Positions 1 through 64,000 of a DNA stretch of 64,000 bases are shown here, in pieces. Numbering within the stretch: the stretch's first letter is position 1; each line of letters starts with the position of its first letter. The DNA is from Draconibacterium sp. (GTDB lineage: Bacteria > Bacteroidota > Bacteroidia > Bacteroidales > Prolixibacteraceae), in NCBI GenBank assembly GCA_011620585.1, contig WOYV01000078.1, positions 1-64,000 on the forward strand, written 5' to 3'. The position numbers and the translations under genes were made by a program. The notes beneath the pieces were generated by a model. The model saw nothing but the letters and a program-made list of their open reading frames with translations, ran no database searches and was not told the DNA's origin.

Positions 1-1041
1 TACGCCGGACCGGATACAACGATCGGAGCGTGTCAAACCTATCCGTTTAACGAAGTTTATCCGACCGATAATAACTTGTTGTACCAATGGGAACCGGTTA
101 ACGGATTAAACGACCCTACTATTCCAAACCCCGTATTTACGCCCGGCGAAACCACATCGTATGTTCTAACGGTTACTACTTTGCTGGGTTATAAGTACAG
201 GGATACCGTTACCATCGCTGTGTCGGAAATTCAGGCAAACGCCGGAAACGATGTAATGATGGAAGCCGGAAATACGCTAATACTGAATGGATCAGAAAGT
301 ATTGGCGAAGCCTTAAATTATAGTTGGACAACCAACAACGGACAGATTGAAGAGGGCGCAAACACTGCCTTTCCGGTAGTGGGCCAACCCGGAACCTATT
401 ACCTGGTTGTGAACGACATTTTTGGTTGCTCTGATACCGATTCGGTAGTAGTTAGCTTGTTTGCCAATGCGCCCGTTGCTAACGACGATTACGATACCAC
501 AGCCTATATAACGGCGGTTACAATTAATGCATTAGCCAACGATTACGATCCGGACGATGATTTGGTGCCGGCTTCGTTAAACATTGTGGATTACCCGCAA
601 AACGGGGTGGTGGAAATCGACCCGTTCGATCAAACCATAATTTACACTCCGAATGAAAACTTTACCGGAACAGATATTTTTGAATACCAGGTTTGCGATG
701 TAACACAACTTTGCGACAATGCCAGGGTATATGTACTGGTTACCGCAACAAACTTCCTGATTCCGCAAGCCTTTACACCAAACGGCGATAATATTAACGA
801 TTTCTTCCAGATACTTGGCATCGAATATTATCCAAATAATTCAATACAGATTATTAACCGCTGGGGTAAAAAAGTATACGAAGCCAGGGCTTACGGCATC
901 GAAACAAATCCACGTTTCTGGGACGGAAAAGTCAATGTGGGAGGAACAAACGGGAACCTTCCAACCGGAACATATTATTATATAATCGATTTGGGCAACG
1001 GTGAAAAACCATTAGCCGGTTCAATTTATATCGACAGGTAA
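1..1041 (+). CDS. T9SS type B secreted adhesin-like protein, C-terminal part
   Basis: The reading frame is open from base 1, so this is the 3' end of a longer gene. The visible part has PKD/Ig-like beta modules, then a cadherin-like module (ANDDYDTT to YTPNENFTGTD, roughly residues 160-235 of the visible part), then an ending that starts IPQAFTPNGDNIND and contains NRWGKKVYE, FWDG and PTGTYYY. That ending is the classic CHU_C / gliding-motility-associated C-terminal domain, a type B sorting signal for the type IX secretion system. The protein is therefore expected at the cell surface or released, probably with an adhesive role. The stop codon abuts the ATG of a PorP/SprF gene, the usual pairing for type B substrates such as SprB-SprF. 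The ligand and full length cannot be known from this window. Confidence 0.9.
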   Translation, partial: YAGPDTTIGACQTYPFNEVYPTDNNLLYQWEPVNGLNDPTIPNPVFTPGETTSYVLTVTTLLGYKYRDTVTIAVSEIQANAGNDVMMEAGNTLILNGSESIGEALNYSWTTNNGQIEEGANTAFPVVGQPGTYYLVVNDIFGCSDTDSVVVSLFANAPVANDDYDTTAYITAVTINALANDYDPDDDLVPASLNIVDYPQNGVVEIDPFDQTIIYTPNENFTGTDIFEYQVCDVTQLCDNARVYVLVTATNFLIPQAFTPNGDNINDFFQILGIEYYPNNSIQIINRWGKKVYEARAYGIETNPRFWDGKVNVGGTNGNLPTGTYYYIIDLGNGEKPLAGSIYIDR

Positions 1042-1950
1042 ATGAGAAGAGCAAATAAAATAGCGGTTTATGTAATTGTTGCACTAACAATTCTTCTGAC
1101 GGCCAATCGAACGCTTGCACAGCAGGATCCTTTGTACACGCAGTACATGGACAATTTGCTGGTTATAAATCCTGGTTATGCCGGTTCAAAAAGTATCGGG
1201 AATGCCATGGTGGTTGCCCGCAGCCAGTGGGTTTCGTTCGACGGGGCCCCTGCAACACGTTCGTTTGCCTATAATACTCCCATCGAAGGCAAAAATGTTG
1301 GAATAGGATTTTCTGTGCTTTCAGATAAAATAGGACCCATGAAACAAACCGGAGTCTACATCGATTATTCCTATTTTCTTCAGGTTTCTGATAAATACCG
1401 GCTTGGGATGGGATTAAAAGCAGGTGTGAGTTTTTTCCGTGCCAACCTTACCGACCTCATAACCATTACACCCGATCCGATTTTTGACAACGATATTTAC
1501 GAAAACTTCCTGCCAAACGTAGGTATTGGTTTTTACCTGTATTCTGCTGATTCCTATTTTGGATTATCGGTTCCACGCCTTATTGAAAACCGTATCACCC
1601 GCGAAGAAGTGAGTACCGAGTATGTGAATAAACAACAAATGCACCTGTATTTTGTGGGAGGTAGCTTGTACAGGCTTAACGACGATTTCCAGCTCAAAAT
1701 CAGTGGACTGATGAAATGGGTACATAATGCCCCGGTTTCATTCGATGCGACTGCTTTGTTCGGTTTTAAAGAAAAATTCTGGGTCGGGGGCATGTACCGG
1801 CTGGATGCCGCTTATGGCGTAATTGCACAATTTAGCCCCATCCCCGAACTAACTATCGGTTACTCTTACGACATCACTATAACTAAATTAGGTGGCTACC
1901 AAAGTGGTTCGCACGAAGTAATGTTAAGTTATGGGTTCAGCCTCTTTTGA
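1042..1950 (+). CDS. PorP/SprF-family type IX secretion outer-membrane protein
   Basis: This is a 302-residue protein with an N-terminal signal peptide (hydrophobic stretch ending near TLAQQ) and the family hallmark QDPLYTQYMDN right after cleavage, then the NPGYAGS motif. The rest is a run of amphipathic strands ending in SYGFSLF, an outer-membrane beta-barrel with a terminal aromatic. PorP/SprF proteins bind type B C-terminal domains and help deliver or anchor those substrates on the cell surface. The ATG follows the stop codon of the upstream CHU_C gene directly, so the two are cotranscribed and probably coupled in translation. The likely client is that upstream protein. Confidence 0.93.
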   Translation: MRRANKIAVYVIVALTILLTANRTLAQQDPLYTQYMDNLLVINPGYAGSKSIGNAMVVARSQWVSFDGAPATRSFAYNTPIEGKNVGIGFSVLSDKIGPMKQTGVYIDYSYFLQVSDKYRLGMGLKAGVSFFRANLTDLITITPDPIFDNDIYENFLPNVGIGFYLYSADSYFGLSVPRLIENRITREEVSTEYVNKQQMHLYFVGGSLYRLNDDFQLKISGLMKWVHNAPVSFDATALFGFKEKFWVGGMYRLDAAYGVIAQFSPIPELTIGYSYDITITKLGGYQSGSHEVMLSYGFSLF

Positions 1951-2014
1951 CGTAGGCCTTCGGGTGAATCGACAGCCACAAAATAGAAGCTAATTATCAA
2001 TTTCTTTAACCGAA

Positions 2015-4759
2015 TTATTTGATTATGATCTTCTGAGTCGAGATATTGTCGTTAAATACGGTCCGCAAAAAATAAATTCCCGGAACACATTCCCGAACAT
2101 CCAATTGAGCCTTATCCTGGTTTATTTCAACACGTTGCTGAATCATTTTTCCCTGTAACGAATACAATTGTATTTGCTGAATTTTTTTGCCTGCTTCAAC
2201 AACCAGAACTTCACTGGCAGGATTAGGGTAAATGTTCACTTTGGCTTGTTTTTCCTGAATTGTTTCAATATCCGTAATTACTTTTGGATTGTCAAATTTA
2301 CGGGTCGAATACAAACGGTACTCGCCAGGTTCAAGGTTCAGAACCTGCGCAGCATTTGTGATTTCAATCGAATCGCGGCTAAAAAATTCGTACCATTTGC
2401 CAGTTGTTGGAAATACGACGCTAGACGATTGTAACCCGATATCGAAATTACCTGTGGCAAGCACATGATTTTCTCCTGTTGAAAGGGTGTACCACTTGGC
2501 TGCACCTTCCAGTTGATAAAACAGGCTGTCGGGCGAAAACTCTTCGTAAGTTTGTTTCAACTCATTTAGTTTTGCCATCACCTGGAAAAGATCAGTGCGG
2601 TCGGGATTATCGAGATAATGCCAGTATGGAGGTTTGGGTGCCGTCCGGCAGTCGTTGCTGATTGTACCGTCTTCGCAACGGTTGATCGACAGGTCGTAGC
2701 CGCGTTCTCCAAACTGCCAGATCATTTTTGGTCCGGGAAGCAACAGGTTAAAAACAGAATTCAGTTCAATTCTTTTGAGCGCTGTAGCCTGATTTTTTAT
2801 GTTATAACTGTCGGAGGCAAGCCCGGTTTTCTTAATGTCGTACATAATCCGTTCTTCGTCGTGGCTTTCGGGGTACGAAACCAGGTTGGCGCTGTTCCAG
2901 CCACGTTCCTTGTAAACCGCCCAGCTCAAATCCGATTCGTTGTAATTTCCACGGGCAGCCTGCAGATAAGTGTTGTGCATGTTTCCCCATAACAAAATGC
3001 CGTGGTTGGCCAGCACAGTTTCCTCGCTGTTATCGCTTAAATGCTCGAAAATGACTATGTTGTCGGGGTCGCGTTTCCGGATTTCGTTCGCCATGCGTTC
3101 CAATATCGCCATGCGCGAGGCATCGTAAGCCCAGCCATCGCCTGTTTTTTGGGTAAAACCCTTGGTGAAGTCGAAACGGAATCCATCTACTTTGTATTCG
3201 TTTATCCAAAAGCTGTTAACGCTATCTACCAGCTCTTTAACAACATCTCTTTCGTGGTTAAAATCGTAACCCCACGAATAGGTCGTATTCGGAGAAGAGA
3301 CATTGTACCATGGATTTTCGGGCAAAATAGTCCAGTTGTCCATGTACATTTGCACAAACGGGCTTTGCCCGTAACTGTGGTTCAGTACCATGTCGATAAG
3401 CACGGCGATTCCACGTTTGTGGCATTCGTCGATCAGTTCTTTCAGTTTGTTTTTAGGGCCGTAAGCTTTGTCGGGAGCAAAGTAAAACGAAGGGTTGTAA
3501 CCCCAGCTGTTGTTTCCTTCAAATTCGTTTACCGGCATCAACTCAAGCACATTTATCCGCAGGTCTTCAAGGTAATCCAGTTGGTCGATCACTCCCTGAA
3601 AACTTTGATCGGCAGTAAAATCGCGAACCAGTAATTCGTAAATTACGAGTTTGTTTTTATCAGGAGCGTGAAAATCACTGACCTGCCAGTTGTAGGCTAT
3701 TTGTCCGGTTTGCAGAACGGCGGCTACACCTTCAGTTTTCCCGGTGGGATAAGTCATCAGGTTGGGATAAATAGCTGAAGAAATGTACTGATCGTTCCAT
3801 GGGTCCAGGATTTTTTCGGCATACGGATCAGCAATCCGAATTTCGCCATCGATGAAATATTGAAACGCATATTCTTTTCCTTTTTCAAGGTTTGGAATTT
3901 CGAGCCAGAAGTAATCGCCGTCTTTTTTCATCTGGTAGTTTGCATCCACTTCCCAGTTATTGAAATCGCCGATCACAAATACAAAGTTTTTAAGCGGTGC
4001 AAACAGCGCCAGTGCAACTGTGTTATCGTCGATATAATTAATGCCTTTTTTGTATGCAGCCGGTATTGGTTCGCTAACAATTTCGCTGCGTACGAATATT
4101 TTCATCGAATCAAAAACGGTCTCATTGTTGGCGGTGGCCCCGGCAATCAACCAATACGGTCCACCTTCGGTAAATGTATAATTGGTATTGATTTGGGTTC
4201 CGGTAGTTTCAGCCAGCAAAGCATCGTTGAGGTGCAACTTTAGCGCAGCTTCCACCGATGAGCGTGCACTGATTGAAACAGCCTGGTTAATTTCAAGAAT
4301 TGATGTTCCGGCAGGTTCGGTAATATCAACCACCAAGCCTTCTTCAAATACGCTAACAAACAGGTCGTTGGTTTGTGCACTATTATCCGCTGCGCGAAAA
4401 ACAAAGCACAGTTCGGTAACTTTATCGCCTGCTGCAACGCTGTAAAAAGTATTAATGTCGGGAGAAATTTCAAGTTCGTAAATTCCGCCTCCCTTGTTGG
4501 TTAGTTTGGGTTGAGTGGTATTGTTACCCCACGATTCGATTACATTTTGCCACTGTCCTTTTCCTTCGATGGTAACGCCGGTGTGTGCATACAAATCGCC
4601 CGTAAAATAACCGAGCCGGCTTTCTTTCGACGAATCGAAAGTGATTACAACTTTGCCACTGGCCACTGGCAATTCAGGATTGGTGGTAATTTGTGCCGAA
4701 AGGTTTAATACAAATAAACCACTTAGGAGAAGGGTAAAGAAACGTAACATATTGTTCAA
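2015..4759 (-). CDS. GH13 alpha-amylase with T9SS type A sorting domain
   Basis: This 914-residue protein has a signal peptide (about 1-22), two N-terminal beta-sandwich regions, a CBM48/E-set module (FVIGDFNNWE) and a GH13 barrel. Region I is DMVLNHS, region II is DGFRFD with nucleophile Asp530, region III is FEHLSD with acid/base Glu572, and region IV is ESHDEER with Asp634. The C-terminus carries NIYPNPASE and ends in KIIIK, a type A T9SS sorting domain, so the enzyme should be secreted or surface-attached. It is the last gene of the leftward sus operon and probably makes the first cuts in starch or glycogen. CBM48-GH13 architecture also occurs in pullulanases and branching enzymes, so exact specificity is open. 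A hairpin separates it from the gene upstream. Confidence 0.9.
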   Translation of the reverse strand: MNNMLRFFTLLLSGLFVLNLSAQITTNPELPVASGKVVITFDSSKESRLGYFTGDLYAHTGVTIEGKGQWQNVIESWGNNTTQPKLTNKGGGIYELEISPDINTFYSVAAGDKVTELCFVFRAADNSAQTNDLFVSVFEEGLVVDITEPAGTSILEINQAVSISARSSVEAALKLHLNDALLAETTGTQINTNYTFTEGGPYWLIAGATANNETVFDSMKIFVRSEIVSEPIPAAYKKGINYIDDNTVALALFAPLKNFVFVIGDFNNWEVDANYQMKKDGDYFWLEIPNLEKGKEYAFQYFIDGEIRIADPYAEKILDPWNDQYISSAIYPNLMTYPTGKTEGVAAVLQTGQIAYNWQVSDFHAPDKNKLVIYELLVRDFTADQSFQGVIDQLDYLEDLRINVLELMPVNEFEGNNSWGYNPSFYFAPDKAYGPKNKLKELIDECHKRGIAVLIDMVLNHSYGQSPFVQMYMDNWTILPENPWYNVSSPNTTYSWGYDFNHERDVVKELVDSVNSFWINEYKVDGFRFDFTKGFTQKTGDGWAYDASRMAILERMANEIRKRDPDNIVIFEHLSDNSEETVLANHGILLWGNMHNTYLQAARGNYNESDLSWAVYKERGWNSANLVSYPESHDEERIMYDIKKTGLASDSYNIKNQATALKRIELNSVFNLLLPGPKMIWQFGERGYDLSINRCEDGTISNDCRTAPKPPYWHYLDNPDRTDLFQVMAKLNELKQTYEEFSPDSLFYQLEGAAKWYTLSTGENHVLATGNFDIGLQSSSVVFPTTGKWYEFFSRDSIEITNAAQVLNLEPGEYRLYSTRKFDNPKVITDIETIQEKQAKVNIYPNPASEVLVVEAGKKIQQIQLYSLQGKMIQQRVEINQDKAQLDVRECVPGIYFLRTVFNDNISTQKIIIK

Positions 4760-4765
4760 ATTTTA

Positions 4766-4804
4766 GAAAACAGAAACCCCTCCAAAAAATCGAAGAGGTT
4801 TCTG
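4766..4804 (-). terminator. Intercistronic hairpin between the susF-like gene and the amylase
   Basis: AGAAACCTC pairs with GAGG(GG)TTTCT on the minus strand with a two-base bulge, followed by TTTTCT. It lies between two genes that otherwise read as one operon, so it could be a partial terminator or an RNA-stability element that lowers amylase expression. Confidence 0.5.
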
Positions 4805-4824
4805 ATCAAATCAATTAATTCTAA

Positions 4825-6666
4825 CTAATTTTTAGTAACAGTAGCAGTCAATCCCCAGGGATCGAAAGTTATTGTATAGTTACCGGTTTCTGCCACGGCA
4901 ATGTTGTCGCCACCAGCAGAAAGTGCATTAACATCGCTTCCATAGTTAATATCCCAGGCATCGTTTGCACGGAATTTAAATGATCCGGCAACCAGGTCAA
5001 TCGTGACGGTGAAAATGCCATTATCGGCATCCCAGGTCATGTTGGTGTCGTTGTCCCAGCCACCCGGAGTAGCATCGCCAATTACGCCCCAACGATTAGC
5101 GCTGTATGTGTACTCATTTGGTGTACTGAAATCAAGAGTTATCGCATAATCAGCTTCCAGGTCAACAGGAATATTTGCACCGCCAGCCTGAAGTATTCCG
5201 TCAGCAGCATCGCTGCCATAGTTGAAACCCCAGTCGTGGTTGGCGCGGAACTTAATTTCGGCAGCCGTTAAGTGCATCCCGCCTTGCCATTTTGCGTCTT
5301 CAGGAGAATATGCCAATGGCGTTTCATCGTCCCATCCGCTTGGCGATGCACTTCCAATTACACCCCAAACCGTTGGTATTGCAGTGAATGTTCCGGCATC
5401 AGCATCAGCATTTAGTTTGTAATAACCGGCAGGTGAGTGAACGTTGTCAGCACCTGCATCGAGTACTCCTCCACCGCCGTCGCCGTAGTTAGGGCCGTCC
5501 CAGTTTGGTTGAGTAGCAAATTTCCATTGGTTATCAGAATTCGCCATATAAACATAACCTTCAAGGCTGCTGCCGTTTTCGATAGTACTCATGATGTACG
5601 GTGAGTTTTCCGGCGACCAGTTTGACAATCCCGAGCCTGGGTAACTTGCCTCAACATAATCGCCCGGAATGTACCAGGTAAGAATATCAGCAAGCGTAGT
5701 GAATTCAATGTTTTCGCCATAACCTGTACCAGTGCTGTTTGTGGCAAATGCACGGACATAATAAGTAGTATTTATTTCCAGATTGGTAATGTCGATAACA
5801 AACGAATCCATTTCCATAGTGGCTTCAATAACATTGTCCGTCGTGGTTGGTTCCGGGCTCATTCCCCAAACAATACCATAAGTCGTAATCTCGTCACCAC
5901 CGTTATTTGTTACCGCTCCGCCGGCAACAGTAGAAGTTTTTGTAATTCCGGTAACCGTTGCTGTTGTAACCTTTGGTAAATCAACTAAAGTAGTAAATGT
6001 TACCTGCGGGCCATAACCTGTTCCAGCAACATTTGTAGCATAAGCACGCACATAATAGGTCGTGTTTCCCTGTAATTCAGAAAGAGTACTTTCAAATGCA
6101 CCTGTTCCTTCGCCATCAGTAGTTTTACTGTCAGCTACTGTTGGATTTTCTGAAGCGCCAAAACAAATACCACGTGCGCTAACATCAGCCCCGCCGCTTC
6201 CGGTAACTTCGCCTCCCCCACTTGCTGAATTACCTGTAATGTTGGTAATTGTTGCAGTAGTCAGGAACGGAACAACCGGTAAAGTGGTGAAGCTTAATTC
6301 TTCACCATAAACTGTTCCGGCTTCACCTGTTGCGTAAGCCCGTGCGTAATATTTTGTGGCATAACTGAGCCCCGACAATGTGACATAAAATGTTGCATTG
6401 GGGGAGTTTTTTGTATACATCGTTTTGCTGTCGTCAATGGTTGGGCCTTCTGTTGTGCTATAGCAAATGCCGCGTTCGGCAAAGCCATCCCCTTCGGCAA
6501 TTATATAACCAACAACTGTTGCAGAGTCGGATGTTACATTTAAGGTATTAGCCGTTGAGAGTGTTGGTTCCAATCGAACATCTGCAGTATCTTCGGTACA
6601 GGCTGAAAACATTGCAACAGCCAGGATTAATGAAGCAAATATGGTGAATATTCTATTTCGTTTCAT
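4825..6666 (-). CDS. SusF-like outer-membrane starch-binding lipoprotein with FN3-like repeats
   Basis: The chosen start is MKRNRIF (base 6666), 14 codons inside the longest frame, because it gives a clean lipoprotein signal with Cys23 in MFSAC. The mature protein has three tandem FN3-like repeats of about 90 residues (each with YYARAYAT or YYVRAFATN and ending in FTTL), then three C-terminal modules. The last two modules share WGVIG, GW and KFRAN with each other and with the end of the neighbouring SusE-like protein; this is the SusE/SusF starch-binding fold. Family knowledge places such proteins on the outer leaflet of the outer membrane, holding starch near SusC/SusD. FN3-like repeats in place of the usual SusE/F N-terminal domain may act as a stalk. 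It follows the SusE-like gene with a 4-base gap. Confidence 0.85.
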   Translation of the reverse strand: MKRNRIFTIFASLILAVAMFSACTEDTADVRLEPTLSTANTLNVTSDSATVVGYIIAEGDGFAERGICYSTTEGPTIDDSKTMYTKNSPNATFYVTLSGLSYATKYYARAYATGEAGTVYGEELSFTTLPVVPFLTTATITNITGNSASGGGEVTGSGGADVSARGICFGASENPTVADSKTTDGEGTGAFESTLSELQGNTTYYVRAYATNVAGTGYGPQVTFTTLVDLPKVTTATVTGITKTSTVAGGAVTNNGGDEITTYGIVWGMSPEPTTTDNVIEATMEMDSFVIDITNLEINTTYYVRAFATNSTGTGYGENIEFTTLADILTWYIPGDYVEASYPGSGLSNWSPENSPYIMSTIENGSSLEGYVYMANSDNQWKFATQPNWDGPNYGDGGGGVLDAGADNVHSPAGYYKLNADADAGTFTAIPTVWGVIGSASPSGWDDETPLAYSPEDAKWQGGMHLTAAEIKFRANHDWGFNYGSDAADGILQAGGANIPVDLEADYAITLDFSTPNEYTYSANRWGVIGDATPGGWDNDTNMTWDADNGIFTVTIDLVAGSFKFRANDAWDINYGSDVNALSAGGDNIAVAETGNYTITFDPWGLTATVTKN

Positions 6667-6670
6667 TTTC

Positions 6671-7714
6671 TTAGTTTTTAGTAATTGTGGCACTGTAAGC
6701 GCTTCCAATCGATAGTGTTATGGTGTAGTTTCCGGCTTCGTTAATTGGAATGTTCTGGCTGCTTCCACTATTCCAAAGATTATCAAGTGTGTACTCCGGG
6801 TGGTCGTCGTTGCCAAGTCCCAGGTTTATACTTCCACTCCAGTCGTCGTTTATCCTGAATTTTACTGTTCCAGTAACCAAATTAAGAGTAATACTCCATA
6901 AGCCAGTTTGTGGATCGTATTCCATTTTTTGGTCAGGGGCATCCCATCCGTTTGGTGTTGCATCGCCAATTAAACCAATTCTGAAATCCAATAGCTCGTA
7001 AGTCATGTCGTTCAGGCTAACTGATAATTTGTGCCAGCCGGTAGATATTGGCGAAATTGCTGCACCGTTTTCTTCAAGAACACCACCACTACCTCCATAG
7101 GTAAGGGCATTGTCAGGTTCATATAAATTAAACGGCTTGGTTTCGTTGAGTTTCACATAGCCGGTGTATTCGCCGTTTCCTAATGCCGACTCAATTTTCT
7201 GGTCGATACCGGAGTTTAATATGTCTATGCGTGGTAAACCGTAAAGTGCGACATTTGCAGTTTCTGTTTCAGAGCTGTAATCGAATGAATCATCAGCTGC
7301 TCCCGGGGCGCCGGTCCCTGCATCAACAACTAACTGCGAACGAATTCTGAAGTCAACAGAGGAAACTTCATCGGCCGGGAATTTTTTCAATAACATCCCG
7401 TTTAAATCGCTAACTGTGATTTTGAATGAAGTACCCGAGGTGTTGCTTTGAATGGAAGTTACATCGCTAAAATTATTTCCGCTGGCACAGGCTTCGAGGA
7501 AATATTTTGTGGAAGCAACAAATCCCGGATCAACAGGAGTTCCAACAAATTCCAGTGTATCTGTTCCATTGTTTCGCTCCAAAGTTAAATCGGGCATAGA
7601 AACAATTGTTGGTGCAACAGGGCTTTCCGGCAGGAATATCTGGTCCCCGTCTTTTTCGCAGGAGAAAAGCGTGCCCAGCAGCCCTATGAAAGTTATAACT
7701 ATTAATTTTTTCAT
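6671..7714 (-). CDS. SusE-like starch-binding outer-membrane lipoprotein
   Basis: This 347-residue protein has a lipoprotein signal with Cys19 (GTLFSC). The N-terminal half, about residues 30-150, resembles the SusE outer-membrane domain (APTIVS, DTLEFVGTP). Two starch-binding-like modules follow; the second (GLIGDATPNGWDAP, TVKFRIN) closely resembles the last module of the downstream SusF-like protein, so the two genes share modules by duplication. It lies between susD and the SusF-like gene with gaps of 18 and 4 bases. Its role is inferred to be surface capture of alpha-glucans; the binding aromatics cannot be verified without a structure alignment. Confidence 0.85.
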   Translation of the reverse strand: MKKLIVITFIGLLGTLFSCEKDGDQIFLPESPVAPTIVSMPDLTLERNNGTDTLEFVGTPVDPGFVASTKYFLEACASGNNFSDVTSIQSNTSGTSFKITVSDLNGMLLKKFPADEVSSVDFRIRSQLVVDAGTGAPGAADDSFDYSSETETANVALYGLPRIDILNSGIDQKIESALGNGEYTGYVKLNETKPFNLYEPDNALTYGGSGGVLEENGAAISPISTGWHKLSVSLNDMTYELLDFRIGLIGDATPNGWDAPDQKMEYDPQTGLWSITLNLVTGTVKFRINDDWSGSINLGLGNDDHPEYTLDNLWNSGSSQNIPINEAGNYTITLSIGSAYSATITKN

Positions 7715-7732
7715 TTTATATGCTTTTTACGA

Positions 7733-9346
7733 TTAGTAACCGGTGTTTTGTGTGATGTTGCTGTTGGCCGAAACTTCGTCTCCCGGAATCGGGAAAAGAT
7801 CGAGATGACTACTGGTTGAAGTGCCTTCAAAAACGCCACCTTTCCATTGCCAGTTGTAAGTTCCGCTGGTGTATTGTCCAAAACGGACTAAATCAGTCCG
7901 GCGTTGAGCTTCGTAGTAAAACTCACGGGCGCGTTCGTCCAAAATAAACTGCGAAGTAAGTTCGCCGACAGTAATATTTCCATCGGTATTTCCGTAAGCA
8001 CGTTCTCTTATGATATTGATATCAGCAACCGCGTTATCCGGATTTCCCAGGTTGAATTCCGATTCTGCGCGCATTAAATAGGCATCAGCTAAACGGAAAA
8101 CAGGAAAATCGGTAGAAGCATGCTCTGCGTTATAATTTGCGGCCTGAGAACCATCGGCATTTTTAGCGGTAAATTTATAAACGCCAATGCCATAGTCTCC
8201 GCTTGATGAAGCACTTGGAATATCAATACTTCTTTTCATTTTCATAAAAACCCGTTTGTCTTTCGCTTGCGAGAAATCTACATCCGTCATATCAATTGGG
8301 CCACCATAAGTAGCTAAAGTGTCCACTAAAATATTCATGAAGTCTTTTCTTGCACGGTTGCCGTTCCAGTTGGTGTTCGATGTTAACCCGTGGTAATCTT
8401 CAGCCCTGATATAGGTAGCATCGCTACACGATTCGATAATAAAAGTAGTTCCTACGGCGCCTTGCGTATTAATACCATCTTGTTCCCAGGCAAAAATCAT
8501 TTCAGGATTGGCCCCATAATGGTTATCAGCGGTAAAGTTGTGACGGTAATCGTTGTTTAATGCATAGGCCCCGCTGTTAATTGCTTTGTTGCAATAGGTT
8601 ATACAATCGTCCCAATGTGCAGTTCCGGTGTAAACTTCGGCATTCAAATACACCCTGGCCAATAACATCCATGCAGCGCCTTTATCGGCTTGCGGATATG
8701 AATTCCCGGGGTCAGGAAGAATAGTTTCTATATCTTTTAGTTCCGAAACAACATACTCGAATAACTTTGCACGCTGAATTTGTTCAGGATAGAATTTCCC
8801 AACACCGTCTTCTTCGGTTGTAAACGGAGGATTTCCGAATAAATCCATAAACCAGTAATAGGCCAAAGCTCTCAGGAACCGGGCTTCAGCATTGTACTGG
8901 ACTACTTCAGGATCGGTATCGTCTTTTGTTAAGGCAATAAAATCGTTGGCATAAGTAATACTTAACCCCAAACGCTGGTAAAGAGCAGTAAGAAAAGGGT
9001 TGCTTGGGCTCCAGGTTTGTGTATTCAAATCAGAAATACCTACATCGCCCCAACCACAAATCGCTTCATCGGTAGTAATTTCCTGCAAATTCCAAAGTGC
9101 CCTCATCGTGGTAAAGAAGTTCTCGTCAGAAGCGCTAATATCGGCTCCTCCGTTTGCTCCCTGCCCTGCAATAATGAAACTGGCATAAATTTTACCTAAA
9201 ACCTGTTGCATGTACACAGGATCGTCTCCCAGGTTTCCGGCCATAATCACATCCGGGTCTTTTGGGCTAACGTCCAAATCATCAACGCACGATGTAATCA
9301 ACAGCGCTGATAGAAATATGATAAAAATTGATTTTAACTTATTCAT
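7733..9346 (-). CDS. susD: SusD/RagB-family starch-binding lipoprotein
   Basis: This 537-residue lipoprotein (Cys20 in LLITSC) has the family's typical length and motifs: an N-terminal VSPKDP segment, NAEARFLRALAYYWFMDLFG (TPR core), RLADAYLMRAES, and the C-terminal ARRTDLVRFG-type segment (here EAQRRTDLVRFG) with FPIP near the end. SusD is the lid over the SusC barrel that presents maltooligosaccharides for TonB-dependent import. It sits 21 bases downstream of susC and ahead of the SusE-like gene, the standard order. Starch or maltodextrin as ligand is inferred from the surrounding GH13 and GH65 genes. Confidence 0.95.
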   Translation of the reverse strand: MNKLKSIFIIFLSALLITSCVDDLDVSPKDPDVIMAGNLGDDPVYMQQVLGKIYASFIIAGQGANGGADISASDENFFTTMRALWNLQEITTDEAICGWGDVGISDLNTQTWSPSNPFLTALYQRLGLSITYANDFIALTKDDTDPEVVQYNAEARFLRALAYYWFMDLFGNPPFTTEEDGVGKFYPEQIQRAKLFEYVVSELKDIETILPDPGNSYPQADKGAAWMLLARVYLNAEVYTGTAHWDDCITYCNKAINSGAYALNNDYRHNFTADNHYGANPEMIFAWEQDGINTQGAVGTTFIIESCSDATYIRAEDYHGLTSNTNWNGNRARKDFMNILVDTLATYGGPIDMTDVDFSQAKDKRVFMKMKRSIDIPSASSSGDYGIGVYKFTAKNADGSQAANYNAEHASTDFPVFRLADAYLMRAESEFNLGNPDNAVADINIIRERAYGNTDGNITVGELTSQFILDERAREFYYEAQRRTDLVRFGQYTSGTYNWQWKGGVFEGTSTSSHLDLFPIPGDEVSANSNITQNTGY

Positions 9347-9367
9347 TTTTGAAATTGTTTTAATGGA

Positions 9368-12304
9368 TTAATAGGTGAAACCAATACCTACCATAAAGGT
9401 ACGTGGCCTTGGGTAGAAATTGTTATCTATACCACCCGATACTTCGGGGTCGAGCCCTTCGTAATTGGTAATTGTAAATACGTTTTGAACAGTGAAACTG
9501 ATACGTGGGACCATTTTCCCGTTCCGTTCATTTAATGTATAGCCTACACTTACGTTATCGAGTTTGAAGAATGAAGCATTGCTTACAAAATGGTCGCTTG
9601 TGAATTGACGTTTTACAAACTGGGTTTCATCCAAAAATTTTGGCATATTTTTCCAGTAGCCAATCTGGTACATTTGGTCGTACGACGAACCTGATGCAAC
9701 CTGGTTGTAAACATAGTTTCCGAGGCTTATGCGCGATGAAAACGATGCATCGAAGTTTTTATAACTAAAACTGGCTGAAAGCCCCAGCAATACATCGGCC
9801 ACCGGATTGTGGTAAATGTATTTGTCGTTGTTGTCTCCGTTTACAGTTCCGCCTGCCCCCGATAAATCAACATACATTCCTTCAATAGGCGTTCCATTTG
9901 GGTAATAAACCTGTTGGTTTACAAAGAATGAGTAGCCCGGATATCCAACTCTTGTTACCTGTTTTGCCCCTGTCATCCCGTCTCCATAGAGAATTCCAAT
10001 ATAATCAGGGTTGTCGTTCAACAACAATTTTGTAATTTCATTGTCGTTGTACGAAATGTTAAATCCGATGTTTAACATGAGGTCCTGTTGGGAAATAGCC
10101 CGCCAGTCAATCGAAAATTCAACCCCTTTGTTTTCAAGGCTGCCAACGTTGGTTAGCAAGGTATTCGAGAAGTTGCTCCCGGTAGGTACGGTAACAGTAT
10201 TTAAAAGGTCGTCGGTTACACGCTTGTAAACGTCAATTGAACCGGAGATTTTGTCATCCATAAATCCAAAATCAAGTCCAATGTTCTGGGTTGTGGTTTC
10301 TTCCCATTTTATGTCCGGATCGTATGCATTTGGGCGTAAGGTTGGAAGGTATTGGCCGTTAATCATATAGTAAGAACCTCCTGAAGATGCAACATAAGTT
10401 GCTTGTGCCGGATAATCGTTACCAATATCTTGCTGGCCGGTAACACCCCAGCCGAACCTTAATTTTAAGTTTGAAACAAAATCAACATCTTTTAGGAAAT
10501 TTTCGTTTTTAATTTTCCAGGCAAATGCTGCCGACGGGAACAAACCCCATTGATTGTCTCCCTGGAAACGGGAAGATCCGTCGTTACGAACAGTAGCGGT
10601 TAACAGGTACTTATCGGCTAAAGTGTAGTTTACGCGGCCAAAGAACGAAACCAAATAGTTTTCTGTGATATAAGAAGTTGTTGGTTGGCTAATGCCTTCT
10701 CTGTAATTTCCACCTTCGCGTTGAAAATGCTGCCAGGAATAACCGGCTGTTGCATCCAAGATACTGTTAATCGATTCGAAATCAGCCTTGTAGTTTAAAT
10801 AAAATTCAAGAAGGTCGTTCGAGTTTTCAGACCAATAAGTGCTGGTCATTCCAACTGTTTCACCTGTTAATGTCGATGGAGAAGTTACCGGCCGGTTATT
10901 GTGCCCGTCACCTTTCGACTGATCGGTTGCTAAATTCAGGTTAGCGCGTAACCCTTTAACAAATGGGATTTTATAATCGAATTGTGCATTGGCAACAACC
11001 CGGTTAACTTCCGATTTATTATCGACTGCCATTAGCTGCTCGACAGGGTTTGGAGTTCCAAGGTTGGCGCCATAGTTTTCCCACTGGAAGTAACCCGCCG
11101 AACCGGTTTGAGAAGCGTCGTAAACCGGTTTTGTGGGGTCCATGCTAACTGCTGAACCAATAGCGCCGGAATCGCCAAAATTGTTATCGGATGTCATTCC
11201 TTTAACGTTCAGGTTAACCCTTAAATCGCCGTCAAGCAAAATGGGGTCAACACTAATTGTTCCGGTAAGCCTTTTCATCGATGTATTTTTAAGAATACCA
11301 CTTTGGTTTGAATAACCAATTGAAGCACGGTAAGGAACGTTTTTCACCGAACCTGAAATGCTAAGGTTGTTATCCTGTGAAACCGAAGTGTGGAAGATTT
11401 CATCCTGCCAGTTTGTATTTTCGCTCCATAATTTGTCATAAGATTCAACTGGAAACAATGTAGGCCTGCTACGTGCAATTTGCCGGAGTTCGTCACCGGA
11501 ATATACATCAACATATTTAATGGGTGTTGATATCGATGTGTTCATATCATAATTAATCTGTAAAGGCCTTCCTGCTTTTCCTTTTTTGGTCGTAATAATA
11601 ATTACTCCATTAGAAGCGCGCGAACCATAAATGGCGGTTGCCGAAGCATCTTTCAATACACTCATCGATTCAATATCGTTAGGATTGACAAAGCCAAGGA
11701 AGTTGTTTCCCCCGGAAACATCGTTATTGGCAATCGGAATACCGTCGATAATAATTAAAGGGTCGTTTGAAGCGTTAAGCGAAGAACCACCACGAATACG
11801 TATTGTTGATCCCGAACCAGGAGCGCCACCAGATGATGTGATAACTACACCTGATGCTTTTCCTACCAACAGGTCTTGCGGAGATGTAATGTTGCCTTTG
11901 TTAAAGTCTTCGGCTCTAACAGATGCAACCGAACCGGTGGCATCGTCTTTTTTAACCTGGCCATAACCAATTACTACAACTTCTTCAAGATTCTCCATCG
12001 ACGGGGCCAGTTGAAGGTTGATCACATTGGATGAACCTACAACAACTTCTTGAGTTGTGTAACCGATAAATGAGTATGAAAGAGTTTGTCCCTCTTCCAC
12101 GCTGATACTATAATCTCCATCGAAATTGGTAATGGTACCGTTTGTAGTACCTTTAACCACGATGGTCACACCAGGTAAAGCTTCGCCGTTTCCGGCATCG
12201 TTTACTTTACCTGTAACTGTTTTCAATTGCGCATAACTCAAACCATAGCTAAGCATCGCAACTAAAAACAAGGCTACTTTAAGGTTTTTAAGAATAATCC
12301 TCAT
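9368..12304 (-). CDS. susC: SusC/RagA-family TonB-linked outer-membrane transporter
   Basis: The start is set at MRIILKN (base 12304), 25 codons inside the longest frame, because a signal peptide ending SYAQ follows at once. The 978-residue protein has a carboxypeptidase-like regulatory domain (VTGKVNDAGNGEALPGV), the TonB box region (EEVVVIGYG), a plug domain (IRIRGGSSL, PLIIIDGIP, ATAIYGSRASNGVIIITTKKG) and a 22-strand-type barrel ending in FMVGIGFTY. It imports maltooligosaccharides with SusD, powered by TonB. It is the first gene of the leftward operon, and its upstream region holds a LacI-type palindrome. No clear TAnnTTTG promoter was found ahead of it. Confidence 0.96.
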   Translation of the reverse strand: MRIILKNLKVALFLVAMLSYGLSYAQLKTVTGKVNDAGNGEALPGVTIVVKGTTNGTITNFDGDYSISVEEGQTLSYSFIGYTTQEVVVGSSNVINLQLAPSMENLEEVVVIGYGQVKKDDATGSVASVRAEDFNKGNITSPQDLLVGKASGVVITSSGGAPGSGSTIRIRGGSSLNASNDPLIIIDGIPIANNDVSGGNNFLGFVNPNDIESMSVLKDASATAIYGSRASNGVIIITTKKGKAGRPLQINYDMNTSISTPIKYVDVYSGDELRQIARSRPTLFPVESYDKLWSENTNWQDEIFHTSVSQDNNLSISGSVKNVPYRASIGYSNQSGILKNTSMKRLTGTISVDPILLDGDLRVNLNVKGMTSDNNFGDSGAIGSAVSMDPTKPVYDASQTGSAGYFQWENYGANLGTPNPVEQLMAVDNKSEVNRVVANAQFDYKIPFVKGLRANLNLATDQSKGDGHNNRPVTSPSTLTGETVGMTSTYWSENSNDLLEFYLNYKADFESINSILDATAGYSWQHFQREGGNYREGISQPTTSYITENYLVSFFGRVNYTLADKYLLTATVRNDGSSRFQGDNQWGLFPSAAFAWKIKNENFLKDVDFVSNLKLRFGWGVTGQQDIGNDYPAQATYVASSGGSYYMINGQYLPTLRPNAYDPDIKWEETTTQNIGLDFGFMDDKISGSIDVYKRVTDDLLNTVTVPTGSNFSNTLLTNVGSLENKGVEFSIDWRAISQQDLMLNIGFNISYNDNEITKLLLNDNPDYIGILYGDGMTGAKQVTRVGYPGYSFFVNQQVYYPNGTPIEGMYVDLSGAGGTVNGDNNDKYIYHNPVADVLLGLSASFSYKNFDASFSSRISLGNYVYNQVASGSSYDQMYQIGYWKNMPKFLDETQFVKRQFTSDHFVSNASFFKLDNVSVGYTLNERNGKMVPRISFTVQNVFTITNYEGLDPEVSGGIDNNFYPRPRTFMVGIGFTY

Positions 12305-12656
12305 TTTAAATGTTATTAGTTTATGAATTTTTGTTGTTTTAGTTAAATATGTTTCAACAATTAAGTGGCAAAAAATCAACGATTTATAGTCTACTTCATA
12401 TTCAGTAAAAGCAAATTCGCGCTACGAAAGTATAATAAATGTTAAGATTCGTTTAAGCTTTTTAACACGGCCTTAACCGCAAACGTTTGCGGTGTCGTTT
12501 GCGACAAACATGTTATATAACAGGTAGTTACTGGTGGGTTCAAATCATTTGCCTATCAATGGCTTAATATTTGGGCGAAATATGTATTTTTACAACAACA
12601 AGAAGTGATTGATTTTCGTGTACAAACACTCAAAAAGCTCTTGTTGAAAGGAACAT
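12305..12656. other. Divergent regulatory gap between susC and lacI
   Basis: This 352-base AT-rich gap holds no gene. Its main feature is a 16-bp perfect palindrome at 12477-12492, followed by an imperfect dyad with a second GTTTGCG half-site. A weak -7-like element (TAATATTTG, 12565-12573) precedes lacI. No convincing promoter for susC was found on the minus strand; CGAAAGTA at 12425-12432 is the nearest match, one base off the -7 consensus. Confidence 0.6.
12477..12492. promoter_or_regulatory. Candidate LacI-family operator O1 (perfect 16-bp palindrome)
   Basis: CCGCAAACGTTTGCGG reads the same on both strands and has the central CG typical of LacI/GalR operators. It lies about 170 bases from both the susC and lacI starts. 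The 12-base core GCAAACGTTTGC recurs ahead of the MFS transporter gene. Just downstream, TGTCG-TTTG-CGACA (12493-12506) repeats the GTTTGCG half-site. The binding protein is inferred to be the adjacent LacI-family regulator. Confidence 0.75.
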
Positions 12657-13670
12657 ATGAACAGCGGACTTGTTACCATAAAAGATTTAGCCCGTGAATT
12701 AAAAATTTCGGCCTCTACTGTTTCCCGTGCACTAAAAAATCATCCCGACATTAGTGAGGAAACAAAACGTGCGGTGCACGAGTTAGCCGAAAAGCTGAAC
12801 TACCAACCCAACGCAGTCGCATTAAGTTTAAAACAACGGCGCAGCAATACCATTGGCGTTATCATTCCCGAGATTGTGCATTACTTTTTTTCATCGGTTA
12901 TCAGCGGAATCGAAGATGTTGCCTACGATGCGGGATTTAATGTCATCATTTGCCAATCGAACGAACGATACGAACGGGAAGTGGCCAATGTTAAAACATT
13001 AATGGCCAGTCGTGTCGACGGGATACTGATCTCGATATCAAAAGAAACCACCGACTACAAACATCTTTACAACCTTCGGAACAACAATATACCAACAGTT
13101 TTTTACGACCGAATTGTTCCCGGCCTGCAAGCGGACCACGTGATAATCGATGATTTTGACGCTTCGTATCGCGTAACCAAACATCTTATCGATAGTGGAC
13201 GTAAACATATCGCGCATTTTGCGGGGCCGTTAAACCTGCTGATCAGCCAACACCGCAAAAACGGTTATTTAAAAGCGTTGAACGAAGCGGGTATTCCTGA
13301 AGACAGGCACCTGATTTTTGAAGCCGACACTTTCGAAAAAGCCCGTTTGTTTGCTATGCGGTTAATCAATGAAAAAAGAAGTTTCGACGGGATTTTTGCA
13401 GTAAACGACCTGACAGCAATTGGTGCGATGCAAACCTTGCAAAAGCGTGGTATTAAAATCCCTGAAGACGTTGCAATAGTCGGTTTTTCTGACGGACGCT
13501 TTTCGGGGATTACCGATCCAAGACTGACTTCGGTTGATCAGCACGGTTATGAAATGGGAACTATTGCCACCGAAATGCTGCTAAAGCGAATATTGGCCGA
13601 CGACAAAGAATATCCCTTCGAAACAAAAGTATTGAATGCGAACCTGATTATTCGGGGTTCTTCCTTGTAG
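12657..13670 (+). CDS. LacI-family transcriptional regulator of the starch/maltose locus
   Basis: This 337-residue protein has an N-terminal LacI helix-turn-helix (TIKDLARELKISASTVSRAL, about residues 7-26), a hinge helix (NYQPNAVALSLK) and a periplasmic-binding-protein-like sensor domain beginning NTIGVIIPEI. The C-terminal half includes the DGIFAVNDLTAIGAMQ and PEDVAIVGFSD segments. It lies between the susC operon and the MFS-GH65-GH13 genes, both preceded by the same palindrome, so it very likely controls both arms and its own gene. The effector, perhaps maltose or a derivative, is unknown. Locus control by a LacI-type protein instead of the SusR type of Bacteroides resembles flavobacterial maltodextrin loci. 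Confidence 0.93.
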   Translation: MNSGLVTIKDLARELKISASTVSRALKNHPDISEETKRAVHELAEKLNYQPNAVALSLKQRRSNTIGVIIPEIVHYFFSSVISGIEDVAYDAGFNVIICQSNERYEREVANVKTLMASRVDGILISISKETTDYKHLYNLRNNNIPTVFYDRIVPGLQADHVIIDDFDASYRVTKHLIDSGRKHIAHFAGPLNLLISQHRKNGYLKALNEAGIPEDRHLIFEADTFEKARLFAMRLINEKRSFDGIFAVNDLTAIGAMQTLQKRGIKIPEDVAIVGFSDGRFSGITDPRLTSVDQHGYEMGTIATEMLLKRILADDKEYPFETKVLNANLIIRGSSL

Positions 13671-13705
13671 TATGCTGTGTTTTTCTTCAGTTTAACCTGA
13701 AGAAT

Positions 13706-13740
13706 TCCCCGCAGCTTTGTCGCGGGGTTCCGCTTTTTTT
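13706..13740 (+). terminator. Rho-independent terminator of lacI
   Basis: CCCCGC and GCGGGG form a six-pair GC stem around a nine-base loop. Seven T residues end the element at 13740, after a short TTCCGC spacer. It lies 36 bases past the lacI stop codon. Confidence 0.7.
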
Positions 13741-13790
13741 CCCCTGGCGGGGGGAGATGTCAGCTTTTATGGCTGACAGAGGGATGAAAT
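13741..13790. repeat. GC-rich palindromic intergenic element
   Basis: CCCC-TGGC-GGGG is followed by TGTCAGC (13758-13764) and GCTGACA (13772-13778), giving two adjacent stem-loops in a purine-rich stretch. It resembles short dispersed intergenic palindromes seen in Bacteroidota genomes. No second copy occurs in this window, so the repeat nature is unproven. Confidence 0.35.
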
Positions 13791-13946
13791 AAAGAAAAAT
13801 TGGTTTTCAGCAATTGAGCAGAAATAAAGTTGGCGGAATACCCCTTGCCTTGTCACGGGGATAGTCAAGGTTAAGAATTTTCTTTATTTAATTTAAGGTT
13901 CAATTCCCGGTTATGTTAAAATATGTTTTAAAAAACATTGGGCTTT

Positions 13947-13962
13947 CCGCAAACGTTTGCAA
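13947..13962. promoter_or_regulatory. Candidate LacI-family operator O2
   Basis: CCGCAAACGTTTGCAA contains the same 12-base palindrome, GCAAACGTTTGC, as O1 and the same two flanking C bases on the left. It lies 206 bases before the MFS start codon and 55 bases upstream of the -33 element. That position fits activation, looping or roadblocking better than simple occlusion of the proposed promoter. Confidence 0.75.
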
Positions 13963-14016
13963 CAAGGCTTTCCGACTTAAACTTTCTTATCTTTAGGTCC
14001 ATACGCTGCTTCAGGA

Positions 14017-14049
14017 TTTGGTTTTATCGAAGATTGTCGCTTATATTTG
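14017..14049 (+). promoter_or_regulatory. Bacteroidota-type promoter of the MFS-GH65-GH13 operon
   Basis: TTTG at 14017-14020 and TATATTTG at 14042-14049 are separated by 21 bases and match the -33/-7 consensus TTTG / TAnnTTTG. The expected transcript would start near 14056, leaving a leader of roughly 95 bases. Confidence 0.6.
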
Positions 14050-14152
14050 TTTCGGCAAAAACAACGATCACACACACTTCATTTCAGCAGCAACATTCGT
14101 ATGCTGTTATTTTTTTTCGGATTACTGCTCTTAACTATTAAAACTGTATGTC

Positions 14153-15664
14153 ATGAGTAAAAAACCTAGGCTTAGCTTTTGGCAAATATGGAATATGAGC
14201 TTTGGCTTTTTGGGAATCCAGTTCGGATTTGCCCTTCAAAATGCCAATGTCAGCCGTATTTTCGAAACGCTTGGTGCCAATGTAGAAGACATTCCTATTC
14301 TTTGGATCGCCGCTCCGGTAACCGGGTTGATCATTCAACCTATTATCGGACATATGAGTGATAAAACCTGGAACCGTTTGGGACGACGGCGCCCCTACTT
14401 TTTGTTTGGGGCAATCTTTGCTTCGCTTGCCCTTTTGCTGATGCCCAATTCTCCGGCACTTTGGGTAGCTGCCGGAACACTTTGGATAATGGATGCTTCG
14501 ATTAATATTTCGATGGAACCTTTCAGGGCATTTGTGGGCGACATGTTACCAAGCGATCAGCGGACACAGGGTTTTGCCATGCAAAGTTTCTTCATTGGCA
14601 CAGGTGCAGTAGTTGGCTCTCTTCTTCCTTATGTAATGACCAATTGGCTCAACATTCCCAACACGGCACCCGAAGGAATTATTCCACCTTCGGTGCGATG
14701 GTCGTTTTATATGGGTGGAATTGTTTTCTTTTCAGCTATTCTCTGGACTATTTTCTCGACTAAAGAATACTCTCCCGAAAAATTGAAAGAATACGAGGAA
14801 GCCGAAAAAAAATCGGGAGAACAGCAAAACGCCATCGATGAGGCGCCACTGAAAAGCAAAAATTTTGTGAAAGCCGGAAGTTTTTTCGGATTGGTAGGTC
14901 TTGTGATTGTAGTGGTTACGCAATTGATGAACCTGGAAAAAGAACTCTACATTTTGGGCGGCATCCTGCTTCTGTTTTTTGTGCTGATGCTTTTGGCTGC
15001 AGCTTTCAAATCGAAACAGGCAGAAGATAACGCACTGGTCGAAATATTTAGCGATATGATGCGCATGCCACTTACAATGAAACAGTTGGCCATTGTTCAG
15101 TTTTTTACCTGGATAGGATTGTTCTCGATGTGGATTTACACCACTTCGGCAGTAACCAGCCATATTTACGGAGCCACAGATCCCACCAGCCAATTGTACA
15201 ACGATGGAGCCGATTGGGTAAATGTGTTGTTTGCGGTTTACAACGGGGTAGCTGCACTCGTGGCTTTTGCTTTGCCGGTACTGGCAAAATACACCAGCCG
15301 AAAAACAACCCACTTTATAAGCCTGGTAATCGGGGGGGCCGGCCTGGCATCCATCTATCTTATTAAAGATCCACATTTGCTGATTGTTCCAATGATTGGT
15401 GTTGGAATTGCATGGGCAAGCATTCTGTCGATGCCTTACGCCATCCTTACCGGGTCCTTACCCGCGAAGAAAATGGGGATATACATGGGTATTTTCAACT
15501 TTTTTATTGTCATTCCACAAATTTTGGCGGCTACCATACTCGGGTTTATGGTGAAAGATCTTTTTGGGGGAGAATCGGTTCTGGCATTGGTTTTTGGAGG
15601 TGTTTCCATGATCATTGCCGCGGTGCTGATATTGTTTGTTGAAGACGTTTCGGCACAGAATTAA
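14153..15664 (+). CDS. MFS transporter, SLC45/GPH-like, probable maltose importer
   Basis: This 503-residue polytopic inner-membrane protein has about 12 hydrophobic helices. The loop between helices 2 and 3 reads GHMSDKTWNRLGRRRPYFLFG, the signature of SLC45-type sucrose/maltose symporters and related GPH carriers, and the protein starts with SFWQIWNMSFGFLGIQFGF. It is the first gene of the rightward operon. The next gene, 21 bases downstream, encodes a cytoplasmic maltose phosphorylase, so maltose or a short maltodextrin is the expected substrate, imported from the periplasm with a cation. Control by the shared LacI-type operator is inferred from the upstream palindrome. Confidence 0.9.
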   Translation: MSKKPRLSFWQIWNMSFGFLGIQFGFALQNANVSRIFETLGANVEDIPILWIAAPVTGLIIQPIIGHMSDKTWNRLGRRRPYFLFGAIFASLALLLMPNSPALWVAAGTLWIMDASINISMEPFRAFVGDMLPSDQRTQGFAMQSFFIGTGAVVGSLLPYVMTNWLNIPNTAPEGIIPPSVRWSFYMGGIVFFSAILWTIFSTKEYSPEKLKEYEEAEKKSGEQQNAIDEAPLKSKNFVKAGSFFGLVGLVIVVVTQLMNLEKELYILGGILLLFFVLMLLAAAFKSKQAEDNALVEIFSDMMRMPLTMKQLAIVQFFTWIGLFSMWIYTTSAVTSHIYGATDPTSQLYNDGADWVNVLFAVYNGVAALVAFALPVLAKYTSRKTTHFISLVIGGAGLASIYLIKDPHLLIVPMIGVGIAWASILSMPYAILTGSLPAKKMGIYMGIFNFFIVIPQILAATILGFMVKDLFGGESVLALVFGGVSMIIAAVLILFVEDVSAQN

Positions 15665-15685
15665 TAACGAATTAAAGGAGACGAG

Positions 15686-18016
15686 ATGAAGGATTTTATA
15701 ATTCATCATGATTGGAAGATAATTGAAGAAGGATTTAACCCCAGGCTGAATCGCATTTCCGAAAGTATATTTAGCATCGGAAACGGGAAAATGGGGCAAA
15801 GGGCCAATTTTGAAGAAAAATATTCGGGCGATACTTTGAACGGCACTTATGTAGCCGGAATTTATTACCCGGATAAAACACGTGTTGGCTGGTGGAAAAA
15901 CGGATATCCCGAGTACTTTGCCAAAATTATTAACTCAACTAACTGGATCGGCATCCACATCAAAATCAACGGACAGGAACTTGACCTGGCAAAGGTTAAA
16001 GTCCATTCTTTTACACGCGAACTCGATATGCAACACGGTTTGCTTTCGCGCAGGTTTGTGGCCGAAATGAAAAATGGCGACCAGGTTGAAGTGAGTTCAC
16101 ACCGCTTTGTGAGCATGACCGCTTCCGAGATTGGCGCCATCCGGTACACCGTTAAAGCGCTCAATTTTTCAGGAAAAATCAAAGTAACCCCTTTTCTCGA
16201 TGGCGACGTGGTGAACGAGGATTCGAACTACGACGAGAAATTCTGGGTCGAAATTGCGGGCGCTGTAGGCGGAAACGAGGCTTATCTTACCCTTGAAACC
16301 CTTAAAACACAGTTTCAACTGTGCACCGGAATGTGGTTTCAGGTAGAAAAGAATGGGAAGAAAGTGGAAGAAAAAATTTCACATGCCAATCGCGAAAAAT
16401 ATGTAGAGGCATCACAAACTCTCGATGTATCCCCTGGAGATGAAGTGGTGGTTGAAAAACTTGCTGCCACAGTATCCTCCCTGTATTATAGCAAAGAGGT
16501 TTTAGTCGAAAAAACAAAGGAAGCGATTGATTTGGCAGCTACCGCCGGATACGATCTTCTTTTTGAAAGCCACAAGAATTACTGGCTCAGGAAGTGGGAA
16601 ACGAGCGACATTAAAATTGAAGGAGACGTGGCAGCGCAGCAGGGAATCCGTTTCAATATTTTTCAACTGAACCAAACTTACACCGGCGAAGATGAACGTA
16701 TGAACATCGGGCCAAAAGGGTTTACAGGCGAAAAATATGGCGGGGTTACTTACTGGGATACAGAAGCTTATTGTTTACCTTTTTACCTGAGTACCGCTCC
16801 TCAAAAAGTTTCAAAAAATCTGCTGGTTTACCGGCATAAACAATTGACGAAAGCCATCGAAAATGCCGGAAAACTTGGGTTTAACAACGGAGCCGCGCTT
16901 TATCCAATGGTTACCATCAACGGCGAAGAATGTCACAACGAATGGGAGATTACCTTTGAAGAAGTGCACCGAAACGGTGCGATTGCCTATGCTATTTACA
17001 ATTATGTGAATTACACCGGCGATCGCGAATATCTTGCTCCCTATGGTTTTGAAGTTTTGCTGGCTATCAGCCGTTTCTGGAGCCAGCGTGTAAACTGGTC
17101 GGAAGCAAAACAAAAATATGTGATGTTGGGAGTAACCGGCCCGAACGAGTACGAAAACAATGTCAACAATAATTTCCATACAAACTACATTACGGTTTGG
17201 ACTTTAAAATATACACTGGAAGTAATTGATTATCTGAAAACCGAGCATGCTTATCTTTTCGAGGAACTCATAATGAAGTGGAAATTTAACGAATTGCAGG
17301 AAACAGAACGTTGGCAGCACATCATTGAAAACATGTATTTTCCTTATGACAAGGAAAAAGGAGTTTATCTTCAGCAAGATGGTTTTCTCGACAAAGACTT
17401 GACGCCAACTGCCAAACTTTCTGAGGAAGAACGTCCGATCAATCAAAATTGGTCGTGGGACCGTATTCTGCGTTCGCCCTATATCAAGCAGGCCGATACC
17501 TTACAGAGTTTCTTTCTTTTTGAGGAAGACTTTTCGGACGAAGAGTTAAAACGGCATTTCGATTTTTACGAACCTTTAACGGTGCACGAATCTTCGCTTT
17601 CGCCCTGTGTACATTCGATTCTCGCGGCGCGGATTGGTTACCAGGATAAATCGTACGAAATGTATTTGCGAACCGCACGGCTCGATCTCGACGATTATAA
17701 TAACGACACCGAAGACGGTTTGCATATTACCAGCATGGGCGGTACCTGGATGTCGTTTGTAATGGGCCTTGGAGGCATGCACGTTGAAGATGGGAAACTT
17801 ACATTCAACCCATTTCTTCCCGAAAAATGGAATTCCTATTCTTTCCGAATCGATTTCGGGGGTGCTCATCTCGAACTACGTCACGAACGAAAATCATTTA
17901 CGGTCGTAAACCATTCTGACACAAAAGTGCCTGTTTGTGTTTGGACCATCGAATGTGATATACCTGGAAATACTTCCAAAGTGTTTGACGTAAATATCAA
18001 TCAACCGGCACATTAA
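15686..18016 (+). CDS. GH65 maltose phosphorylase
   Basis: This 776-residue protein has no signal peptide and so is cytoplasmic. It has the full GH65 layout: an N-terminal beta-sandwich, a linker, an (alpha/alpha)6 barrel and a C-terminal beta-sheet domain. Marks include TYWDTEAYCLPF (Trp357 region), the catalytic-acid motif GPNEYENNVNNN with Glu488, and DGLHITSMGGTW, the phosphate-side loop typical of maltose rather than trehalose phosphorylases. It would convert maltose and phosphate into glucose and beta-glucose 1-phosphate. A good Shine-Dalgarno-like AAAGGAG precedes the ATG, unusual for this phylum. The partner beta-phosphoglucomutase is missing nearby. Kojibiose or nigerose specificity cannot be excluded by eye. 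Confidence 0.92.
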   Translation: MKDFIIHHDWKIIEEGFNPRLNRISESIFSIGNGKMGQRANFEEKYSGDTLNGTYVAGIYYPDKTRVGWWKNGYPEYFAKIINSTNWIGIHIKINGQELDLAKVKVHSFTRELDMQHGLLSRRFVAEMKNGDQVEVSSHRFVSMTASEIGAIRYTVKALNFSGKIKVTPFLDGDVVNEDSNYDEKFWVEIAGAVGGNEAYLTLETLKTQFQLCTGMWFQVEKNGKKVEEKISHANREKYVEASQTLDVSPGDEVVVEKLAATVSSLYYSKEVLVEKTKEAIDLAATAGYDLLFESHKNYWLRKWETSDIKIEGDVAAQQGIRFNIFQLNQTYTGEDERMNIGPKGFTGEKYGGVTYWDTEAYCLPFYLSTAPQKVSKNLLVYRHKQLTKAIENAGKLGFNNGAALYPMVTINGEECHNEWEITFEEVHRNGAIAYAIYNYVNYTGDREYLAPYGFEVLLAISRFWSQRVNWSEAKQKYVMLGVTGPNEYENNVNNNFHTNYITVWTLKYTLEVIDYLKTEHAYLFEELIMKWKFNELQETERWQHIIENMYFPYDKEKGVYLQQDGFLDKDLTPTAKLSEEERPINQNWSWDRILRSPYIKQADTLQSFFLFEEDFSDEELKRHFDFYEPLTVHESSLSPCVHSILAARIGYQDKSYEMYLRTARLDLDDYNNDTEDGLHITSMGGTWMSFVMGLGGMHVEDGKLTFNPFLPEKWNSYSFRIDFGGAHLELRHERKSFTVVNHSDTKVPVCVWTIECDIPGNTSKVFDVNINQPAH

Positions 18017-18055
18017 AAGTTGGTCAAAAAAATATAATTCTATAAAAACTAAAAA

Positions 18056-19894
18056 ATGAAACACATAATCGCATTATTTATGTTTTTGCTGGCCCTTAAT
18101 GTAGCCGCGCAAAATCTCGAACGGGTGGAACCACCCAACTGGTGGGCAGGAATGAAAACTACCGATTTGCAATTGTTGGTTCATGGCAAGAATATTTCGC
18201 TTGCCGACGTTTCGCTCGATTATCCGGGGGTCGACCTTGAAGCAGTAACCAAAGTCGAAAATCCAAACTATCTTTTTATTGATCTTAAGCTGGCCGAGGA
18301 TGTTCGGCCAGGTAAATTCGACATTCATTTTAATGTTGGGAAAAAAGAAGTGGCAAACTATTCATACGAATTACGCGAACGACAACCCAATTCAGCGCAA
18401 CGCGAAGGATATAATTCATCCGACGTAATTTGTTTAATCACACCCGACCGTTTTGCCAACGGCGATCCTTCTAACGACGAAGTGGAGGGGATGAGAGAAG
18501 GGCCTAATCGCAGCGATAAATGGGGCCGTCACGGTGGCGATATTCGTGGAATCATCAACTCGCTCGATTATTTGCAGAGTTTGGGATATACCGCTGTTTG
18601 GCTGAATCCGGTTTTGGAGAACGACATGGCAAAGGAATCTTACCACGGTTATGCCTGCACCGATTTTTACAAAGTAGATGCTCGTTTTGGCACCAATGAT
18701 GAATACCGGGAACTAAATGAGGAATTGGATAAACGGGGGATGAAACTAATCATGGATATGATTTTTAACCACTGTGGTTCGGAACATTGGTGGATGCACG
18801 ATATGCCAATGAAAGACTGGATCAACAACTATCCCAACATGAAAATCACAACCCACCGCCACACAGTGAATGAAGATCCGCATGCTTCAGAAGTGGATAA
18901 AAAAGCTATGGTGGAAGGTTGGTTTGTTCCTACTATGCCTGATATGAACCAGAATAATCCTTTTTTGGCGAAGTACCTGATCCAGAACAGTATTTGGTGG
19001 ATTGAGTATGTTGGATTGGAAGGAATCAGACAAGATACCTGGCCATATCCCGACAAATACATGATGAGCAACTGGACAAAAGAACTGATGTCAGAATACC
19101 CGCATTTTAATGTAGTTGGGGAGGAATGGACCACTAATCCGGCCATCGTTTCGTACTGGCAAAAAGGAAAACTTAACCAGGACGGTTATAAGAACTATGC
19201 TCCAAGCATGATGGATTTTCCATTACAGAATGCAGTTTCTGAGGGTTTACGGAACGATGAGAGCTGGGGGGGTGGTTTAATTCAAATTTACGAAGCGCTG
19301 GCTAACGATTTTTTGTATCCCAATCCAAATTACCTGACAATTTTCCCGGATAATCATGACATGTCGCGCTTTTATGTTCAAATGGGAGAAGATGTTAATC
19401 TTTTGAAAATGGGCGTTGCCTTCTTTCTTACAACCCGAGGAATTCCACAAATTTATTACGGAACAGAAATCCTGATGCGCCACGATGGAAGTGAACACGG
19501 CGATATCCGGGCAGATTTTCCGGGCGGTTGGGCTGGCGACAAAGTAAATGCTTTTACCGGAGAAGGGTTGAGCAACGCTGCCAAAGACATGCAGAAATAT
19601 GTATCAACGATTCAGAATTGGCGGAAAAATGCGGTGGTGGTGCATCATGGAAAACTAAAACACTTTGTTCCGGTAGATGGAACCTACACCTATTTTCGAT
19701 GTACTGAAGATGCAGCAGTGATGATAGTTCTTAATAAGAATCTTGAAGAAAAAAACATCGAAACACATCGTTTTATGGAAGTGACTAACGGTTACAAAAC
19801 TGGCAAAGAAATCATTTCAGGAAAACAGTTGAGCGACATCTCAAAAATTACAGTTCCCGCTCGCTCGGCAGTGATCGTTGAACTAAGTAAATAA
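18056..19894 (+). CDS. Periplasmic GH13 cyclomaltodextrinase/neopullulanase (SusA-like)
   Basis: This 612-residue protein has a signal peptide (1-19, ending NVAAQ) and no lipobox, so it should be periplasmic. An N-terminal cyclomaltodextrinase-type beta domain (VEPPNWWAGM) precedes the barrel. Catalytic motifs are DMIFNHCG, GIRQDTW with nucleophile Asp327, GEEWTTNP with Glu356 and PDNHDMSRF with Asp435; a small C-terminal beta domain follows. The role matches SusA: cutting imported maltooligosaccharides, cyclodextrins or pullulan fragments to maltose for the MFS carrier. It sits 39 bases after the GH65 stop and is probably in the same operon. Confidence 0.92.
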   Translation: MKHIIALFMFLLALNVAAQNLERVEPPNWWAGMKTTDLQLLVHGKNISLADVSLDYPGVDLEAVTKVENPNYLFIDLKLAEDVRPGKFDIHFNVGKKEVANYSYELRERQPNSAQREGYNSSDVICLITPDRFANGDPSNDEVEGMREGPNRSDKWGRHGGDIRGIINSLDYLQSLGYTAVWLNPVLENDMAKESYHGYACTDFYKVDARFGTNDEYRELNEELDKRGMKLIMDMIFNHCGSEHWWMHDMPMKDWINNYPNMKITTHRHTVNEDPHASEVDKKAMVEGWFVPTMPDMNQNNPFLAKYLIQNSIWWIEYVGLEGIRQDTWPYPDKYMMSNWTKELMSEYPHFNVVGEEWTTNPAIVSYWQKGKLNQDGYKNYAPSMMDFPLQNAVSEGLRNDESWGGGLIQIYEALANDFLYPNPNYLTIFPDNHDMSRFYVQMGEDVNLLKMGVAFFLTTRGIPQIYYGTEILMRHDGSEHGDIRADFPGGWAGDKVNAFTGEGLSNAAKDMQKYVSTIQNWRKNAVVVHHGKLKHFVPVDGTYTYFRCTEDAAVMIVLNKNLEEKNIETHRFMEVTNGYKTGKEIISGKQLSDISKITVPARSAVIVELSK

Positions 19895-19970
19895 GAAATA
19901 TCAATTCGGCGACACAGATTAAACGGTATATATGTTGGTCTGCGTTTCCTTTTGTATAAATACTGTACTC

Positions 19971-21827
19971 ATGAAAAAACCAGCCATTTTGATCATTCTG
20001 TTAGGATTGATTTCATGTCAACCTCAAATAAAAACTAACGAAAACAAATCAGAATCAGAGGGTAAATTAGTGGTTTACCAGGTCTTCACCCGTTTGTTTG
20101 GAAATACCAACACTACCAACAAACCCTGGGGAACAATCGAAGAAAACGGGGTGGGCAAGTTCAACGATTTTACAGATCGTGCACTCGACGAAATCAAATC
20201 GATGGGGGTAACGCACATTTGGTACACCGGCGTGCCACATCACGATGTGATCCGCGATTACACACAATACGGAATTTCAAACGACGATCCCGATGTGGTA
20301 AAAGGTCGCGCGGGTTCGCCATACGCAGTAAAGGATTATTACAATGTCGACCCCGACCTGGCAGTTGATCCTGCAACGCGAATGGAAGAGTTCGAAGCGC
20401 TGATCGAACGTACACACAACCACGGAATGAAAGTCATCATCGATATCGTGCCCAATCATGTAGCACGCAATTATCAGTCGATTTCAAGGCCTGAAGGAGT
20501 GGCTGATTTTGGTGAAAACGACGATACCCAGGTAGAATACAAACGGGATAACAATTTCTATTATATCCCGGGAGAAGCTTTTAAGGTACCTCAAAGCGAG
20601 AAAGGATATCAACCACTGGGAGGCGGACCCAATCCCCTTTCGGACGGGAAATTTGATGAAAATCCTGCCAAATGGACAGGTAACGGAGCCCGTAAAGCGC
20701 AACCAGGGTTTTACGACTGGTACGAAACCGTGAAAGTAAATTATGGTGTCCGCCCTGATGGATCTTATGATTTTGACTTACTCCCGGAAGGTTTTGATAA
20801 AAAAGACATCCAGGCTCACTTCGATTTTTGGAAAGATAAAGATGTACCCGATTCGTGGATTAAATTTCGCGACATTGCTTTGTTCTGGATCGAAAAGGGA
20901 GTAGATGGCTTCCGGTACGACATGGCAGAAATGGTTCCCGTTGAATTTTGGAGTTATATGAATTCGGCGCTAAAAATGAAAAATCCGGATGCTTTTCTTT
21001 TAGCCGAGGTTTATAATCCTGGCTTGTATCGCGATTATATTTTTAAAGGGAAAATGGATTATTTGTACGACAAGGTGCAGTTGTACGATACTTTGAAACA
21101 CATCATACAGGGCCACGGAAGCGCCGACAATCTTCCGGCCATTGCCGATGACCTCGCGGATATCGAACATCACATGTTGCATTTTCTCGAAAATCATGAT
21201 GAACAACGAATTGCCAGCGCAGGATTTGCCGGTAATGCCGAAAATGGGAAACCAGCCATGGTGGTCTCCACTTGCTTGACTACCTCGCCAACCATGCTCT
21301 ACTTTGGGCAAAATGTTGGAGAACCCGGCGACGGAAATCCGGGATTTGGATCCGAAACGCGAACTACTATATTCGATTACTGGGGAGTACCTGCGCACCA
21401 ACGTTGGATGAACAATGGACGTTTCGATGGCGGACTGCTTTCTCCAGCGGAAAAAGAGTTGAATGAATTTTACAGGACCTTGCTGACTTTTTCAGCTCAA
21501 TCGAGCGCCCTGGCGGGAAAGTACCACGAAATACATTCGTATAACCGCGCAAATACTGAAGATTATTCAGATAAAGTATTCTCATTTGTTCGTTGGAAAG
21601 ACGACGACCGGTTAATTATAGTTAGCAATTTTGCGGAAGGCAGGCAGGTATTCAACCTATTACTCGATCCGGTAACAATTAGTGAATGGAAACTGGTAAC
21701 CGGAACATACCAACTGGTTGATCAGCTTGGCGGGGAAAAGAATTTTGACCTTGTAGTACAGGATGGAATTGCGTCGGTTACTATGATTTTGGATGCGCAT
21801 GGTTCAGTAATCTTAAAAGTGAAGTAA
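19971..21827 (+). CDS. Lipoprotein GH13 alpha-amylase (SusG-like)
   Basis: The start is placed at MKKPAIL (19971), 13 codons inside the longest frame, because it yields a lipoprotein signal with Cys17 (LISCQP). The mature 618-residue protein is a GH13 enzyme: IIDIVPNH (region I), DGFRYDMAEM with nucleophile Asp317, LLAEVYNP with Glu346 and LENHDEQR with Asp410. Lipid anchoring suggests an outer-membrane or surface location, as for SusG. Unlike the amylase at the far end of the locus it has no T9SS domain, so the locus would display two starch enzymes by two different routes. It closes the rightward operon and is followed by a terminator. Confidence 0.9.
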   Translation: MKKPAILIILLGLISCQPQIKTNENKSESEGKLVVYQVFTRLFGNTNTTNKPWGTIEENGVGKFNDFTDRALDEIKSMGVTHIWYTGVPHHDVIRDYTQYGISNDDPDVVKGRAGSPYAVKDYYNVDPDLAVDPATRMEEFEALIERTHNHGMKVIIDIVPNHVARNYQSISRPEGVADFGENDDTQVEYKRDNNFYYIPGEAFKVPQSEKGYQPLGGGPNPLSDGKFDENPAKWTGNGARKAQPGFYDWYETVKVNYGVRPDGSYDFDLLPEGFDKKDIQAHFDFWKDKDVPDSWIKFRDIALFWIEKGVDGFRYDMAEMVPVEFWSYMNSALKMKNPDAFLLAEVYNPGLYRDYIFKGKMDYLYDKVQLYDTLKHIIQGHGSADNLPAIADDLADIEHHMLHFLENHDEQRIASAGFAGNAENGKPAMVVSTCLTTSPTMLYFGQNVGEPGDGNPGFGSETRTTIFDYWGVPAHQRWMNNGRFDGGLLSPAEKELNEFYRTLLTFSAQSSALAGKYHEIHSYNRANTEDYSDKVFSFVRWKDDDRLIIVSNFAEGRQVFNLLLDPVTISEWKLVTGTYQLVDQLGGEKNFDLVVQDGIASVTMILDAHGSVILKVK

Positions 21828-21947
21828 AATTTTATCCTGGCTTGAACTTTCTTTTCAACGTCTTGTTTCAGTGATACAAAGATTTGAAAATACTCACTAT
21901 AAAGATGGTTTGGTTTTTGGTTTAGTTTAGGTTTAGGTTGATTGAGA

Positions 21948-21980
21948 AAAGGTTGGTAGTTCACCAACCTTTCTTTTTTT
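21948..21980 (+). terminator. Terminator after the rightward starch operon
   Basis: AAAGGTTGGT and ACCAACCTTT form a ten-pair stem with a five-base loop, followed by CTTTTTTT. It lies just before the end of the convergent YdeI-family gene. Confidence 0.85.
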
Positions 21981-22548
21981 ATTTCAGTCCCAATTTCTTT
22001 TTCTCAAGTAACATATTAATAGATTCACTGATACGTCGTTCACGGGTTTCCTGGCGTTTCGCCGTTTTTATCCACATTAGAAATTCTTTTTTGTGCGATT
22101 TTGTAAGGGCATCAAAATAAGTGACAGCTTGCGGATGATTTTTTAAAGCTTTTTCAAAATCTTCAGGAATCGACAGATCAATTTCAGGTGGAGTAATAAT
22201 TTTGTCCCAGTTGCCACTCAGTTTGGCAGCTTCAACCAGTTTTAGCCCGGCGGGCTTCATTTTTCCGGCTTTTATTAACTCCGCAATACGTTGTTTATTC
22301 GATTCAGACCATACACTTTTGCCTTTTCGTGGTGTAAATCTTCGTACGTAACTATCTTCATTCAATTTTTTAAGCAAACCATCAATCCAGCCGTAACACA
22401 AGGCCGTTCGCACCGAATCTTCATAAGAAACAGTAGGTTTGCCAGTGTGTTTTTTATAGTACACCAGCCACAATTCATTTTCTTTATCAAAGTGGTTTTC
22501 GAGCCAAACTTCCCAATCCTCTTTTGTTTCAAAATGTTTTGTATTCAT
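21979..22548 (-). CDS. YdeI/OmpD-associated family protein
   Basis: This 189-residue soluble protein begins KHFETKEDWEVWLENHF and contains ELWLVYYKKHTGKPTVSYEDSV, ALCYGWIDGL and RRFTPRKGKSVWSESN, all typical of the YdeI/OmdA family. A C-terminal helical part (PEDFEKALKNHPQAVTYF, then SHKKEFLMWI and ETRERRI) completes the fold. The family is widespread and its biochemical role is poorly defined; bacteriocin protection has been proposed. It is monocistronic and convergent with the starch operon. Confidence 0.88.
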   Translation of the reverse strand: MNTKHFETKEDWEVWLENHFDKENELWLVYYKKHTGKPTVSYEDSVRTALCYGWIDGLLKKLNEDSYVRRFTPRKGKSVWSESNKQRIAELIKAGKMKPAGLKLVEAAKLSGNWDKIITPPEIDLSIPEDFEKALKNHPQAVTYFDALTKSHKKEFLMWIKTAKRQETRERRISESINMLLEKKKLGLK

Positions 22549-22579
22549 GAAATCAGTTTTTTGGAATAAACAAGTTACT

Positions 22580-22617
22580 AAAAAATCACCCGCTAATCAA
22601 TTAAGAAAAGCGGGTGA
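22580..22617 (-). terminator. Terminator of the BlaI-M56 operon
   Basis: TCACCCGCT and AGCGGGTGA form a perfect nine-pair stem with a 14-base loop. On the minus strand it is followed by TTTTT, directly after the end of the M56 gene. Confidence 0.85.
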
Positions 22618-22640
22618 ATCAATACGATAGTTCTCTGTTT

Positions 22641-24308
22641 TTATTTGAATTCTATAGGCAAGAGATATTTTACGGGAACAGATTTTCCACGTTGTTTTCC
22701 GGGAGTCCAGTCTTCCATTGTCGAAACAATCATTACAGCACCTTTGGCTGCGTCATCGTTATCTTTCTCAACCACTTTAATGTCAGTTACTTTTCCTTTT
22801 CCGTTCACCGTAAATGAAACCGTAGCTTTTCCCTTTAAATTTTTCCCCTGGGCAAGTTTTTGCTGCATTTTTGAAACATAATCCTGCATTGCTTCAAAGC
22901 CTCCAGGGTATTGTGGCATATCTTCAACTACATAAAATACTACTTCTGTACTTTTTGTTTTTGAAGGCGGTGGCGGTGGTGGAGTTTTTTGATCAATCGC
23001 CTTAACGTCCTTAATTTTATCAGCTGGTGGAGGAGGCGGTGGTGGCGGAATCAACTGTTCTCCAGAGTAATTCGAGTTATAAAGAATTTGAACAGCATCT
23101 TTCATTTTAACAGGGGGAATTTCAAATTCTAATTTATTATCAACAGATGAAACTGTTAATATTCTTGTTTCCAATCCAACAAATGAAACCACTAATTCAG
23201 AATAACAAACCTTTGAATCACTTTCCTTTGGATTTGGATCGACCAGAGTAAACGTCCCATCTATGTCAGAAACCGTACCGATTGTTGATCCCTTAATTAC
23301 AATCGAAGCTCCCGGCAGTGGGTCTCCGTTTTCATTAACAACAGTTCCTGAAACCTTGATGGTTTTTTGAGCTGAATTAAGATCATTAACAATCGTTTCA
23401 TTATCAGATTGCATGCCTTGAGTAACCCGGTATTCCGGTTCGGCAAAAGCAAACAAGAGCAGCGCAAGTGCGGGCAATGCCCACATAAATTTTACCCCGA
23501 GTATTCGGGATGTTTTCTTTTTCGTCATCATTTTTAATCGATTTGCGTTAAGGGCAAAGTTCAGGTTGTTGGTGATGCCAATAACCTGCATGCCCATTAA
23601 CTGGTTTACTAATAAAGCCTGGTAGCGGCCTACAGTGTGTCCCTGCGCAAGAACACCTTTGTCGGCCAGGTACTCGTGGTTTTGTTTAATTGATCGTTCA
23701 AAGAACCAAATAAATGGGTTGAACCAAAAAATGACTGTTAACAGTTCTATAAAAAGCAGGTCGAACCAGTGATGCTCACGAATGTGCACTTTTTCGTGAG
23801 CCAGGATTTCCGGCAGGTCGTCCTGTGTATGAAATCTCGGATTAATAAAAACAATATTGAAAAACGAAAAAGGGAGCCCATATCTTTCGTTTTCGACAAT
23901 TCGCACGCCATCCAGCAATTGAATGCGGTGTTTGAGCATTAAATGAAAGAGAATGATACTTTGTACCAGTAAGCGGAGTAAAATGATGCTTGCTCCGGCA
24001 AAATATACGGGCAAAATAGCTTGTTGCCAGTTAATTCCTTGATTTGTGAGCTCACTCTCGCCAACTACGGGAAGATGTTTGAAAGTATCGGAAACCATTC
24101 GAAAACCCTGCCTGGAACCATCGCCTTCCGTTATTCCGGAGTAGTGGATTGGAATTATTGGCAGTAAAACCGCTGTCAACAAAGCCAGCAACAAAAACCA
24201 ACGGTTGGCCGAATGAAAGGTTTCCTTCCGAAGGAAGAGCCAGTAAACACTGTAAAACAGCGCTATTCCTGCCGAAGAATTTGCCAGGTAAATCAGTAAC
24301 GCTTCCAT
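22641..24308 (-). CDS. BlaR1-like M56 metallopeptidase fused to a TonB C-terminal domain
   Basis: This 555-residue protein starts with a membrane M56 peptidase domain of several helices and the zinc motif HEKVH at 171-175. It continues with a carboxypeptidase-regulatory-like beta domain (KVSGTVVNENGDPLPGASIVI, about 315-400), a linker with two proline runs, and a TonB-type C-terminal domain (YPGGFEAMQDYV, KGKATVSFTVNGKG, about 455-555). BlaR1/MecR1 proteins sense an envelope signal and trigger cleavage of a BlaI repressor; the repressor gene lies just upstream with a 16-base overlap. Fusion to TonB is common in Bacteroidota and may let the sensor contact outer-membrane transporters. No beta-lactamase gene is nearby, so the signal is unknown. 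Confidence 0.9.
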   Translation of the reverse strand: MEALLIYLANSSAGIALFYSVYWLFLRKETFHSANRWFLLLALLTAVLLPIIPIHYSGITEGDGSRQGFRMVSDTFKHLPVVGESELTNQGINWQQAILPVYFAGASIILLRLLVQSIILFHLMLKHRIQLLDGVRIVENERYGLPFSFFNIVFINPRFHTQDDLPEILAHEKVHIREHHWFDLLFIELLTVIFWFNPFIWFFERSIKQNHEYLADKGVLAQGHTVGRYQALLVNQLMGMQVIGITNNLNFALNANRLKMMTKKKTSRILGVKFMWALPALALLLFAFAEPEYRVTQGMQSDNETIVNDLNSAQKTIKVSGTVVNENGDPLPGASIVIKGSTIGTVSDIDGTFTLVDPNPKESDSKVCYSELVVSFVGLETRILTVSSVDNKLEFEIPPVKMKDAVQILYNSNYSGEQLIPPPPPPPPADKIKDVKAIDQKTPPPPPPSKTKSTEVVFYVVEDMPQYPGGFEAMQDYVSKMQQKLAQGKNLKGKATVSFTVNGKGKVTDIKVVEKDNDDAAKGAVMIVSTMEDWTPGKQRGKSVPVKYLLPIEFK

Positions 24309-24688
24309 GGTTTTTCTTCTTTTTCTTTTTTGATCTCTTCTTCGGTAATCTTCATTATTTCTTCCAACTCGTCGATACTTAAATTATTTTGTTTGGCAAA
24401 AAATGTGGCCATTTTTGGAAACGAGCCGTCGAAATAATTCTTTAATAAGGAGGTAAACTGAAATCCGGTATATTCCTTTTTACTGATTTCAGGAACAAAT
24501 AGATTTACATTTCCCACTTTTTTGCTTCCTACAAATCCTTTTTTCTCCAGAACCTTCAGCACAGTGGCCACAGTTGTATACGCAGGACGAGGTTCGTCGA
24601 ATCTCTCAACCACATCCTTCACTACTCCTTCGTTTAGCTCCCAAAGGATCTGCATAATTTGTTCTTCAGCTTTTGTAAGTGACTTCAT
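24293..24688 (-). CDS. BlaI/MecI/CopY-family repressor
   Basis: This 131-residue winged-helix protein has the family signature EQIMQILWELNEGVVKDVV and YTTVATVLKVLEKKGFV, then the dimerisation tail. Repressors of this family are inactivated by proteolysis when the partner M56 protein senses its signal. The gene overlaps the start of that partner gene, and its upstream region holds two TACTA-N6-TAGTA dyads, one of which covers the -7 box, which supports autoregulation. Confidence 0.93.
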   Translation of the reverse strand: MKSLTKAEEQIMQILWELNEGVVKDVVERFDEPRPAYTTVATVLKVLEKKGFVGSKKVGNVNLFVPEISKKEYTGFQFTSLLKNYFDGSFPKMATFFAKQNNLSIDELEEIMKITEEEIKKEKEEKPWKRY

Positions 24689-24703
24689 TTTTTAAAAATT
24701 AAC

Positions 24704-24719
24704 TACTACAAATATAGTA
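24704..24719. promoter_or_regulatory. BlaI operator 1 overlapping the -7 box
   Basis: TACTA-N6-TAGTA. The minus strand of this site contains TATATTTG (24716-24709), a perfect TAnnTTTG -7 element, with TTG 20 bases further upstream (24739-24737). Repressor binding here would block the promoter. Confidence 0.75.
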
Positions 24720-24755
24720 AGCGTTAATTTGATTAACAACTATTTTCATGGCAAA

Positions 24756-24775
24756 ACTACTAAAAAAATAGTAGT
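24756..24775. promoter_or_regulatory. BlaI operator 2
   Basis: ACTACTA-N6-TAGTAGT is a perfect seven-base dyad with the same N6 spacing as operator 1, centred 54 bases upstream of it. Two sites suggest cooperative repression. Confidence 0.75.
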
Positions 24776-24789
24776 CGGCTTTTTCAAAT

Positions 24790-24817
24790 AAAAAAACCAT
24801 CTGTTTTTCAGATGGTT
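24790..24817 (-). terminator. Terminator of the hypothetical lipoprotein gene
   Basis: AACCATCTG and CAGATGGTT form a nine-pair stem with a five-T loop on the plus strand. On the minus strand the stem is followed by TTTTT. Confidence 0.8.
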
Positions 24818-24837
24818 AATATCGGGGCATATACTAT

Positions 24838-25551
24838 TTATTCTCCCCAAACAATACTTTTGGTTGCGATCGAAATCTCGTTGATGTTATACACAAAGTT
24901 TTGTATGGTAGCCTCATCGTCGTATTCGAAAGCATGAACTTCAACAATATAGGTAGTTCCTGTTTCTGGTGTTTTATCCCAAACTCCTGCACTCGAACTG
25001 GTTTGGTATTTACTAACGGTGTTACTCAATAAAAATCCGGTAAAAATGGGCACGTAATTTACATCAATAATTTTCACCAGGTAATTTTCAGCGTTATCTG
25101 CCGGTGTCCACTCTACAGTAACTGCACCGCCATCATAATCAGCGCTGGTAATCGTGGCAAAAGCAAGGTTGTTAAAAACAAGTTCGTCAGAAACGGTGTG
25201 TTCAATGTCTTCGTTAGTTACCGAAAAATCGAAATTGCCTGTAATGGGTGGTGCCGATAAGAAATCGGCGATGCCCGGTTCCTTTAAATAAGTCCGCAAT
25301 GTTTCATCAGTTGCTTGTAGTGAGATATTTCCTCCTTCCGGCAACGAAACACTTACATCTTTCATCGGATAGTTTCCGTAGGCGTAGTAGCTTCGTTCAA
25401 AATAGGTTTGATCATCGATCATTCTTTTAACAATCATCACATCGCCAATTACTTCAAAATCTTCTGTATTATTGTCCTTGTTGCACGACAGCATCCCGGT
25501 GAGCACTAAAAACAATAAAGCGAGTTGTCCAATTTTCTGCATATTCTTCAT
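24838..25551 (-). CDS. Hypothetical lipoprotein with an FN3-like domain
   Basis: The chosen start is MKNMQKIG (25551), 14 codons inside the longest frame, giving a lipoprotein signal with the Cys in TGMLSC. The mature part is about 215 residues and acidic. A beta-rich first half (EVIGDVMIVKRMIDDQTYFERSY) is followed by a fibronectin-III-like half (ATITSADYDGGAVTVEWTPADNAENYLVKI). I do not recognise a specific family. It is a single gene with its own terminator; an envelope location is all that can be supported. Confidence 0.75.
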   Translation of the reverse strand: MKNMQKIGQLALLFLVLTGMLSCNKDNNTEDFEVIGDVMIVKRMIDDQTYFERSYYAYGNYPMKDVSVSLPEGGNISLQATDETLRTYLKEPGIADFLSAPPITGNFDFSVTNEDIEHTVSDELVFNNLAFATITSADYDGGAVTVEWTPADNAENYLVKIIDVNYVPIFTGFLLSNTVSKYQTSSSAGVWDKTPETGTTYIVEVHAFEYDDEATIQNFVYNINEISIATKSIVWGE

Positions 25552-25736
25552 AAATATAAATGTTTGTTTTTCGCAAATTAAGAAAGAATTCATTACTTTT
25601 CTAAGGCTATTGTTTTAATGATGTAGAAATTTAGTTTTAGGTTGCGGCAGAAAGCAACTTTTTTTGTTTAATTAATTTCTTGACGTAAAAGTTATGAAAA
25701 AAACTACATCAGGTCAAATGCTGCTTTTTTATTAAA

Positions 25737-28700
25737 CTAGGATTTTATATCTGTAATTATTTCTTTCAGGATAAAATCGGCAGTTTCAACATTTGGAACA
25801 TTCTGAAAACGAAGGGTCAGTTTACCATTGGTTTCCTTCATTTTCCCCATGGTTTTTCCCTTGTGAACATGCTGAACAATTTTAAGGAAAGTGTCAGACT
25901 GATAGAATGGCGATCGTTGATCGGAGACAAAATAACAGATCATCGATCCGTTTTTGAGAATGATTCTTTCGATGCTCAGTTCGAGCGCTTTCCAGCGGAG
26001 TGGAAGAATATCGATCAGTTCACGGCTTTCTGCGGGCAATTTTCCAAAGCGATCTTCCAGTCCTTTTTTAAACAGATTGAGCCCTTCAGGGTTTTCAATG
26101 TTATCGAGTTCGCGGTACAAAAGCATGCGTTCCGAGTTTCCCGGAATGTACGAGTCGGGGAAAAGCAGCTCCATATCAGTATCGATTGTACAGTCGTTTA
26201 CATATTTTAAATTCAGGAAAGCTTGCGACTGGTCTTTCTGCTCTTCTGCAAACAGGTCTTTGAATTCGTCTTGTTTCAATTCCTGGATGGCTTCATTCAG
26301 AATACGATGATAGGTTTCGAAACCGATATCAGCAATAAAACCACTCTGTTCGGCCCCCAGCATGTTTCCGGCCCCGCGAATGTCTAAATCTTGCATGGCA
26401 ATATTAAATCCGCTGCCCAGCTCCGAGAATTGTTCGAGGGCCTGGATCCGGCGGCGTGCTTCAGTACTAACGGTTGAAAGGGGTGGTGTAATAAGGTAAC
26501 AAAACGCTTTTTTATTTGACCGGCCAACGCGTCCGCGCAACTGGTGAAGATCGCTCAGTCCAAAGTTTTGTGCATTGTTGATGATAATGGTGTTGGCATT
26601 TGGAATATCGAGGCCCGATTCGATGATGGTGGTTGCAATTAGCACATCAAACTTGCCATTGATAAAATCGAGCATCACTTTTTCGAGTTTTGGCCCATCC
26701 ATCTGGCCATGACCAACCGCAGTTTTTACTCCCGGAACAATCCTTTTGATGACATCTTCCACTTCGTGAATGTTTTGTACACGGTTATGAATAACAAAGA
26801 TTTGTCCGTTGCGATCGATCTCGTATAAAATTGCTTCGCGGATAATCTGTTCGTTAAATCCGTGAACTTCAGTAACAATCGGATAGCGGTTGGGCGGCGG
26901 GGTTTGAATAATCGACAAGTCGCGTGCTCCCATCAACGAAAACTGGAGTGTTCGCGGAATCGGTGTTGCGGTGAGTGTTAGGGTATCCACATTTACTTTT
27001 ATGTGTTTGAGTTTTTCCTTTACCGAAACGCCAAATTTCTGTTCCTCATCAATAATCAGCAGTCCCAGGTCCTTGAATTTCACATCCTTGCTGACGAGTC
27101 GGTGCGTCCCAATCAAAATATCCACTTTGCCCTCGGCAGCTTCTTTCAGTATTTCTTTAATTTCGGTGGTCGATTTCAAACGGCTGACATATTCTATCCG
27201 CACCGGAAAATCGCACAAGCGTTCCGAAAAGGTTTTAAAATGCTGCAAAGCCAAAATGGTAGTGGGCACTAAAACTGCTACTTGTTTACTGTCGGCAACG
27301 GCTTTAAAAGCCGCCCGAATGGCAATTTCAGTTTTTCCAAAACCAACGTCGCCGCAAACCAGCCGGTCCATCGGAATGGTTTTTTCCATGTCGCTTTTTA
27401 CTGCCGCTGTGGCTTTTCCCTGGTCGGGAGTGTCCTCATAAATAAACGAGGCTTCCAATTCGGTTTGCAGGTACGAGTCGGGCGAAAATGCGTATCCTTT
27501 TTCGGCACGGCGCTGTGCATACAAGGCTATCAACTCTTTGGCAATGTCTTTTACCTTTGCCTTGGTACGGTTTTTCATTTGCTGCCACGCACCGGTACCC
27601 AGTTTGTTGATTTTAGGTTCGCCCCCTTCTTTTCCTTTGTATTTCGAAATGCGGTGAAGCGAATGAATACTCACCAGCAACGAGTCGTTGTCGCGGTAAA
27701 CTAATCGGATGGATTCCTGGATTTTTCCGTTGACTTCGGTTTTTGCAAGACCGGCAAATTTTCCAATTCCGTGGTCGATGTGCACCACATAATCGCCGGG
27801 ATGCAATTTGTTGAGTTCTTTTAGCGAGATGGCTTCGCGTTCTGCTTTTCTTCCTTTAAGATTGAATCGATGGTAGCGTTCAAAAATCTGATGATCGGTG
27901 TAAAAACAGGCTTTTAACTCGTGATCGATAAAACCTTCGTGCAAAATAAAATTTACAGGCTGAAAACGAATCTTGTAATTACTGTCGGTAAAAATGGACT
28001 GTAAGCGTTCGATCTGCTTTTCCTGCCCGGAAAGGATAAAAAGCCGGTAGCCGTTTTTTTGATGTTCAATTAGATTAGCCCCAAGCAAATCGAAGTTTTT
28101 ATTAAAAACAGGTTGTGCCGAAGTGGAAAAGTTGATGCTATCGGTACTTTCAAAAGCTAAGTCGAATCCAAAGTCGAATACCGTTCGTTGGTTGAATTCA
28201 GCGAGCAACTCATGTCCCGAAATAATCATTGCCGCAATATGTTCTTCTTCACGCGAAATCAAAGTCTGTCGTTGAATTTCAGAAACACGGTCGAAAAACT
28301 GGTTCAGATTGTTTCCAAACCACAGGCACGATTCTCCAATAAATTCGCCAAATGAAATGCGTGAACCTTCAATCTTTTCGTGCTGAATATTGGGGACTAT
28401 CGTTATTTTATCGAAGCGGGTTTTTGAGAATTGGGTGTCAATATCAAAACTTCGGATCGATTCAATTTCATCGCCAAAAAAATCGAGCCGGTACGGGTCT
28501 TCGTGCGAAAACGAGAATACGTCCACGATACTTCCACGAATCGAAAATTGCCCGGGTTCGTAAACAAAATCAACCCGTTCGAAACCGTATTCATACAAAA
28601 ATTCGTTGATGAATTCTATCGAAATCCTATCCCGGCTTTTTACCTGCAAAGTGTTGCTCTCGAGGCTCGCATTTGAAATCACTTTCTCGACTATTGCTTC

Positions 28701-29096
28701 GGGATACGAAACTACGAGGTAAGGTTTTTCGTTCTTCGAAATCAGGTTGAGGACCTCTGTCCGTTGTACCACATTTTCCTGTTCAGGCTGATTGTATTGA
28801 ACCGACCGTTTGTACGATGACGGGAAAAACAAGGTATTCTCGCCCACTCCGAGGTGGTTTAAATCGTCGTAAAAGTAGGCAGCTTCTTCGCGATCGTTCA
28901 ATAAAACCACTATGTTTTTGTTACTTTTCTGAAGAAGAAGACTTAGCAGAATTGTCTTGGATGAGCCAATAAGCCCATGCAGGTGAATTTTTTCACCCGG
29001 GGGGGCGGCGAGTTTTTTTTCGAGCGTTGAAAAACCGGGATGCCCCTTAAAATATTTTAGAAACTCAGCTGTTTCCAAAACCGGAATTTTGCGCAA
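25737..29096 (-). CDS. mfd: Transcription-repair coupling factor Mfd
   Basis: This protein of about 1119 residues, normal length for Mfd, has an N-terminal UvrB-like region, an RNA-polymerase-interacting CarD-like domain (PGDYVVHIDHGIGKF), a superfamily 2 translocase with Walker A GFGKT (Lys588) and a DEEQ box (683-686), and the C-terminal TRCF domain. It removes RNA polymerase stalled at lesions and recruits UvrA. The start is uncertain: no ATG exists near the 5' end. The longest frame begins at TTG (29096), and another TTG lies at 29078. A perfect -7-like box (TATATTTG, 29101-29094) overlaps the first TTG, which would favour the second. Confidence 0.96.
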   Translation of the reverse strand: MRKIPVLETAEFLKYFKGHPGFSTLEKKLAAPPGEKIHLHGLIGSSKTILLSLLLQKSNKNIVVLLNDREEAAYFYDDLNHLGVGENTLFFPSSYKRSVQYNQPEQENVVQRTEVLNLISKNEKPYLVVSYPEAIVEKVISNASLESNTLQVKSRDRISIEFINEFLYEYGFERVDFVYEPGQFSIRGSIVDVFSFSHEDPYRLDFFGDEIESIRSFDIDTQFSKTRFDKITIVPNIQHEKIEGSRISFGEFIGESCLWFGNNLNQFFDRVSEIQRQTLISREEEHIAAMIISGHELLAEFNQRTVFDFGFDLAFESTDSINFSTSAQPVFNKNFDLLGANLIEHQKNGYRLFILSGQEKQIERLQSIFTDSNYKIRFQPVNFILHEGFIDHELKACFYTDHQIFERYHRFNLKGRKAEREAISLKELNKLHPGDYVVHIDHGIGKFAGLAKTEVNGKIQESIRLVYRDNDSLLVSIHSLHRISKYKGKEGGEPKINKLGTGAWQQMKNRTKAKVKDIAKELIALYAQRRAEKGYAFSPDSYLQTELEASFIYEDTPDQGKATAAVKSDMEKTIPMDRLVCGDVGFGKTEIAIRAAFKAVADSKQVAVLVPTTILALQHFKTFSERLCDFPVRIEYVSRLKSTTEIKEILKEAAEGKVDILIGTHRLVSKDVKFKDLGLLIIDEEQKFGVSVKEKLKHIKVNVDTLTLTATPIPRTLQFSLMGARDLSIIQTPPPNRYPIVTEVHGFNEQIIREAILYEIDRNGQIFVIHNRVQNIHEVEDVIKRIVPGVKTAVGHGQMDGPKLEKVMLDFINGKFDVLIATTIIESGLDIPNANTIIINNAQNFGLSDLHQLRGRVGRSNKKAFCYLITPPLSTVSTEARRRIQALEQFSELGSGFNIAMQDLDIRGAGNMLGAEQSGFIADIGFETYHRILNEAIQELKQDEFKDLFAEEQKDQSQAFLNLKYVNDCTIDTDMELLFPDSYIPGNSERMLLYRELDNIENPEGLNLFKKGLEDRFGKLPAESRELIDILPLRWKALELSIERIILKNGSMICYFVSDQRSPFYQSDTFLKIVQHVHKGKTMGKMKETNGKLTLRFQNVPNVETADFILKEIITDIKS

Positions 29097-29123
29097 ATAT
29101 ACTTTATAGAATACAGTAGGGCA

Positions 29124-29152
29124 TAAAAAAAGGAGCCAAATTACTCCTTTTT
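29124..29152 (-). terminator. Terminator between the secreted hypothetical gene and mfd
   Basis: AAAAAGGAG and CTCCTTTTT form a nine-pair stem with an eight-base loop and T-runs on both strands. It is likely the terminator of the gene at 29175-29561. Confidence 0.75.
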
Positions 29153-29174
29153 GTATTTTTACTGAAGAATAACT

Positions 29175-29561
29175 CTATTTCCTATTGTAATGAAAGTCGA
29201 CTTTCACTATTCCGCTTGGGGTAATCACCATTCGTTTATCCCTTAACCTTACATCGTCAATCCCATCATTATCAATATCTGCCGACAAACTTATACGCAT
29301 AACGGCATAAGGCATTGCAAGAGCAAGAAAGGGATCGTTTGGGTCGAGTTGAAAGGTGATTGTCCGTTTGAAATTTCCGGAAGGCGTAATGTGAATTTCT
29401 TCTGTACCGCCTGATAAATAGTAGGTATCACCGGTTTGAACGATTCTCAGGCCCAGCTCGAAACTGTTATTCTCGATGCTCGTTACTTGTGCAAAAATTT
29501 GGTTGGGGCTAACAAAAATAAACAGCAGGACAAGCAGTCCCAGGTTTCTCGGTTTTTTCAT
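29175..29561 (-). CDS. Hypothetical secreted protein
   Basis: This 128-residue protein has a clear signal peptide (1-25, ending IFAQ). The mature part is beta-rich, with TYYLSGGTEEIHITPSGN, TFQLDPNDPFLAL, an acidic DIDNDGIDD stretch and VTPSGIVK-like ITPSGIVKVDFHY. The two ITPSG segments suggest a duplicated small beta unit. I recognise no family and no clear functional partner. The neighbours are mfd and a secreted peroxiredoxin. Confidence 0.7.
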   Translation of the reverse strand: MKKPRNLGLLVLLFIFVSPNQIFAQVTSIENNSFELGLRIVQTGDTYYLSGGTEEIHITPSGNFKRTITFQLDPNDPFLALAMPYAVMRISLSADIDNDGIDDVRLRDKRMVITPSGIVKVDFHYNRK

Positions 29562-29598
29562 TTGCTATATTTTAGCGGGTTTGTAAATTGCCTGCAAA

Positions 29599-30162
29599 TT
29601 AAGAATTCTTTTTGATAAAGTCTAAAATCTCCTGTGTGTCTTTGCTTGCGTCTACTTCTGTGTTTTTGTAAATAATCTTTCCTTCTTTATCGATAATAAA
29701 GGTCCATCGACTGGCCGTTACTCCCCGAACCAAATCGTAATTCTGTCCATCCACTTCGCGGGAAATCGAGCCGCCATCGCGGGTTGGTACGCCAAATTTT
29801 TTGGCAATGGCACCCGATTCGTCTGAAAGCAAAGGGAAATTAAGATCGTTGGCTTTTTTGAAAAGTTTTAATCCTTCCACATTGTCGCCACTCACACCAA
29901 CAACAATTGCATTGGCTGAAGCAATCTCGTTTTTAAAATCGCGATAGGCACAGGCTTGTTTGGTACATCCGCCAGTCATGGCAGCGGGGTAAAAATAAAC
30001 CACAATATATTTATTGCCCACGTAATTTTTTAGATCCCAGGTAGAGCCGTCATCGGCTTTGGCCTGAAATTCAGGAGCTTTGTCGCCCACATTCAGTTCT
30101 TGTGAAAAACCATGAATAGAAATTAAGAAGAGTAAAGTAAATAGTCCGAAAAATGTTTTCAT
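29599..30162 (-). CDS. Exported BCP-type peroxiredoxin
   Basis: The start is set at MKTFFGLF (30162), 33 codons inside the longest frame, giving a signal peptide ending GFSQ. The 187-residue protein is an AhpC/TSA-fold peroxiredoxin: VGDKAPEFQAKADDGS at the start, peroxidatic Cys in YPAAMTGGCTKQAC with a resolving Cys five residues later (the atypical 2-Cys BCP arrangement), and RWTFIIDKEGKI near the end. It should reduce peroxides in the periplasm with a thioredoxin-like donor. Most BCP proteins are cytoplasmic, so the export signal is the notable point. It is divergent from a zinc-ribbon gene. Confidence 0.9.
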   Translation of the reverse strand: MKTFFGLFTLLFLISIHGFSQELNVGDKAPEFQAKADDGSTWDLKNYVGNKYIVVYFYPAAMTGGCTKQACAYRDFKNEIASANAIVVGVSGDNVEGLKLFKKANDLNFPLLSDESGAIAKKFGVPTRDGGSISREVDGQNYDLVRGVTASRWTFIIDKEGKIIYKNTEVDASKDTQEILDFIKKNS

Positions 30163-30307
30163 CGCATGTAATTTTATTGTTTCCATAGTTAGACAAACGA
30201 GGATAGCTTTTTGTTTTAGGTAGAAAGCAGGCCGAAAAGACTTCTTTACAACATAAAGCATTTTGAATCAGGAAGAAAATGGTTATTTTTAAACAAATCA
30301 TCGTTTT

Positions 30308-30724
30308 ATGGGACATGCGTATGCTTATCGTTGCGACCACTGCGGATTTTCTGAAACATTTAATCAGGGACACGGGTTTATGGTCCACTCGCAATTACTG
30401 CGCGATTACGTGAAACAACCCAAACAGATATTTCATTACAAAACCCGCGAAGTTCTTTTAAAACTGGCAGCCCAAGACGAGGATTTATTTTTGAAGGCCG
30501 GATTTCAGATTTACAAATGCCCGCACTGCAAAACCTTGCACGATAAAACCGAGGTAACCGTTTTCGACGGCGAACGTGTGGTTCACAAAAGCGAGTTTCG
30601 TTGTCCCGAGTGCCGGTCGCGATTGAAGCTAACCAATATTCACCGGCTAAAAAAAGCGATTTGTCCGAAATGCCACCGGCGAACTTTCCATCGAGCTTAT
30701 TCAATGCCGCAATTGTGGGATTGA
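30308..30724 (+). CDS. Hypothetical zinc-ribbon protein with four CxxC pairs
   Basis: This 138-residue basic protein has four CxxC pairs: CDHC, CPHC, CPEC and CPKC, making two likely zinc-binding units, one split between the N-terminus and the middle and one C-terminal. Between the first two pairs is a helical stretch (REVLLKLAAQDEDLFLKAGF). No known enzyme motif is visible. Such proteins are common but unnamed in Bacteroidota; a nucleic-acid or protein-binding role is a guess. A weak TTTG-N18-TATTTTTA promoter lies just upstream (30262-30291). Confidence 0.75.
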   Translation: MGHAYAYRCDHCGFSETFNQGHGFMVHSQLLRDYVKQPKQIFHYKTREVLLKLAAQDEDLFLKAGFQIYKCPHCKTLHDKTEVTVFDGERVVHKSEFRCPECRSRLKLTNIHRLKKAICPKCHRRTFHRAYSMPQLWD

Positions 30725-30732
30725 AATCCAAC

Positions 30733-31473
30733 TTAATTAACAGATTTTTCCTTACTCACTTGTAAATACTCCTGAAATCTTTGATTGTTTGGATAGTTTT
30801 CGGCTAAATAAGCAAACAGATGGATGCCTTTTTCGGGCTCTTTTTCGTATTGAAGGTATATTTTCCCGAGAAAATAGGAACCCAACGTTTTTACCATTTC
30901 GAAATCAGAATCAGAAAGTTTTTCCATTTCGTGGATGGCTTTGCTAAGCTCGGCTTTGCTGCTTCGCGAGAAATAGCTGCCCAGGTAATGGTTAAAATAC
31001 GAGATAAGTGCAGAATAGAGTTTGAAAACTTCGGTTTGTTCTGGATCGAATGCAAGCTTATTCTCTTTTAAAGAGTCGTATAATCCGAGGGCGCTTTTGC
31101 GGGTTTTTAAGGCAGAAAAAAGGTGGTATCGCTTTAATGCATAGCGTAACCGATACGATTGAACAACCAACCCTGATGCCTGTTCGTCCAAAGTTTCGGG
31201 ATTTTGAACTTCATGATTTTTTAGCGTGGTCTCGAATATTTCGTAGTTGGGTCCTTCGGTTCCGGTAACATTTTCCCAGTAACTCAAATCGATCTCCAAA
31301 ACCGTGAGATAAAATCCATCCAGTTGACCTTTGTTTTGGTTTAAAACAAAGTGGGCCGAATCGTATTGTTGATTGTAGATTAGCTTGAAAATTTGGTGTG
31401 GAACATCATCACCCGCTTTTAACGAAACGTTGGCAAAAACAAAAAATAGTATAGAAAGAAGGAAGCGCCGCAT
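30733..31473 (-). CDS. Hypothetical secreted helical (TPR-like) protein
   Basis: This 246-residue protein has a signal peptide (about 1-21, FVFANVSLKAGDD). The mature part is almost wholly helical with alternating Leu/Tyr patterns (YDSAHFVLNQNKG, SKAELSKAIHEME, GSYFLGKIYLQYEKEPEKGI) that resemble degenerate TPR units. Its start codon lies two bases past the elaA stop, so it is probably cotranscribed with elaA. No enzymatic motif is seen; a periplasmic scaffold is a reasonable but unproven idea. Confidence 0.7.
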   Translation of the reverse strand: MRRFLLSILFFVFANVSLKAGDDVPHQIFKLIYNQQYDSAHFVLNQNKGQLDGFYLTVLEIDLSYWENVTGTEGPNYEIFETTLKNHEVQNPETLDEQASGLVVQSYRLRYALKRYHLFSALKTRKSALGLYDSLKENKLAFDPEQTEVFKLYSALISYFNHYLGSYFSRSSKAELSKAIHEMEKLSDSDFEMVKTLGSYFLGKIYLQYEKEPEKGIHLFAYLAENYPNNQRFQEYLQVSKEKSVN

Positions 31474-31475
31474 AT

Positions 31476-31925
31476 TCAGGATTTATATTTGAACAACATG
31501 CCAAAATGCGGAATGCCGTCTTCGAGGTATTCTTCAGTGATCACCTGAAAACCAAGACCTTCGTAAAATTTTCGCAGGTATTTTTGTGCACTGATCTTTA
31601 TTTTATCGGCTTTCCATACTTCGAGAATATATCGTTTGGCTTCTTCCATCATCCGGAACCCGAGTCCGGCGCCGCGTTCAGAAAGCTTAACCACCACCCG
31701 TCCGATCGAAAAATCGTTAAAACGGCTACCCGGTTTTAATAACCTTGAGTAAGCTACTATTGCACCTTTCTTTTTCAGAAAAAGGTGGATCGCATCTTTG
31801 TCGTGGCCGTCGAGGTCGTTATAAACACAGTCTTGCTCTACTACAAAAATTTCCGAGCGGAGTTGTAAAATGTCATACAACTCATCGTTTGTCAGTTCCG
31901 AAAAATGTTTGAAATCGAATTCCAT
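31476..31925 (-). CDS. elaA: ElaA-type GNAT acetyltransferase
   Basis: This 149-residue protein has the ElaA beginning (LYDILQLRSEIFVVEQDCVYNDLDGHDKD) and the acetyl-CoA-binding motif A (IGRVVVKLSERGAGLGFRMM). It ends with HFGMLFKYK, also typical. The family is a small GNAT N-acetyltransferase with unknown substrate. A TACTTTTG -7-like box lies on the minus strand at 31951-31944, about 20 bases ahead of the start. Confidence 0.92.
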   Translation of the reverse strand: MEFDFKHFSELTNDELYDILQLRSEIFVVEQDCVYNDLDGHDKDAIHLFLKKKGAIVAYSRLLKPGSRFNDFSIGRVVVKLSERGAGLGFRMMEEAKRYILEVWKADKIKISAQKYLRKFYEGLGFQVITEEYLEDGIPHFGMLFKYKS

Positions 31926-32024
31926 AACTGTAAATAATAGTTACAAAAGTATTTGTTTTAAAAGAAAGAACTGTGCGAATCTTAAAGGAATACTGTCCGT
32001 TTCATACATCTCGGCAGGGTGAGG

Positions 32025-33383
32025 CTAAAAAAACAGGCTGGTTAACATGGTAAACCCAAGTCCGCAAACGGCAATCAGGGTTTCCATAACCGTCCACGAT
32101 TGAAGCGTCTGTTTTTCGTTCATTCCAAAGTATTTTCCTACCAGCCAGAATCCACTGTCGTTTACATGCGAGAGGATGGTGGCACCCGATGCAATCGACA
32201 ATACAACAAGCGCACGTTGCGGATCGCTCAAGTTAAATTCAGAAAGTACAGGAGCAATTATTCCGGCTGCTGTAATCATGGCAACCGTTGAGGAACCTTG
32301 CGTTACCCGAACAATGGCGGCTAAAATCCAGGCCAGTAAAATGGGAGGCAGCGCCGAGTTTGCCATTGATTCGGCCATTATTTTCCCAATTCCACTATCG
32401 ACCAAAACCTGCTTCAATACACCCCCAGCACCTGTTATCAGGATAATAATACCGGCAGGGCCGAGCGCTTTTGTGCTCAAGTCGAGGATTTGTTTTTTGT
32501 CGAATCCGCGTTTAATCCCCAAAAAGTAAATGGCTATTAAAGTGGCAATTATCAGAGCAGTAAATGGATGCCCCAGGAATTCGAGTATATCAGTCAGGAT
32601 GCCTTGTTCTACCCAGGCTTTTTGTACCGCCAGGCTGGTAAATGTATTCACCAAAATTAGGAAGAGCGGAATGGCAATTATAAGTGCAATCAATCCAAAT
32701 GATGGAAGTTTTTTATCATCGTAGGTCTTTTCTTTAGTAATGGCAAATTCGGCAGGTGGTTCAAGATATATTCTTTTTGAAATAATTTTTCCCCAAACGG
32801 GCCCTGCAATAACCGCGGTCGGGAATCCAACGATTAATCCCAGCAGAATGACCCACCCCAACTGAACATTCACGATATCGGCCACAGCCACCGGTCCCGG
32901 TGTTGGGGGAATAAAACTGTGCGTGGCTGCCAAACCAGCCAAAAGTGGAATTCCGTAATACAACAGCGACTTTTTGGTATCGCGCGAAAGGGCATAAACA
33001 ATCGGAACCAGAATGATAAAACCAACGTCGAAAAAAACCGGAATAGCTACAATAAAACCGGTAATTACCATTGCCCATGAAGCACGATCGGTCCCAAATT
33101 TCTTTACAAGATAGTGTGCCAGCGATTCTGCTCCGCCCGAACTTTCAAGCATCTGCCCAAAAATGGCTCCCAAACCTACCACTGTTGCTACAAATCCCAG
33201 AGTTCCGGCCATTCCGTTTTGGATGGCCGTGGTTACATCTTTCAGTGGCATTCCTGAGATAATACCAACATAAATGGCCGACATCAACAGCGAGATAAAG
33301 GCACTGATTTTCAGTTTTAGCACGAGAAAAAGCAGGAGCGCCACTGCCGAAATAACAATAAAAATCAAAAAGGAAGTACTCAT
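32025..33383 (-). CDS. GntP-family gluconate:H+ symporter
   Basis: This 452-residue inner-membrane protein has about 12-14 hydrophobic helices and family segments such as GFVATVVGLGAIFGQMLESSGGAE, IPVFFDVGFIILVPIVYAL, PPTPGPVAVAD and RVTQGSSTVAMITAAGI. GntP carriers import gluconate or related sugar acids (idonate, fructuronate, glycerate). No gluconate kinase or dehydratase gene is adjacent, so the substrate is unresolved. It stands alone between elaA and the divergent CobW-type gene. Confidence 0.92.
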   Translation of the reverse strand: MSTSFLIFIVISAVALLLFLVLKLKISAFISLLMSAIYVGIISGMPLKDVTTAIQNGMAGTLGFVATVVGLGAIFGQMLESSGGAESLAHYLVKKFGTDRASWAMVITGFIVAIPVFFDVGFIILVPIVYALSRDTKKSLLYYGIPLLAGLAATHSFIPPTPGPVAVADIVNVQLGWVILLGLIVGFPTAVIAGPVWGKIISKRIYLEPPAEFAITKEKTYDDKKLPSFGLIALIIAIPLFLILVNTFTSLAVQKAWVEQGILTDILEFLGHPFTALIIATLIAIYFLGIKRGFDKKQILDLSTKALGPAGIIILITGAGGVLKQVLVDSGIGKIMAESMANSALPPILLAWILAAIVRVTQGSSTVAMITAAGIIAPVLSEFNLSDPQRALVVLSIASGATILSHVNDSGFWLVGKYFGMNEKQTLQSWTVMETLIAVCGLGFTMLTSLFF

Positions 33384-33498
33384 AAGTTCGGTTTAAATTC
33401 CAGCTAAAGTTATGATTTAAGTGGATTTTAGCAAAGATTTCGTTTTCTCAATAAAGAACGTACAGATTTGCGTTTTTGATCACATTTCTGCCCAAGTC

Positions 33499-33531
33499 TT
33501 GCAAAGGAATATGTAAAAGTTGTCATCTTTG
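33499..33531 (+). promoter_or_regulatory. Probable promoter of the CobW-family gene
   Basis: TTG (33499-33501), 22 bases, then CATCTTTG (33524-33531), one base off the -7 consensus. The transcript would start near 33538, immediately ahead of the non-ATG start codon. Confidence 0.35.
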
Positions 33532-33551
33532 TCGAGGGTTGAAAAGAAAAA

Positions 33552-34454
33552 TTGATTTTGCAAAAGATTCCGTTTCATATTATCTCCGGGTTTTTGGGAA
33601 GTGGGAAAACCACTTTTTTGAAACATATCATCGAACAAATTGCTTCGAAACAAAAAGTTGGAATTATTCAGAATGAATTTGCACCGGCAAATATCGATGG
33701 TGTGGAACTAAAAAAGACAGGTGAGAATTTTGATCTGCTTGAACTCAATAACGGGTCAGTTTTCTGTGTGTGTTTGTTGGGGAGTTTTACCCGGTCGCTC
33801 GAAAAATTTATCGACGAACACCAACCCGATGTGTTGATAATAGAGGCTTCCGGACTTTCCGACACTACATCGATAGCCGAAGTTATTTCAGCCGGATCGC
33901 TTTCCGAAAAAATCTACATGGCTTCGAACTGGTGTATTTTAGACGCACAGAATTTTAACAAGGTGGGTTTAATGAAACAGCGGGTAAGCCATCAACTCAG
34001 GATGGCTGATGTGGCGCTGATCAACAAAACAGATCTTGCTCCCCGGGGAACTGAAGCAATTGAGCAGGAAATCAAAAAGATCAATCCTTTTGCACAAATT
34101 AAGCGTTCGACGTTTTGCAATATCGATTTCCAAATTGGTGAAGGAGCCATCAGTAAATTTTACTTTGGCGAAATAAAAACCTTGCCCCGGCCCGAAGTGA
34201 ATTCAATGGTGATAAAAACCACAAAAGCAGTAAAACGCGGAGCACTTCAACAATTTCTCGAAAAATGGGCGCCCAAATCATACCGAATAAAAGGGTATGT
34301 AAAGCTAAAAGGGGCAACCACTGTTGCGGTTCAGTGTACTTTCGATTCAATAGAGATTATTGAGGTAGAAAGCGATTTTCACCCGACCGAATTAATTGCA
34401 CTGAGCGAACATTTTACATTGAGAGAATGGTACAAATCGTTTAAGGAACTTTAA
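33552..34454 (+). CDS. CobW/COG0523-family GTPase, probable metal chaperone
   Basis: This protein of about 300 residues is a G3E GTPase with Walker A GFLGSGKTT (13-21), a Glu-rich switch region (EFAPANIDGVEL) and the NKTD guanine motif, followed by a short CobW C-terminal domain ending LREWYKSF. COG0523 proteins load metals, often zinc, onto clients. The usual CxCC metal motif is reduced to FCVCLL (Cys72, Cys74), so metal handling may differ. No ATG precedes the P-loop; an in-frame stop sits at 33540, so translation must begin at TTG 33552 or TTG 33558. Confidence 0.88.
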   Translation: MILQKIPFHIISGFLGSGKTTFLKHIIEQIASKQKVGIIQNEFAPANIDGVELKKTGENFDLLELNNGSVFCVCLLGSFTRSLEKFIDEHQPDVLIIEASGLSDTTSIAEVISAGSLSEKIYMASNWCILDAQNFNKVGLMKQRVSHQLRMADVALINKTDLAPRGTEAIEQEIKKINPFAQIKRSTFCNIDFQIGEGAISKFYFGEIKTLPRPEVNSMVIKTTKAVKRGALQQFLEKWAPKSYRIKGYVKLKGATTVAVQCTFDSIEIIEVESDFHPTELIALSEHFTLREWYKSFKEL

Positions 34455-34591
34455 ATAGAAATTAACAATGGGTTACAAAAGCAGATTTTGTTTTTAACAA
34501 ACTGACATTTTATGACTTACAAAACCAGTTTCATATTTCAGTCTGAAATCATTGTAGAAAGATTTTAAATTAGCTATTTTCCACATTCTTT

Positions 34592-34623
34592 TTTGGGGAT
34601 AAAACGCTGTTCATCTACATTTG
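34592..34623 (+). promoter_or_regulatory. Promoter of the sdhCAB operon
   Basis: TTTG at 34592-34595 and TACATTTG at 34616-34623, 20 bases apart, match the Bacteroidota -33/-7 consensus perfectly. The leader would be about 43 bases. Confidence 0.7.
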
Positions 34624-34672
34624 TCATGCTTTGAAAAGAAAAACAAAGAAACAACCAAAATAAGATTACACT

Positions 34673-35362
34673 ATGAGTAAATTTTTGACTGCCTCAATTG
34701 GAAGGAAGTTTGTGATGAGTCTGTCGGGGATATTCCTGATGGTTTTCATTGCGGTCCACCTGGGCCTGAACTTGTTACTTATTTTCGACGACAGTGGGGA
34801 ACTCTTTAACCAGGGTGCTCATTTTATGGCTACCAACCCCCTGGTCAAGATTGTGGAACCGATCCTCGGGCTTGGCTTTATGGTGCACATCATCTGGTCG
34901 TTTTACATCGAGTATCAAAACTGGAAAGCGCGACCGGTAAAATATGCGAAAAGGAACATGAGCGGCGCCAGTTCGTGGGCTTCCCGAAATATGTTGATTC
35001 TCGGGTCGATGGTCCTGGTTTTCCTGGTCATTCATATTCTCGACTTTTTTGTGAAAATGAAATTCACAGGCCATCCTTTACTCGAAGAAATCAGTGTTAA
35101 AGGAGTTTATATGGAAAATGCCTACGCTTTGGTTTCGGCTACTTTTATCAATAGTACCGTTTTGAGTGTACTCTACATAGCGGGTGGAATTCTTTTGGGG
35201 CTCCACCTCTCGCATGGATTTTGGTCATCGTTCCAGACCCTGGGCCTGAACAATAAATTCTGGTTAAAAAGATGGCAGGTGATTGCACAGGTTTACGCTG
35301 TGATTGTGGCGGTTGGCTTTGCCGTTATTCCGCTTTATTTCATGTTGGGAATGTACAAATAA
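34673..35362 (+). CDS. sdhC: Succinate dehydrogenase/fumarate reductase cytochrome b subunit
   Basis: This 229-residue, five-helix membrane protein of the b558 type begins [19 protein letters not shown] and has VHLGLNLL, the [18 protein letters not shown] loop and [16 protein letters not shown] with the haem-ligand histidines. It anchors the flavoprotein and iron-sulfur subunits and passes electrons to or from menaquinone. A strong promoter precedes it, and sdhA follows after 13 bases. Confidence 0.95.
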
Positions 35363-35375
35363 AAAGGAAAGAATT

Positions 35376-37316
35376 ATGAGCATATTAAATAGCAAGATTC
35401 CGGAAGGGCCATTGGCTGAAAAGTGGAACCGGCATAAATCGGCCATTAAAGTGGTGAGCCCTGCAAACAAACGTAAGTTAGAAATAATCGTAGTAGGGAC
35501 CGGTTTAGGTGGTGCTTCGGCAGCTGCCTCGCTGGCCGAACTAGGATATAAAGTAAAAACTTTCTGTTACCAGGACAGCCCGCGCCGCGCTCACTCGATT
35601 GCGGCACAAGGAGGTATAAACGCCGCCAAAAACTACCAGAACGACAACGACTCGGTTTTCCGGCTGTTCTACGACACTATAAAAGGTGGCGATTACCGGG
35701 CACGCGAAGCCAACGTTTACCGCTTGGCAGAAGTTTCGCCAAATATTATCGACCAGTGTGTGGCACAAGGTGTTCCTTTTGGCCGCGAATACGGGGGTTT
35801 GCTCGATAACCGTTCGTTTGGTGGCGTGTTGGTAAGCCGTACCTTTTACGCCCGCGGGCAAACCGGGCAGCAATTGTTGATAGGTGCTTATCAGGCGCTA
35901 AACCGTCAAATTGCAAAAGGAAACGTTGAAATGTACAGCCGCCACGAAATGCTCGACCTGGTGAAGATTGATGGGAAAGCACGTGGTATAATTGCCCGCG
36001 ATCTGGTAAGTGGCGAGATCAAACGTTTTGGTGCCCATGCTGTGGTAGTGGCAACCGGAGGTTACGGAAACGTGTTCTTCCTCTCGACCAATGCCATGGG
36101 AAGTAATGGATCGGCGGCCTGGCAGTGTTACAAAAAAGGCGCACTTATGGCCAATCCTTGTTTTGTTCAGATTCACCCAACCTGTATCCCGGTGCATGGC
36201 GACCAGCAATCAAAACTGACTTTGATGTCGGAATCGCTGCGTAACGATGGCCGTGTTTGGGTTCCGAAGAAAAAGGAAGATGCCGAAAAGCTACAGCGTG
36301 GAGAAATGCATCCGAATGATATTCCGGACGAAGACCGCGATTTCTACCTCGAAAGAAGATATCCATCGTACGGGAACCTTGTTCCGCGTGATGTGGCATC
36401 GCGTGCTGCTAAAGAACGTTGCGATGCCGGGTATGGTGTAAATGGCGAAGGGAAAGCGGTTTTCCTGGATTTTAAATATTCGATCGAACGCCTGGGAAAA
36501 GATGTGATTGCAGCCCGTTATGGTAACCTGTTCCAGATGTATGAAAAGATTACCGATGTAGACCCGTACAAGGCGCCGATGATGATTTATCCGGCCATTC
36601 ACTATACGATGGGTGGGACCTGGGTGGATTATAATCTTATGACAACAGTTCCCGGTTTATACTCGATAGGTGAAGCTAACTTCTCTGACCACGGTGCCAA
36701 TCGTCTTGGCGCTTCGGCACTGATGCAGGGTTTAGCCGATGGCTATTTCATTTTGCCATACACCATTGGTGATTATTTGGCCGATGAGATTATGACGCCA
36801 AAAATTGATGTTAAGGCACCTGAATTCGCTGAAACTGAAAAGGCAGTAACCGACAGAATTGAGAAACTCTACAATATTAAAGGATCGAAACCGGTGGACT
36901 ACTTCCACAAACGCCTCGGACAGGTAATGTGGGATCATGTAGGAATGGCACGAAACGCTGAAGGTTTAAAGGAAGCCATCAAAATGATCCAGGAAATTCG
37001 TGAAGAATTCTGGAAAGATGTACGCATTCCCGGAGAATTGGATAACCTGAACCCGGAACTCGAAAAAGCAGGTCGCGTAGCCGACTTCTTTGATATTGGT
37101 GAACTGTTGGCCCGTGATGCACTCGACCGTAACGAATCGTGTGGAGGTCATTTCCGTGAAGAGTCAGCTACTGATGAAGGTGAAGCAAAACGTAACGACG
37201 AGAAATTCACTTACGTTTCGTGCTGGGAGTATAAAGGAGAAGGCGTTGAACCCGTATTGCATAAAGAAGATTTGGTGTTTGAGAACGTGAAATTAACACA
37301 ACGAAGCTACAAGTAG
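35376..37316 (+). CDS. sdhA: Succinate dehydrogenase/fumarate reductase flavoprotein subunit
   Basis: The start is MSILNSK (35376), 24 codons inside the longest frame, because the upstream extension lies within sdhC. The 646-residue protein has the FAD-binding [19 protein letters not shown], the covalent-FAD histidine region [15 protein letters not shown], the capping domain, and [11 protein letters not shown] plus [21 protein letters not shown] near the active site. It oxidises succinate or reduces fumarate. The size and insert pattern fit the B-type enzymes of Bacteroidota and epsilonproteobacteria. Confidence 0.97.
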
Positions 37317-37357
37317 TTAGTCACATCTCAATTCAATTAATTTAAAATCTTAAGAAA

Positions 37358-38119
37358 ATGGCAGACAAGATTCTTAAAGAACTCAAAATAAAAGTTTGGA
37401 GGCAAAAAAACGCCAAATCCAAAGGTAAATTCGAAACCTATGTGATCAACGATATTTCAACCGGGTCTTCTTTCCTCGAAATGATGGACATTTTGAACAA
37501 CGACCTGATCGAAAAAGGAATTGATCCGATTGCTTTTGACCACGATTGCCGGGAAGGTATTTGCGGAACCTGTAGTTTACATATCAATGGACGCCCGCAT
37601 GGGCCAGATACTGAAGTTACTACCTGTCAGTTGCACATGCGTAAATTCAAAGATGGCGAAACCATCATTGTTGAACCCTGGCGTGCACGCGCTTTCCCGG
37701 TTATTAAAGACCTGGTGGTTGACCGCACTGCTTTAGATAAAATTCTGCAAGCCGGAGGTTTTGTATCGGTAAATACAGGAGGTGTTCCTGATGCAAATGC
37801 GATTCCGGTAGCCCGCGACGATGCCGAAGAAGCCATGGATGCAGCAGCTTGTATTGGTTGTGGCGCCTGTGTGGCTGCTTGTAAAAACTCGTCGGCAATG
37901 TTGTTTGTTTCGGCAAAAGTTTCACATTTAGCCAAGTTGCCACAGGGACAGGTTGAGGCTGCGGCACGTGCGATGAACATGGTATCGAAAATGGATGAAT
38001 TGGGTTTTGGAGGCTGCACCAACACAGGGGCCTGCGAGGTGGAATGTCCGAAAAGCATTTCAATCACCAACATCGCCCGCCTGAACCGTGAGTACCTGAA
38101 AGCAAGGATTAGCAGATAA
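37358..38119 (+). CDS. sdhB: Succinate dehydrogenase/fumarate reductase iron-sulfur subunit
   Basis: This 253-residue protein has the [2Fe-2S] motif [10 protein letters not shown] plus a fourth Cys (TTCQLHM), and the cluster motifs [11 protein letters not shown] and [12 protein letters not shown]. It carries electrons between the flavin subunit and the cytochrome b subunit. It is the last gene of the operon and is followed by a strong terminator. Confidence 0.96.
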
Positions 38120-38138
38120 ATTGTTAATTAAAAAATAG

Positions 38139-38174
38139 AAGAGGCCTTTCCCTTTACGAAAAGGCCTCTTTTTT
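38139..38174 (+). terminator. Terminator of the sdhCAB operon
   Basis: AAGAGGCCTTT and AAAGGCCTCTT form an 11-pair stem with a ten-base loop, followed by a T-run. Confidence 0.9.
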
Positions 38175-38269
38175 GTGGATAATCCACAATTCGGTGTGCA
38201 TAAGTTGAAATGCGAACGGCAAAAATTGACTTGCTGATTCTTTAACTTCGCAACAAACATAAACGATTT

Positions 38270-39088
38270 ATGCCATACAGAAGATTACCCACGACGGACA
38301 AGGCGCGCCTCAGGGCGCTGGAGCAGGCACTAAAAAAAGTTGGTGAAATCAGTGTCAGAAATATCCCCTTTGCAAAGCATTCGACCGAAGAACTCCAAAG
38401 TGTTAAAAACCAGTTCGAAAACGCATTAAAACATTACGAACTGAATATTAAACAGCAGTCGGATAACGGTAAACATTACAAAACGGTAATGGAAACCGCA
38501 CGCATGTACCTGGGTCATTTTATCCAGGTGTTATTGTTCGCCTCAGAACGAGGAGAGATAAATGGCGGAATCAAGTTTTACGGAAATCTGCAATCGCTCG
38601 AAGGAAAAGTACCATCGTTAAATACAGAACAGGAAATTCTGGAATGGGGGAAAATAATTGTGAACGGAGAACAGAACCGGGTTCGCCAGGGTGGCAGTGC
38701 AATTTACAGCCCGTCGATTGCGCTGGTGAAGTTCAAGCTCGAAGAATTTAACGATGCCGCCATATTTCAGCAAAACCTGAAACGAAACACACTGCGATCG
38801 TTCGAAAAAATGCAAACCCTGCGAAAAGCAACCAACGATTTCATTGCTCAATTGTGGACTGAAATTGAAACTCATATCGAAATGGAAGCCATCTCTCCTG
38901 AACAGAAAAGGAAAATGGCTGAAGAATTTGGAATTGTTTATGTACTTCGCAGGAAAGAAAGAAAGCAGTTGGCAAAACAAGTTCAGCAAGTAGAAGTCCC
39001 TGAGGAAGAAGAAACAGAAGTTATGGAAACCGTGAAGGAAAAGAAACCACAATTTGTACAGCGCGACCTGTTTTTTGAACTCAACTAA
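38270..39088 (+). CDS. Conserved hypothetical protein, helical
   Basis: This 272-residue soluble protein begins YRRLPTTDKARLRALEQAL and continues with helices and a motif ARMYLGHFIQVLLFASERGEI that resembles a repeated bundle core. A middle segment (EILEWGKIIVNGEQNRVRQGG) is followed by a charged coiled-coil and a Glu-rich tail that ends PQFVQRDLFFEL. I recognise no named family. It is convergent with the CPBP protease gene, and the stop codons overlap. Confidence 0.75.
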   Translation: MPYRRLPTTDKARLRALEQALKKVGEISVRNIPFAKHSTEELQSVKNQFENALKHYELNIKQQSDNGKHYKTVMETARMYLGHFIQVLLFASERGEINGGIKFYGNLQSLEGKVPSLNTEQEILEWGKIIVNGEQNRVRQGGSAIYSPSIALVKFKLEEFNDAAIFQQNLKRNTLRSFEKMQTLRKATNDFIAQLWTEIETHIEMEAISPEQKRKMAEEFGIVYVLRRKERKQLAKQVQQVEVPEEEETEVMETVKEKKPQFVQRDLFFELN

Positions 39089-40029
39089 TTAGTGATCTCA
39101 CTCGCAATAATCTCGTTACCGGCATTCTGCCGCTTTAACTGCCAAAGGAAAAAGACAACAACAAGCAAACTGAGAATGGCTGCATAATAGCTGTTCTCAG
39201 TCGACCCGTATTCTTCCACTTGTTCGCTGATCATGCCATTGTTAATCATGAACATGGCGACAACAGCCAGGGCATTGTTCAAAAAATGGCCCAATACCGG
39301 CAGCCACATCGTACCGCTCCAAACCAACAAATATCCAAACAAAGCACCCAGTAAAACCCGCGGTATAAATCCGTAAAACTGCATGTGCATCGCACTAAAA
39401 AGAATGGCTGAAATCCAGATTCCCCAATGCGTATTTCGGGTCATCCGGGTAAATATTCTTTGAATAACACCACGGAAGAGCAACTCTTCGCCAACTGCGG
39501 GCAAAAAAGCAACCATAAAAATATTGAACGCCAGTCCGGGAATAGTTTTTACATTAAGAAAAGCTTCAGTAAGTTCCGCCGCCTGGTCCTCCGAGTTTCG
39601 CATCCATTCCTCGATTCCCGACATCCACGAAGGCAAACTCATATTGCTGTTCCATTCTCCAATAAAATTGATGAGCGGAGACATAACAAACATGAGAACA
39701 ACGACCAGTAAAAAAGTTGATGAGTTAAATGATTTGTCGAGATAAAGATAAGCCAGCATGTTTCCCTGGAAAAGCTGGCCCAGAATAAGTGGTGGCAGGA
39801 TAAATAACCCGATTGCCTGGACAGTTTGGAAGTATTTAATAATAATCAGATTTTGCGGATCACCGAGATTATTGAGGTCGGCCATGTTTAAAATCGGCTC
39901 GAAACCAAAAATCGGGAGTGCAATCAGCAGCGAAAGCGCCAGGAACGCAAGAAAACTAACCAGAATAACAAAGGCTGAAAAAAGAAGTTGCGGGAAAGGT
40001 TTCATGTCCCGGAATGCGGTGAATGCCAT
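39085..40029 (-). CDS. CPBP-family intramembrane metalloprotease
   Basis: This 314-residue membrane protein has about eight helices and the CPBP/Abi motifs: GEELLFRGVIQRI (EExxxR) and later SAILFSAMHMQFYGFIPRVLLGALFGYLL plus HFLNNALAV. The family cleaves or processes membrane substrates, as in CAAX prenyl processing and some bacteriocin immunity proteins. The substrate is unknown. It appears monocistronic. Confidence 0.92.
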   Translation of the reverse strand: MAFTAFRDMKPFPQLLFSAFVILVSFLAFLALSLLIALPIFGFEPILNMADLNNLGDPQNLIIIKYFQTVQAIGLFILPPLILGQLFQGNMLAYLYLDKSFNSSTFLLVVVLMFVMSPLINFIGEWNSNMSLPSWMSGIEEWMRNSEDQAAELTEAFLNVKTIPGLAFNIFMVAFLPAVGEELLFRGVIQRIFTRMTRNTHWGIWISAILFSAMHMQFYGFIPRVLLGALFGYLLVWSGTMWLPVLGHFLNNALAVVAMFMINNGMISEQVEEYGSTENSYYAAILSLLVVVFFLWQLKRQNAGNEIIASEITN

Positions 40030-40124
40030 AACAAGAATTTTGGATCAAAGATAGAAGAATTGAGATTTATTGTGAGTGTTGTTTGAAAGGATTACAACAA
40101 ATTACGATCAATTACAACAAGTTA

Positions 40125-40835
40125 CTATTTTATCTCCCTGATTTTGATATTTCGAAACATGCTCTGTCCACCGTGGTCCTGTAACCCGATATGACCGCTT
40201 TTCCCCATACCATAATAAGGTGCTTCGGCCCATTTGCTGTGTGCCTTGTTTTCTTCCCACCCGGGGGACCACAATTCGTATTCCACCACTTTCGTTCCGT
40301 TTAGCCAGTGTTCGACATGCGGTCCTTTTACCAAAATACGTGAGGTATTCCACTCGTCGATAGGCATAACTTTTGCATTTTTCGGGGCATTCATTCCGTA
40401 GTTGGCACCAGAATACTGGTAAGCTTCCAGTTTTTCAGGCCAGCCTTTATCATCGATCAGTTGGTACTCGGGCCCCGATTCGTAAATCGCATCGGTCAGA
40501 CCTTCCTGAACATGATAAAAAATGCCCGAGTTGCTTTGTGGGCTCACCTTCCATTCGATTTTTAATTCGAAGTTGGTATATTCGTTTTTTGTGATTATAT
40601 CGCCGCCATGGTCGGAACCGACTCCCGAATTATAAAGTATCCCGTCTTCAATCTTCCAGCCGGTAACCGCTCCACCGTTAAAGGTTTTCCAATTGTCCAA
40701 CGATTTTCCGTCGAACAACAGCGTCCATCCTTCATCCATTTCATTTTGGCTGAGGGTATTTAAACTTTGTTTTTTTGAACAGGAACTGAACAGAAATACA
40801 ACTCCCAAAATTAATAGTGCGCCAGCGCTTTTCAT
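40125..40835 (-). CDS. DUF1080 (3-keto-glycoside hydrolase-like) lipoprotein
   Basis: This 236-residue protein has a lipobox at FSSC and the DUF1080 concanavalin-like fold: WTLLFDGKSLDNWKTFNG, GWKIEDGILYN, FELKIEWKVSPQSNSGIFYHVQE, EYQLIDDKG and GHIGLQDHGG. DUF1080 proteins of Bacteroides have been shown to cleave 3-keto-disaccharides made by Gfo/Idh/MocA oxidoreductases. No oxidoreductase is adjacent here, but a Tat-exported one occurs 20 kb away in this window. It appears to be a single gene. Confidence 0.88.
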   Translation of the reverse strand: MKSAGALLILGVVFLFSSCSKKQSLNTLSQNEMDEGWTLLFDGKSLDNWKTFNGGAVTGWKIEDGILYNSGVGSDHGGDIITKNEYTNFELKIEWKVSPQSNSGIFYHVQEGLTDAIYESGPEYQLIDDKGWPEKLEAYQYSGANYGMNAPKNAKVMPIDEWNTSRILVKGPHVEHWLNGTKVVEYELWSPGWEENKAHSKWAEAPYYGMGKSGHIGLQDHGGQSMFRNIKIREIK

Positions 40836-41007
40836 TGTTAAACTGATTTAGGTTAAAAACAGTGTAAAAGTACAAAAACACAACGAATTAGCCTTTGGTT
40901 TTTCAGGTTTTCAATACTTTATTACGCATAGAAAAAGAATTACAGGCAAAGCGGTCCTGATTTTGTAAAAATCGGGTTATTTTTAGGAGAACATTGAAAC
41001 AAAGAGC

Positions 41008-41796
41008 ATGAAAATGAATAAATCGGTCATAGGAATGGTTCATGTGCAGGCTTTGCCCGGAACACCAAAAAACCGGATGAAATTAAATGAAATCATTCAG
41101 CGTGCCATCAACGACGCAAAGCTTCTTGAGCAAGGTGGGGTGGATGCCATAATGATCGAAAACATGCACGACCGTCCGTACCTGAACCGAAAAGCCGGGC
41201 CCGAAATAGTGGCTGCAATGACTGCTGTGGCCGTTTCACTGCGTAAAGAAGTTTCTGTTCCGCTTGGAATTCAGATTCTCGCCGGCGCCAACCGTGAAGC
41301 GCTTTCAGTTGCAATGGCTGCCAATTTTGAGTTTATCAGGGCCGAAGGTTTTGTGTTTGGCCACCTCGCCGACGAAGGAATGATGAACAGCGATGCAGCA
41401 GAACTGCTGCGATTCAGAAAAAATATCGGGGCCGCACACATCCAAATTTTTACGGATATCAAAAAGAAACATTCCTCTCACGCTCTTTCTGCCGATGTTT
41501 CGCTTGCAGAAACTGCCAAAGCAGCTGAGTTCTTTTTATCCGACGGAGTGATAGTGACGGGCCCGGCTACCGGAGAGCAAGCCTCGAAGGAAGAACTAAT
41601 TGCGGTAAAGGGAACGGTTCAAACCCCAGTTTTGATTGGTTCGGGAATTGACACAAAAAACATTTCAGAATTCTGGAACCTGGCTGATGGGTTTATTGTG
41701 GGCTCGTCGTTAAAAGCCGATGGCAAATGGGAAAACGATGTGGACCCTGCCCGCTTAAATGAATTTATGCAACAAATTCATCGTCTCAGAAAATAA
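41008..41796 (+). CDS. BtpA/SgcQ-family TIM-barrel protein
   Basis: This 262-residue protein begins KSVIGMVHVQALPGTP and contains GGVDAIMIENMHDRPY, PLGIQILAGANREALSVAMA, FIRAEGFVFGHLADEG and VLIGSGID, the standard BtpA landmarks. BtpA is needed for photosystem I stability in cyanobacteria, but members in heterotrophs are of unknown function; SgcQ occurs in a sugar gene cluster. It stands alone, followed by a stand-alone CBM48 gene. Confidence 0.92.
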   Translation: MKMNKSVIGMVHVQALPGTPKNRMKLNEIIQRAINDAKLLEQGGVDAIMIENMHDRPYLNRKAGPEIVAAMTAVAVSLRKEVSVPLGIQILAGANREALSVAMAANFEFIRAEGFVFGHLADEGMMNSDAAELLRFRKNIGAAHIQIFTDIKKKHSSHALSADVSLAETAKAAEFFLSDGVIVTGPATGEQASKEELIAVKGTVQTPVLIGSGIDTKNISEFWNLADGFIVGSSLKADGKWENDVDPARLNEFMQQIHRLRK

Positions 41797-41808
41797 CCGT
41801 TTCACTTG

Positions 41809-41840
41809 CCTGCAATGCATTTTGTGAGTGCAGGTTTTGT
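41809..41840 (+). terminator. Weak terminator after the BtpA-family gene
   Basis: CCTGCA and TGCAGG form a six-pair stem with a 14-base loop, followed by TTTTGTTTT. Confidence 0.45.
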
Positions 41841-41984
41841 TTTGGGCCCCAAATCAAAGCCATCTTTCTGTAAAACAAACAGTATCCTGACATTTTGTTT
41901 ACGAATGCCGCTCTTTTTATTCTTGATGAAAAATTTAGTTTAATTCAGTGTTAATTGTCTGTCTTTTATGCTAATGAGTAATCG

Positions 41985-42012
41985 TTTGCTGAATTTAATT
42001 GCTTTACTTTTG
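41985..42012 (+). promoter_or_regulatory. Candidate promoter of the CBM48 gene
   Basis: TTTG (41985-41988), 16 bases, then TACTTTTG (42005-42012). The -7 match is perfect but the spacing is short. Confidence 0.4.
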
Positions 42013-42120
42013 ACCCGTAAACCATTGGAACTTATCTCAGGCCCAAACCGTAGAACTAAACGTATTATAATAAATTGATATTGCACGTTATGGTGTACGA
42101 AACAGAATTGATAAAAAAGA

Positions 42121-42438
42121 ATGACTATGAGTATCAAAAAACAGTATTTAAAAAGCGAACCAGTTTGTAAACTGACTTTCAAAGTAAGCAAAGAACAGGC
42201 AGAGAATGCCGAAACCGTAAAAATCCTGGGCGATTTCAACGGATGGAATAAAGAAGTAGAACCGATGTCGATGCTAAAGAACGGTGATTTCACTCAAACC
42301 CTGAAATTGGATGCAGGCCAGGAATACCAATTCCGATACCTTATCAACGACAGCATCTGGGCTAACGATGAGGAAGCTGATAAAACTGTTCCGAACGGAG
42401 TAGTTGAAGGTGAATTCAACTCAGTTCTGGCCCTTTAA
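42121..42438 (+). CDS. Stand-alone CBM48 / isoamylase early-set protein
   Basis: This 105-residue protein is nearly all one CBM48 beta-sandwich: VCKLTFKVSKEQ, VKILGDFNGWNKE, FTQTLKLDAGQEYQFRYLIND and WANDEEAD. No catalytic domain or signal peptide is present, so it should be cytoplasmic. CBM48 domains bind glycogen and related alpha-glucans, which suggests a small glycogen-associated factor. ATG codons at 42121 and 42127 are both possible starts. A terminator follows about 180 bases downstream. Confidence 0.88.
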   Translation: MTMSIKKQYLKSEPVCKLTFKVSKEQAENAETVKILGDFNGWNKEVEPMSMLKNGDFTQTLKLDAGQEYQFRYLINDSIWANDEEADKTVPNGVVEGEFNSVLAL

Positions 42439-42615
42439 TGTGAAGATTAAGAAATAACGATACTTCGGGTTAAACGACTTTGTTTAGCACGCGTTTTGGC
42501 ACTTTCCATTCTCAACGGAGATACAAACACCGTCACTAAGAAGTTCAACCTGAAAAACGATTTTTTGTCCGGAAATGCCAGTTTTCGGAAGAACGTAAAT
42601 TAATTTTTCCTGTAT

Positions 42616-42650
42616 AATCGCTTATTCCAATCGGGGTAAGCGATTTTTTT
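42616..42650 (+). terminator. Terminator upstream of the epimerase gene
   Basis: AATCGCTTA and TAAGCGATT form a nine-pair stem with a 12-base loop, then a run of T. It lies 178 bases past the CBM48 gene; the bases between (42439-42615) hold nothing recognisable. Confidence 0.8.
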
Positions 42651-42720
42651 ATGCACAATATGTGGGGAGCGTTTTATTTACACTTAAATTTACATTTCAA
42701 AACCATCAAATTAATTTATT

Positions 42721-43842
42721 ATGAAGAATTATGTTCTTATCGTGATGCTCCTTTTCATTTTTGCCTGTGGACAGGAAAAGAAAGTTCCCCAATTGATTCC
42801 GGCTACAAATTTTGAGGCAGAAGCAGATGGAAAACCCATCGCTTTGTATACTCTAAAAAATGCGAACGGAATGGTAACCCAGATAACAAACCTGGGAGGC
42901 AAAGTAGTAAACATTTGGACACCTGATAAAAACGGTGATTTTGGAGACATTGTATTGGGTTTTAACACGATTAACGATTACCTGAAAACAACAGAAATAT
43001 ATTTTGGTTCGCTGATCGGTCGTTATGGAAACCGTATTGCTGGCGGACTTTTTACAATCGGCGATTCGACCTACACTCTTGCCCGGAACAATGGGCCGAA
43101 TGCCTTGCACGGAGGTATCAAAGGATATAATAATGTAGTATGGGATGCCGAACAGCCCGACGGTCAAACACTGGTGCTTACTTACCACTCTCCTGATGGC
43201 GAAGAAGGTTATCCCGGAAATCTGGATGTGAAAGTTCAGTATAAACTGACCAACGAAAACGAACTTAAAATAGAATACCGGGCAACTACCGACAAAGCTA
43301 CCCCGGTTAACCTGACCCATCATTCGTTTTTTAACCTGAAAGGTGCCGGACAAGGTGATGTAAATGGGCACGTGGTGCAGATCAATGCTGATAAGTACAC
43401 TCCGGTTGATGCAGGATTGATCCCAACCGGCGAAATAGCTCCGGTAGAAGGAACTCCGATGGATTTCAGAACTCCGACAGCTATTGGTGCCCGCATCAAC
43501 GACGATTTTGAACAGCTTAAACTGGGTAATGGTTACGATCACAACTGGGTGCTGAACCAGTCGACTGACAGCCTGACTTTTGCTGCAAAAGTAGTTGAAC
43601 CCGAGTCGGGCCGAACGATGGAAGTGTACACCAACGAACCCGGAATTCAGTTTTACACCGGCAACTTCCTCAATGGTACTGTAACAGGTAAAGAAGGCGT
43701 TCCTTATCTTTTCCGGGGAGCTTTGTGTTTGGAAACGCAACATTACCCTGATAGCCCGAACAAACCAGAGTTTCCTTCAACCATTCTCGAACCGGGAGAT
43801 GAATATTACTCAATTTGCGTGTATAAATTCGGCGTGGAATAA
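42721..43842 (+). CDS. galM: Aldose 1-epimerase lipoprotein
   Basis: This 373-residue protein has a lipoprotein signal (FIFACG) and the GalM fold: TLKNANGMVTQITNLGGKVVN, GRYGNRIAGG, NALHGGIKGYN with the catalytic-pair histidine, THHSFFNLKG, GYDHNWVL and PGIQFYTGNF with the C-terminal glutamate in LCLETQHYPDSPN. It interconverts alpha and beta anomers of aldoses. The lipid anchor places it in the envelope, where it could act on sugars freed by surface glycosidases. It is followed by a good terminator. Confidence 0.95.
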   Translation: MKNYVLIVMLLFIFACGQEKKVPQLIPATNFEAEADGKPIALYTLKNANGMVTQITNLGGKVVNIWTPDKNGDFGDIVLGFNTINDYLKTTEIYFGSLIGRYGNRIAGGLFTIGDSTYTLARNNGPNALHGGIKGYNNVVWDAEQPDGQTLVLTYHSPDGEEGYPGNLDVKVQYKLTNENELKIEYRATTDKATPVNLTHHSFFNLKGAGQGDVNGHVVQINADKYTPVDAGLIPTGEIAPVEGTPMDFRTPTAIGARINDDFEQLKLGNGYDHNWVLNQSTDSLTFAAKVVEPESGRTMEVYTNEPGIQFYTGNFLNGTVTGKEGVPYLFRGALCLETQHYPDSPNKPEFPSTILEPGDEYYSICVYKFGVE

Positions 43843-43864
43843 TACTTTGTTCTCGAAATATTGC

Positions 43865-43896
43865 AAAGGCTCGGAGGTTTCCGGGCCTTTTTGTTT
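43865..43896 (+). terminator. Terminator of galM
   Basis: AAAGGC-T-CGGA pairs with TCCG-G-GCCTTT around a four-base loop, followed by TTGTTTT. Confidence 0.8.
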
Positions 43897-43988
43897 TCCA
43901 AATTAGATTACAAACCTGACATTGCTGCTTATTTGTCAGAAGTATAAATGGTGGAAGTGGTTGAGTATATGGTGTTTTTACATCAGGA

Positions 43989-44387
43989 TTATTGAATTCT
44001 TTTATAAATGCTTGTTGGCCCGTCAACGTAAGCCTGGTTAAGAACCAACAAATCGTTCTGAATAGTGAATGGGGTTTTTGTATTGTTGATAATTAAAATA
44101 GTGGTTGTTGCACTGACCGAGCTTTCTGGAGGATTTTGAATTTCTTCTATCTGGTATGACTCTGTTCCGGTCAATTCCCCGTTTTTGTAATACTCCACAG
44201 TATTATCAGCTTTATAAACTGAGATTTGACTATAACCTTCCGATTCGGGAGTGTATTTAATTCCGGTCCAGGAATTTATCGTTTCAGTCCATTCCCATTT
44301 CCCAATGATTTGGTTATTCGGAGTGTCATCGTTTTTGGAGCAACTCAAAACAACAAAAAGTATTAAAAGGGTAATTAGCTGTTTCAT
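43989..44387 (-). CDS. Hypothetical small lipoprotein, lipocalin-like
   Basis: This 132-residue protein has a lipobox (VVLSCSKND). The mature part has the pattern of small lipocalin-like Bacteroidota lipoproteins: IIGKWEWTETINSWTG near the start, then alternating strands (VEYYKNGEL, TTTILIINNTKTPFTIQND) and a final YKRIQ. The ligand is unknown. It is the first of three small lipoprotein genes on this strand in a low-GC stretch. Confidence 0.75.
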   Translation of the reverse strand: MKQLITLLILFVVLSCSKNDDTPNNQIIGKWEWTETINSWTGIKYTPESEGYSQISVYKADNTVEYYKNGELTGTESYQIEEIQNPPESSVSATTTILIINNTKTPFTIQNDLLVLNQAYVDGPTSIYKRIQ

Positions 44388-44541
44388 AGGATTGAAAATT
44401 GTTTGTAATTAATGCGATCGTTTGTAATTCGTAAATCAAAACCTTTCGTATTACCTGGCATATTTCACCCCGACCTACAGGCATAAAGTCTCCGTTCCAA
44501 AACCAAACGTCTCCCCATAATCCCTGTTCGATTGTAACTTT

Positions 44542-44661
44542 CTACGAATTTCTTGGGGGATCACTTTCTCTGTAACAGCTTGGTTCCGGTTCAGGGTTCT
44601 CTTGGCAGGAAACAAGCAGGCAAACAGAAAATATTAATATCAACCCATTAAATCTTTTCAT
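44542..44661 (-). CDS. Very small lipoprotein (39 residues) or remnant
   Basis: From MKRFNGL the frame encodes a strong lipoprotein signal (SVCLLVSCQ, Cys20) and then only about 19 residues (ENPEPEPSCYRESDPPRNS). It could be a true short lipoprotein or the 5' end of a gene truncated by deletion, since nothing recognisable continues downstream. The longer frame extending to 44745 overlaps the neighbouring gene and is not favoured. Confidence 0.4.
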   Translation of the reverse strand: MKRFNGLILIFSVCLLVSCQENPEPEPSCYRESDPPRNS

Positions 44662-44722
44662 TATAAGTTTTTCATTAAGATGAATCTTGCCTCGAAGCAG
44701 TTCTGCGATATTTGGTTTATTG

Positions 44723-45148
44723 CTACATAAAATAAATAGCTTCATTTTGAATCAGCCAGCTAAAGCGTTTTACAACAGTATTTTCACCATCAGTATTTTC
44801 TGAATACTGCCAGTAATCTATTACTGCCCAGTACATATCATCTGTGAGTTCAAAATTTTTAACAAGAGATGCCTCTCCTTTCTGAGATTCTACTTTTATT
44901 GTGTGTTTGCCTGTTAGAAGGTTAAAATCAAATGATTTCCAATTATGGCTATCTCCAATTTCATATTCTCCTTCTACCACAATCACGTCATCAATATAAA
45001 TCGTTATATCTACGGGTGACACGTCGTAACTTTGATTACTGACATAAAGAATAAAATCTACATTTTCGTTTTTAGGTGCCTCGTCTTTACATCCGGAGAG
45101 GATTAAAAATGATAGAATTACGATCGTTGTCAGAATGCTTTTGTTCAT
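44723..45148 (-). CDS. Hypothetical small lipoprotein
   Basis: This 141-residue protein has a lipobox (LILSGCKDE). The mature part looks like one beta-sandwich: VDFILYVSNQSYDVSPVDITIYIDD, an acidic GEYEIGDSHNW turn, GKHTIKVESQKGEA and MYWAVIDYWQY. It resembles an Ig-like fold, but no family is recognised. It lies upstream of the very small lipoprotein on the same strand. Confidence 0.7.
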   Translation of the reverse strand: MNKSILTTIVILSFLILSGCKDEAPKNENVDFILYVSNQSYDVSPVDITIYIDDVIVVEGEYEIGDSHNWKSFDFNLLTGKHTIKVESQKGEASLVKNFELTDDMYWAVIDYWQYSENTDGENTVVKRFSWLIQNEAIYFM

Positions 45149-45614
45149 GTTCGTAGTTTTTAGGTTAGCAAATTTTACGTTTTTTAGTCAGATGTTTTTC
45201 AGTAATAAATGGTTGCGTAAGAAATCAAAAATTGTTGTAGGTTCATCAGTGAATCAAGTGTTTTGTGAATTGGGTTAAAAGTAAACAAAATTCACTGCAA
45301 ATACAATGTTGTTTAACAAAGAGTTAGTCTATCTTATTTTATGGGTTAAAGCTCGGTTTGTATCGAATTGATTAACCCCGGTTTTAAACGTGGGGTAGGC
45401 AAGCCTAGCTTAAAAAAGGTTTCAGCCATAATAGAATAGTGGAGCAAAACTTTGTGTTTCTTTGGGGCTTTCAGTGCTATTAGTTACGTATTAAATTAAA
45501 TTTGAGAAGGCATTCTCCCTACATCCTGCATTAAAGCCTTTTTTCGGGTTGACCCCTGAAAAAATTTCTATATTTGCATATTTTTTAAAATCAGCAGATT
45601 AGGAAGAGTTTCTT
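45149..45614. other. Gap ahead of ileS
   Basis: This 466-base AT-rich gap holds no convincing gene. At 45376-45407 there are two adjacent inverted repeats, CCCC/GGGG with a 12-base loop and TAGGC-AA-GCCTA, whose role is unknown. The ileS promoter is at 45549-45576. Confidence 0.5.
45549..45576 (+). promoter_or_regulatory. Promoter of ileS
   Basis: TTG (45549-45551), 17 bases, then TATATTTG (45569-45576), a perfect -7 match. The leader would be about 30 bases. Confidence 0.65.
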
Positions 45615-48600
45615 ATGAGTAATAAATTTCAGGAATACAAACAATTAGATTTATCTCAAGTCAACAAAGATGTGCTGGAGCGTTGGGAAAATGATGATAC
45701 TTTTCACAAAAGTATTTCCACGCGCGAAGGGCGCCCTACTTTTGTATTTTACGAAGGCCCGCCATCGGCAAACGGAATGCCCGGCATCCACCACGTAATG
45801 GCGCGCGCTATCAAAGATATTTTCTGTCGTTACAAAACCATGCAGGGTTACCGTGTTCACCGAAAAGCCGGTTGGGACACTCACGGTTTGCCGGTGGAAC
45901 TGAGCGTTGAAAAAGCGCTCGGGATTACCAAAGACGACATTGGCAAAAAAATTTCGGTAGAAGAATACAGCCAGGCCTGTAAAAAAGAGGTGATGAAATA
46001 CACCCGCGAGTGGGAAGACCTCACCCGACTGATGGGCTATTGGGTGAACATGGACGATCCGTATGTAACTTACGACAACCGTTACATCGAGTCGGTGTGG
46101 TGGCTGCTCAAACAGATCTACAACAAAGGCTTGCTTTATAAAGGCTACACCATTCAGCCCTATTCCCCTGCTGCCGGAACCGGTTTAAGTTCGCACGAGC
46201 TGAACCAGCCGGGTTGCTACCGCGACGTAAAAGATACCACTGCCATTGCGCAGTTCAAAGCCATTCGCAACGAGCGTTCAGAATTTCTTTTTGAAGGAGT
46301 GGACACTGATCTGTATTTTCTGGCCTGGACCACCACTCCGTGGACATTACCATCGAATACCGCGCTTTGTGTGGGCCCGAAGATCAACTATGTAAAAGTA
46401 CTTTCGTTCAACCCTTATACCGGCGAACCGGCGACATTGATCCTGGCAAAAGAATTGTTCCCGGTTTATTTCAGTCCGAAGAATGCTGAACTGGCTTTAG
46501 AAGACTACAAACCAGGAGACAAAAATATTCCTTATAAAGTGCTGGCTGAATACATTGGCGAGGAATTAAAAGGTGTTCAGTACGAACAACTGATCGAGTG
46601 GGTGAAACCCGAAGGCAAAGCTTTTGAAGTGATCACCGGCGATTTTGTAACCATCGAAGATGGTACCGGAATTGTTCACATTGCACCTACTTTTGGCGCC
46701 GACGACGACCGCGTGGCCAAACAACACGGCATTTCGCCGCTGGTGGTAAAAGATGTGGATGGCAAAATGCAGGCCCTGGTTGACCGCAAAGGGCGTTTTT
46801 ATCCAACCATTGATCTCGATCCGGAGTTTGTTGAGAAATATGTCAATACCGGGAAGTACCACGAATTTGCCGGTCGTTCGGTGAAAAACGAGTACGACGA
46901 TAAACTCGAAGAAGATGCATCTACTGTGGATATCGATATTTCGGTGATGCTGAAACTGGAAAACAAGGCTTTTAAAATAGAAAAGCATGTACACTCTTAC
47001 CCGCACTGCTGGCGTACTGACAAACCGGTATTGTACTACCCGCTTGATTCGTGGTTTATTAAATCCACTGCGGTGAAAGACAAAATGGTGGAGTTGAACA
47101 AAACCATCAACTGGAAGCCGGTTTCAACAGGAACCGGCCGTTTTGGTAACTGGCTCGAAAACCTGGTCGACTGGAACCTGAGCCGTTCGCGTTTCTGGGG
47201 AACCCCACTACCAATCTGGCGTACCGAAGATGCTTCTGAAGAAATCTGTATCGGTTCGGTAGAAGAACTGATGAATGAAATACAAAAATCGGTCGATGCC
47301 GGATTTATGAATGAAAATCCGTTTGAAGGTTTTGTGGTGGGTGACAACTCCTTGGAAAACTACGATAAGATCGACCTTCATAAATCACATGTCGATCCGA
47401 TTGTTTTGGTTTCGCCAACAGGACGCCAAATGTTCCGCGAGACCGACCTGATTGATGTTTGGTTCGATTCGGGCGCGATGCCTTATGCACAACGTCACTT
47501 CCCCTTCGAGTGGAAGGAAAATTTCAAAGAAGTGTTCCCGGCTGACTTTATTGCCGAGGGCGTTGACCAGACTCGTGGCTGGTTCTTTACTTTGCATGCC
47601 ATTGCTACCATGATAGATGAATCGGTAGCTTTCAAAAATATTATTTCGAACGGCTTGGTGCTCGACAAAAACGGCATGAAAATGTCGAAACGGTTAGGCA
47701 ATGCAGTCGATCCTTTTGAAACGATCGAAAATTACGGCTCTGACCCGCTGCGCTGGTACCTTATTACCAACGCACAACCCTGGGACAACCTGAAATTTGA
47801 TATTTCCGGGGTAGAAGAAGTAAAACGTAAGTTCTTCGGAACGCTATACAATACGTACAATTTCTTCGCATTGTACGCCAATGTCGATAATTTTAAATAT
47901 ACCGAAGAAGAAATACCGGTAACAGAACGTCCTGAGATCGACCGCTGGATCATCTCGCTTCTCAACTCGTTGATTAAAGAAGTGGGCGAAAGCTACGAAA
48001 GCTACGAACCCACCCGTGCAGGTCGTGCCATTTCGGAATTTGTTACAGAAAACCTGAGTAACTGGTTTGTCCGCCTGGGCCGTAAACGTTATTGGGGAGG
48101 CGAATATTCTACGGATAAAATTTCGGCGTTTCAAACGCTTTATTCCTGTTTGGTAACCGTCGCCAAATTAATGGCACCCATCGCCCCATTTTATGCCGAT
48201 CAATTGTTTACCGACCTGAACAAGGTTACCGGCAAAGAAACCGACCAAAGTGTTCATCTGGCTGATTTCCCGGCTTTCGAACAACCCTTGATTAATAAGG
48301 AACTGGAAGAAAAGATGGACATTGCACAACGTGCTTCGTCGATGATCCTGGCACTTCGGCGCAAGGAAAAACTGAAAGTACGTCAGCCGCTGGCCAAAAT
48401 CATGGTGCCGGTGCTAAACCCTAATTTCAAAGAACAATTTGAAGCTGTGGCAAACATTATCCTGGCCGAAGTAAACGTAAAAGAAGTTGAGTTTTTAACC
48501 GATACTGAAGGAGTGATCAAGAAACGGATCAAACCGAATTTTAAAACACTTGGACCCAAATACGGCAAGATCATGAAACAAATCTCGGCGGTAGTGAATC

Positions 48601-49049
48601 AGTTCGATCAGTCGACTATCGCGGCTTTGGAAAGCGCCGGAGAATACCAAATTGTTGCCGGAGATGAAAAAGTGATTCTTACTTTGGAAGACGTCGAAAT
48701 CCAGACCGAAGATATTCCGGGATGGACAGTGGCCACCGAAGGCCACATGACTATCGCACTCGATATTAATGTTACGGATGAATTGAAACAAGAGGGAATT
48801 GCGCGCGAGTTCATCAACAAAATTCAGAACCTGCGCAAAGACAGCAATTTTGAGGTAACCGACCGTATCCGCATCGTAATTGAAAAACACGACGCATTTA
48901 ATTCCGCGATCGAAAACCACCGTGAATATATTTGCGTACAAACGCTTGCCGAGTCGCTAACACTGGTAGATAGCGTTGATTCGCCAAAAGCCAGTACAGT
49001 GGAAATCGATAAGGATGTATTGGCAAAGATTGAAGTAGAAAAGTTATAA
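45615..49049 (+). CDS. ileS: Isoleucyl-tRNA synthetase
   Basis: This 1144-residue class I synthetase has a HIGH-type motif in GMPGIHHVMARA, a large CP1 editing insert (WTTTPWTLPSNTAL) and KMSKR in NGMKMSKRLGN. Length and the long C-terminal region fit the eukaryote-like IleS type used by many Bacteroidota, which is known for mupirocin tolerance in other organisms. It charges tRNA-Ile and edits valine. A clean promoter precedes it and a dksA-like gene follows. Confidence 0.97.
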   Translation: MSNKFQEYKQLDLSQVNKDVLERWENDDTFHKSISTREGRPTFVFYEGPPSANGMPGIHHVMARAIKDIFCRYKTMQGYRVHRKAGWDTHGLPVELSVEKALGITKDDIGKKISVEEYSQACKKEVMKYTREWEDLTRLMGYWVNMDDPYVTYDNRYIESVWWLLKQIYNKGLLYKGYTIQPYSPAAGTGLSSHELNQPGCYRDVKDTTAIAQFKAIRNERSEFLFEGVDTDLYFLAWTTTPWTLPSNTALCVGPKINYVKVLSFNPYTGEPATLILAKELFPVYFSPKNAELALEDYKPGDKNIPYKVLAEYIGEELKGVQYEQLIEWVKPEGKAFEVITGDFVTIEDGTGIVHIAPTFGADDDRVAKQHGISPLVVKDVDGKMQALVDRKGRFYPTIDLDPEFVEKYVNTGKYHEFAGRSVKNEYDDKLEEDASTVDIDISVMLKLENKAFKIEKHVHSYPHCWRTDKPVLYYPLDSWFIKSTAVKDKMVELNKTINWKPVSTGTGRFGNWLENLVDWNLSRSRFWGTPLPIWRTEDASEEICIGSVEELMNEIQKSVDAGFMNENPFEGFVVGDNSLENYDKIDLHKSHVDPIVLVSPTGRQMFRETDLIDVWFDSGAMPYAQRHFPFEWKENFKEVFPADFIAEGVDQTRGWFFTLHAIATMIDESVAFKNIISNGLVLDKNGMKMSKRLGNAVDPFETIENYGSDPLRWYLITNAQPWDNLKFDISGVEEVKRKFFGTLYNTYNFFALYANVDNFKYTEEEIPVTERPEIDRWIISLLNSLIKEVGESYESYEPTRAGRAISEFVTENLSNWFVRLGRKRYWGGEYSTDKISAFQTLYSCLVTVAKLMAPIAPFYADQLFTDLNKVTGKETDQSVHLADFPAFEQPLINKELEEKMDIAQRASSMILALRRKEKLKVRQPLAKIMVPVLNPNFKEQFEAVANIILAEVNVKEVEFLTDTEGVIKKRIKPNFKTLGPKYGKIMKQISAVVNQFDQSTIAALESAGEYQIVAGDEKVILTLEDVEIQTEDIPGWTVATEGHMTIALDINVTDELKQEGIAREFINKIQNLRKDSNFEVTDRIRIVIEKHDAFNSAIENHREYICVQTLAESLTLVDSVDSPKASTVEIDKDVLAKIEVEKL

Positions 49050-49134
49050 TGTAAAAAGACCAGCCTCAGAAAAATTTATTGTTTTTTTGATTACTTTAGA
49101 GGCTTCTTGAAAAACAGGAAAGAACTAAAACCTT

Positions 49135-49518
49135 ATGGTTATGGGAGAGAAAAACAGATACACGGATGAAGAGTTGAACGAATTCAAAGAAATCATCAAT
49201 AAAAAGCTTGCCAAAGCGCAGGAAGATTACGAGATGTACAAGAATTCGATTACTCAGGGCGATGGAAATGATATTTCCGATACCTCGCCAACATTTAAGA
49301 TCCTGGAAGAAGGAGCTGCTACACTTTCGAAAGAAGAAGCAGGAAAACTTGCACAGCGCCAGCAAAAGTTCATACAGCACTTACAGGCTGCTTTGATTCG
49401 CATCGAGAATAAAACATACGGAATCTGTCGCGAAACAGGCAAACTCATTTCGAAAGAAAGATTACGGGCCGTTCCGCACGCCACTCTGAGTATCGATGCT
49501 AAAAAGGATCAAAAATAA
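49135..49518 (+). CDS. DksA/TraR-family protein
   Basis: This 127-residue protein has an acidic coiled-coil first half (YTDEELNEFKEIINKKLAKAQEDYE), the GDGNDISDTS linker, and a C-terminal DksA-like segment (RIENKTYGICRETGKLISKERL, VPHATLS). The zinc-finger segment keeps only one Cys instead of two CxxC pairs, so zinc is probably not bound. DksA-type proteins bind the secondary channel of RNA polymerase and adjust transcription during starvation. The gene lies between ileS and lspA, a conserved setting in Bacteroidota. Confidence 0.88.
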   Translation: MVMGEKNRYTDEELNEFKEIINKKLAKAQEDYEMYKNSITQGDGNDISDTSPTFKILEEGAATLSKEEAGKLAQRQQKFIQHLQAALIRIENKTYGICRETGKLISKERLRAVPHATLSIDAKKDQK

Positions 49519-49539
49519 GTAGAAGATAATATTAAAAGT

Positions 49540-49583
49540 TGCTCTTCGAAACCATGATGAAAGGAAATTCGGAGAGCATTTTT
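49540..49583 (+). terminator. Terminator after the dksA-like gene
   Basis: TGCTCTTCGAA and TTCGGAGAGCA form an 11-pair stem with one G-U pair and a 17-base loop, followed by TTTTTATTT. Confidence 0.8.
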
Positions 49584-49599
49584 ATTTGAATAAAAGGAC

Positions 49600-50262
49600 A
49601 TGTCGAGAACTGTAAAATCATTACTGATCATCTTTGCTATCCTAATCGTCGACCAGGTTCTGAAAATCTGGATCAAAACTCATATGTCGATTGGCGACGA
49701 GATTGTTGTTTTTAAAGACTGGTTCATCCTTCATTTTGTTGAAAACAACGGGATGGCTTTTGGTTTCGAATTTAATGGAAATTACGGGAAACTTTTCCTG
49801 AGCGTTTTCCGGATGCTGGCTGTGATTGCCATTGGCTGGTACCTCTTTAAGCTCACTAAACAAAAAAACAATCCATTTGGGTTTATCGTTTGTATCTCGC
49901 TCATTTTCGCAGGTGCTATCGGTAATATCATCGATAGTTTGTTTTACGGAATGATTTTTAACCATAGCTACGGGCAAGTTGCCACACTGTTTCCGGAAAG
50001 TGGGGGATATTCCAGTTTCCTGCATGGCCGCGTAGTCGATATGTTTTATTTCCCTATACTCGAGGGGCGCTATCCCGGGTGGATCCCGAAAATTGGGGGA
50101 AACCCTTTCATTTTCTTCCGTCCGGTTTTTAATATAGCCGACTCTGCCATTACCGTTGGTATTTTTTCTATCCTGATTTTTTACCGGGGATATTTCAATA
50201 AAAAAGAAGAAATGGCAGAACCAGTAGAACCGGATGCATCTGTTGTTAAAGAAAATAAATAG
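49600..50262 (+). CDS. lspA: Lipoprotein signal peptidase
   Basis: This 220-residue protein has four membrane helices and the two catalytic aspartates, Asp112 in GNIIDSL and Asp147 in GRVVDMFYFP, plus ENNGMAFG in the first loop. It removes signal peptides from prolipoproteins, which matters here because many products in this window are lipoproteins. The insert between the catalytic residues (FPESGGYSSFLHG) is typical for Bacteroidota LspA. The start codon lies 17 bases after a terminator, so it may be transcribed separately or by read-through. Confidence 0.96.
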   Translation: MSRTVKSLLIIFAILIVDQVLKIWIKTHMSIGDEIVVFKDWFILHFVENNGMAFGFEFNGNYGKLFLSVFRMLAVIAIGWYLFKLTKQKNNPFGFIVCISLIFAGAIGNIIDSLFYGMIFNHSYGQVATLFPESGGYSSFLHGRVVDMFYFPILEGRYPGWIPKIGGNPFIFFRPVFNIADSAITVGIFSILIFYRGYFNKKEEMAEPVEPDASVVKENK

Positions 50263-50357
50263 CATTTGTTAAACGCGTGTTTTGCAAGGATGGTCGAAAA
50301 GGCTGAAAATAGAGCATTTATCTTACCTTTGTAACCTTATCTCGATTTCATAAAATC

Positions 50358-51833
50358 ATGGGAAATCAACTGTTTATTTACAACACATTAAGTCGTAAAA
50401 AGGAAGCGTTTAAACCTCTGGTTGAAGGCAGGGTAGGATTGTATGTTTGCGGACCGACAGTTTACAGCGATTCGCACCTTGGGCACGCAAGGCCGTATAT
50501 AACCTTCGACCTCTTGTATCGGTATCTTACTTTTCAGGGAAACAAGGTCAGGTATGTAAGAAATATTACCGATGTAGGCCATCTCGAAGACGAGGTGGAG
50601 GGAGCCGGCGAAGACAGGATCACAAAAAAGGCGCGTATTGAGCAACTCGAGCCAATGGAAGTGGTTCAGAAATATATGAACTCCTTTCATCGGAATATGG
50701 AAAACCTGAATATTTTACCGCCGAGTATTGAGCCCCGTGCCTCGGGTCATATCCTCGAGCAGCAGGAAATGGTTCAGCAGATCCTCGACAATGGCTTTGC
50801 ATACGAAACCAATGGCTCGGTTTATTTCGATGTGGAAAAATACAACCAGAAACACAAATACGGTATTCTTTCGGGCCGCAATCTCGACGATATTAAAACC
50901 AATACCCGCGAACTCGACGGACAGAGCGAGAAGAAGAACTCATTTGATTTTGCACTATGGAAAAAAGCTTCACCGGAACATATTATGCGCTGGCCATCAA
51001 AATGGAGCGATGGTTTCCCCGGTTGGCACCTTGAATGTTCGGTTATGAGTACCAAATATTTAGGCGAGCACTTTGATATTCACGGGGGAGGAATGGATCT
51101 GACTTTTCCGCATCACGAGTGCGAGATCGCACAAAATACAGCATGTTCGGGAAGTGGAGCGGTTCGTTACTGGATGCACAACAACATGATAACCATCAAC
51201 GGGCAGAAAATGGCGCGTTCGCTGGGGAATTTCATCACGTTAAAAGAGCTTTTCACCGGGAAACACGAATTGCTGTACCAGGCTTATTCTCCCATGACAA
51301 TACGCTTTTTTATTTTGCAGGCTCACTACCGCAGCACCATCGATTTCTCGAATGAAGCGCTGCAGGCGTCGGAAAAAGGATTGGAACGTTTGATGGCCGC
51401 GATGAAAACACTTGGCGAATTAAAAGCTTCGGATAGTTCAACTGTAGAAGTGGCCCCGATAATGGAAAAATGCTTTGCCGCCATAAACGACGACCTGAAC
51501 AGTCCGATTGCGATTGCCCATCTTTTCGACGGGGTGAAGATGATCAATTCGATAAAAGCAGGCTCGGAGAAAATTTCGCCTGCCGACCTCGATGAATTAA
51601 AAGAATTCTACCAGACTTTTGTTTTTGATATTCTCGGACTTAAAGACGAAGAAATGCCAGTTACCGGAAACAATCAAACGCTGGATGGAGCAATGGAATT
51701 GCTGATTAGCCTGCGTAAAGATGCCAAGGCGAACAAAGACTGGGCTACTGCCGATAAAATCCGCGACGAGTTGAATGCCATTGGAATCGAATTAAAAGAC
51801 ACAAAAGACGGGGTGGAATGGAGCCTTAAATGA
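50358..51833 (+). CDS. cysS: Cysteinyl-tRNA synthetase
   Basis: This 491-residue class I synthetase has the zinc-ligand start [18 protein letters not shown] (HLGH is its HIGH box), the [10 protein letters not shown] zinc region and KMARSLGN as the KMSKS motif. It charges tRNA-Cys. A -7-like TACCTTTG lies at 50324-50331 upstream, without a clear -33 element. Confidence 0.97.
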
Positions 51834-51852
51834 TTGTATAATGAAGAATGAT

Positions 51853-51900
51853 GATTAACGATTGACGAGAAGGAAAATCTGCAATCTCAAATCGTTAATC
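51853..51900. repeat. Inverted repeat GATTAACGATT / AATCGTTAATC in the cysS-ribE gap
   Basis: This is an 11-bp perfect inverted repeat with a 26-base loop, followed at 51903-51918 by AATTCGTAAATCAAAA, which also occurs at 44426-44441. It looks like a dispersed AT-rich intergenic repeat. Only the 16-mer is seen twice in this window. Confidence 0.5.
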
Positions 51901-51924
51901 GAAATTCGTAAATCAAAATAGATT

Positions 51925-52536
51925 ATGTTTTCAGGAATAGTAGAAGAATACGGAACAGTAACCAAGATTGAAAAAGATCAGGAGAATGTGCATTTCACAC
52001 TCACCTGTTCATTTGCTGATCAGCTTAAAGTAGACCAGAGTTTGTCGCACAACGGAGTGTGCTTGACAGTAGTTTGGGTCGATAAGGAAAAAAAATTATA
52101 CAAGGTCACGGCTATTAAGGAAACGCTTTTAAAATCGAATCTGGGTTTGTTGGAAGTGGGTTCGAAAGTGAACCTCGAACGCAGCATGATGATGAACGGA
52201 CGTTTGGATGGTCACATCGTTCAGGGGCATGTTGACCAAACTGCTGTCTGCAAAAAAGTGGAAGAAGCCGATGGAAGTTGGTACTACACATTTGAATACG
52301 ACTTCGATATTGAGAAAGCCAAACAAGGCTACATGACGGTTGAAAAAGGTTCGGTAACTGTAAATGGTGTGAGCCTGACTGTAGTAAATTCGAAAGACAA
52401 TTCGTTCCAGGTAGCGATTATTCCGTTTACCCACGAAGTCACCAACTTCCACACCTTTAAAGAAGGAAGTGTAATAAATCTCGAGTTCGACATAATTGGA
52501 AAATACCTGGGCAAGTTGAATTCATTCAATCGGTAA
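51925..52536 (+). CDS. ribE: Riboflavin synthase, alpha chain
   Basis: This 203-residue protein consists of two lumazine-binding repeats. It begins MFSGIVEEYGTV and has the paired motifs SLSHNGVCLTV and SVTVNGVSLTV plus LDGHIVQGHVD. It converts two 6,7-dimethyl-8-ribityllumazines to riboflavin and a pyrimidine. It is a single gene with its own terminator and precedes the pterin genes. Confidence 0.96.
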   Translation: MFSGIVEEYGTVTKIEKDQENVHFTLTCSFADQLKVDQSLSHNGVCLTVVWVDKEKKLYKVTAIKETLLKSNLGLLEVGSKVNLERSMMMNGRLDGHIVQGHVDQTAVCKKVEEADGSWYYTFEYDFDIEKAKQGYMTVEKGSVTVNGVSLTVVNSKDNSFQVAIIPFTHEVTNFHTFKEGSVINLEFDIIGKYLGKLNSFNR

Positions 52537-52557
52537 AATATTGACACAAATAAATAG

Positions 52558-52582
52558 AGGGTCCGTGCAACGGGCCTTTTTT
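52558..52582 (+). terminator. Terminator of ribE
   Basis: AGGGTCCG and CGGGCCTT pair, with two G-U wobbles, around a TGCAA loop, followed by a T-run. Confidence 0.8.
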
Positions 52583-52637
52583 ATGAACTAACAATTGAAA
52601 AATCGGTTATTAGGAACAGATTTGGTAACTTGCATTT

Positions 52638-53366
52638 ATGAATCAGACAGCGCTGATAACAGGAGCTTCGAAACGGATTGGCAGGGCCGTTGTGGAACAT
52701 TTAGCCGGGAAGGGCTGGAATGTGATTGTTCATTACAATAGATCGGCAGAAGACGCCATTTCGCTGGTACAGCAACTGACTGAAAAATATCCAAAACAAT
52801 TGTTTTCTTCTGTTCCTGCAAACCTTGCCAATAGCCACGAAGTGCAAAGCCTGATTCCAGGTATCGTTAGCCAGACCGGGCCTTTTGATTTGCTGGTAAA
52901 CAATGCATCCGTTTTCGATAAAAGTTATCTGAAAGAAACACCGGAGAAACTCTTCGACACACAAATGGAAGTTAATTTTAAAGCCCCGTTTCTTTTGATC
53001 CGCGATTTTGCGGTGCATTGCAGAAAAGGGAACATTATAAATTTTGCAGATACGCGTGTGACCTCGAATAAATCGAATTTTGCAGCTTATTCTTTATCAA
53101 AAAAAGCTTTGTGGGAATTGACCAAAATGGCTGCACTCGAGCTGGCTCCCGAAATCAGGATAAACGCTATCGCTCCGGGAGTTACGCTGGCACCGGCTGG
53201 CGAAGGTGGGGCATATTTGCAGAATCTGGCAAGGGAAATTCCGATGAAACGTCCGGGAGGCAACGACCCAATACTGAAAAGTATCGATTATATTTTGGAA
53301 AATAACTACCTCACCGGGCAACTTTTGTTTGCCGATGGTGGTGAAAATTTGAGTAAAAACGGGTAG
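52638..53366 (+). CDS. SDR oxidoreductase, probable pteridine/dihydrofolate reductase (FolM/PTR1-like)
   Basis: This 242-residue Rossmann protein begins TALITGASKRIGRAVVEHLA. The TGxxxRxG form with an Arg is characteristic of pteridine reductases and FolM. It has LVNNASVFDKS, a YxxxK-type catalytic site (YSLSKKALWELTK) and a typical SDR end. It is three bases upstream of folB, with folK overlapping next, so it belongs to folate or pterin synthesis and may reduce dihydromonapterin or dihydrofolate. General SDR activity on another substrate cannot be excluded by sequence alone. Confidence 0.85.
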   Translation: MNQTALITGASKRIGRAVVEHLAGKGWNVIVHYNRSAEDAISLVQQLTEKYPKQLFSSVPANLANSHEVQSLIPGIVSQTGPFDLLVNNASVFDKSYLKETPEKLFDTQMEVNFKAPFLLIRDFAVHCRKGNIINFADTRVTSNKSNFAAYSLSKKALWELTKMAALELAPEIRINAIAPGVTLAPAGEGGAYLQNLAREIPMKRPGGNDPILKSIDYILENNYLTGQLLFADGGENLSKNG

Positions 53367-53369
53367 AAC

Positions 53370-53723
53370 ATGGCAATAATACGTGTAAAAAATCTCCTGA
53401 TCAGGACCTATATTGGGTTTAATCCCGAAGAACTGGTGAACAAACAGGATGTTTTAATCAATCTTGAGATTGAGACCAATATTCCGGAGGAGGCGCTTGA
53501 AGCCGATGAGCCGGCAGGTATTTTTGATTATAAAACCATCACCAAAAGGGTTATCGCACTGGTGCAGGACGGACAGTTTAAGCTGCTGGAAGTGCTCACA
53601 AAAAAAATCCTTGACATAGTGATGGAAGATGAACGGGTTGTACGCGCAAAGGTAGAAGTGGACAAACCGCATGCGTTGCGCTTTGCCGAGTCGGTGTCGC
53701 TGCAAATGGAGGCTAAACGATGA
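53370..53723 (+). CDS. folB: Dihydroneopterin aldolase
   Basis: This 117-residue protein has the family pattern IRVKNLLIRTYIGFNPEE, KQDVLINLEIE, FDYKTITKRVIALV and a conserved Glu and Lys region (VEVDKPHALRFAESVSLQ). It cleaves dihydroneopterin to 6-hydroxymethyl-dihydropterin, the substrate of FolK. The end overlaps the folK start by four bases (ATGA). Confidence 0.95.
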   Translation: MAIIRVKNLLIRTYIGFNPEELVNKQDVLINLEIETNIPEEALEADEPAGIFDYKTITKRVIALVQDGQFKLLEVLTKKILDIVMEDERVVRAKVEVDKPHALRFAESVSLQMEAKR

Positions 53724-54088
53724 ACACCTGTATTATCGGTATTGGTTCGAACATCAATCCCGAAACCAACATTGCCGACATGCTCGACATTCTTCGCACA
53801 AAAGTGGAAGTCATCAAAGTTTCTCCGATGATTATTACTAAACCGATTGGCATTAAGGATCAACCTGACTATACCAACGGGGCAGTTAAGATTGAAACAG
53901 AACTCGAACAGGACGATCTTAACCGAATGCTGAAATCGATTGAAGATGAGCTGGGACGCGATAGAAGCGGCCTGAAATTTGGCCCAAGAACGATGGATCT
54001 GGATATCGTTATGTGGAACGGAGAAATCGTAGATCCGGATTATTACACCCGCGACTTTCTGGAGAAAAGTGTAAAGGCTGTCCTGTAA
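53720..54088 (+). CDS. folK: 6-hydroxymethyl-dihydropterin pyrophosphokinase
   Basis: This 122-residue protein has the HPPK start GIGSNINPETNI and the signature GRDRSGLKFGPRTMDLDIVMW, with the paired Asp residues (DLD) that bind magnesium. It is shorter than the usual 150-160 residues because loops are trimmed, as in other Bacteroidota copies. It transfers pyrophosphate from ATP to the pterin. It ends the SDR-folB-folK operon. Confidence 0.93.
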   Translation: MNTCIIGIGSNINPETNIADMLDILRTKVEVIKVSPMIITKPIGIKDQPDYTNGAVKIETELEQDDLNRMLKSIEDELGRDRSGLKFGPRTMDLDIVMWNGEIVDPDYYTRDFLEKSVKAVL

Positions 54089-54092
54089 ATTT

Positions 54093-54860
54093 TCAAGAAT
54101 TCTTTCGAATAAATAGTTCGTTCAAACCTTGTATCCCGTCGATTTCGGAGAGATCGCTCACTACAAAATCGGCTCCGTTTTCGGCCAGTTCTTTTTCATT
54201 ATTCTCGCGGGCAATTCCAAGCGTTAACCCAAATTTTCCTTTGGCACCTGCCTGAACTCCAGAGACAGCATCTTCCACAACAATCGATCTCGCGGGTGTC
54301 GATTCAAGCATCGCGCAGGCGCTTGTAAAAATATCAGGCTCAGGTTTTCCGTGCAAACCCAATTCAGCAGAAATAACCCCATCAACACGAGCTCCAAAAA
54401 CTGTAAGCAGGTTAACTGCCTTGAGCACCGGCGCGCAGTTTTTGCTCGACGAGGCCACTCCCAATTTTACTCCGGCTGCTTTTAATTCCTCAAGTAACCT
54501 GGATGTCGATTCATACACCTCAACGCCATCACGCGCAATTACTTCGTTAAAAGAATCATTTTTACGATTGCCCAACCCGCAGACTGTTTCTTTCCCGGCT
54601 TCATCCGATGGATCGCCAAACGGAAGCTGGATGTTTCGGGATTCGAGAAAAGAGGCAACCCCTTTGTAACGCGGCTTCCCGTCAACAAATGCGAGATAAT
54701 CGTTTTGCGTAAATTCAGTAAAAGTTTCATTTAATTCATCTGCCCGTTTTTTCAGGTATTCGTCGAACATTTTTTTCCACGCGGCCGTGTGCGTTAAAGC
54801 TGTTTTTGTAATTACACCATCCATGTCGAAAATCACTGCTTCAAATGCCAATTCTCCCAT
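54093..54860 (-). CDS. HAD hydrolase of the beta-phosphoglucomutase family
   Basis: This 255-residue protein has the HAD motif I FDMDGVITKTALTH, a helical cap (DEYLKKRADELNETF, then VDGKPRYKGVASFLESRNI), motif II GVASSSKN and motifs III/IV with KPEPDIF and VEDAVSGVQAGA. DMDGVI and the cap resemble beta-phosphoglucomutase family members that are fused to or neighbour GH65 enzymes. It could convert beta-glucose 1-phosphate from the GH65 maltose phosphorylase into glucose 6-phosphate, but it lies 36 kb from that gene and could be another sugar phosphatase. It is convergent with folK. Confidence 0.85.
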   Translation of the reverse strand: MGELAFEAVIFDMDGVITKTALTHTAAWKKMFDEYLKKRADELNETFTEFTQNDYLAFVDGKPRYKGVASFLESRNIQLPFGDPSDEAGKETVCGLGNRKNDSFNEVIARDGVEVYESTSRLLEELKAAGVKLGVASSSKNCAPVLKAVNLLTVFGARVDGVISAELGLHGKPEPDIFTSACAMLESTPARSIVVEDAVSGVQAGAKGKFGLTLGIARENNEKELAENGADFVVSDLSEIDGIQGLNELFIRKNS

Positions 54861-54947
54861 TTGGTTTTATCTGTTAATCCGGCGCAAAAATAACGTTTTC
54901 TTTTTCTTAATCCGGCAAACTCAATAAAACTGACATTTATCCTTTCA

Positions 54948-54974
54948 TTGAATAAACTAAACCAGGTAACTTAG
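54948..54974 (+). promoter_or_regulatory. Candidate promoter of the tna leader
   Basis: TTG (54948-54950), 16 bases, then TAACTTAG (54967-54974), one base off the -7 consensus. A transcript would start near 54981, ten bases before the small leader ORF. Confidence 0.35.
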
Positions 54975-54990
54975 CAGAAATTGATTTTTG

Positions 54991-55074
54991 ATGATCAAGT
55001 TTTGGATAGCCATATTTTTACATAACCGCAGCTTCCTGAATATCAAGAACAGGGACGCATTCGCGCATTGCTAA
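54991..55074 (+). CDS. Candidate tna leader peptide (27 residues)
   Basis: This small ORF begins with ATG and encodes MIKFWIAIFLHN, then RSFLNIKNRDAFAHC, before a stop 86 bases ahead of tnaA. It has a single Trp (residue 5), as does the TnaC regulatory peptide of gammaproteobacteria. It lacks TnaC's Trp-x3-Asp pattern and C-terminal Pro, so any similarity is positional only. It may also be untranslated. Confidence 0.3.
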   Translation: MIKFWIAIFLHNRSFLNIKNRDAFAHC

Positions 55075-55106
55075 GCGCTCAATTTTCTAATTATTAAATC
55101 TTTTCG

Positions 55107-55122
55107 TTTGCCACCTGGCAAA
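55107..55122. promoter_or_regulatory. Dyad TTTGCCA-CC-TGGCAAA upstream of tnaA
   Basis: A seven-base inverted repeat with a two-base centre lies 38 bases before the tnaA ATG. It is more likely a protein-binding site or attenuator element than a full terminator, because the T-rich stretch begins several bases later. Confidence 0.4.
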
Positions 55123-55160
55123 TAAGCAATTTTTCATTTTTAAATTTGAATATACCTGAC

Positions 55161-56543
55161 ATGGAAATCCCATTTGCAGAATCGTATAAAATAAAAATGG
55201 TGGAACCCATTTACCGAAGCGCCCGCGAGCAACGCCAACAATGGATTAAAGACGCCCGTTACAACTTGTTTAACCTGCGCAGCGAACAGGTTTACATCGA
55301 TTTGCTTACCGACAGTGGAACTGGTGCAATGAGCCACAATCAATGGGCAGCGTTGATGACCGGTGACGAAAGCTATGCCGGTTCTTCATCGTATTACAAC
55401 CTAAAAAACGCCATTCAAGAATTACTTGGTTTCGAACACTTTTTGCCAACACACCAGGGGCGGGCAGCCGAAAATGTACTCTTTTCGGTATGGGTAAAAA
55501 AAGGGAATGTGGTTCCCGGAAACAGTCATTTCGACACTACAAAAGGACATATTGAATTCCGCGACGCAAGTGCAATCGACTGCACCATTGACGAGGCTTT
55601 CGATACCGGGTCGCAACATCCGTTTAAAGGAAACCTCGATCTTTTAAAATTGGAAGAAGTTTACAAAAATCATCATCGGGAAGAAATTCCGATGGTCATT
55701 GTTACACTCACCTGCAACACATCCGGTGGTCAACCGGTTTCGATGCATAACCTGCGCGAAGTACACAAAATGTCGAATAAATATGGTATTCCGGTGGTTT
55801 TCGATTCGGCGCGATTTGCCGAAAATGCCTGGTTTATCAAAGAACGGGAACCCGGGTATGCTGATAAAAGTATCCGCCAAATAGTGACCGAAATGTTCTC
55901 GTATGCAGATGTTATGACCATGAGCAGTAAAAAAGACGGGATTGTAAATATCGGTGGTTTTATCGCCATGCGCGATAAGGAGCTTTTTAAGCAGTCTTCG
56001 GTTTTCAACATTATGTACGAAGGTTTTAATACTTACGGAGGAATGGCCGGACGAGATATGAACGCTCTTGCCGTTGGTTTACATGAAGTTACCACCGAGC
56101 ATTATCTCGAAACCCGCATCCGGCAGGTTGAATTCCTTGGTAATAAGTTGTTAACTTGGGGTATCCCGATTCAAAACCCTATTGGCGGACACGCAGTGTT
56201 TATCGATGCCAAACATTTTCTGGAATATGTGCCAAAAGAAGAGTTCGTTGCACAAACGCTGGCTATCGAGCTGTACCTCGAAGCCGGGGTTCGGGGAGTG
56301 GAAGTAGGAACTTTGCTGGCCGACCGTGATCCGCATACCAAAGAAAACCGTTATCCGAAGTTGGAAATGTTGCGGCTGGCGATTCCGCGACGCACCTATA
56401 CCAACAACCACATGGAAGTGGTGGCAGTTGCCTTGAAAAATATTTATGATAGAAGAGATTCAATACGACACGGGTATAAAATTGTGAGTGAGGCGCCAAT
56501 TATGCGTCATTTTTCAGTAGAGTTAGGCCCGGTAATTGCATAG
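55161..56543 (+). CDS. tnaA: Tryptophanase (beta-eliminating lyase)
   Basis: The ATG at 55161 is chosen over the TTG 15 bases upstream because MEIPFAESYKIK aligns with family N-termini. The 460-residue PLP enzyme has IDLLTDSGTGAMS, PTHQGRAAEN, VVFDSARFAENAWFIKERE and the PLP lysine in SSKKDG (Lys258). Where tyrosine phenol-lyase has the substrate Arg (MERG), this protein has Val382 (VEVG), as in tryptophanase (VEIG). It should split tryptophan to indole, pyruvate and ammonia. The short leader ORF and dyad upstream suggest regulated expression. It is followed by a strong terminator. Confidence 0.88.
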   Translation: MEIPFAESYKIKMVEPIYRSAREQRQQWIKDARYNLFNLRSEQVYIDLLTDSGTGAMSHNQWAALMTGDESYAGSSSYYNLKNAIQELLGFEHFLPTHQGRAAENVLFSVWVKKGNVVPGNSHFDTTKGHIEFRDASAIDCTIDEAFDTGSQHPFKGNLDLLKLEEVYKNHHREEIPMVIVTLTCNTSGGQPVSMHNLREVHKMSNKYGIPVVFDSARFAENAWFIKEREPGYADKSIRQIVTEMFSYADVMTMSSKKDGIVNIGGFIAMRDKELFKQSSVFNIMYEGFNTYGGMAGRDMNALAVGLHEVTTEHYLETRIRQVEFLGNKLLTWGIPIQNPIGGHAVFIDAKHFLEYVPKEEFVAQTLAIELYLEAGVRGVEVGTLLADRDPHTKENRYPKLEMLRLAIPRRTYTNNHMEVVAVALKNIYDRRDSIRHGYKIVSEAPIMRHFSVELGPVIA

Positions 56544-56550
56544 ATTTAAA

Positions 56551-56585
56551 GCCGGTACCGGATTCGCTGGTGCCGGTTTTTTATA
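56551..56585 (+). terminator. Terminator of tnaA
   Basis: CCGGTACC pairs with GGTGCCGG (one G-U) around a nine-base loop, followed by TTTTTT. It also lies at the end of the convergent regulator gene. Confidence 0.85.
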
Positions 56586-59103
56586 CTTTTTCAGAATATA
56601 TTCGGTTGAATTCCTCGAAGCGCATTCCAAATTTCTCTCCCATGCTTTTTTCATAGCGCGAACAAAACGACTCGAACTGGAACCTTGCCATGTGCAAATT
56701 ATTGGCTTTCTGCTGTGTCCAGATTTGAAGGTAAACCGCTTCTTCGCTAAGTTCGTCGTAATCCAGAATTCGATGTGCCACTCGTTCCACTTCCTTAAGT
56801 TTGTTTTCTTTTTGATAAAAGGAAGCTAGTTTCAACAGGTTGTCGATTACCTGGTTCCCAATGTAGCCGCGAATTTCATCGAGCCACTGCCAGTCGGTTC
56901 CTTTTAAAAGGCGCCCTTTTTTTACAAGGTGAAAGAAAATTTCGAGTTGTTCGCGTGTCATTCCTTCGCGGATCTGACATAAACTGAAGGCTTCAACATA
57001 ATCGCAATAGAACGTTCCGCTGGTTTTAAACTGAAGATAACCATTGTTCGAAATTACTTCAACGCTGTCGAAAACCGCCAGTAATTTTCGGAGTTTATTT
57101 AAAGTTACAGCACGGTTATTAGCCACTTTGTTTGATGGGATCCCTGCCCAAAGCGTGGAATCAACATCGGCAATTGCAGCGCCCAGTCCGTTTCGCAATG
57201 TTTGTACCATTGTAAAAACCAGTAGTTCTTTCACCTTGGGGGTAAACAGTCCCGAGATATCTTTTTCATCCCGATCAGTTGCTCTAAATTCTCCAAAAAT
57301 TTGAATCTGATTTTTGCTGGCTTTGATTTTTTGTGGCAATTCAAAGGATCGCTTTTTGCTTTTCCTTTTTCTGAAAAAGACCCAGATAATTAACACTGAA
57401 AGCAAAAGCAACAAAAGGGCCACAATCAGAATCAGCGTATTTCTGGATAAAATCGGACTATTTTCTTCTTTGTTAATAGTTTGAATACCCTCGTCGAGGT
57501 AAAGCCGGTTAATCTCCTCATTGCCAAGTGGACGATTCCATATGTACAGGTTGTCGATGTAACCACGCAAACTGGCACCTGCCGATAGGGCGCTTCCAAG
57601 GTGCAAAACACTGGTGCCTGAATACGGCGGATGTCCATCTGATCCTCCTACATACTTGCCATTAAGGAAGATAGCCTGCTGGCCTGTTTCGATGATATAG
57701 CGCCAGGTTAGATGGTACCAGATGTTGTTTTTAAGAATTTCCTCCGACATATAATCGTTGGCCCACAATCCAAAATACGGATGCCCCGAGCGCAAAATCA
57801 AGTGCAGGCCCCGGCGATAACCCTGTTCATCGTTTCCCAGAATTGCATTGTCGCCAAACTCAGGAATATCGGTAAATTTAACAAAGCAAGTTACGGTGAA
57901 ACTGCTATTCGGGAACCCATATTGACTGGGATCACCCAATACAACACTAGCATTTTCCGGTAGTTTGAGAACCAGCCCACGATCAATATCTTCGCTAAAA
58001 GAAAATTTTGTTCCTTCGAAACTTTGTTCGGGATGAACGATGTCGAAAATAGTTCCGTCGAAATGAAAACCAGCGGTTAACCCTTCGCTTAAATTAAGCG
58101 AATTGGCAACAATCGTAAACTCTTCAGGCATCGACATCTCGGATGTGATAATCAATTGTGACGGGGTCATGCTGTACCCCGGGGCAAACGGGGTAAGTAT
58201 GATTTCTTCTCCCCCACGAATCGGAAAACTAAATTTACCTCCTGTTAACAGAATATCAGGATTTTTCCAGTAAACGCGTTCAAGGTTTTTTCCTGGTGTG
58301 CGCACCAATCCTGTTACTTGATTAAAAGAGTTGAGTTGGTCGTCGATAAAATTGAAGCTGTAAACCGTATTTCCAACTGAAATAAAATTAGGCCTTTTCC
58401 CATATTTTGTCCAGCTGTCGAGCAAAAAATTCACATAATCAGGAACCATAAAAATTCCAAGTTGGTTCGAAGAATTCCCGGTTGGGAGGTGTTCAAAGTC
58501 ATTGATCTTAAACAGTTCCTTATTAATGTTTGATCCATTACTCAGAATAACCGAATTTGGCGTTATCTGGCTGGCTGAGATTTGAAGTGCATAATTGTCG
58601 ATTGGATGCAATATGCGGCTTTCGTTTGTGATTTTGCCTTGTACAAAAAAGATTACCCTCCGGTCGGCTTGTACCAAATATTCAGTGGATGGCCAGGTTT
58701 CTCCCTGGGGTAGAAAAAAAATCCGTTTCGAAAGCGGCGAATCATTTATAATAGAATCGAGAAAATGGATGTTCCCCGAGTAATTAATAAAAACAGGTAG
58801 GATTTTGGACTCATTGGCTTCAATAATTTCTTCAATTTTATTAAGTATTTCGGAAAAGCGATAAGCCGTGTTGTGCAGAATGGCATGATCTCCTGCACTG
58901 TCGATATCCAGTTCTATGGCCACCCAGTCGTTCTCGTTGATAAAGTTCCAAAATCGGGTTCCTGTATATTCTCCGGGAGTTACGTGTGCAACGACAAACG
59001 TCCTGTCAGAAAAGTCGTTGGCCAACAGCCCTGCAGATGAAAAGATGATCAACAAAACCAGGAAGAAGGTTTGTACGCTACTTTTTTTTATAACACGGCA
59101 CAT
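56581..59103 (-). CDS. Membrane-spanning sensor/regulator: PI-PLC-like and LamG-like outside, SARP-like winged helix plus BTAD inside
   Basis: This 840-residue protein has a signal peptide, an N-terminal region (about 30-330) that recalls a degenerate PI-PLC X barrel (ELDIDSAGDHAILHN), a LamG/concanavalin-like domain (about 365-530; FHFDGTIFD, NNIWYHLTWRY, GYIDNLYIWNRPL), one transmembrane helix (about 555-577) and a positive stop-transfer. The cytoplasmic part has a winged helix (IQIFGEFRATD to NNRAVTLNKLRKLL, about 598-693), then a BTAD-like helical end with TPR pattern (VERVAHRILDYDELSEEAV). SARP-type activators use this pair to bind direct repeats. It is divergent from the cytochrome-SUMF1 operon, which it probably controls. 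The sensed ligand is unknown; a glycan is possible. Confidence 0.8.
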   Translation of the reverse strand: MCRVIKKSSVQTFFLVLLIIFSSAGLLANDFSDRTFVVAHVTPGEYTGTRFWNFINENDWVAIELDIDSAGDHAILHNTAYRFSEILNKIEEIIEANESKILPVFINYSGNIHFLDSIINDSPLSKRIFFLPQGETWPSTEYLVQADRRVIFFVQGKITNESRILHPIDNYALQISASQITPNSVILSNGSNINKELFKINDFEHLPTGNSSNQLGIFMVPDYVNFLLDSWTKYGKRPNFISVGNTVYSFNFIDDQLNSFNQVTGLVRTPGKNLERVYWKNPDILLTGGKFSFPIRGGEEIILTPFAPGYSMTPSQLIITSEMSMPEEFTIVANSLNLSEGLTAGFHFDGTIFDIVHPEQSFEGTKFSFSEDIDRGLVLKLPENASVVLGDPSQYGFPNSSFTVTCFVKFTDIPEFGDNAILGNDEQGYRRGLHLILRSGHPYFGLWANDYMSEEILKNNIWYHLTWRYIIETGQQAIFLNGKYVGGSDGHPPYSGTSVLHLGSALSAGASLRGYIDNLYIWNRPLGNEEINRLYLDEGIQTINKEENSPILSRNTLILIVALLLLLLSVLIIWVFFRKRKSKKRSFELPQKIKASKNQIQIFGEFRATDRDEKDISGLFTPKVKELLVFTMVQTLRNGLGAAIADVDSTLWAGIPSNKVANNRAVTLNKLRKLLAVFDSVEVISNNGYLQFKTSGTFYCDYVEAFSLCQIREGMTREQLEIFFHLVKKGRLLKGTDWQWLDEIRGYIGNQVIDNLLKLASFYQKENKLKEVERVAHRILDYDELSEEAVYLQIWTQQKANNLHMARFQFESFCSRYEKSMGEKFGMRFEEFNRIYSEKV

Positions 59104-59223
59104 AAATTAAGTTATCAACAGGCTTAATTTTCTATTATTTTCTGTTCAAATATATAAAAACAAGTAGTATTAAAAATTATTTTCAATAAATATTTATTTT
59201 TATGAACTTCTTTTTATCCAGTT

Positions 59224-59264
59224 AATTAAGAAAAAAATTAAGATTAAATTAAGTGTTTAATAAG
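59224..59264 (+). promoter_or_regulatory. Tandem AATTAAG heptamers, candidate SARP-like operator
   Basis: Three exact copies start at 59224, 59236 and 59247, 12 and 11 bases apart. A degenerate TAATAAG starts at 59258, 11 bases further. Direct heptamers at about one helical turn are the known binding pattern of SARP-family proteins. The partner is inferred to be the divergent regulator. Confidence 0.5.
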
Positions 59265-59297
59265 CAGGTGTTACTTCAACTGTTAATGGGTAGCTAA

Positions 59298-59311
59298 TTA
59301 CGCGCGCGTAA
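59298..59311. promoter_or_regulatory. Perfect palindrome TTACGCGCGCGTAA
   Basis: This 14-bp perfect palindrome in otherwise AT-rich DNA ends 26 bases ahead of the start of the cytochrome-SUMF1 gene. The position suits an operator or a leader RNA element. The binding factor is unknown. Confidence 0.45.
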
Positions 59312-59337
59312 ACTTGTGGCTCTAATTAGGATCCAGA

Positions 59338-60879
59338 ATGACGGATAAAACGATTAAACGAAAACACTATTTGTTGTTTACTGCGGGAGGATTAAGTGTT
59401 ATTCTCTTTTTGCTGCTGTTCAATAAAACAGTTCATTATACCTCTACCAACGAATTTTGTAATTCCTGCCATGTGCATCCGCATGCCGAGGCAAGCTGGC
59501 GTTTATCAACGCACCATAATACGTCAAGCGGAGTTTCTGTAAATTGTGTGGATTGTCACTTGCCGGCTGAAGACAACACAGCCCGTTTTCTCACCCGAAA
59601 AGCATATCATGGGTTTCACGATTTGTATGCTTACATGACCATGGATACTGAAGCGATTGATTGGGAAGCTAAACGTACAACAGAAGCTGCCCGGCGCTTT
59701 GTTTATGAAGACGGTTGTTTGAAGTGCCATACCAATATGTTTCCTGCAACCCTCAGCCCCAAAGGTAGCGAGCAACACATCAAATACATTCGCGATCCCG
59801 AAAACAGTTCATGTATACAGTGTCATCACGGTGTTGGGCACTACCGGGGCGAAACCGTCGGATTTGCTGATGAAGAAGAGAATGCTGGCCCAAAAGAGAT
59901 TTACAAGGAATTAACCGAAGTAAAGGAATTTAAAAACTTTACAGAAAAGTTACCGGGCACAGCAGTTGCATTTAAAATGATTGCCATTCCAGGTGGGCAA
60001 TTTAAAATGGGAAGCCCTGCCGATGAAGCGTATCGCCGAACAGACGAAGGCCCGGTGCGTGAAGTGGAAATAAATAATTTCTGGATGGCAGAAATAGAAG
60101 TTTCATGGGACGAATACCTTGCTTTTTTCACAGCAACCAGTTCGCAGGGGCGCAAGGAAGCTGTTGAGGAAGAAGTGGAAACCGATGCTGTTTCGGGAGC
60201 TACACCTCCTTGGGGCGCTCCTGACCAGGGATGGGGAAAGGGCAGCCGCCCAGCCATTACCATGAGTCATCACGCCGCAGAAACCTATTGTAGATGGTTA
60301 AGTCAGGTTACCGGAAGAAAGTATCGCTTGCCTACCGAAGCCGAATGGGAATATGCAGCACGCGGAGGCACTGAAACACCCTATTTCTTCGAAGGTTCGC
60401 CAAAAGATTACGAAGCCGGTGGTTTTTTCAAAAAGCTGTTTGGAACAAATACCGATACACTTGATACCTATGCAATTTACCAGGGAAACAGTCCAGACAA
60501 AACCCAGGAACCTGCAAAGGTTAAACCCAATCCGTTTGGATTAAAAAATATGTTGGGCAACGTGTCTGAATTCTGTTCCGATTATTACGATCCGCAAGTT
60601 TATCGGAAATATCCTTCGGGTGTGGTGAAAAATCCGCGTGGGCCACGCAGTGGTAGAGAGCATGTGGTGAGAGGAGGATCTTTCCTCAATTCGCCAAAAG
60701 ACCTTCGTGCAGCACGCCGCGATTACACAAGAACCACCGACTGGCTGGTTACTGATCCCCAGATTCCGAAAAGTATCTGGTGGTATTCTGATGTTAAAAG
60801 TGTTGGATTCAGGGTAGTGTGCGAATACGACCCTGACGGCCTTGGAAATGAGAAAAATAAAACAAACGACAATGAATAA
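59338..60879 (+). CDS. NrfH-type tetraheme cytochrome c fused to a SUMF1/formylglycine-generating-enzyme fold
   Basis: This 513-residue protein has a membrane anchor (about 11-29) and four CxxCH haem sites at 41-45, 70-74, 127-131 and 159-163, in the NapC/NirT/NrfH layout (FCNSCHVHP, NCVDCHLP, GCLKCHTNM, SCIQCHHG). NrfH proteins take electrons from quinol. The CxxCHxM methionine of NrfH is a histidine here. From about residue 211 a SUMF1/EgtB/PvdO fold follows (MIAIPGGQFKMGS, TYCRWLSQVTGRKYRLPTEAEWEYAARGG, GNVSEFCSD, RGGSF). The FGE catalytic Cys pair is replaced by Asn451 and Leu456, so it is not a standard sulfatase activator. It is cotranscribed with the oxidoreductase that follows. Confidence 0.9.
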   Translation: MTDKTIKRKHYLLFTAGGLSVILFLLLFNKTVHYTSTNEFCNSCHVHPHAEASWRLSTHHNTSSGVSVNCVDCHLPAEDNTARFLTRKAYHGFHDLYAYMTMDTEAIDWEAKRTTEAARRFVYEDGCLKCHTNMFPATLSPKGSEQHIKYIRDPENSSCIQCHHGVGHYRGETVGFADEEENAGPKEIYKELTEVKEFKNFTEKLPGTAVAFKMIAIPGGQFKMGSPADEAYRRTDEGPVREVEINNFWMAEIEVSWDEYLAFFTATSSQGRKEAVEEEVETDAVSGATPPWGAPDQGWGKGSRPAITMSHHAAETYCRWLSQVTGRKYRLPTEAEWEYAARGGTETPYFFEGSPKDYEAGGFFKKLFGTNTDTLDTYAIYQGNSPDKTQEPAKVKPNPFGLKNMLGNVSEFCSDYYDPQVYRKYPSGVVKNPRGPRSGREHVVRGGSFLNSPKDLRAARRDYTRTTDWLVTDPQIPKSIWWYSDVKSVGFRVVCEYDPDGLGNEKNKTNDNE

Positions 60880-62212
60880 AAATCAACTATCGCGCAGAAA
60901 TTTTCTTGAAAGATCGGCACTTATCGGAGCTGCAGGAGTGATCGGAATGAGCGCTCTCAGTTCATGTTCGAAATCGGGGAAAGAAATAGATTACGAATTT
61001 CCACCTTTACTCGATCAGGCGCCCGACGGCAAAAAACTAAAAGCCGGGCTGGTTGGATGCGGAAACCGCGGGACCGGGGCAGCGCTGAATTTTCTGGCTG
61101 CGGGCCACGATCTGCATTTGGTAGCATTGGCCGACGTTTTTGAAGACAAAGTTTGGGACTCGCGCGATAAATTGTTAAAACAACGGGTAGATGTTCCAAA
61201 GGAAAATTGTTTCTGGGGTTTCGATGCTTACCAACGCTTGCTCGATCTGGATATTGACATTGTAATTTTAGCTACTCCGCCACATTTCAGGCCCCTGCAT
61301 TTCGATGCCGCTGTGCAGGCAAAAAAGCATGTTTTTCTCGAAAAACCTGTGTGTGTTGATCCGGTGGGAGCAAGACAAATTATGGCTACTGCAAAAAAGG
61401 CTGAAAACCTCGGACTTACCGTGATTACCGGAACACAGCGACGTCATCAGCGCGATTATCTCGAAACGTACAAACAAGTTGCAGGGGGGGCCATTGGCGA
61501 ACTGAAATCGGCAAAAGCCTATTGGTTACAATCGCACGTTTGGTTCCGTACCCGCGAAGAAGGCTGGAGCGACATGGAATACATGCTTCGTAACTGGAAC
61601 AACTTCTGCTGGCTTTCTGGCGATCACATTCTGGATACGCACGTGCACAACATCGATATTATTAACTGGTTTATGGGGAAACACCCTGAAGAAGCAATAG
61701 GGTTTGGTGGTCGTGCTCACCGTTTAACCGGCGACCAGTACGATTTTTTCAGTATCGATTTTGATTTTGGAAACGGAATCTTCTCACACAGTTTCTCGCG
61801 GCAGGTTGATGGCTGTGCCAATCAGCTCGGCGAAGTGATTATGGGGACCGAAGGTTACACCAACTGTAAAAATACGATCTATAATTTCGATGGTTCGGTT
61901 AAATGGACTTATGAATATCCGAAAGACGAAAATGGAAAATCAACTGGCGTTGTGAAAGTTTCGCCTTACGTTCAGGAGCATATTCATCTTGTAACATCTA
62001 TCCGCACCAATAAGCCGGTGGTAGAAGCTGAACGAACAGCCATTTCGACATTAACGGCAATTATGGGAAGAACTTCGGCTTACACCGGGCAAAAAGTAAC
62101 CTGGGAAGAAATGATGACCTCGACCGAAAGACTCGGGCCAACGGTTTATGAAATGGGTCCTGTCGACATGGAGTTTCCGGTGCCGGTTCCCGGAACAGCA
62201 CACAAAGCATAA
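60872..62212 (+). CDS. Tat-exported Gfo/Idh/MocA-family oxidoreductase
   Basis: The ATG at 60872 overlaps the end of the preceding gene by eight bases and gives a Tat signal (SRRNFL at 7-12, followed by a hydrophobic stretch). A possible lipobox (ALSSC) follows, so it may be a Tat lipoprotein. It has a Rossmann motif GLVGCGNRGTGA (about 59-70), the catalytic Lys in LEKPVCVDP (EKP 157-159) and HILDTHVHNIDIINWFMG in the substrate domain. Family members oxidise sugars with a bound NAD(P). Export with a bound cofactor, next to a membrane cytochrome c, points to redox chemistry in the periplasm. The substrate is unknown. Confidence 0.93.
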   Translation: MNKNQLSRRNFLERSALIGAAGVIGMSALSSCSKSGKEIDYEFPPLLDQAPDGKKLKAGLVGCGNRGTGAALNFLAAGHDLHLVALADVFEDKVWDSRDKLLKQRVDVPKENCFWGFDAYQRLLDLDIDIVILATPPHFRPLHFDAAVQAKKHVFLEKPVCVDPVGARQIMATAKKAENLGLTVITGTQRRHQRDYLETYKQVAGGAIGELKSAKAYWLQSHVWFRTREEGWSDMEYMLRNWNNFCWLSGDHILDTHVHNIDIINWFMGKHPEEAIGFGGRAHRLTGDQYDFFSIDFDFGNGIFSHSFSRQVDGCANQLGEVIMGTEGYTNCKNTIYNFDGSVKWTYEYPKDENGKSTGVVKVSPYVQEHIHLVTSIRTNKPVVEAERTAISTLTAIMGRTSAYTGQKVTWEEMMTSTERLGPTVYEMGPVDMEFPVPVPGTAHKA

Positions 62213-62218
62213 AAACGA

Positions 62219-63163
62219 ATGAAAATTTCTGTTGTCATACCGCTGTATAACGAAGGTGTTCTGGTTGAGCGCTTGGTTGACGAAGTTCGTCAACAGCTTG
62301 ATCTGATGGACGAAACTTTCGAATTGGTATGTGTCGACGACGGAAGCACGGATGATACACTGGCTAAATTGCTCGATCTGAGAAATAGCAAGAATAATCA
62401 ACTCAAATTGATTGCACTTTCCAGAAATTTCGGGTTGCAGGCAGCAATTACCGCCGGACTGGATCATGCTACGGGCGATTTTGTTGTAATTATGGATGGC
62501 GATTTACAGGATCCTCCTGAAATGATTCCGGTACTGATTTCGAAAATAAAGAATAGCAAGGCAGATATTGTTTCGGCGGTGCGAAATACCCGTCAGGAAA
62601 AATTCAGCAAACGTTTTTATATCAACGTATTTCATAAAATTTTTAAAAATATCTCGGAAAGCGAGCAGGTAGAACAAAGCGGTAATTTTTCAGTTCTGAA
62701 CCGAAAAGCCGTTGATGCCGTTCTTCGGTTTTCGGAACACAATCGTTATTTCCCGGGCATTCGGAACTTTATCGGATTCAAACACGAATTTGTTCTTTAC
62801 GACCGTCCCGACAGACCGGAAGGATCGGCTAAGATGAGTCGGAAGAAATTGTTTGCCCTGGCCGCCGATGCAATTTACTCGTTTTCGAAGTGGCCCATTA
62901 AAGCATGTTTGTACCTTGGGTTGTCGGGTGTGGTGATTTTCCTGCTGGCGATTATTTATACGCTGGTCTCCAAAATTACAGGGCTTGCACCTTTTGGCTG
63001 GTCGTCTACATTTTTAGCCATCAGTTTTTTTGGTTCGGTTCAGCTTACTTTCCTCGGATTGATCGGGGAATACATTTTCAGGATTTACAAGGAAGTTCAA
63101 AAACGCCCGATCTACTTTGTGAAAGAGGTGTACGATAATACAGGTTCAGAAGAAACAAAATAG
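62219..63163 (+). CDS. GT2 glycosyltransferase, DPM1/GtrB-like
   Basis: This 314-residue protein has a GT-A domain (SVVIPLYNEG, VDDGSTDDT, MDGDLQDPPEM with the DXD motif) and two C-terminal membrane helices with an FLGLIGEYIFRIYKEVQ ending, the polyprenyl-phosphate glycosyltransferase form. It would transfer a sugar from a nucleotide donor to undecaprenyl phosphate, making a donor for a membrane GT-C enzyme such as the next gene. Six bases separate it from the oxidoreductase gene. Confidence 0.92.
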   Translation: MKISVVIPLYNEGVLVERLVDEVRQQLDLMDETFELVCVDDGSTDDTLAKLLDLRNSKNNQLKLIALSRNFGLQAAITAGLDHATGDFVVIMDGDLQDPPEMIPVLISKIKNSKADIVSAVRNTRQEKFSKRFYINVFHKIFKNISESEQVEQSGNFSVLNRKAVDAVLRFSEHNRYFPGIRNFIGFKHEFVLYDRPDRPEGSAKMSRKKLFALAADAIYSFSKWPIKACLYLGLSGVVIFLLAIIYTLVSKITGLAPFGWSSTFLAISFFGSVQLTFLGLIGEYIFRIYKEVQKRPIYFVKEVYDNTGSEETK

Positions 63164-63165
63164 AA

Positions 63166-64000
63166 ATGAATAATACATCCAATATATTTTCTGCACGAAA
63201 CGTGTTTTTTGCCAGCCTGATTTTGGCCGGTATTTTACTCGCGTTTCTGGCTCCCAACGCTGCAGTAAATGTGGATGAAATGTTGCATTATCCTCATGCC
63301 AAACAGGTGGTTAACTGGTATTTTACCGGGGGGAAAGATGTATCGTGCCTTGATACCCCAACAAGCAACTTAAAATATTACGGGCAATCGGTGGATAATT
63401 TTACAGCACTGGTTAACCGGGTTTTTCATATTCAAAACGAATTTTTGACACGACATTTAACCGGAGCATTTTTCTTTTGGTTACTGTTGGTTTTTGGCGG
63501 TTTGCTTGGTAAAGAACTGACAAAATCTTACTGGACATCGGTATTGGTTGTACTTTCCCTGCTACTTACCCCACGTTTATTTGGACAAGCGTTCGGAAAT
63601 TTAAAAGACATTCCTTTTGCCGCGGGTTATGTTGCAGGTATCCTATATATAATTCGGATTTTAAAGACATTCCCAAAACAAAGCTGGCGCAATGTAATTT
63701 CTTTGGCAATAGCCATTGCATTTGCCATATCGGTGCGTGCAGGCGGTTTAATTTTGTTCGCCTACCTGGCATTGGGCATTCTTGCCTTATTTGTTGTAAA
63801 GCCTTTTTTACTTAAATATATCGTTTCAACTAAATCTTGTATTGTAAGGCTAACGGGCCAGGGTTTGACAATAGCAGTAGCCGGGTATTTTCTCGGTTTA
63901 CTGTTCTGGCCCTTTGCCTTACAGGACGTTTTTCGCCACCCGTTGGAAAGCCTGTCGATGATGGAGCATTATGCGGTGAGCATTAAGCAAATTTTTAACG
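63166..64000 (+). CDS. GT39/GT-C-like integral membrane glycosyltransferase, 5' part
   Basis: The frame opens at ATG 63166, two bases after the GT2 stop, and stays open to the window end, so the 3' end is missing. The 278 visible residues have many hydrophobic helices. The first extracytoplasmic loop holds VNVDEMLHYPHAKQVVNW, an acidic pair after helix 1 as in GT39 and ArnT-type GT-C enzymes. Later segments include LLTPRLFGQAFGNLKDIPFAAGY. It would use the polyprenyl-linked sugar made by the upstream GT2. The acceptor is unknown. Confidence 0.8.
   Translation, partial: MNNTSNIFSARNVFFASLILAGILLAFLAPNAAVNVDEMLHYPHAKQVVNWYFTGGKDVSCLDTPTSNLKYYGQSVDNFTALVNRVFHIQNEFLTRHLTGAFFFWLLLVFGGLLGKELTKSYWTSVLVVLSLLLTPRLFGQAFGNLKDIPFAAGYVAGILYIIRILKTFPKQSWRNVISLAIAIAFAISVRAGGLILFAYLALGILALFVVKPFLLKYIVSTKSCIVRLTGQGLTIAVAGYFLGLLFWPFALQDVFRHPLESLSMMEHYAVSIKQIFN

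Follow-up and report, generated by a model that had tools for sequence, protein, structure and literature searches.

Closest described systems

NapC/NrfH proteins normally oxidise menaquinol. In NrfH, Met49 and Asp89 are reported to be essential for this oxidation (PMC10654088). The fusion protein described here resembles NrfH, NapC and CymA in its N-terminal membrane helix, its four CxxCH motifs and the Lys and Asp residues at the NrfH quinol site. It differs from them in having a C-terminal SUMF1 domain and a CxxCHxH motif at the first haem, in an NrfH score below the family cut-off, and in belonging to a genome where full-length NrfA was not found. On the SUMF1 side, the fusion shares the fold and the Pfam family of FGE (SUMF1, PF03781), but both FGE cysteine positions are changed in all of the sequences aligned, and the fusion has a loop and a DPQ-PxS-WW C-terminal stretch of its own. 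PvdO is described as necessary for periplasmic dihydropyoverdine oxidation by an electron path that is unclear, and it was purified without detectable cofactor (PMC6206403). Both PvdO and the fusion have a periplasmic FGE-like domain, and PvdO is the first structural match; unlike PvdO, the fusion is joined to haems, has other neighbour genes and scores below the cut-off of the PvdO model.

For exported Gfo/Idh/MocA enzymes, the means of recycling the nucleotide outside the cytoplasm is, to our knowledge, unsettled. A published account identifies BT2158 as a periplasmic glycoside 3-dehydrogenase (PMC11300592), and TIM-barrel enzymes able to eliminate 3-keto-glycosides have been reported (PMC10628242). 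Like the BT2158, LacABC and Agrobacterium GlycDH systems, the last with its TIM-barrel eliminase, the fusion loci encode an exported Gfo/Idh/MocA protein with ThuA or TIM-barrel neighbours. Unlike those systems, for which a tetraheme-SUMF1 protein is not named in the available parts of the reports, they encode such a protein, and their Gfo scores below the family cut-offs. Extracytosolic carriers flavinylated by ApbE form a further point of comparison, with the motif D-x-x-[ST]-G-A-[ST] (PMC12052999). The window protein holds an exact copy of these seven residues and apbE genes occur near some of its homologues, but the fusion is without the FMN-binding domain family and the motif is not conserved across the family. 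Two flavinylation surveys use none of the words NapC, NrfH, sulfatase and MocA in their main text. Among the matches listed in a search of the open literature, which leaves subscription papers mostly outside, neither the fusion nor a SUMF1-Gfo pair was the subject of a paper.

A tetraheme cytochrome fused to a SUMF1 domain

The window, the whole stretch of 64,000 nucleotides that was analysed, contains the fusion gene near its 3′ end (Table 1). The protein is encoded by a single 513-aa open reading frame with an ATG start, in which Pfam detects Cytochrom_NNT (PF03264) at residues 10-169 (E 1.6e-27, 96.8 bits against a gathering score of 24.1) and FGE-sulfatase (PF03781) at residues 213-462 (E 8.4e-45). 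These matches bear out an earlier note on this DNA, made from the letters and their translations, which had described the gene as an NrfH-type tetraheme cytochrome joined to a SUMF1 fold.

Table 1. Coordinates of the fusion gene, its motifs and its neighbours in the window
Feature	Position	Strand	Basis
Tetraheme NapC/NrfH-type cytochrome and SUMF1 domain in one protein	59338..60879	+	ORF, Pfam, alignment
N-terminal membrane helix and four-haem domain, residues 1-175	59338..59862	+	Pfam PF03264, hydropathy scan
Haem 1 motif C41-NSC-H45 and His47 (place of NrfH Met49)	59458..59478	+	Alignment to NrfH 2j7a
Haem 2 motif CVDCH, residues 70-74	59545..59559	+	Kept in 81/81
Lys88 and Asp95 (putative quinol site)	59599..59622	+	Alignment with NrfH
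Haem 3 motif CLKCH, residues 127-131	59716..59730	+	Kept in 80/81
Haem 4 motif CIQCH, residues 159-163	59812..59826	+	Kept in 81/81
SUMF1/FGE-fold domain, residues 196-500	59923..60837	+	Pfam, AF2 model, Foldseek
Conserved loop 283-299, DAVSGATPPWGAPDQGW; match to the ApbE flavinylation motif at 283-289	60184..60234	+	Alignment
Asn451 ... Leu456, the FGE cysteine positions	60688..60705	+	Never Cys in 81
C-terminal stretch 469-485, WLVTDPQIPKSIWWYSD, subfamily hallmark	60742..60792	+	Alignment
Gfo/Idh/MocA oxidoreductase, Tat signal, lipobox-like Cys	60872..62212	+	Pfam, NCBIfam, alignment
GT2 glycosyltransferase; L007 homologue ArnC/PgfS-like	62219..63163	+	Pfam
PMT-like membrane glycosyltransferase with TPR tail; continues to C99:65115 past the window	63166..64000	+	
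Divergent LamG_3 protein, transmembrane (by eye), 840 aa	56581..59103	-	Pfam

Relatives were collected by a contig scan that yielded 98 proteins, and the best 80 of the 98, ranked by whole-length match, were aligned with the window protein to give 81 sequences. In all 80 relatives one open reading frame spans both domains (in L057 it starts at the contig end), a figure that, because of the ranking, does not gauge how often the two domains occur apart. A frameshift or missed stop, the event by which the earlier note said that its reading could fall, is therefore ruled out, and the fusion and its conservation are about certain.

The four CxxCH motifs, at residues 41, 70, 127 and 159, form a complete set in 80 of the 81 sequences; haems 1, 2 and 4 keep their cysteines and histidines in every sequence, and haem 3 is lost in one. 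His47, His59, His147 and His168 are invariant as well. Haem 1 reads CNSCHVH, with C41, C44, H45 and H47 kept throughout, and the position of NrfH Met49 is thus occupied by His47 in every sequence, so that the CxxCHxM motif becomes CxxCHxH, as had been noticed in the window protein. In a pairwise alignment with NrfH 2j7a, a PDB match, Lys88 (kept in 80/81) and Asp95 (81/81) pair with Lys82 and Asp89, which we take to be quinol-site residues. The most hydrophobic 19-aa stretch of the window protein begins at residue 10, and a hydropathy scan found a transmembrane-like segment ahead of haem 1 in 76 of the 81 sequences. The NCBIfam NrfH model TIGR03153 gave 75 bits and did not reach its cut-off of 134.

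NrfA is absent from the window, as had been stated, and full-length NrfA (PF02335) was not found in the whole genome, where there are two partial matches, the better one covering 61 of 438 positions in a 792-aa frame, above the Pfam cut-off, and the other covering 141 positions, below it. The only two strong NapC/NrfH matches in the genome are the window protein and a second fusion that is 51% identical to it, each beside a Gfo gene. A third, partial NapC/NrfH-like match lies in a 510-aa frame of the same genome (G000:C81:21678-21941); its contig also has a weak NrfA-like match, at a distance of about 6.5 kb.

The SUMF1 domain

The alignment columns of Asn451 and Leu456, presumably those of the catalytic cysteine pair of FGE, never hold Cys in the 81 sequences, and the replacement read earlier from the window protein is correct in both residues. 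Judged by its sequence, the domain is unable to act as an FGE by means of these cysteines. The alignment, which supplies the conservation check that had been proposed for the haem sites and the replaced residues, indicates that the changes at haem 1 and at the FGE cysteine sites are family-wide and not special to the window protein.

An AF2 model of the domain (pLDDT 88, pTM 0.88) was compared with known structures by Foldseek. The first match was PvdO (5hha, TM 0.77 on the target), followed by FGE, with EgtB structures lower in the list; the matches also included the Treponema variable protein 2y3c, whose fold serves ligand binding. With the PvdO model NF051459, the score was 92 bits and the cut-off is 500. 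EgtB and OvoA, which are nonheme iron enzymes, have a DinB domain with iron ligands. Since no DinB family was among the Pfam matches of the fusion, and since the first fold match is PvdO, a protein purified without detectable cofactor, the nonheme-iron idea raised earlier appears doubtful.

Averaged over blocks of ten residues, the pLDDT of the model falls below 70 only around residues 266-295 and 466-485. Columns at 95% identity make up 59% of residues 283-299 and 82% of residues 469-485, against 29% of the remaining domain. This combination of poor prediction and conservation is only a hint, and the RLPTEAEWE fold core is equally conserved and is well predicted. The loops around 283-299 and 469-485 may bind a cofactor or a partner.

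Distribution of the fusion

In a phylum survey, profile matches were found in 80 of 395 genomes; among the matches listed, the full fusion occurs in at least three genomes (G000, G347 and G345) and the others consist of the SUMF1 part, which is common by itself. In a survey of 295 genomes of the window's order, 39 gave a match: the fusion is present in 38, and G546, the 39th, has a contig-end fragment of the haem domain. Three fusion matches among those listed in the order survey have one in-frame stop each. In G624 and G546 the haem and SUMF1 parts seemed to be encoded separately, an effect of contig ends, and an apparent triple fusion with Gfo in G629 (a 940-aa frame) came from upstream read-through, the real gene being 482 aa long and followed by Gfo. 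A 3.1-kb contig labelled Desulfobulbaceae (L002) carries a fusion 80% identical to that of the window together with a LamG-type neighbour, and it is probably misbinned Bacteroidota.

A probable Gfo/Idh/MocA partner gene

The frame downstream of the fusion, which overlaps it by 8 nt (60872-60879), encodes a protein with Gfo/Idh/MocA domains, an EKP motif and a Tat-type signal. For the analysis of neighbours, a set of 84 fusion loci was assembled from the 80 relatives, the two copies of the window's genome and two more, and counts in this set are inflated by close relatives. A downstream gene was counted if it had the same orientation and lay no more than 700 nt away. Of the fusion loci, 81 have room for such a gene, and 78 of these have Gfo/Idh/MocA there, at a median gap of 27 nt. 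The same holds for 31 of 36 loci of a haem-less SUMF1 subfamily and for 0 of 19 other SUMF1 loci (Fisher p 1e-17 for the fusions and 2e-10 for the haem-less loci against the other SUMF1 loci). Within 6 kb, and with neighbour profiles that were built from the studied loci themselves (4 sequences for ApbE, 2 for GMC), Gfo was found at 80 of 84 fusions, 33 of 36 haem-less loci and 1 of 20 control SUMF1 loci, these controls being weaker profile matches of which at least 18 come from one Bacteroidota family. The three fusion loci without the standard downstream gene are L049, with a divergent Gfo at 213 nt, L077, in which the Gfo frame overlaps the fusion because of a long start, and L063, which has no Gfo beside the fusion. 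Another copy outside the 84-locus set, the second fusion of G504 (L175, 6858-8393), also has no Gfo and is followed by SusC/SusD-like frames (by eye).

A Gfo tree was built with 32 of the 78 fusion-linked proteins, all 31 haem-less-linked proteins and 25 of the 38 second copies from fusion loci. The fusion-linked and haem-less-linked sets form neighbouring clades (0.59 at the joining node, 0.99 for the wider clade); none of the 25 second copies falls inside them, and the clade also takes in three additional copies from haem-less loci. The linked proteins share the EKP motif (78/78 fusion-linked, 30/31 haem-less-linked) and an RR signal (74/78 and 27/31). In at least 95% of the 78 fusion-linked proteins, alignment position 42 (numbered in the 456-aa frame of the window) is a Cys in a lipobox-like context, so both the fusion and its Gfo may be membrane-tethered; this position is Ala in 19 of the 31 haem-less-linked proteins. 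A count of the lipobox pattern in the signals (62/78 fusion-linked, 26/31 haem-less-linked) was set aside, since in the haem-less examples shown the pattern seems to strike the Rossmann motif. The NCBIfam glycoside 3-dehydrogenase model NF058561, which has a cut-off of 750, gave 39 bits for the window Gfo and 139 for the second copy of L022. Altogether, it is highly probable that the fusion and the Gfo/Idh/MocA protein are a functional pair.

The haem-less homologues of other Bacteroidota are about 315-435 aa long, with signal-like N termini by eye. Two hallmarks unite them, a [DE]-x-x-[STA]-x-P-[ST] loop and a C-terminal DPQ-P-S-WW stretch; the set comprises 36 of the 38 subfamily matches, and the 19-20 controls lack the C-terminal stretch. 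Because they also occur with Gfo, a SUMF1-Gfo pair can do without the haems, and because Gfo beside the two kinds of SUMF1 protein falls into neighbouring clades, the pair looks like the older module, of which the fusion would be the version wired to a quinone-type cytochrome. A GMC dehydrogenase is near 5 of the 36 haem-less loci. A link of these homologues to NirV or denitrification was dropped, as inspection by eye found nothing of the kind among the neighbours. In L101 and L103, the haem-less SUMF1 gene stands beside a YceI-like gene, identified by Pfam for L101 and by eye for L103, and is followed by CxxCH-containing frames in place of the downstream Gfo; L101 also has ApbE.

Proposed role and alternatives

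The SUMF1-Gfo partnership is well supported, and from it we infer a chemistry and a direction. We propose that the fusion is the membrane-anchored redox partner of the adjoining exported Gfo/Idh/MocA oxidoreductase. Gfo would use tightly bound NAD(P) to oxidise a hydroxyl on the ring of a sugar or glycan; the SUMF1 domain would dock on Gfo through its conserved loops, forming a physical complex, and accept the reducing equivalents; the four haems would carry them to the membrane, where the Lys88/Asp95 site would pass them to menaquinone. A step from hydride to single electrons would lie between Gfo and the haems. The hydride of NADH does not pass straight to haem, and no proven one/two-electron adaptor was identified in the system. 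We give this quinone-linked sugar oxidation by the fusion and Gfo an even chance. His47 in the place of the Met reported as essential in NrfH counts against this role, as do L063 and L175, fusions with no adjoining Gfo. The existence of the pair without haems, the Gfo scores under the glycoside 3-dehydrogenase cut-off, the GT2 and PMT neighbours and the in-frame stops of three fusion matches also weigh against it.

Flow from the SUMF1 side into menaquinone appears likelier than a SUMF1 domain fed by the haems. The earlier note had suggested a SUMF1 oxidase, reductase or binding module fed in that way; a periplasmic redox or binding module is indeed probable, and feeding by the haems presupposes one direction of flow. 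As a whole, that reading recognised the redox module and overlooked the conserved Gfo partner, the haem-less version and the sugar context. If the proposed role is right, the fusion is a testable wire from an exported Gfo/Idh/MocA protein to the quinone pool in anaerobes, and it suggests a possible route by which they connect extracytoplasmic sugar chemistry to the respiratory membrane. The SUMF1 subfamily, which family models file with FGE despite the missing cysteines, now has a likely partner, and the fusion may also illuminate PvdO, its closest solved fold.

The same complex could run in reverse, with electrons passing from menaquinol through the haems to the SUMF1 domain and Gfo reducing a periplasmic keto sugar. 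This would be the usual direction for NapC/NrfH proteins and would make use of the retained Lys88 and Asp95, and the GT2 and PMT neighbours fit the tailoring of a lipid-linked sugar; however, haems of this family have low potentials that would make keto-sugar reduction from menaquinol unfavourable, and with His47 replacing Met49 we regard reverse flow as unlikely. It is likewise rather unlikely that the SUMF1 domain is a mere lectin-like docking or glycan-binding scaffold and that the haem electrons go to another, unlinked acceptor. Loss of the FGE cysteines and the ligand-binding fold of 2y3c would agree with such a scaffold, but the adjacency to Gfo and the related clades of one Gfo subfamily point to a dedicated partner. 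Very improbable, in turn, is an NrfH variant serving the reduction of nitrite or another nitrogen oxide: despite the NrfH model score, the match to 2j7a and the partial NrfA-family match above the Pfam cut-off, the score stays under the family cut-off, the genome yielded no full-length NrfA and the neighbour is a Gfo/Idh/MocA gene.

A further alternative concerns the missing adaptor. The SUMF1 domain might be a covalent FMN carrier, ApbE loading FMN on Thr289 and the flavin turning the hydride of NAD(P)H into single electrons for the haems, which would solve the hydride-to-haem problem. The sequence DAVSGAT at residues 283-289 fits the ApbE motif exactly. The strict motif is found in 37 of 84 fusions and in none of the 36 haem-less homologues or the 20 other SUMF1 proteins; an acidic residue at 283 and a hydroxyl residue at 289 occur in all 120 fusion and haem-less members, and G287 and T289 are fixed in the 84 fusions. 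Genes for ApbE lie within 6 kb of 13 of the 36 haem-less loci (4 of the 13 confirmed by Pfam) and of 0 of 20 controls (Fisher p 0.002), and the window's genome encodes three ApbE proteins. Against this, Pro occupies position 288 in 46 of 84 fusions and in all 36 haem-less members, position 287 is Arg in 29 of those 36, the second fusion of the window's own genome reads DAISGPT, a single one of the 84 fusions has apbE nearby, and L031 has the strict motif, yet ApbE was not found in its draft genome. No FMN-binding domain family was among the Pfam matches of the fusion.

Since Pro288 and Arg287 are so widespread, the motif match may be a chance variant of the subfamily loop, produced by loop drift, and covalent FMN on this domain seems improbable to us. 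A new class of covalent flavoprotein with FMN on Thr289 of a SUMF1 domain, and with it a full relay from sugar through bound NAD, FMN and haems to menaquinone, is a correspondingly long shot. Were it true, the relay would make an exported Gfo/Idh/MocA dehydrogenase respiratory, and in the haem-less proteins a dedicated ApbE, with a relaxed motif, would act on the same loop. The presence of ApbE was dropped as a test of flavinylation because it is uninformative, 43 of 46 genomes (46 of 80 loci given) having one. The neighbouring Gfo, TIM, ThuA, GMC and glycosyltransferase proteins were also set aside as flavinylation targets, none of those counted having the strict motif.

Sugar and glycan context

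In the window, Gfo is followed after 6 nt by the GT2 gene, and this after 2 nt by the PMT-like gene. Near the fusions, GT2 and PMT genes are found at 34 and 35 of the 84 loci, respectively. They suggest the building of an envelope glycan rather than catabolism in the window's lineage, where the substrate of the pair could accordingly be an envelope glycan. In 22 of 78 gene-called loci, the gene immediately upstream of the fusion, whichever its strand, belongs to the same cluster as the divergent LamG protein of the window. The C-terminal part of this LamG protein matched no Pfam family over the cut-off, and the protein is possibly a glycan-sensing transmembrane regulator.

The cassettes of relatives include a second Gfo with weak similarity to BT_2158, ThuA (within 6 kb of 21/84 fusions), Tat-exported TIM barrels and ResB/CcsA haem-attachment genes, whose counts (4/84 and 7/84 fusions) are likely underestimates. 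Isomerase-like TIM-barrel proteins are encoded near 29 of the 84 fusions and 16 of the 36 haem-less loci. Beyond the window, about 3.5 kb past the end of the operon, an AP_endonuc_2 TIM-barrel gene with an RR-type signal by eye (C99:68596-69522, minus strand) lies beside the C-terminal part of a sulfatase.
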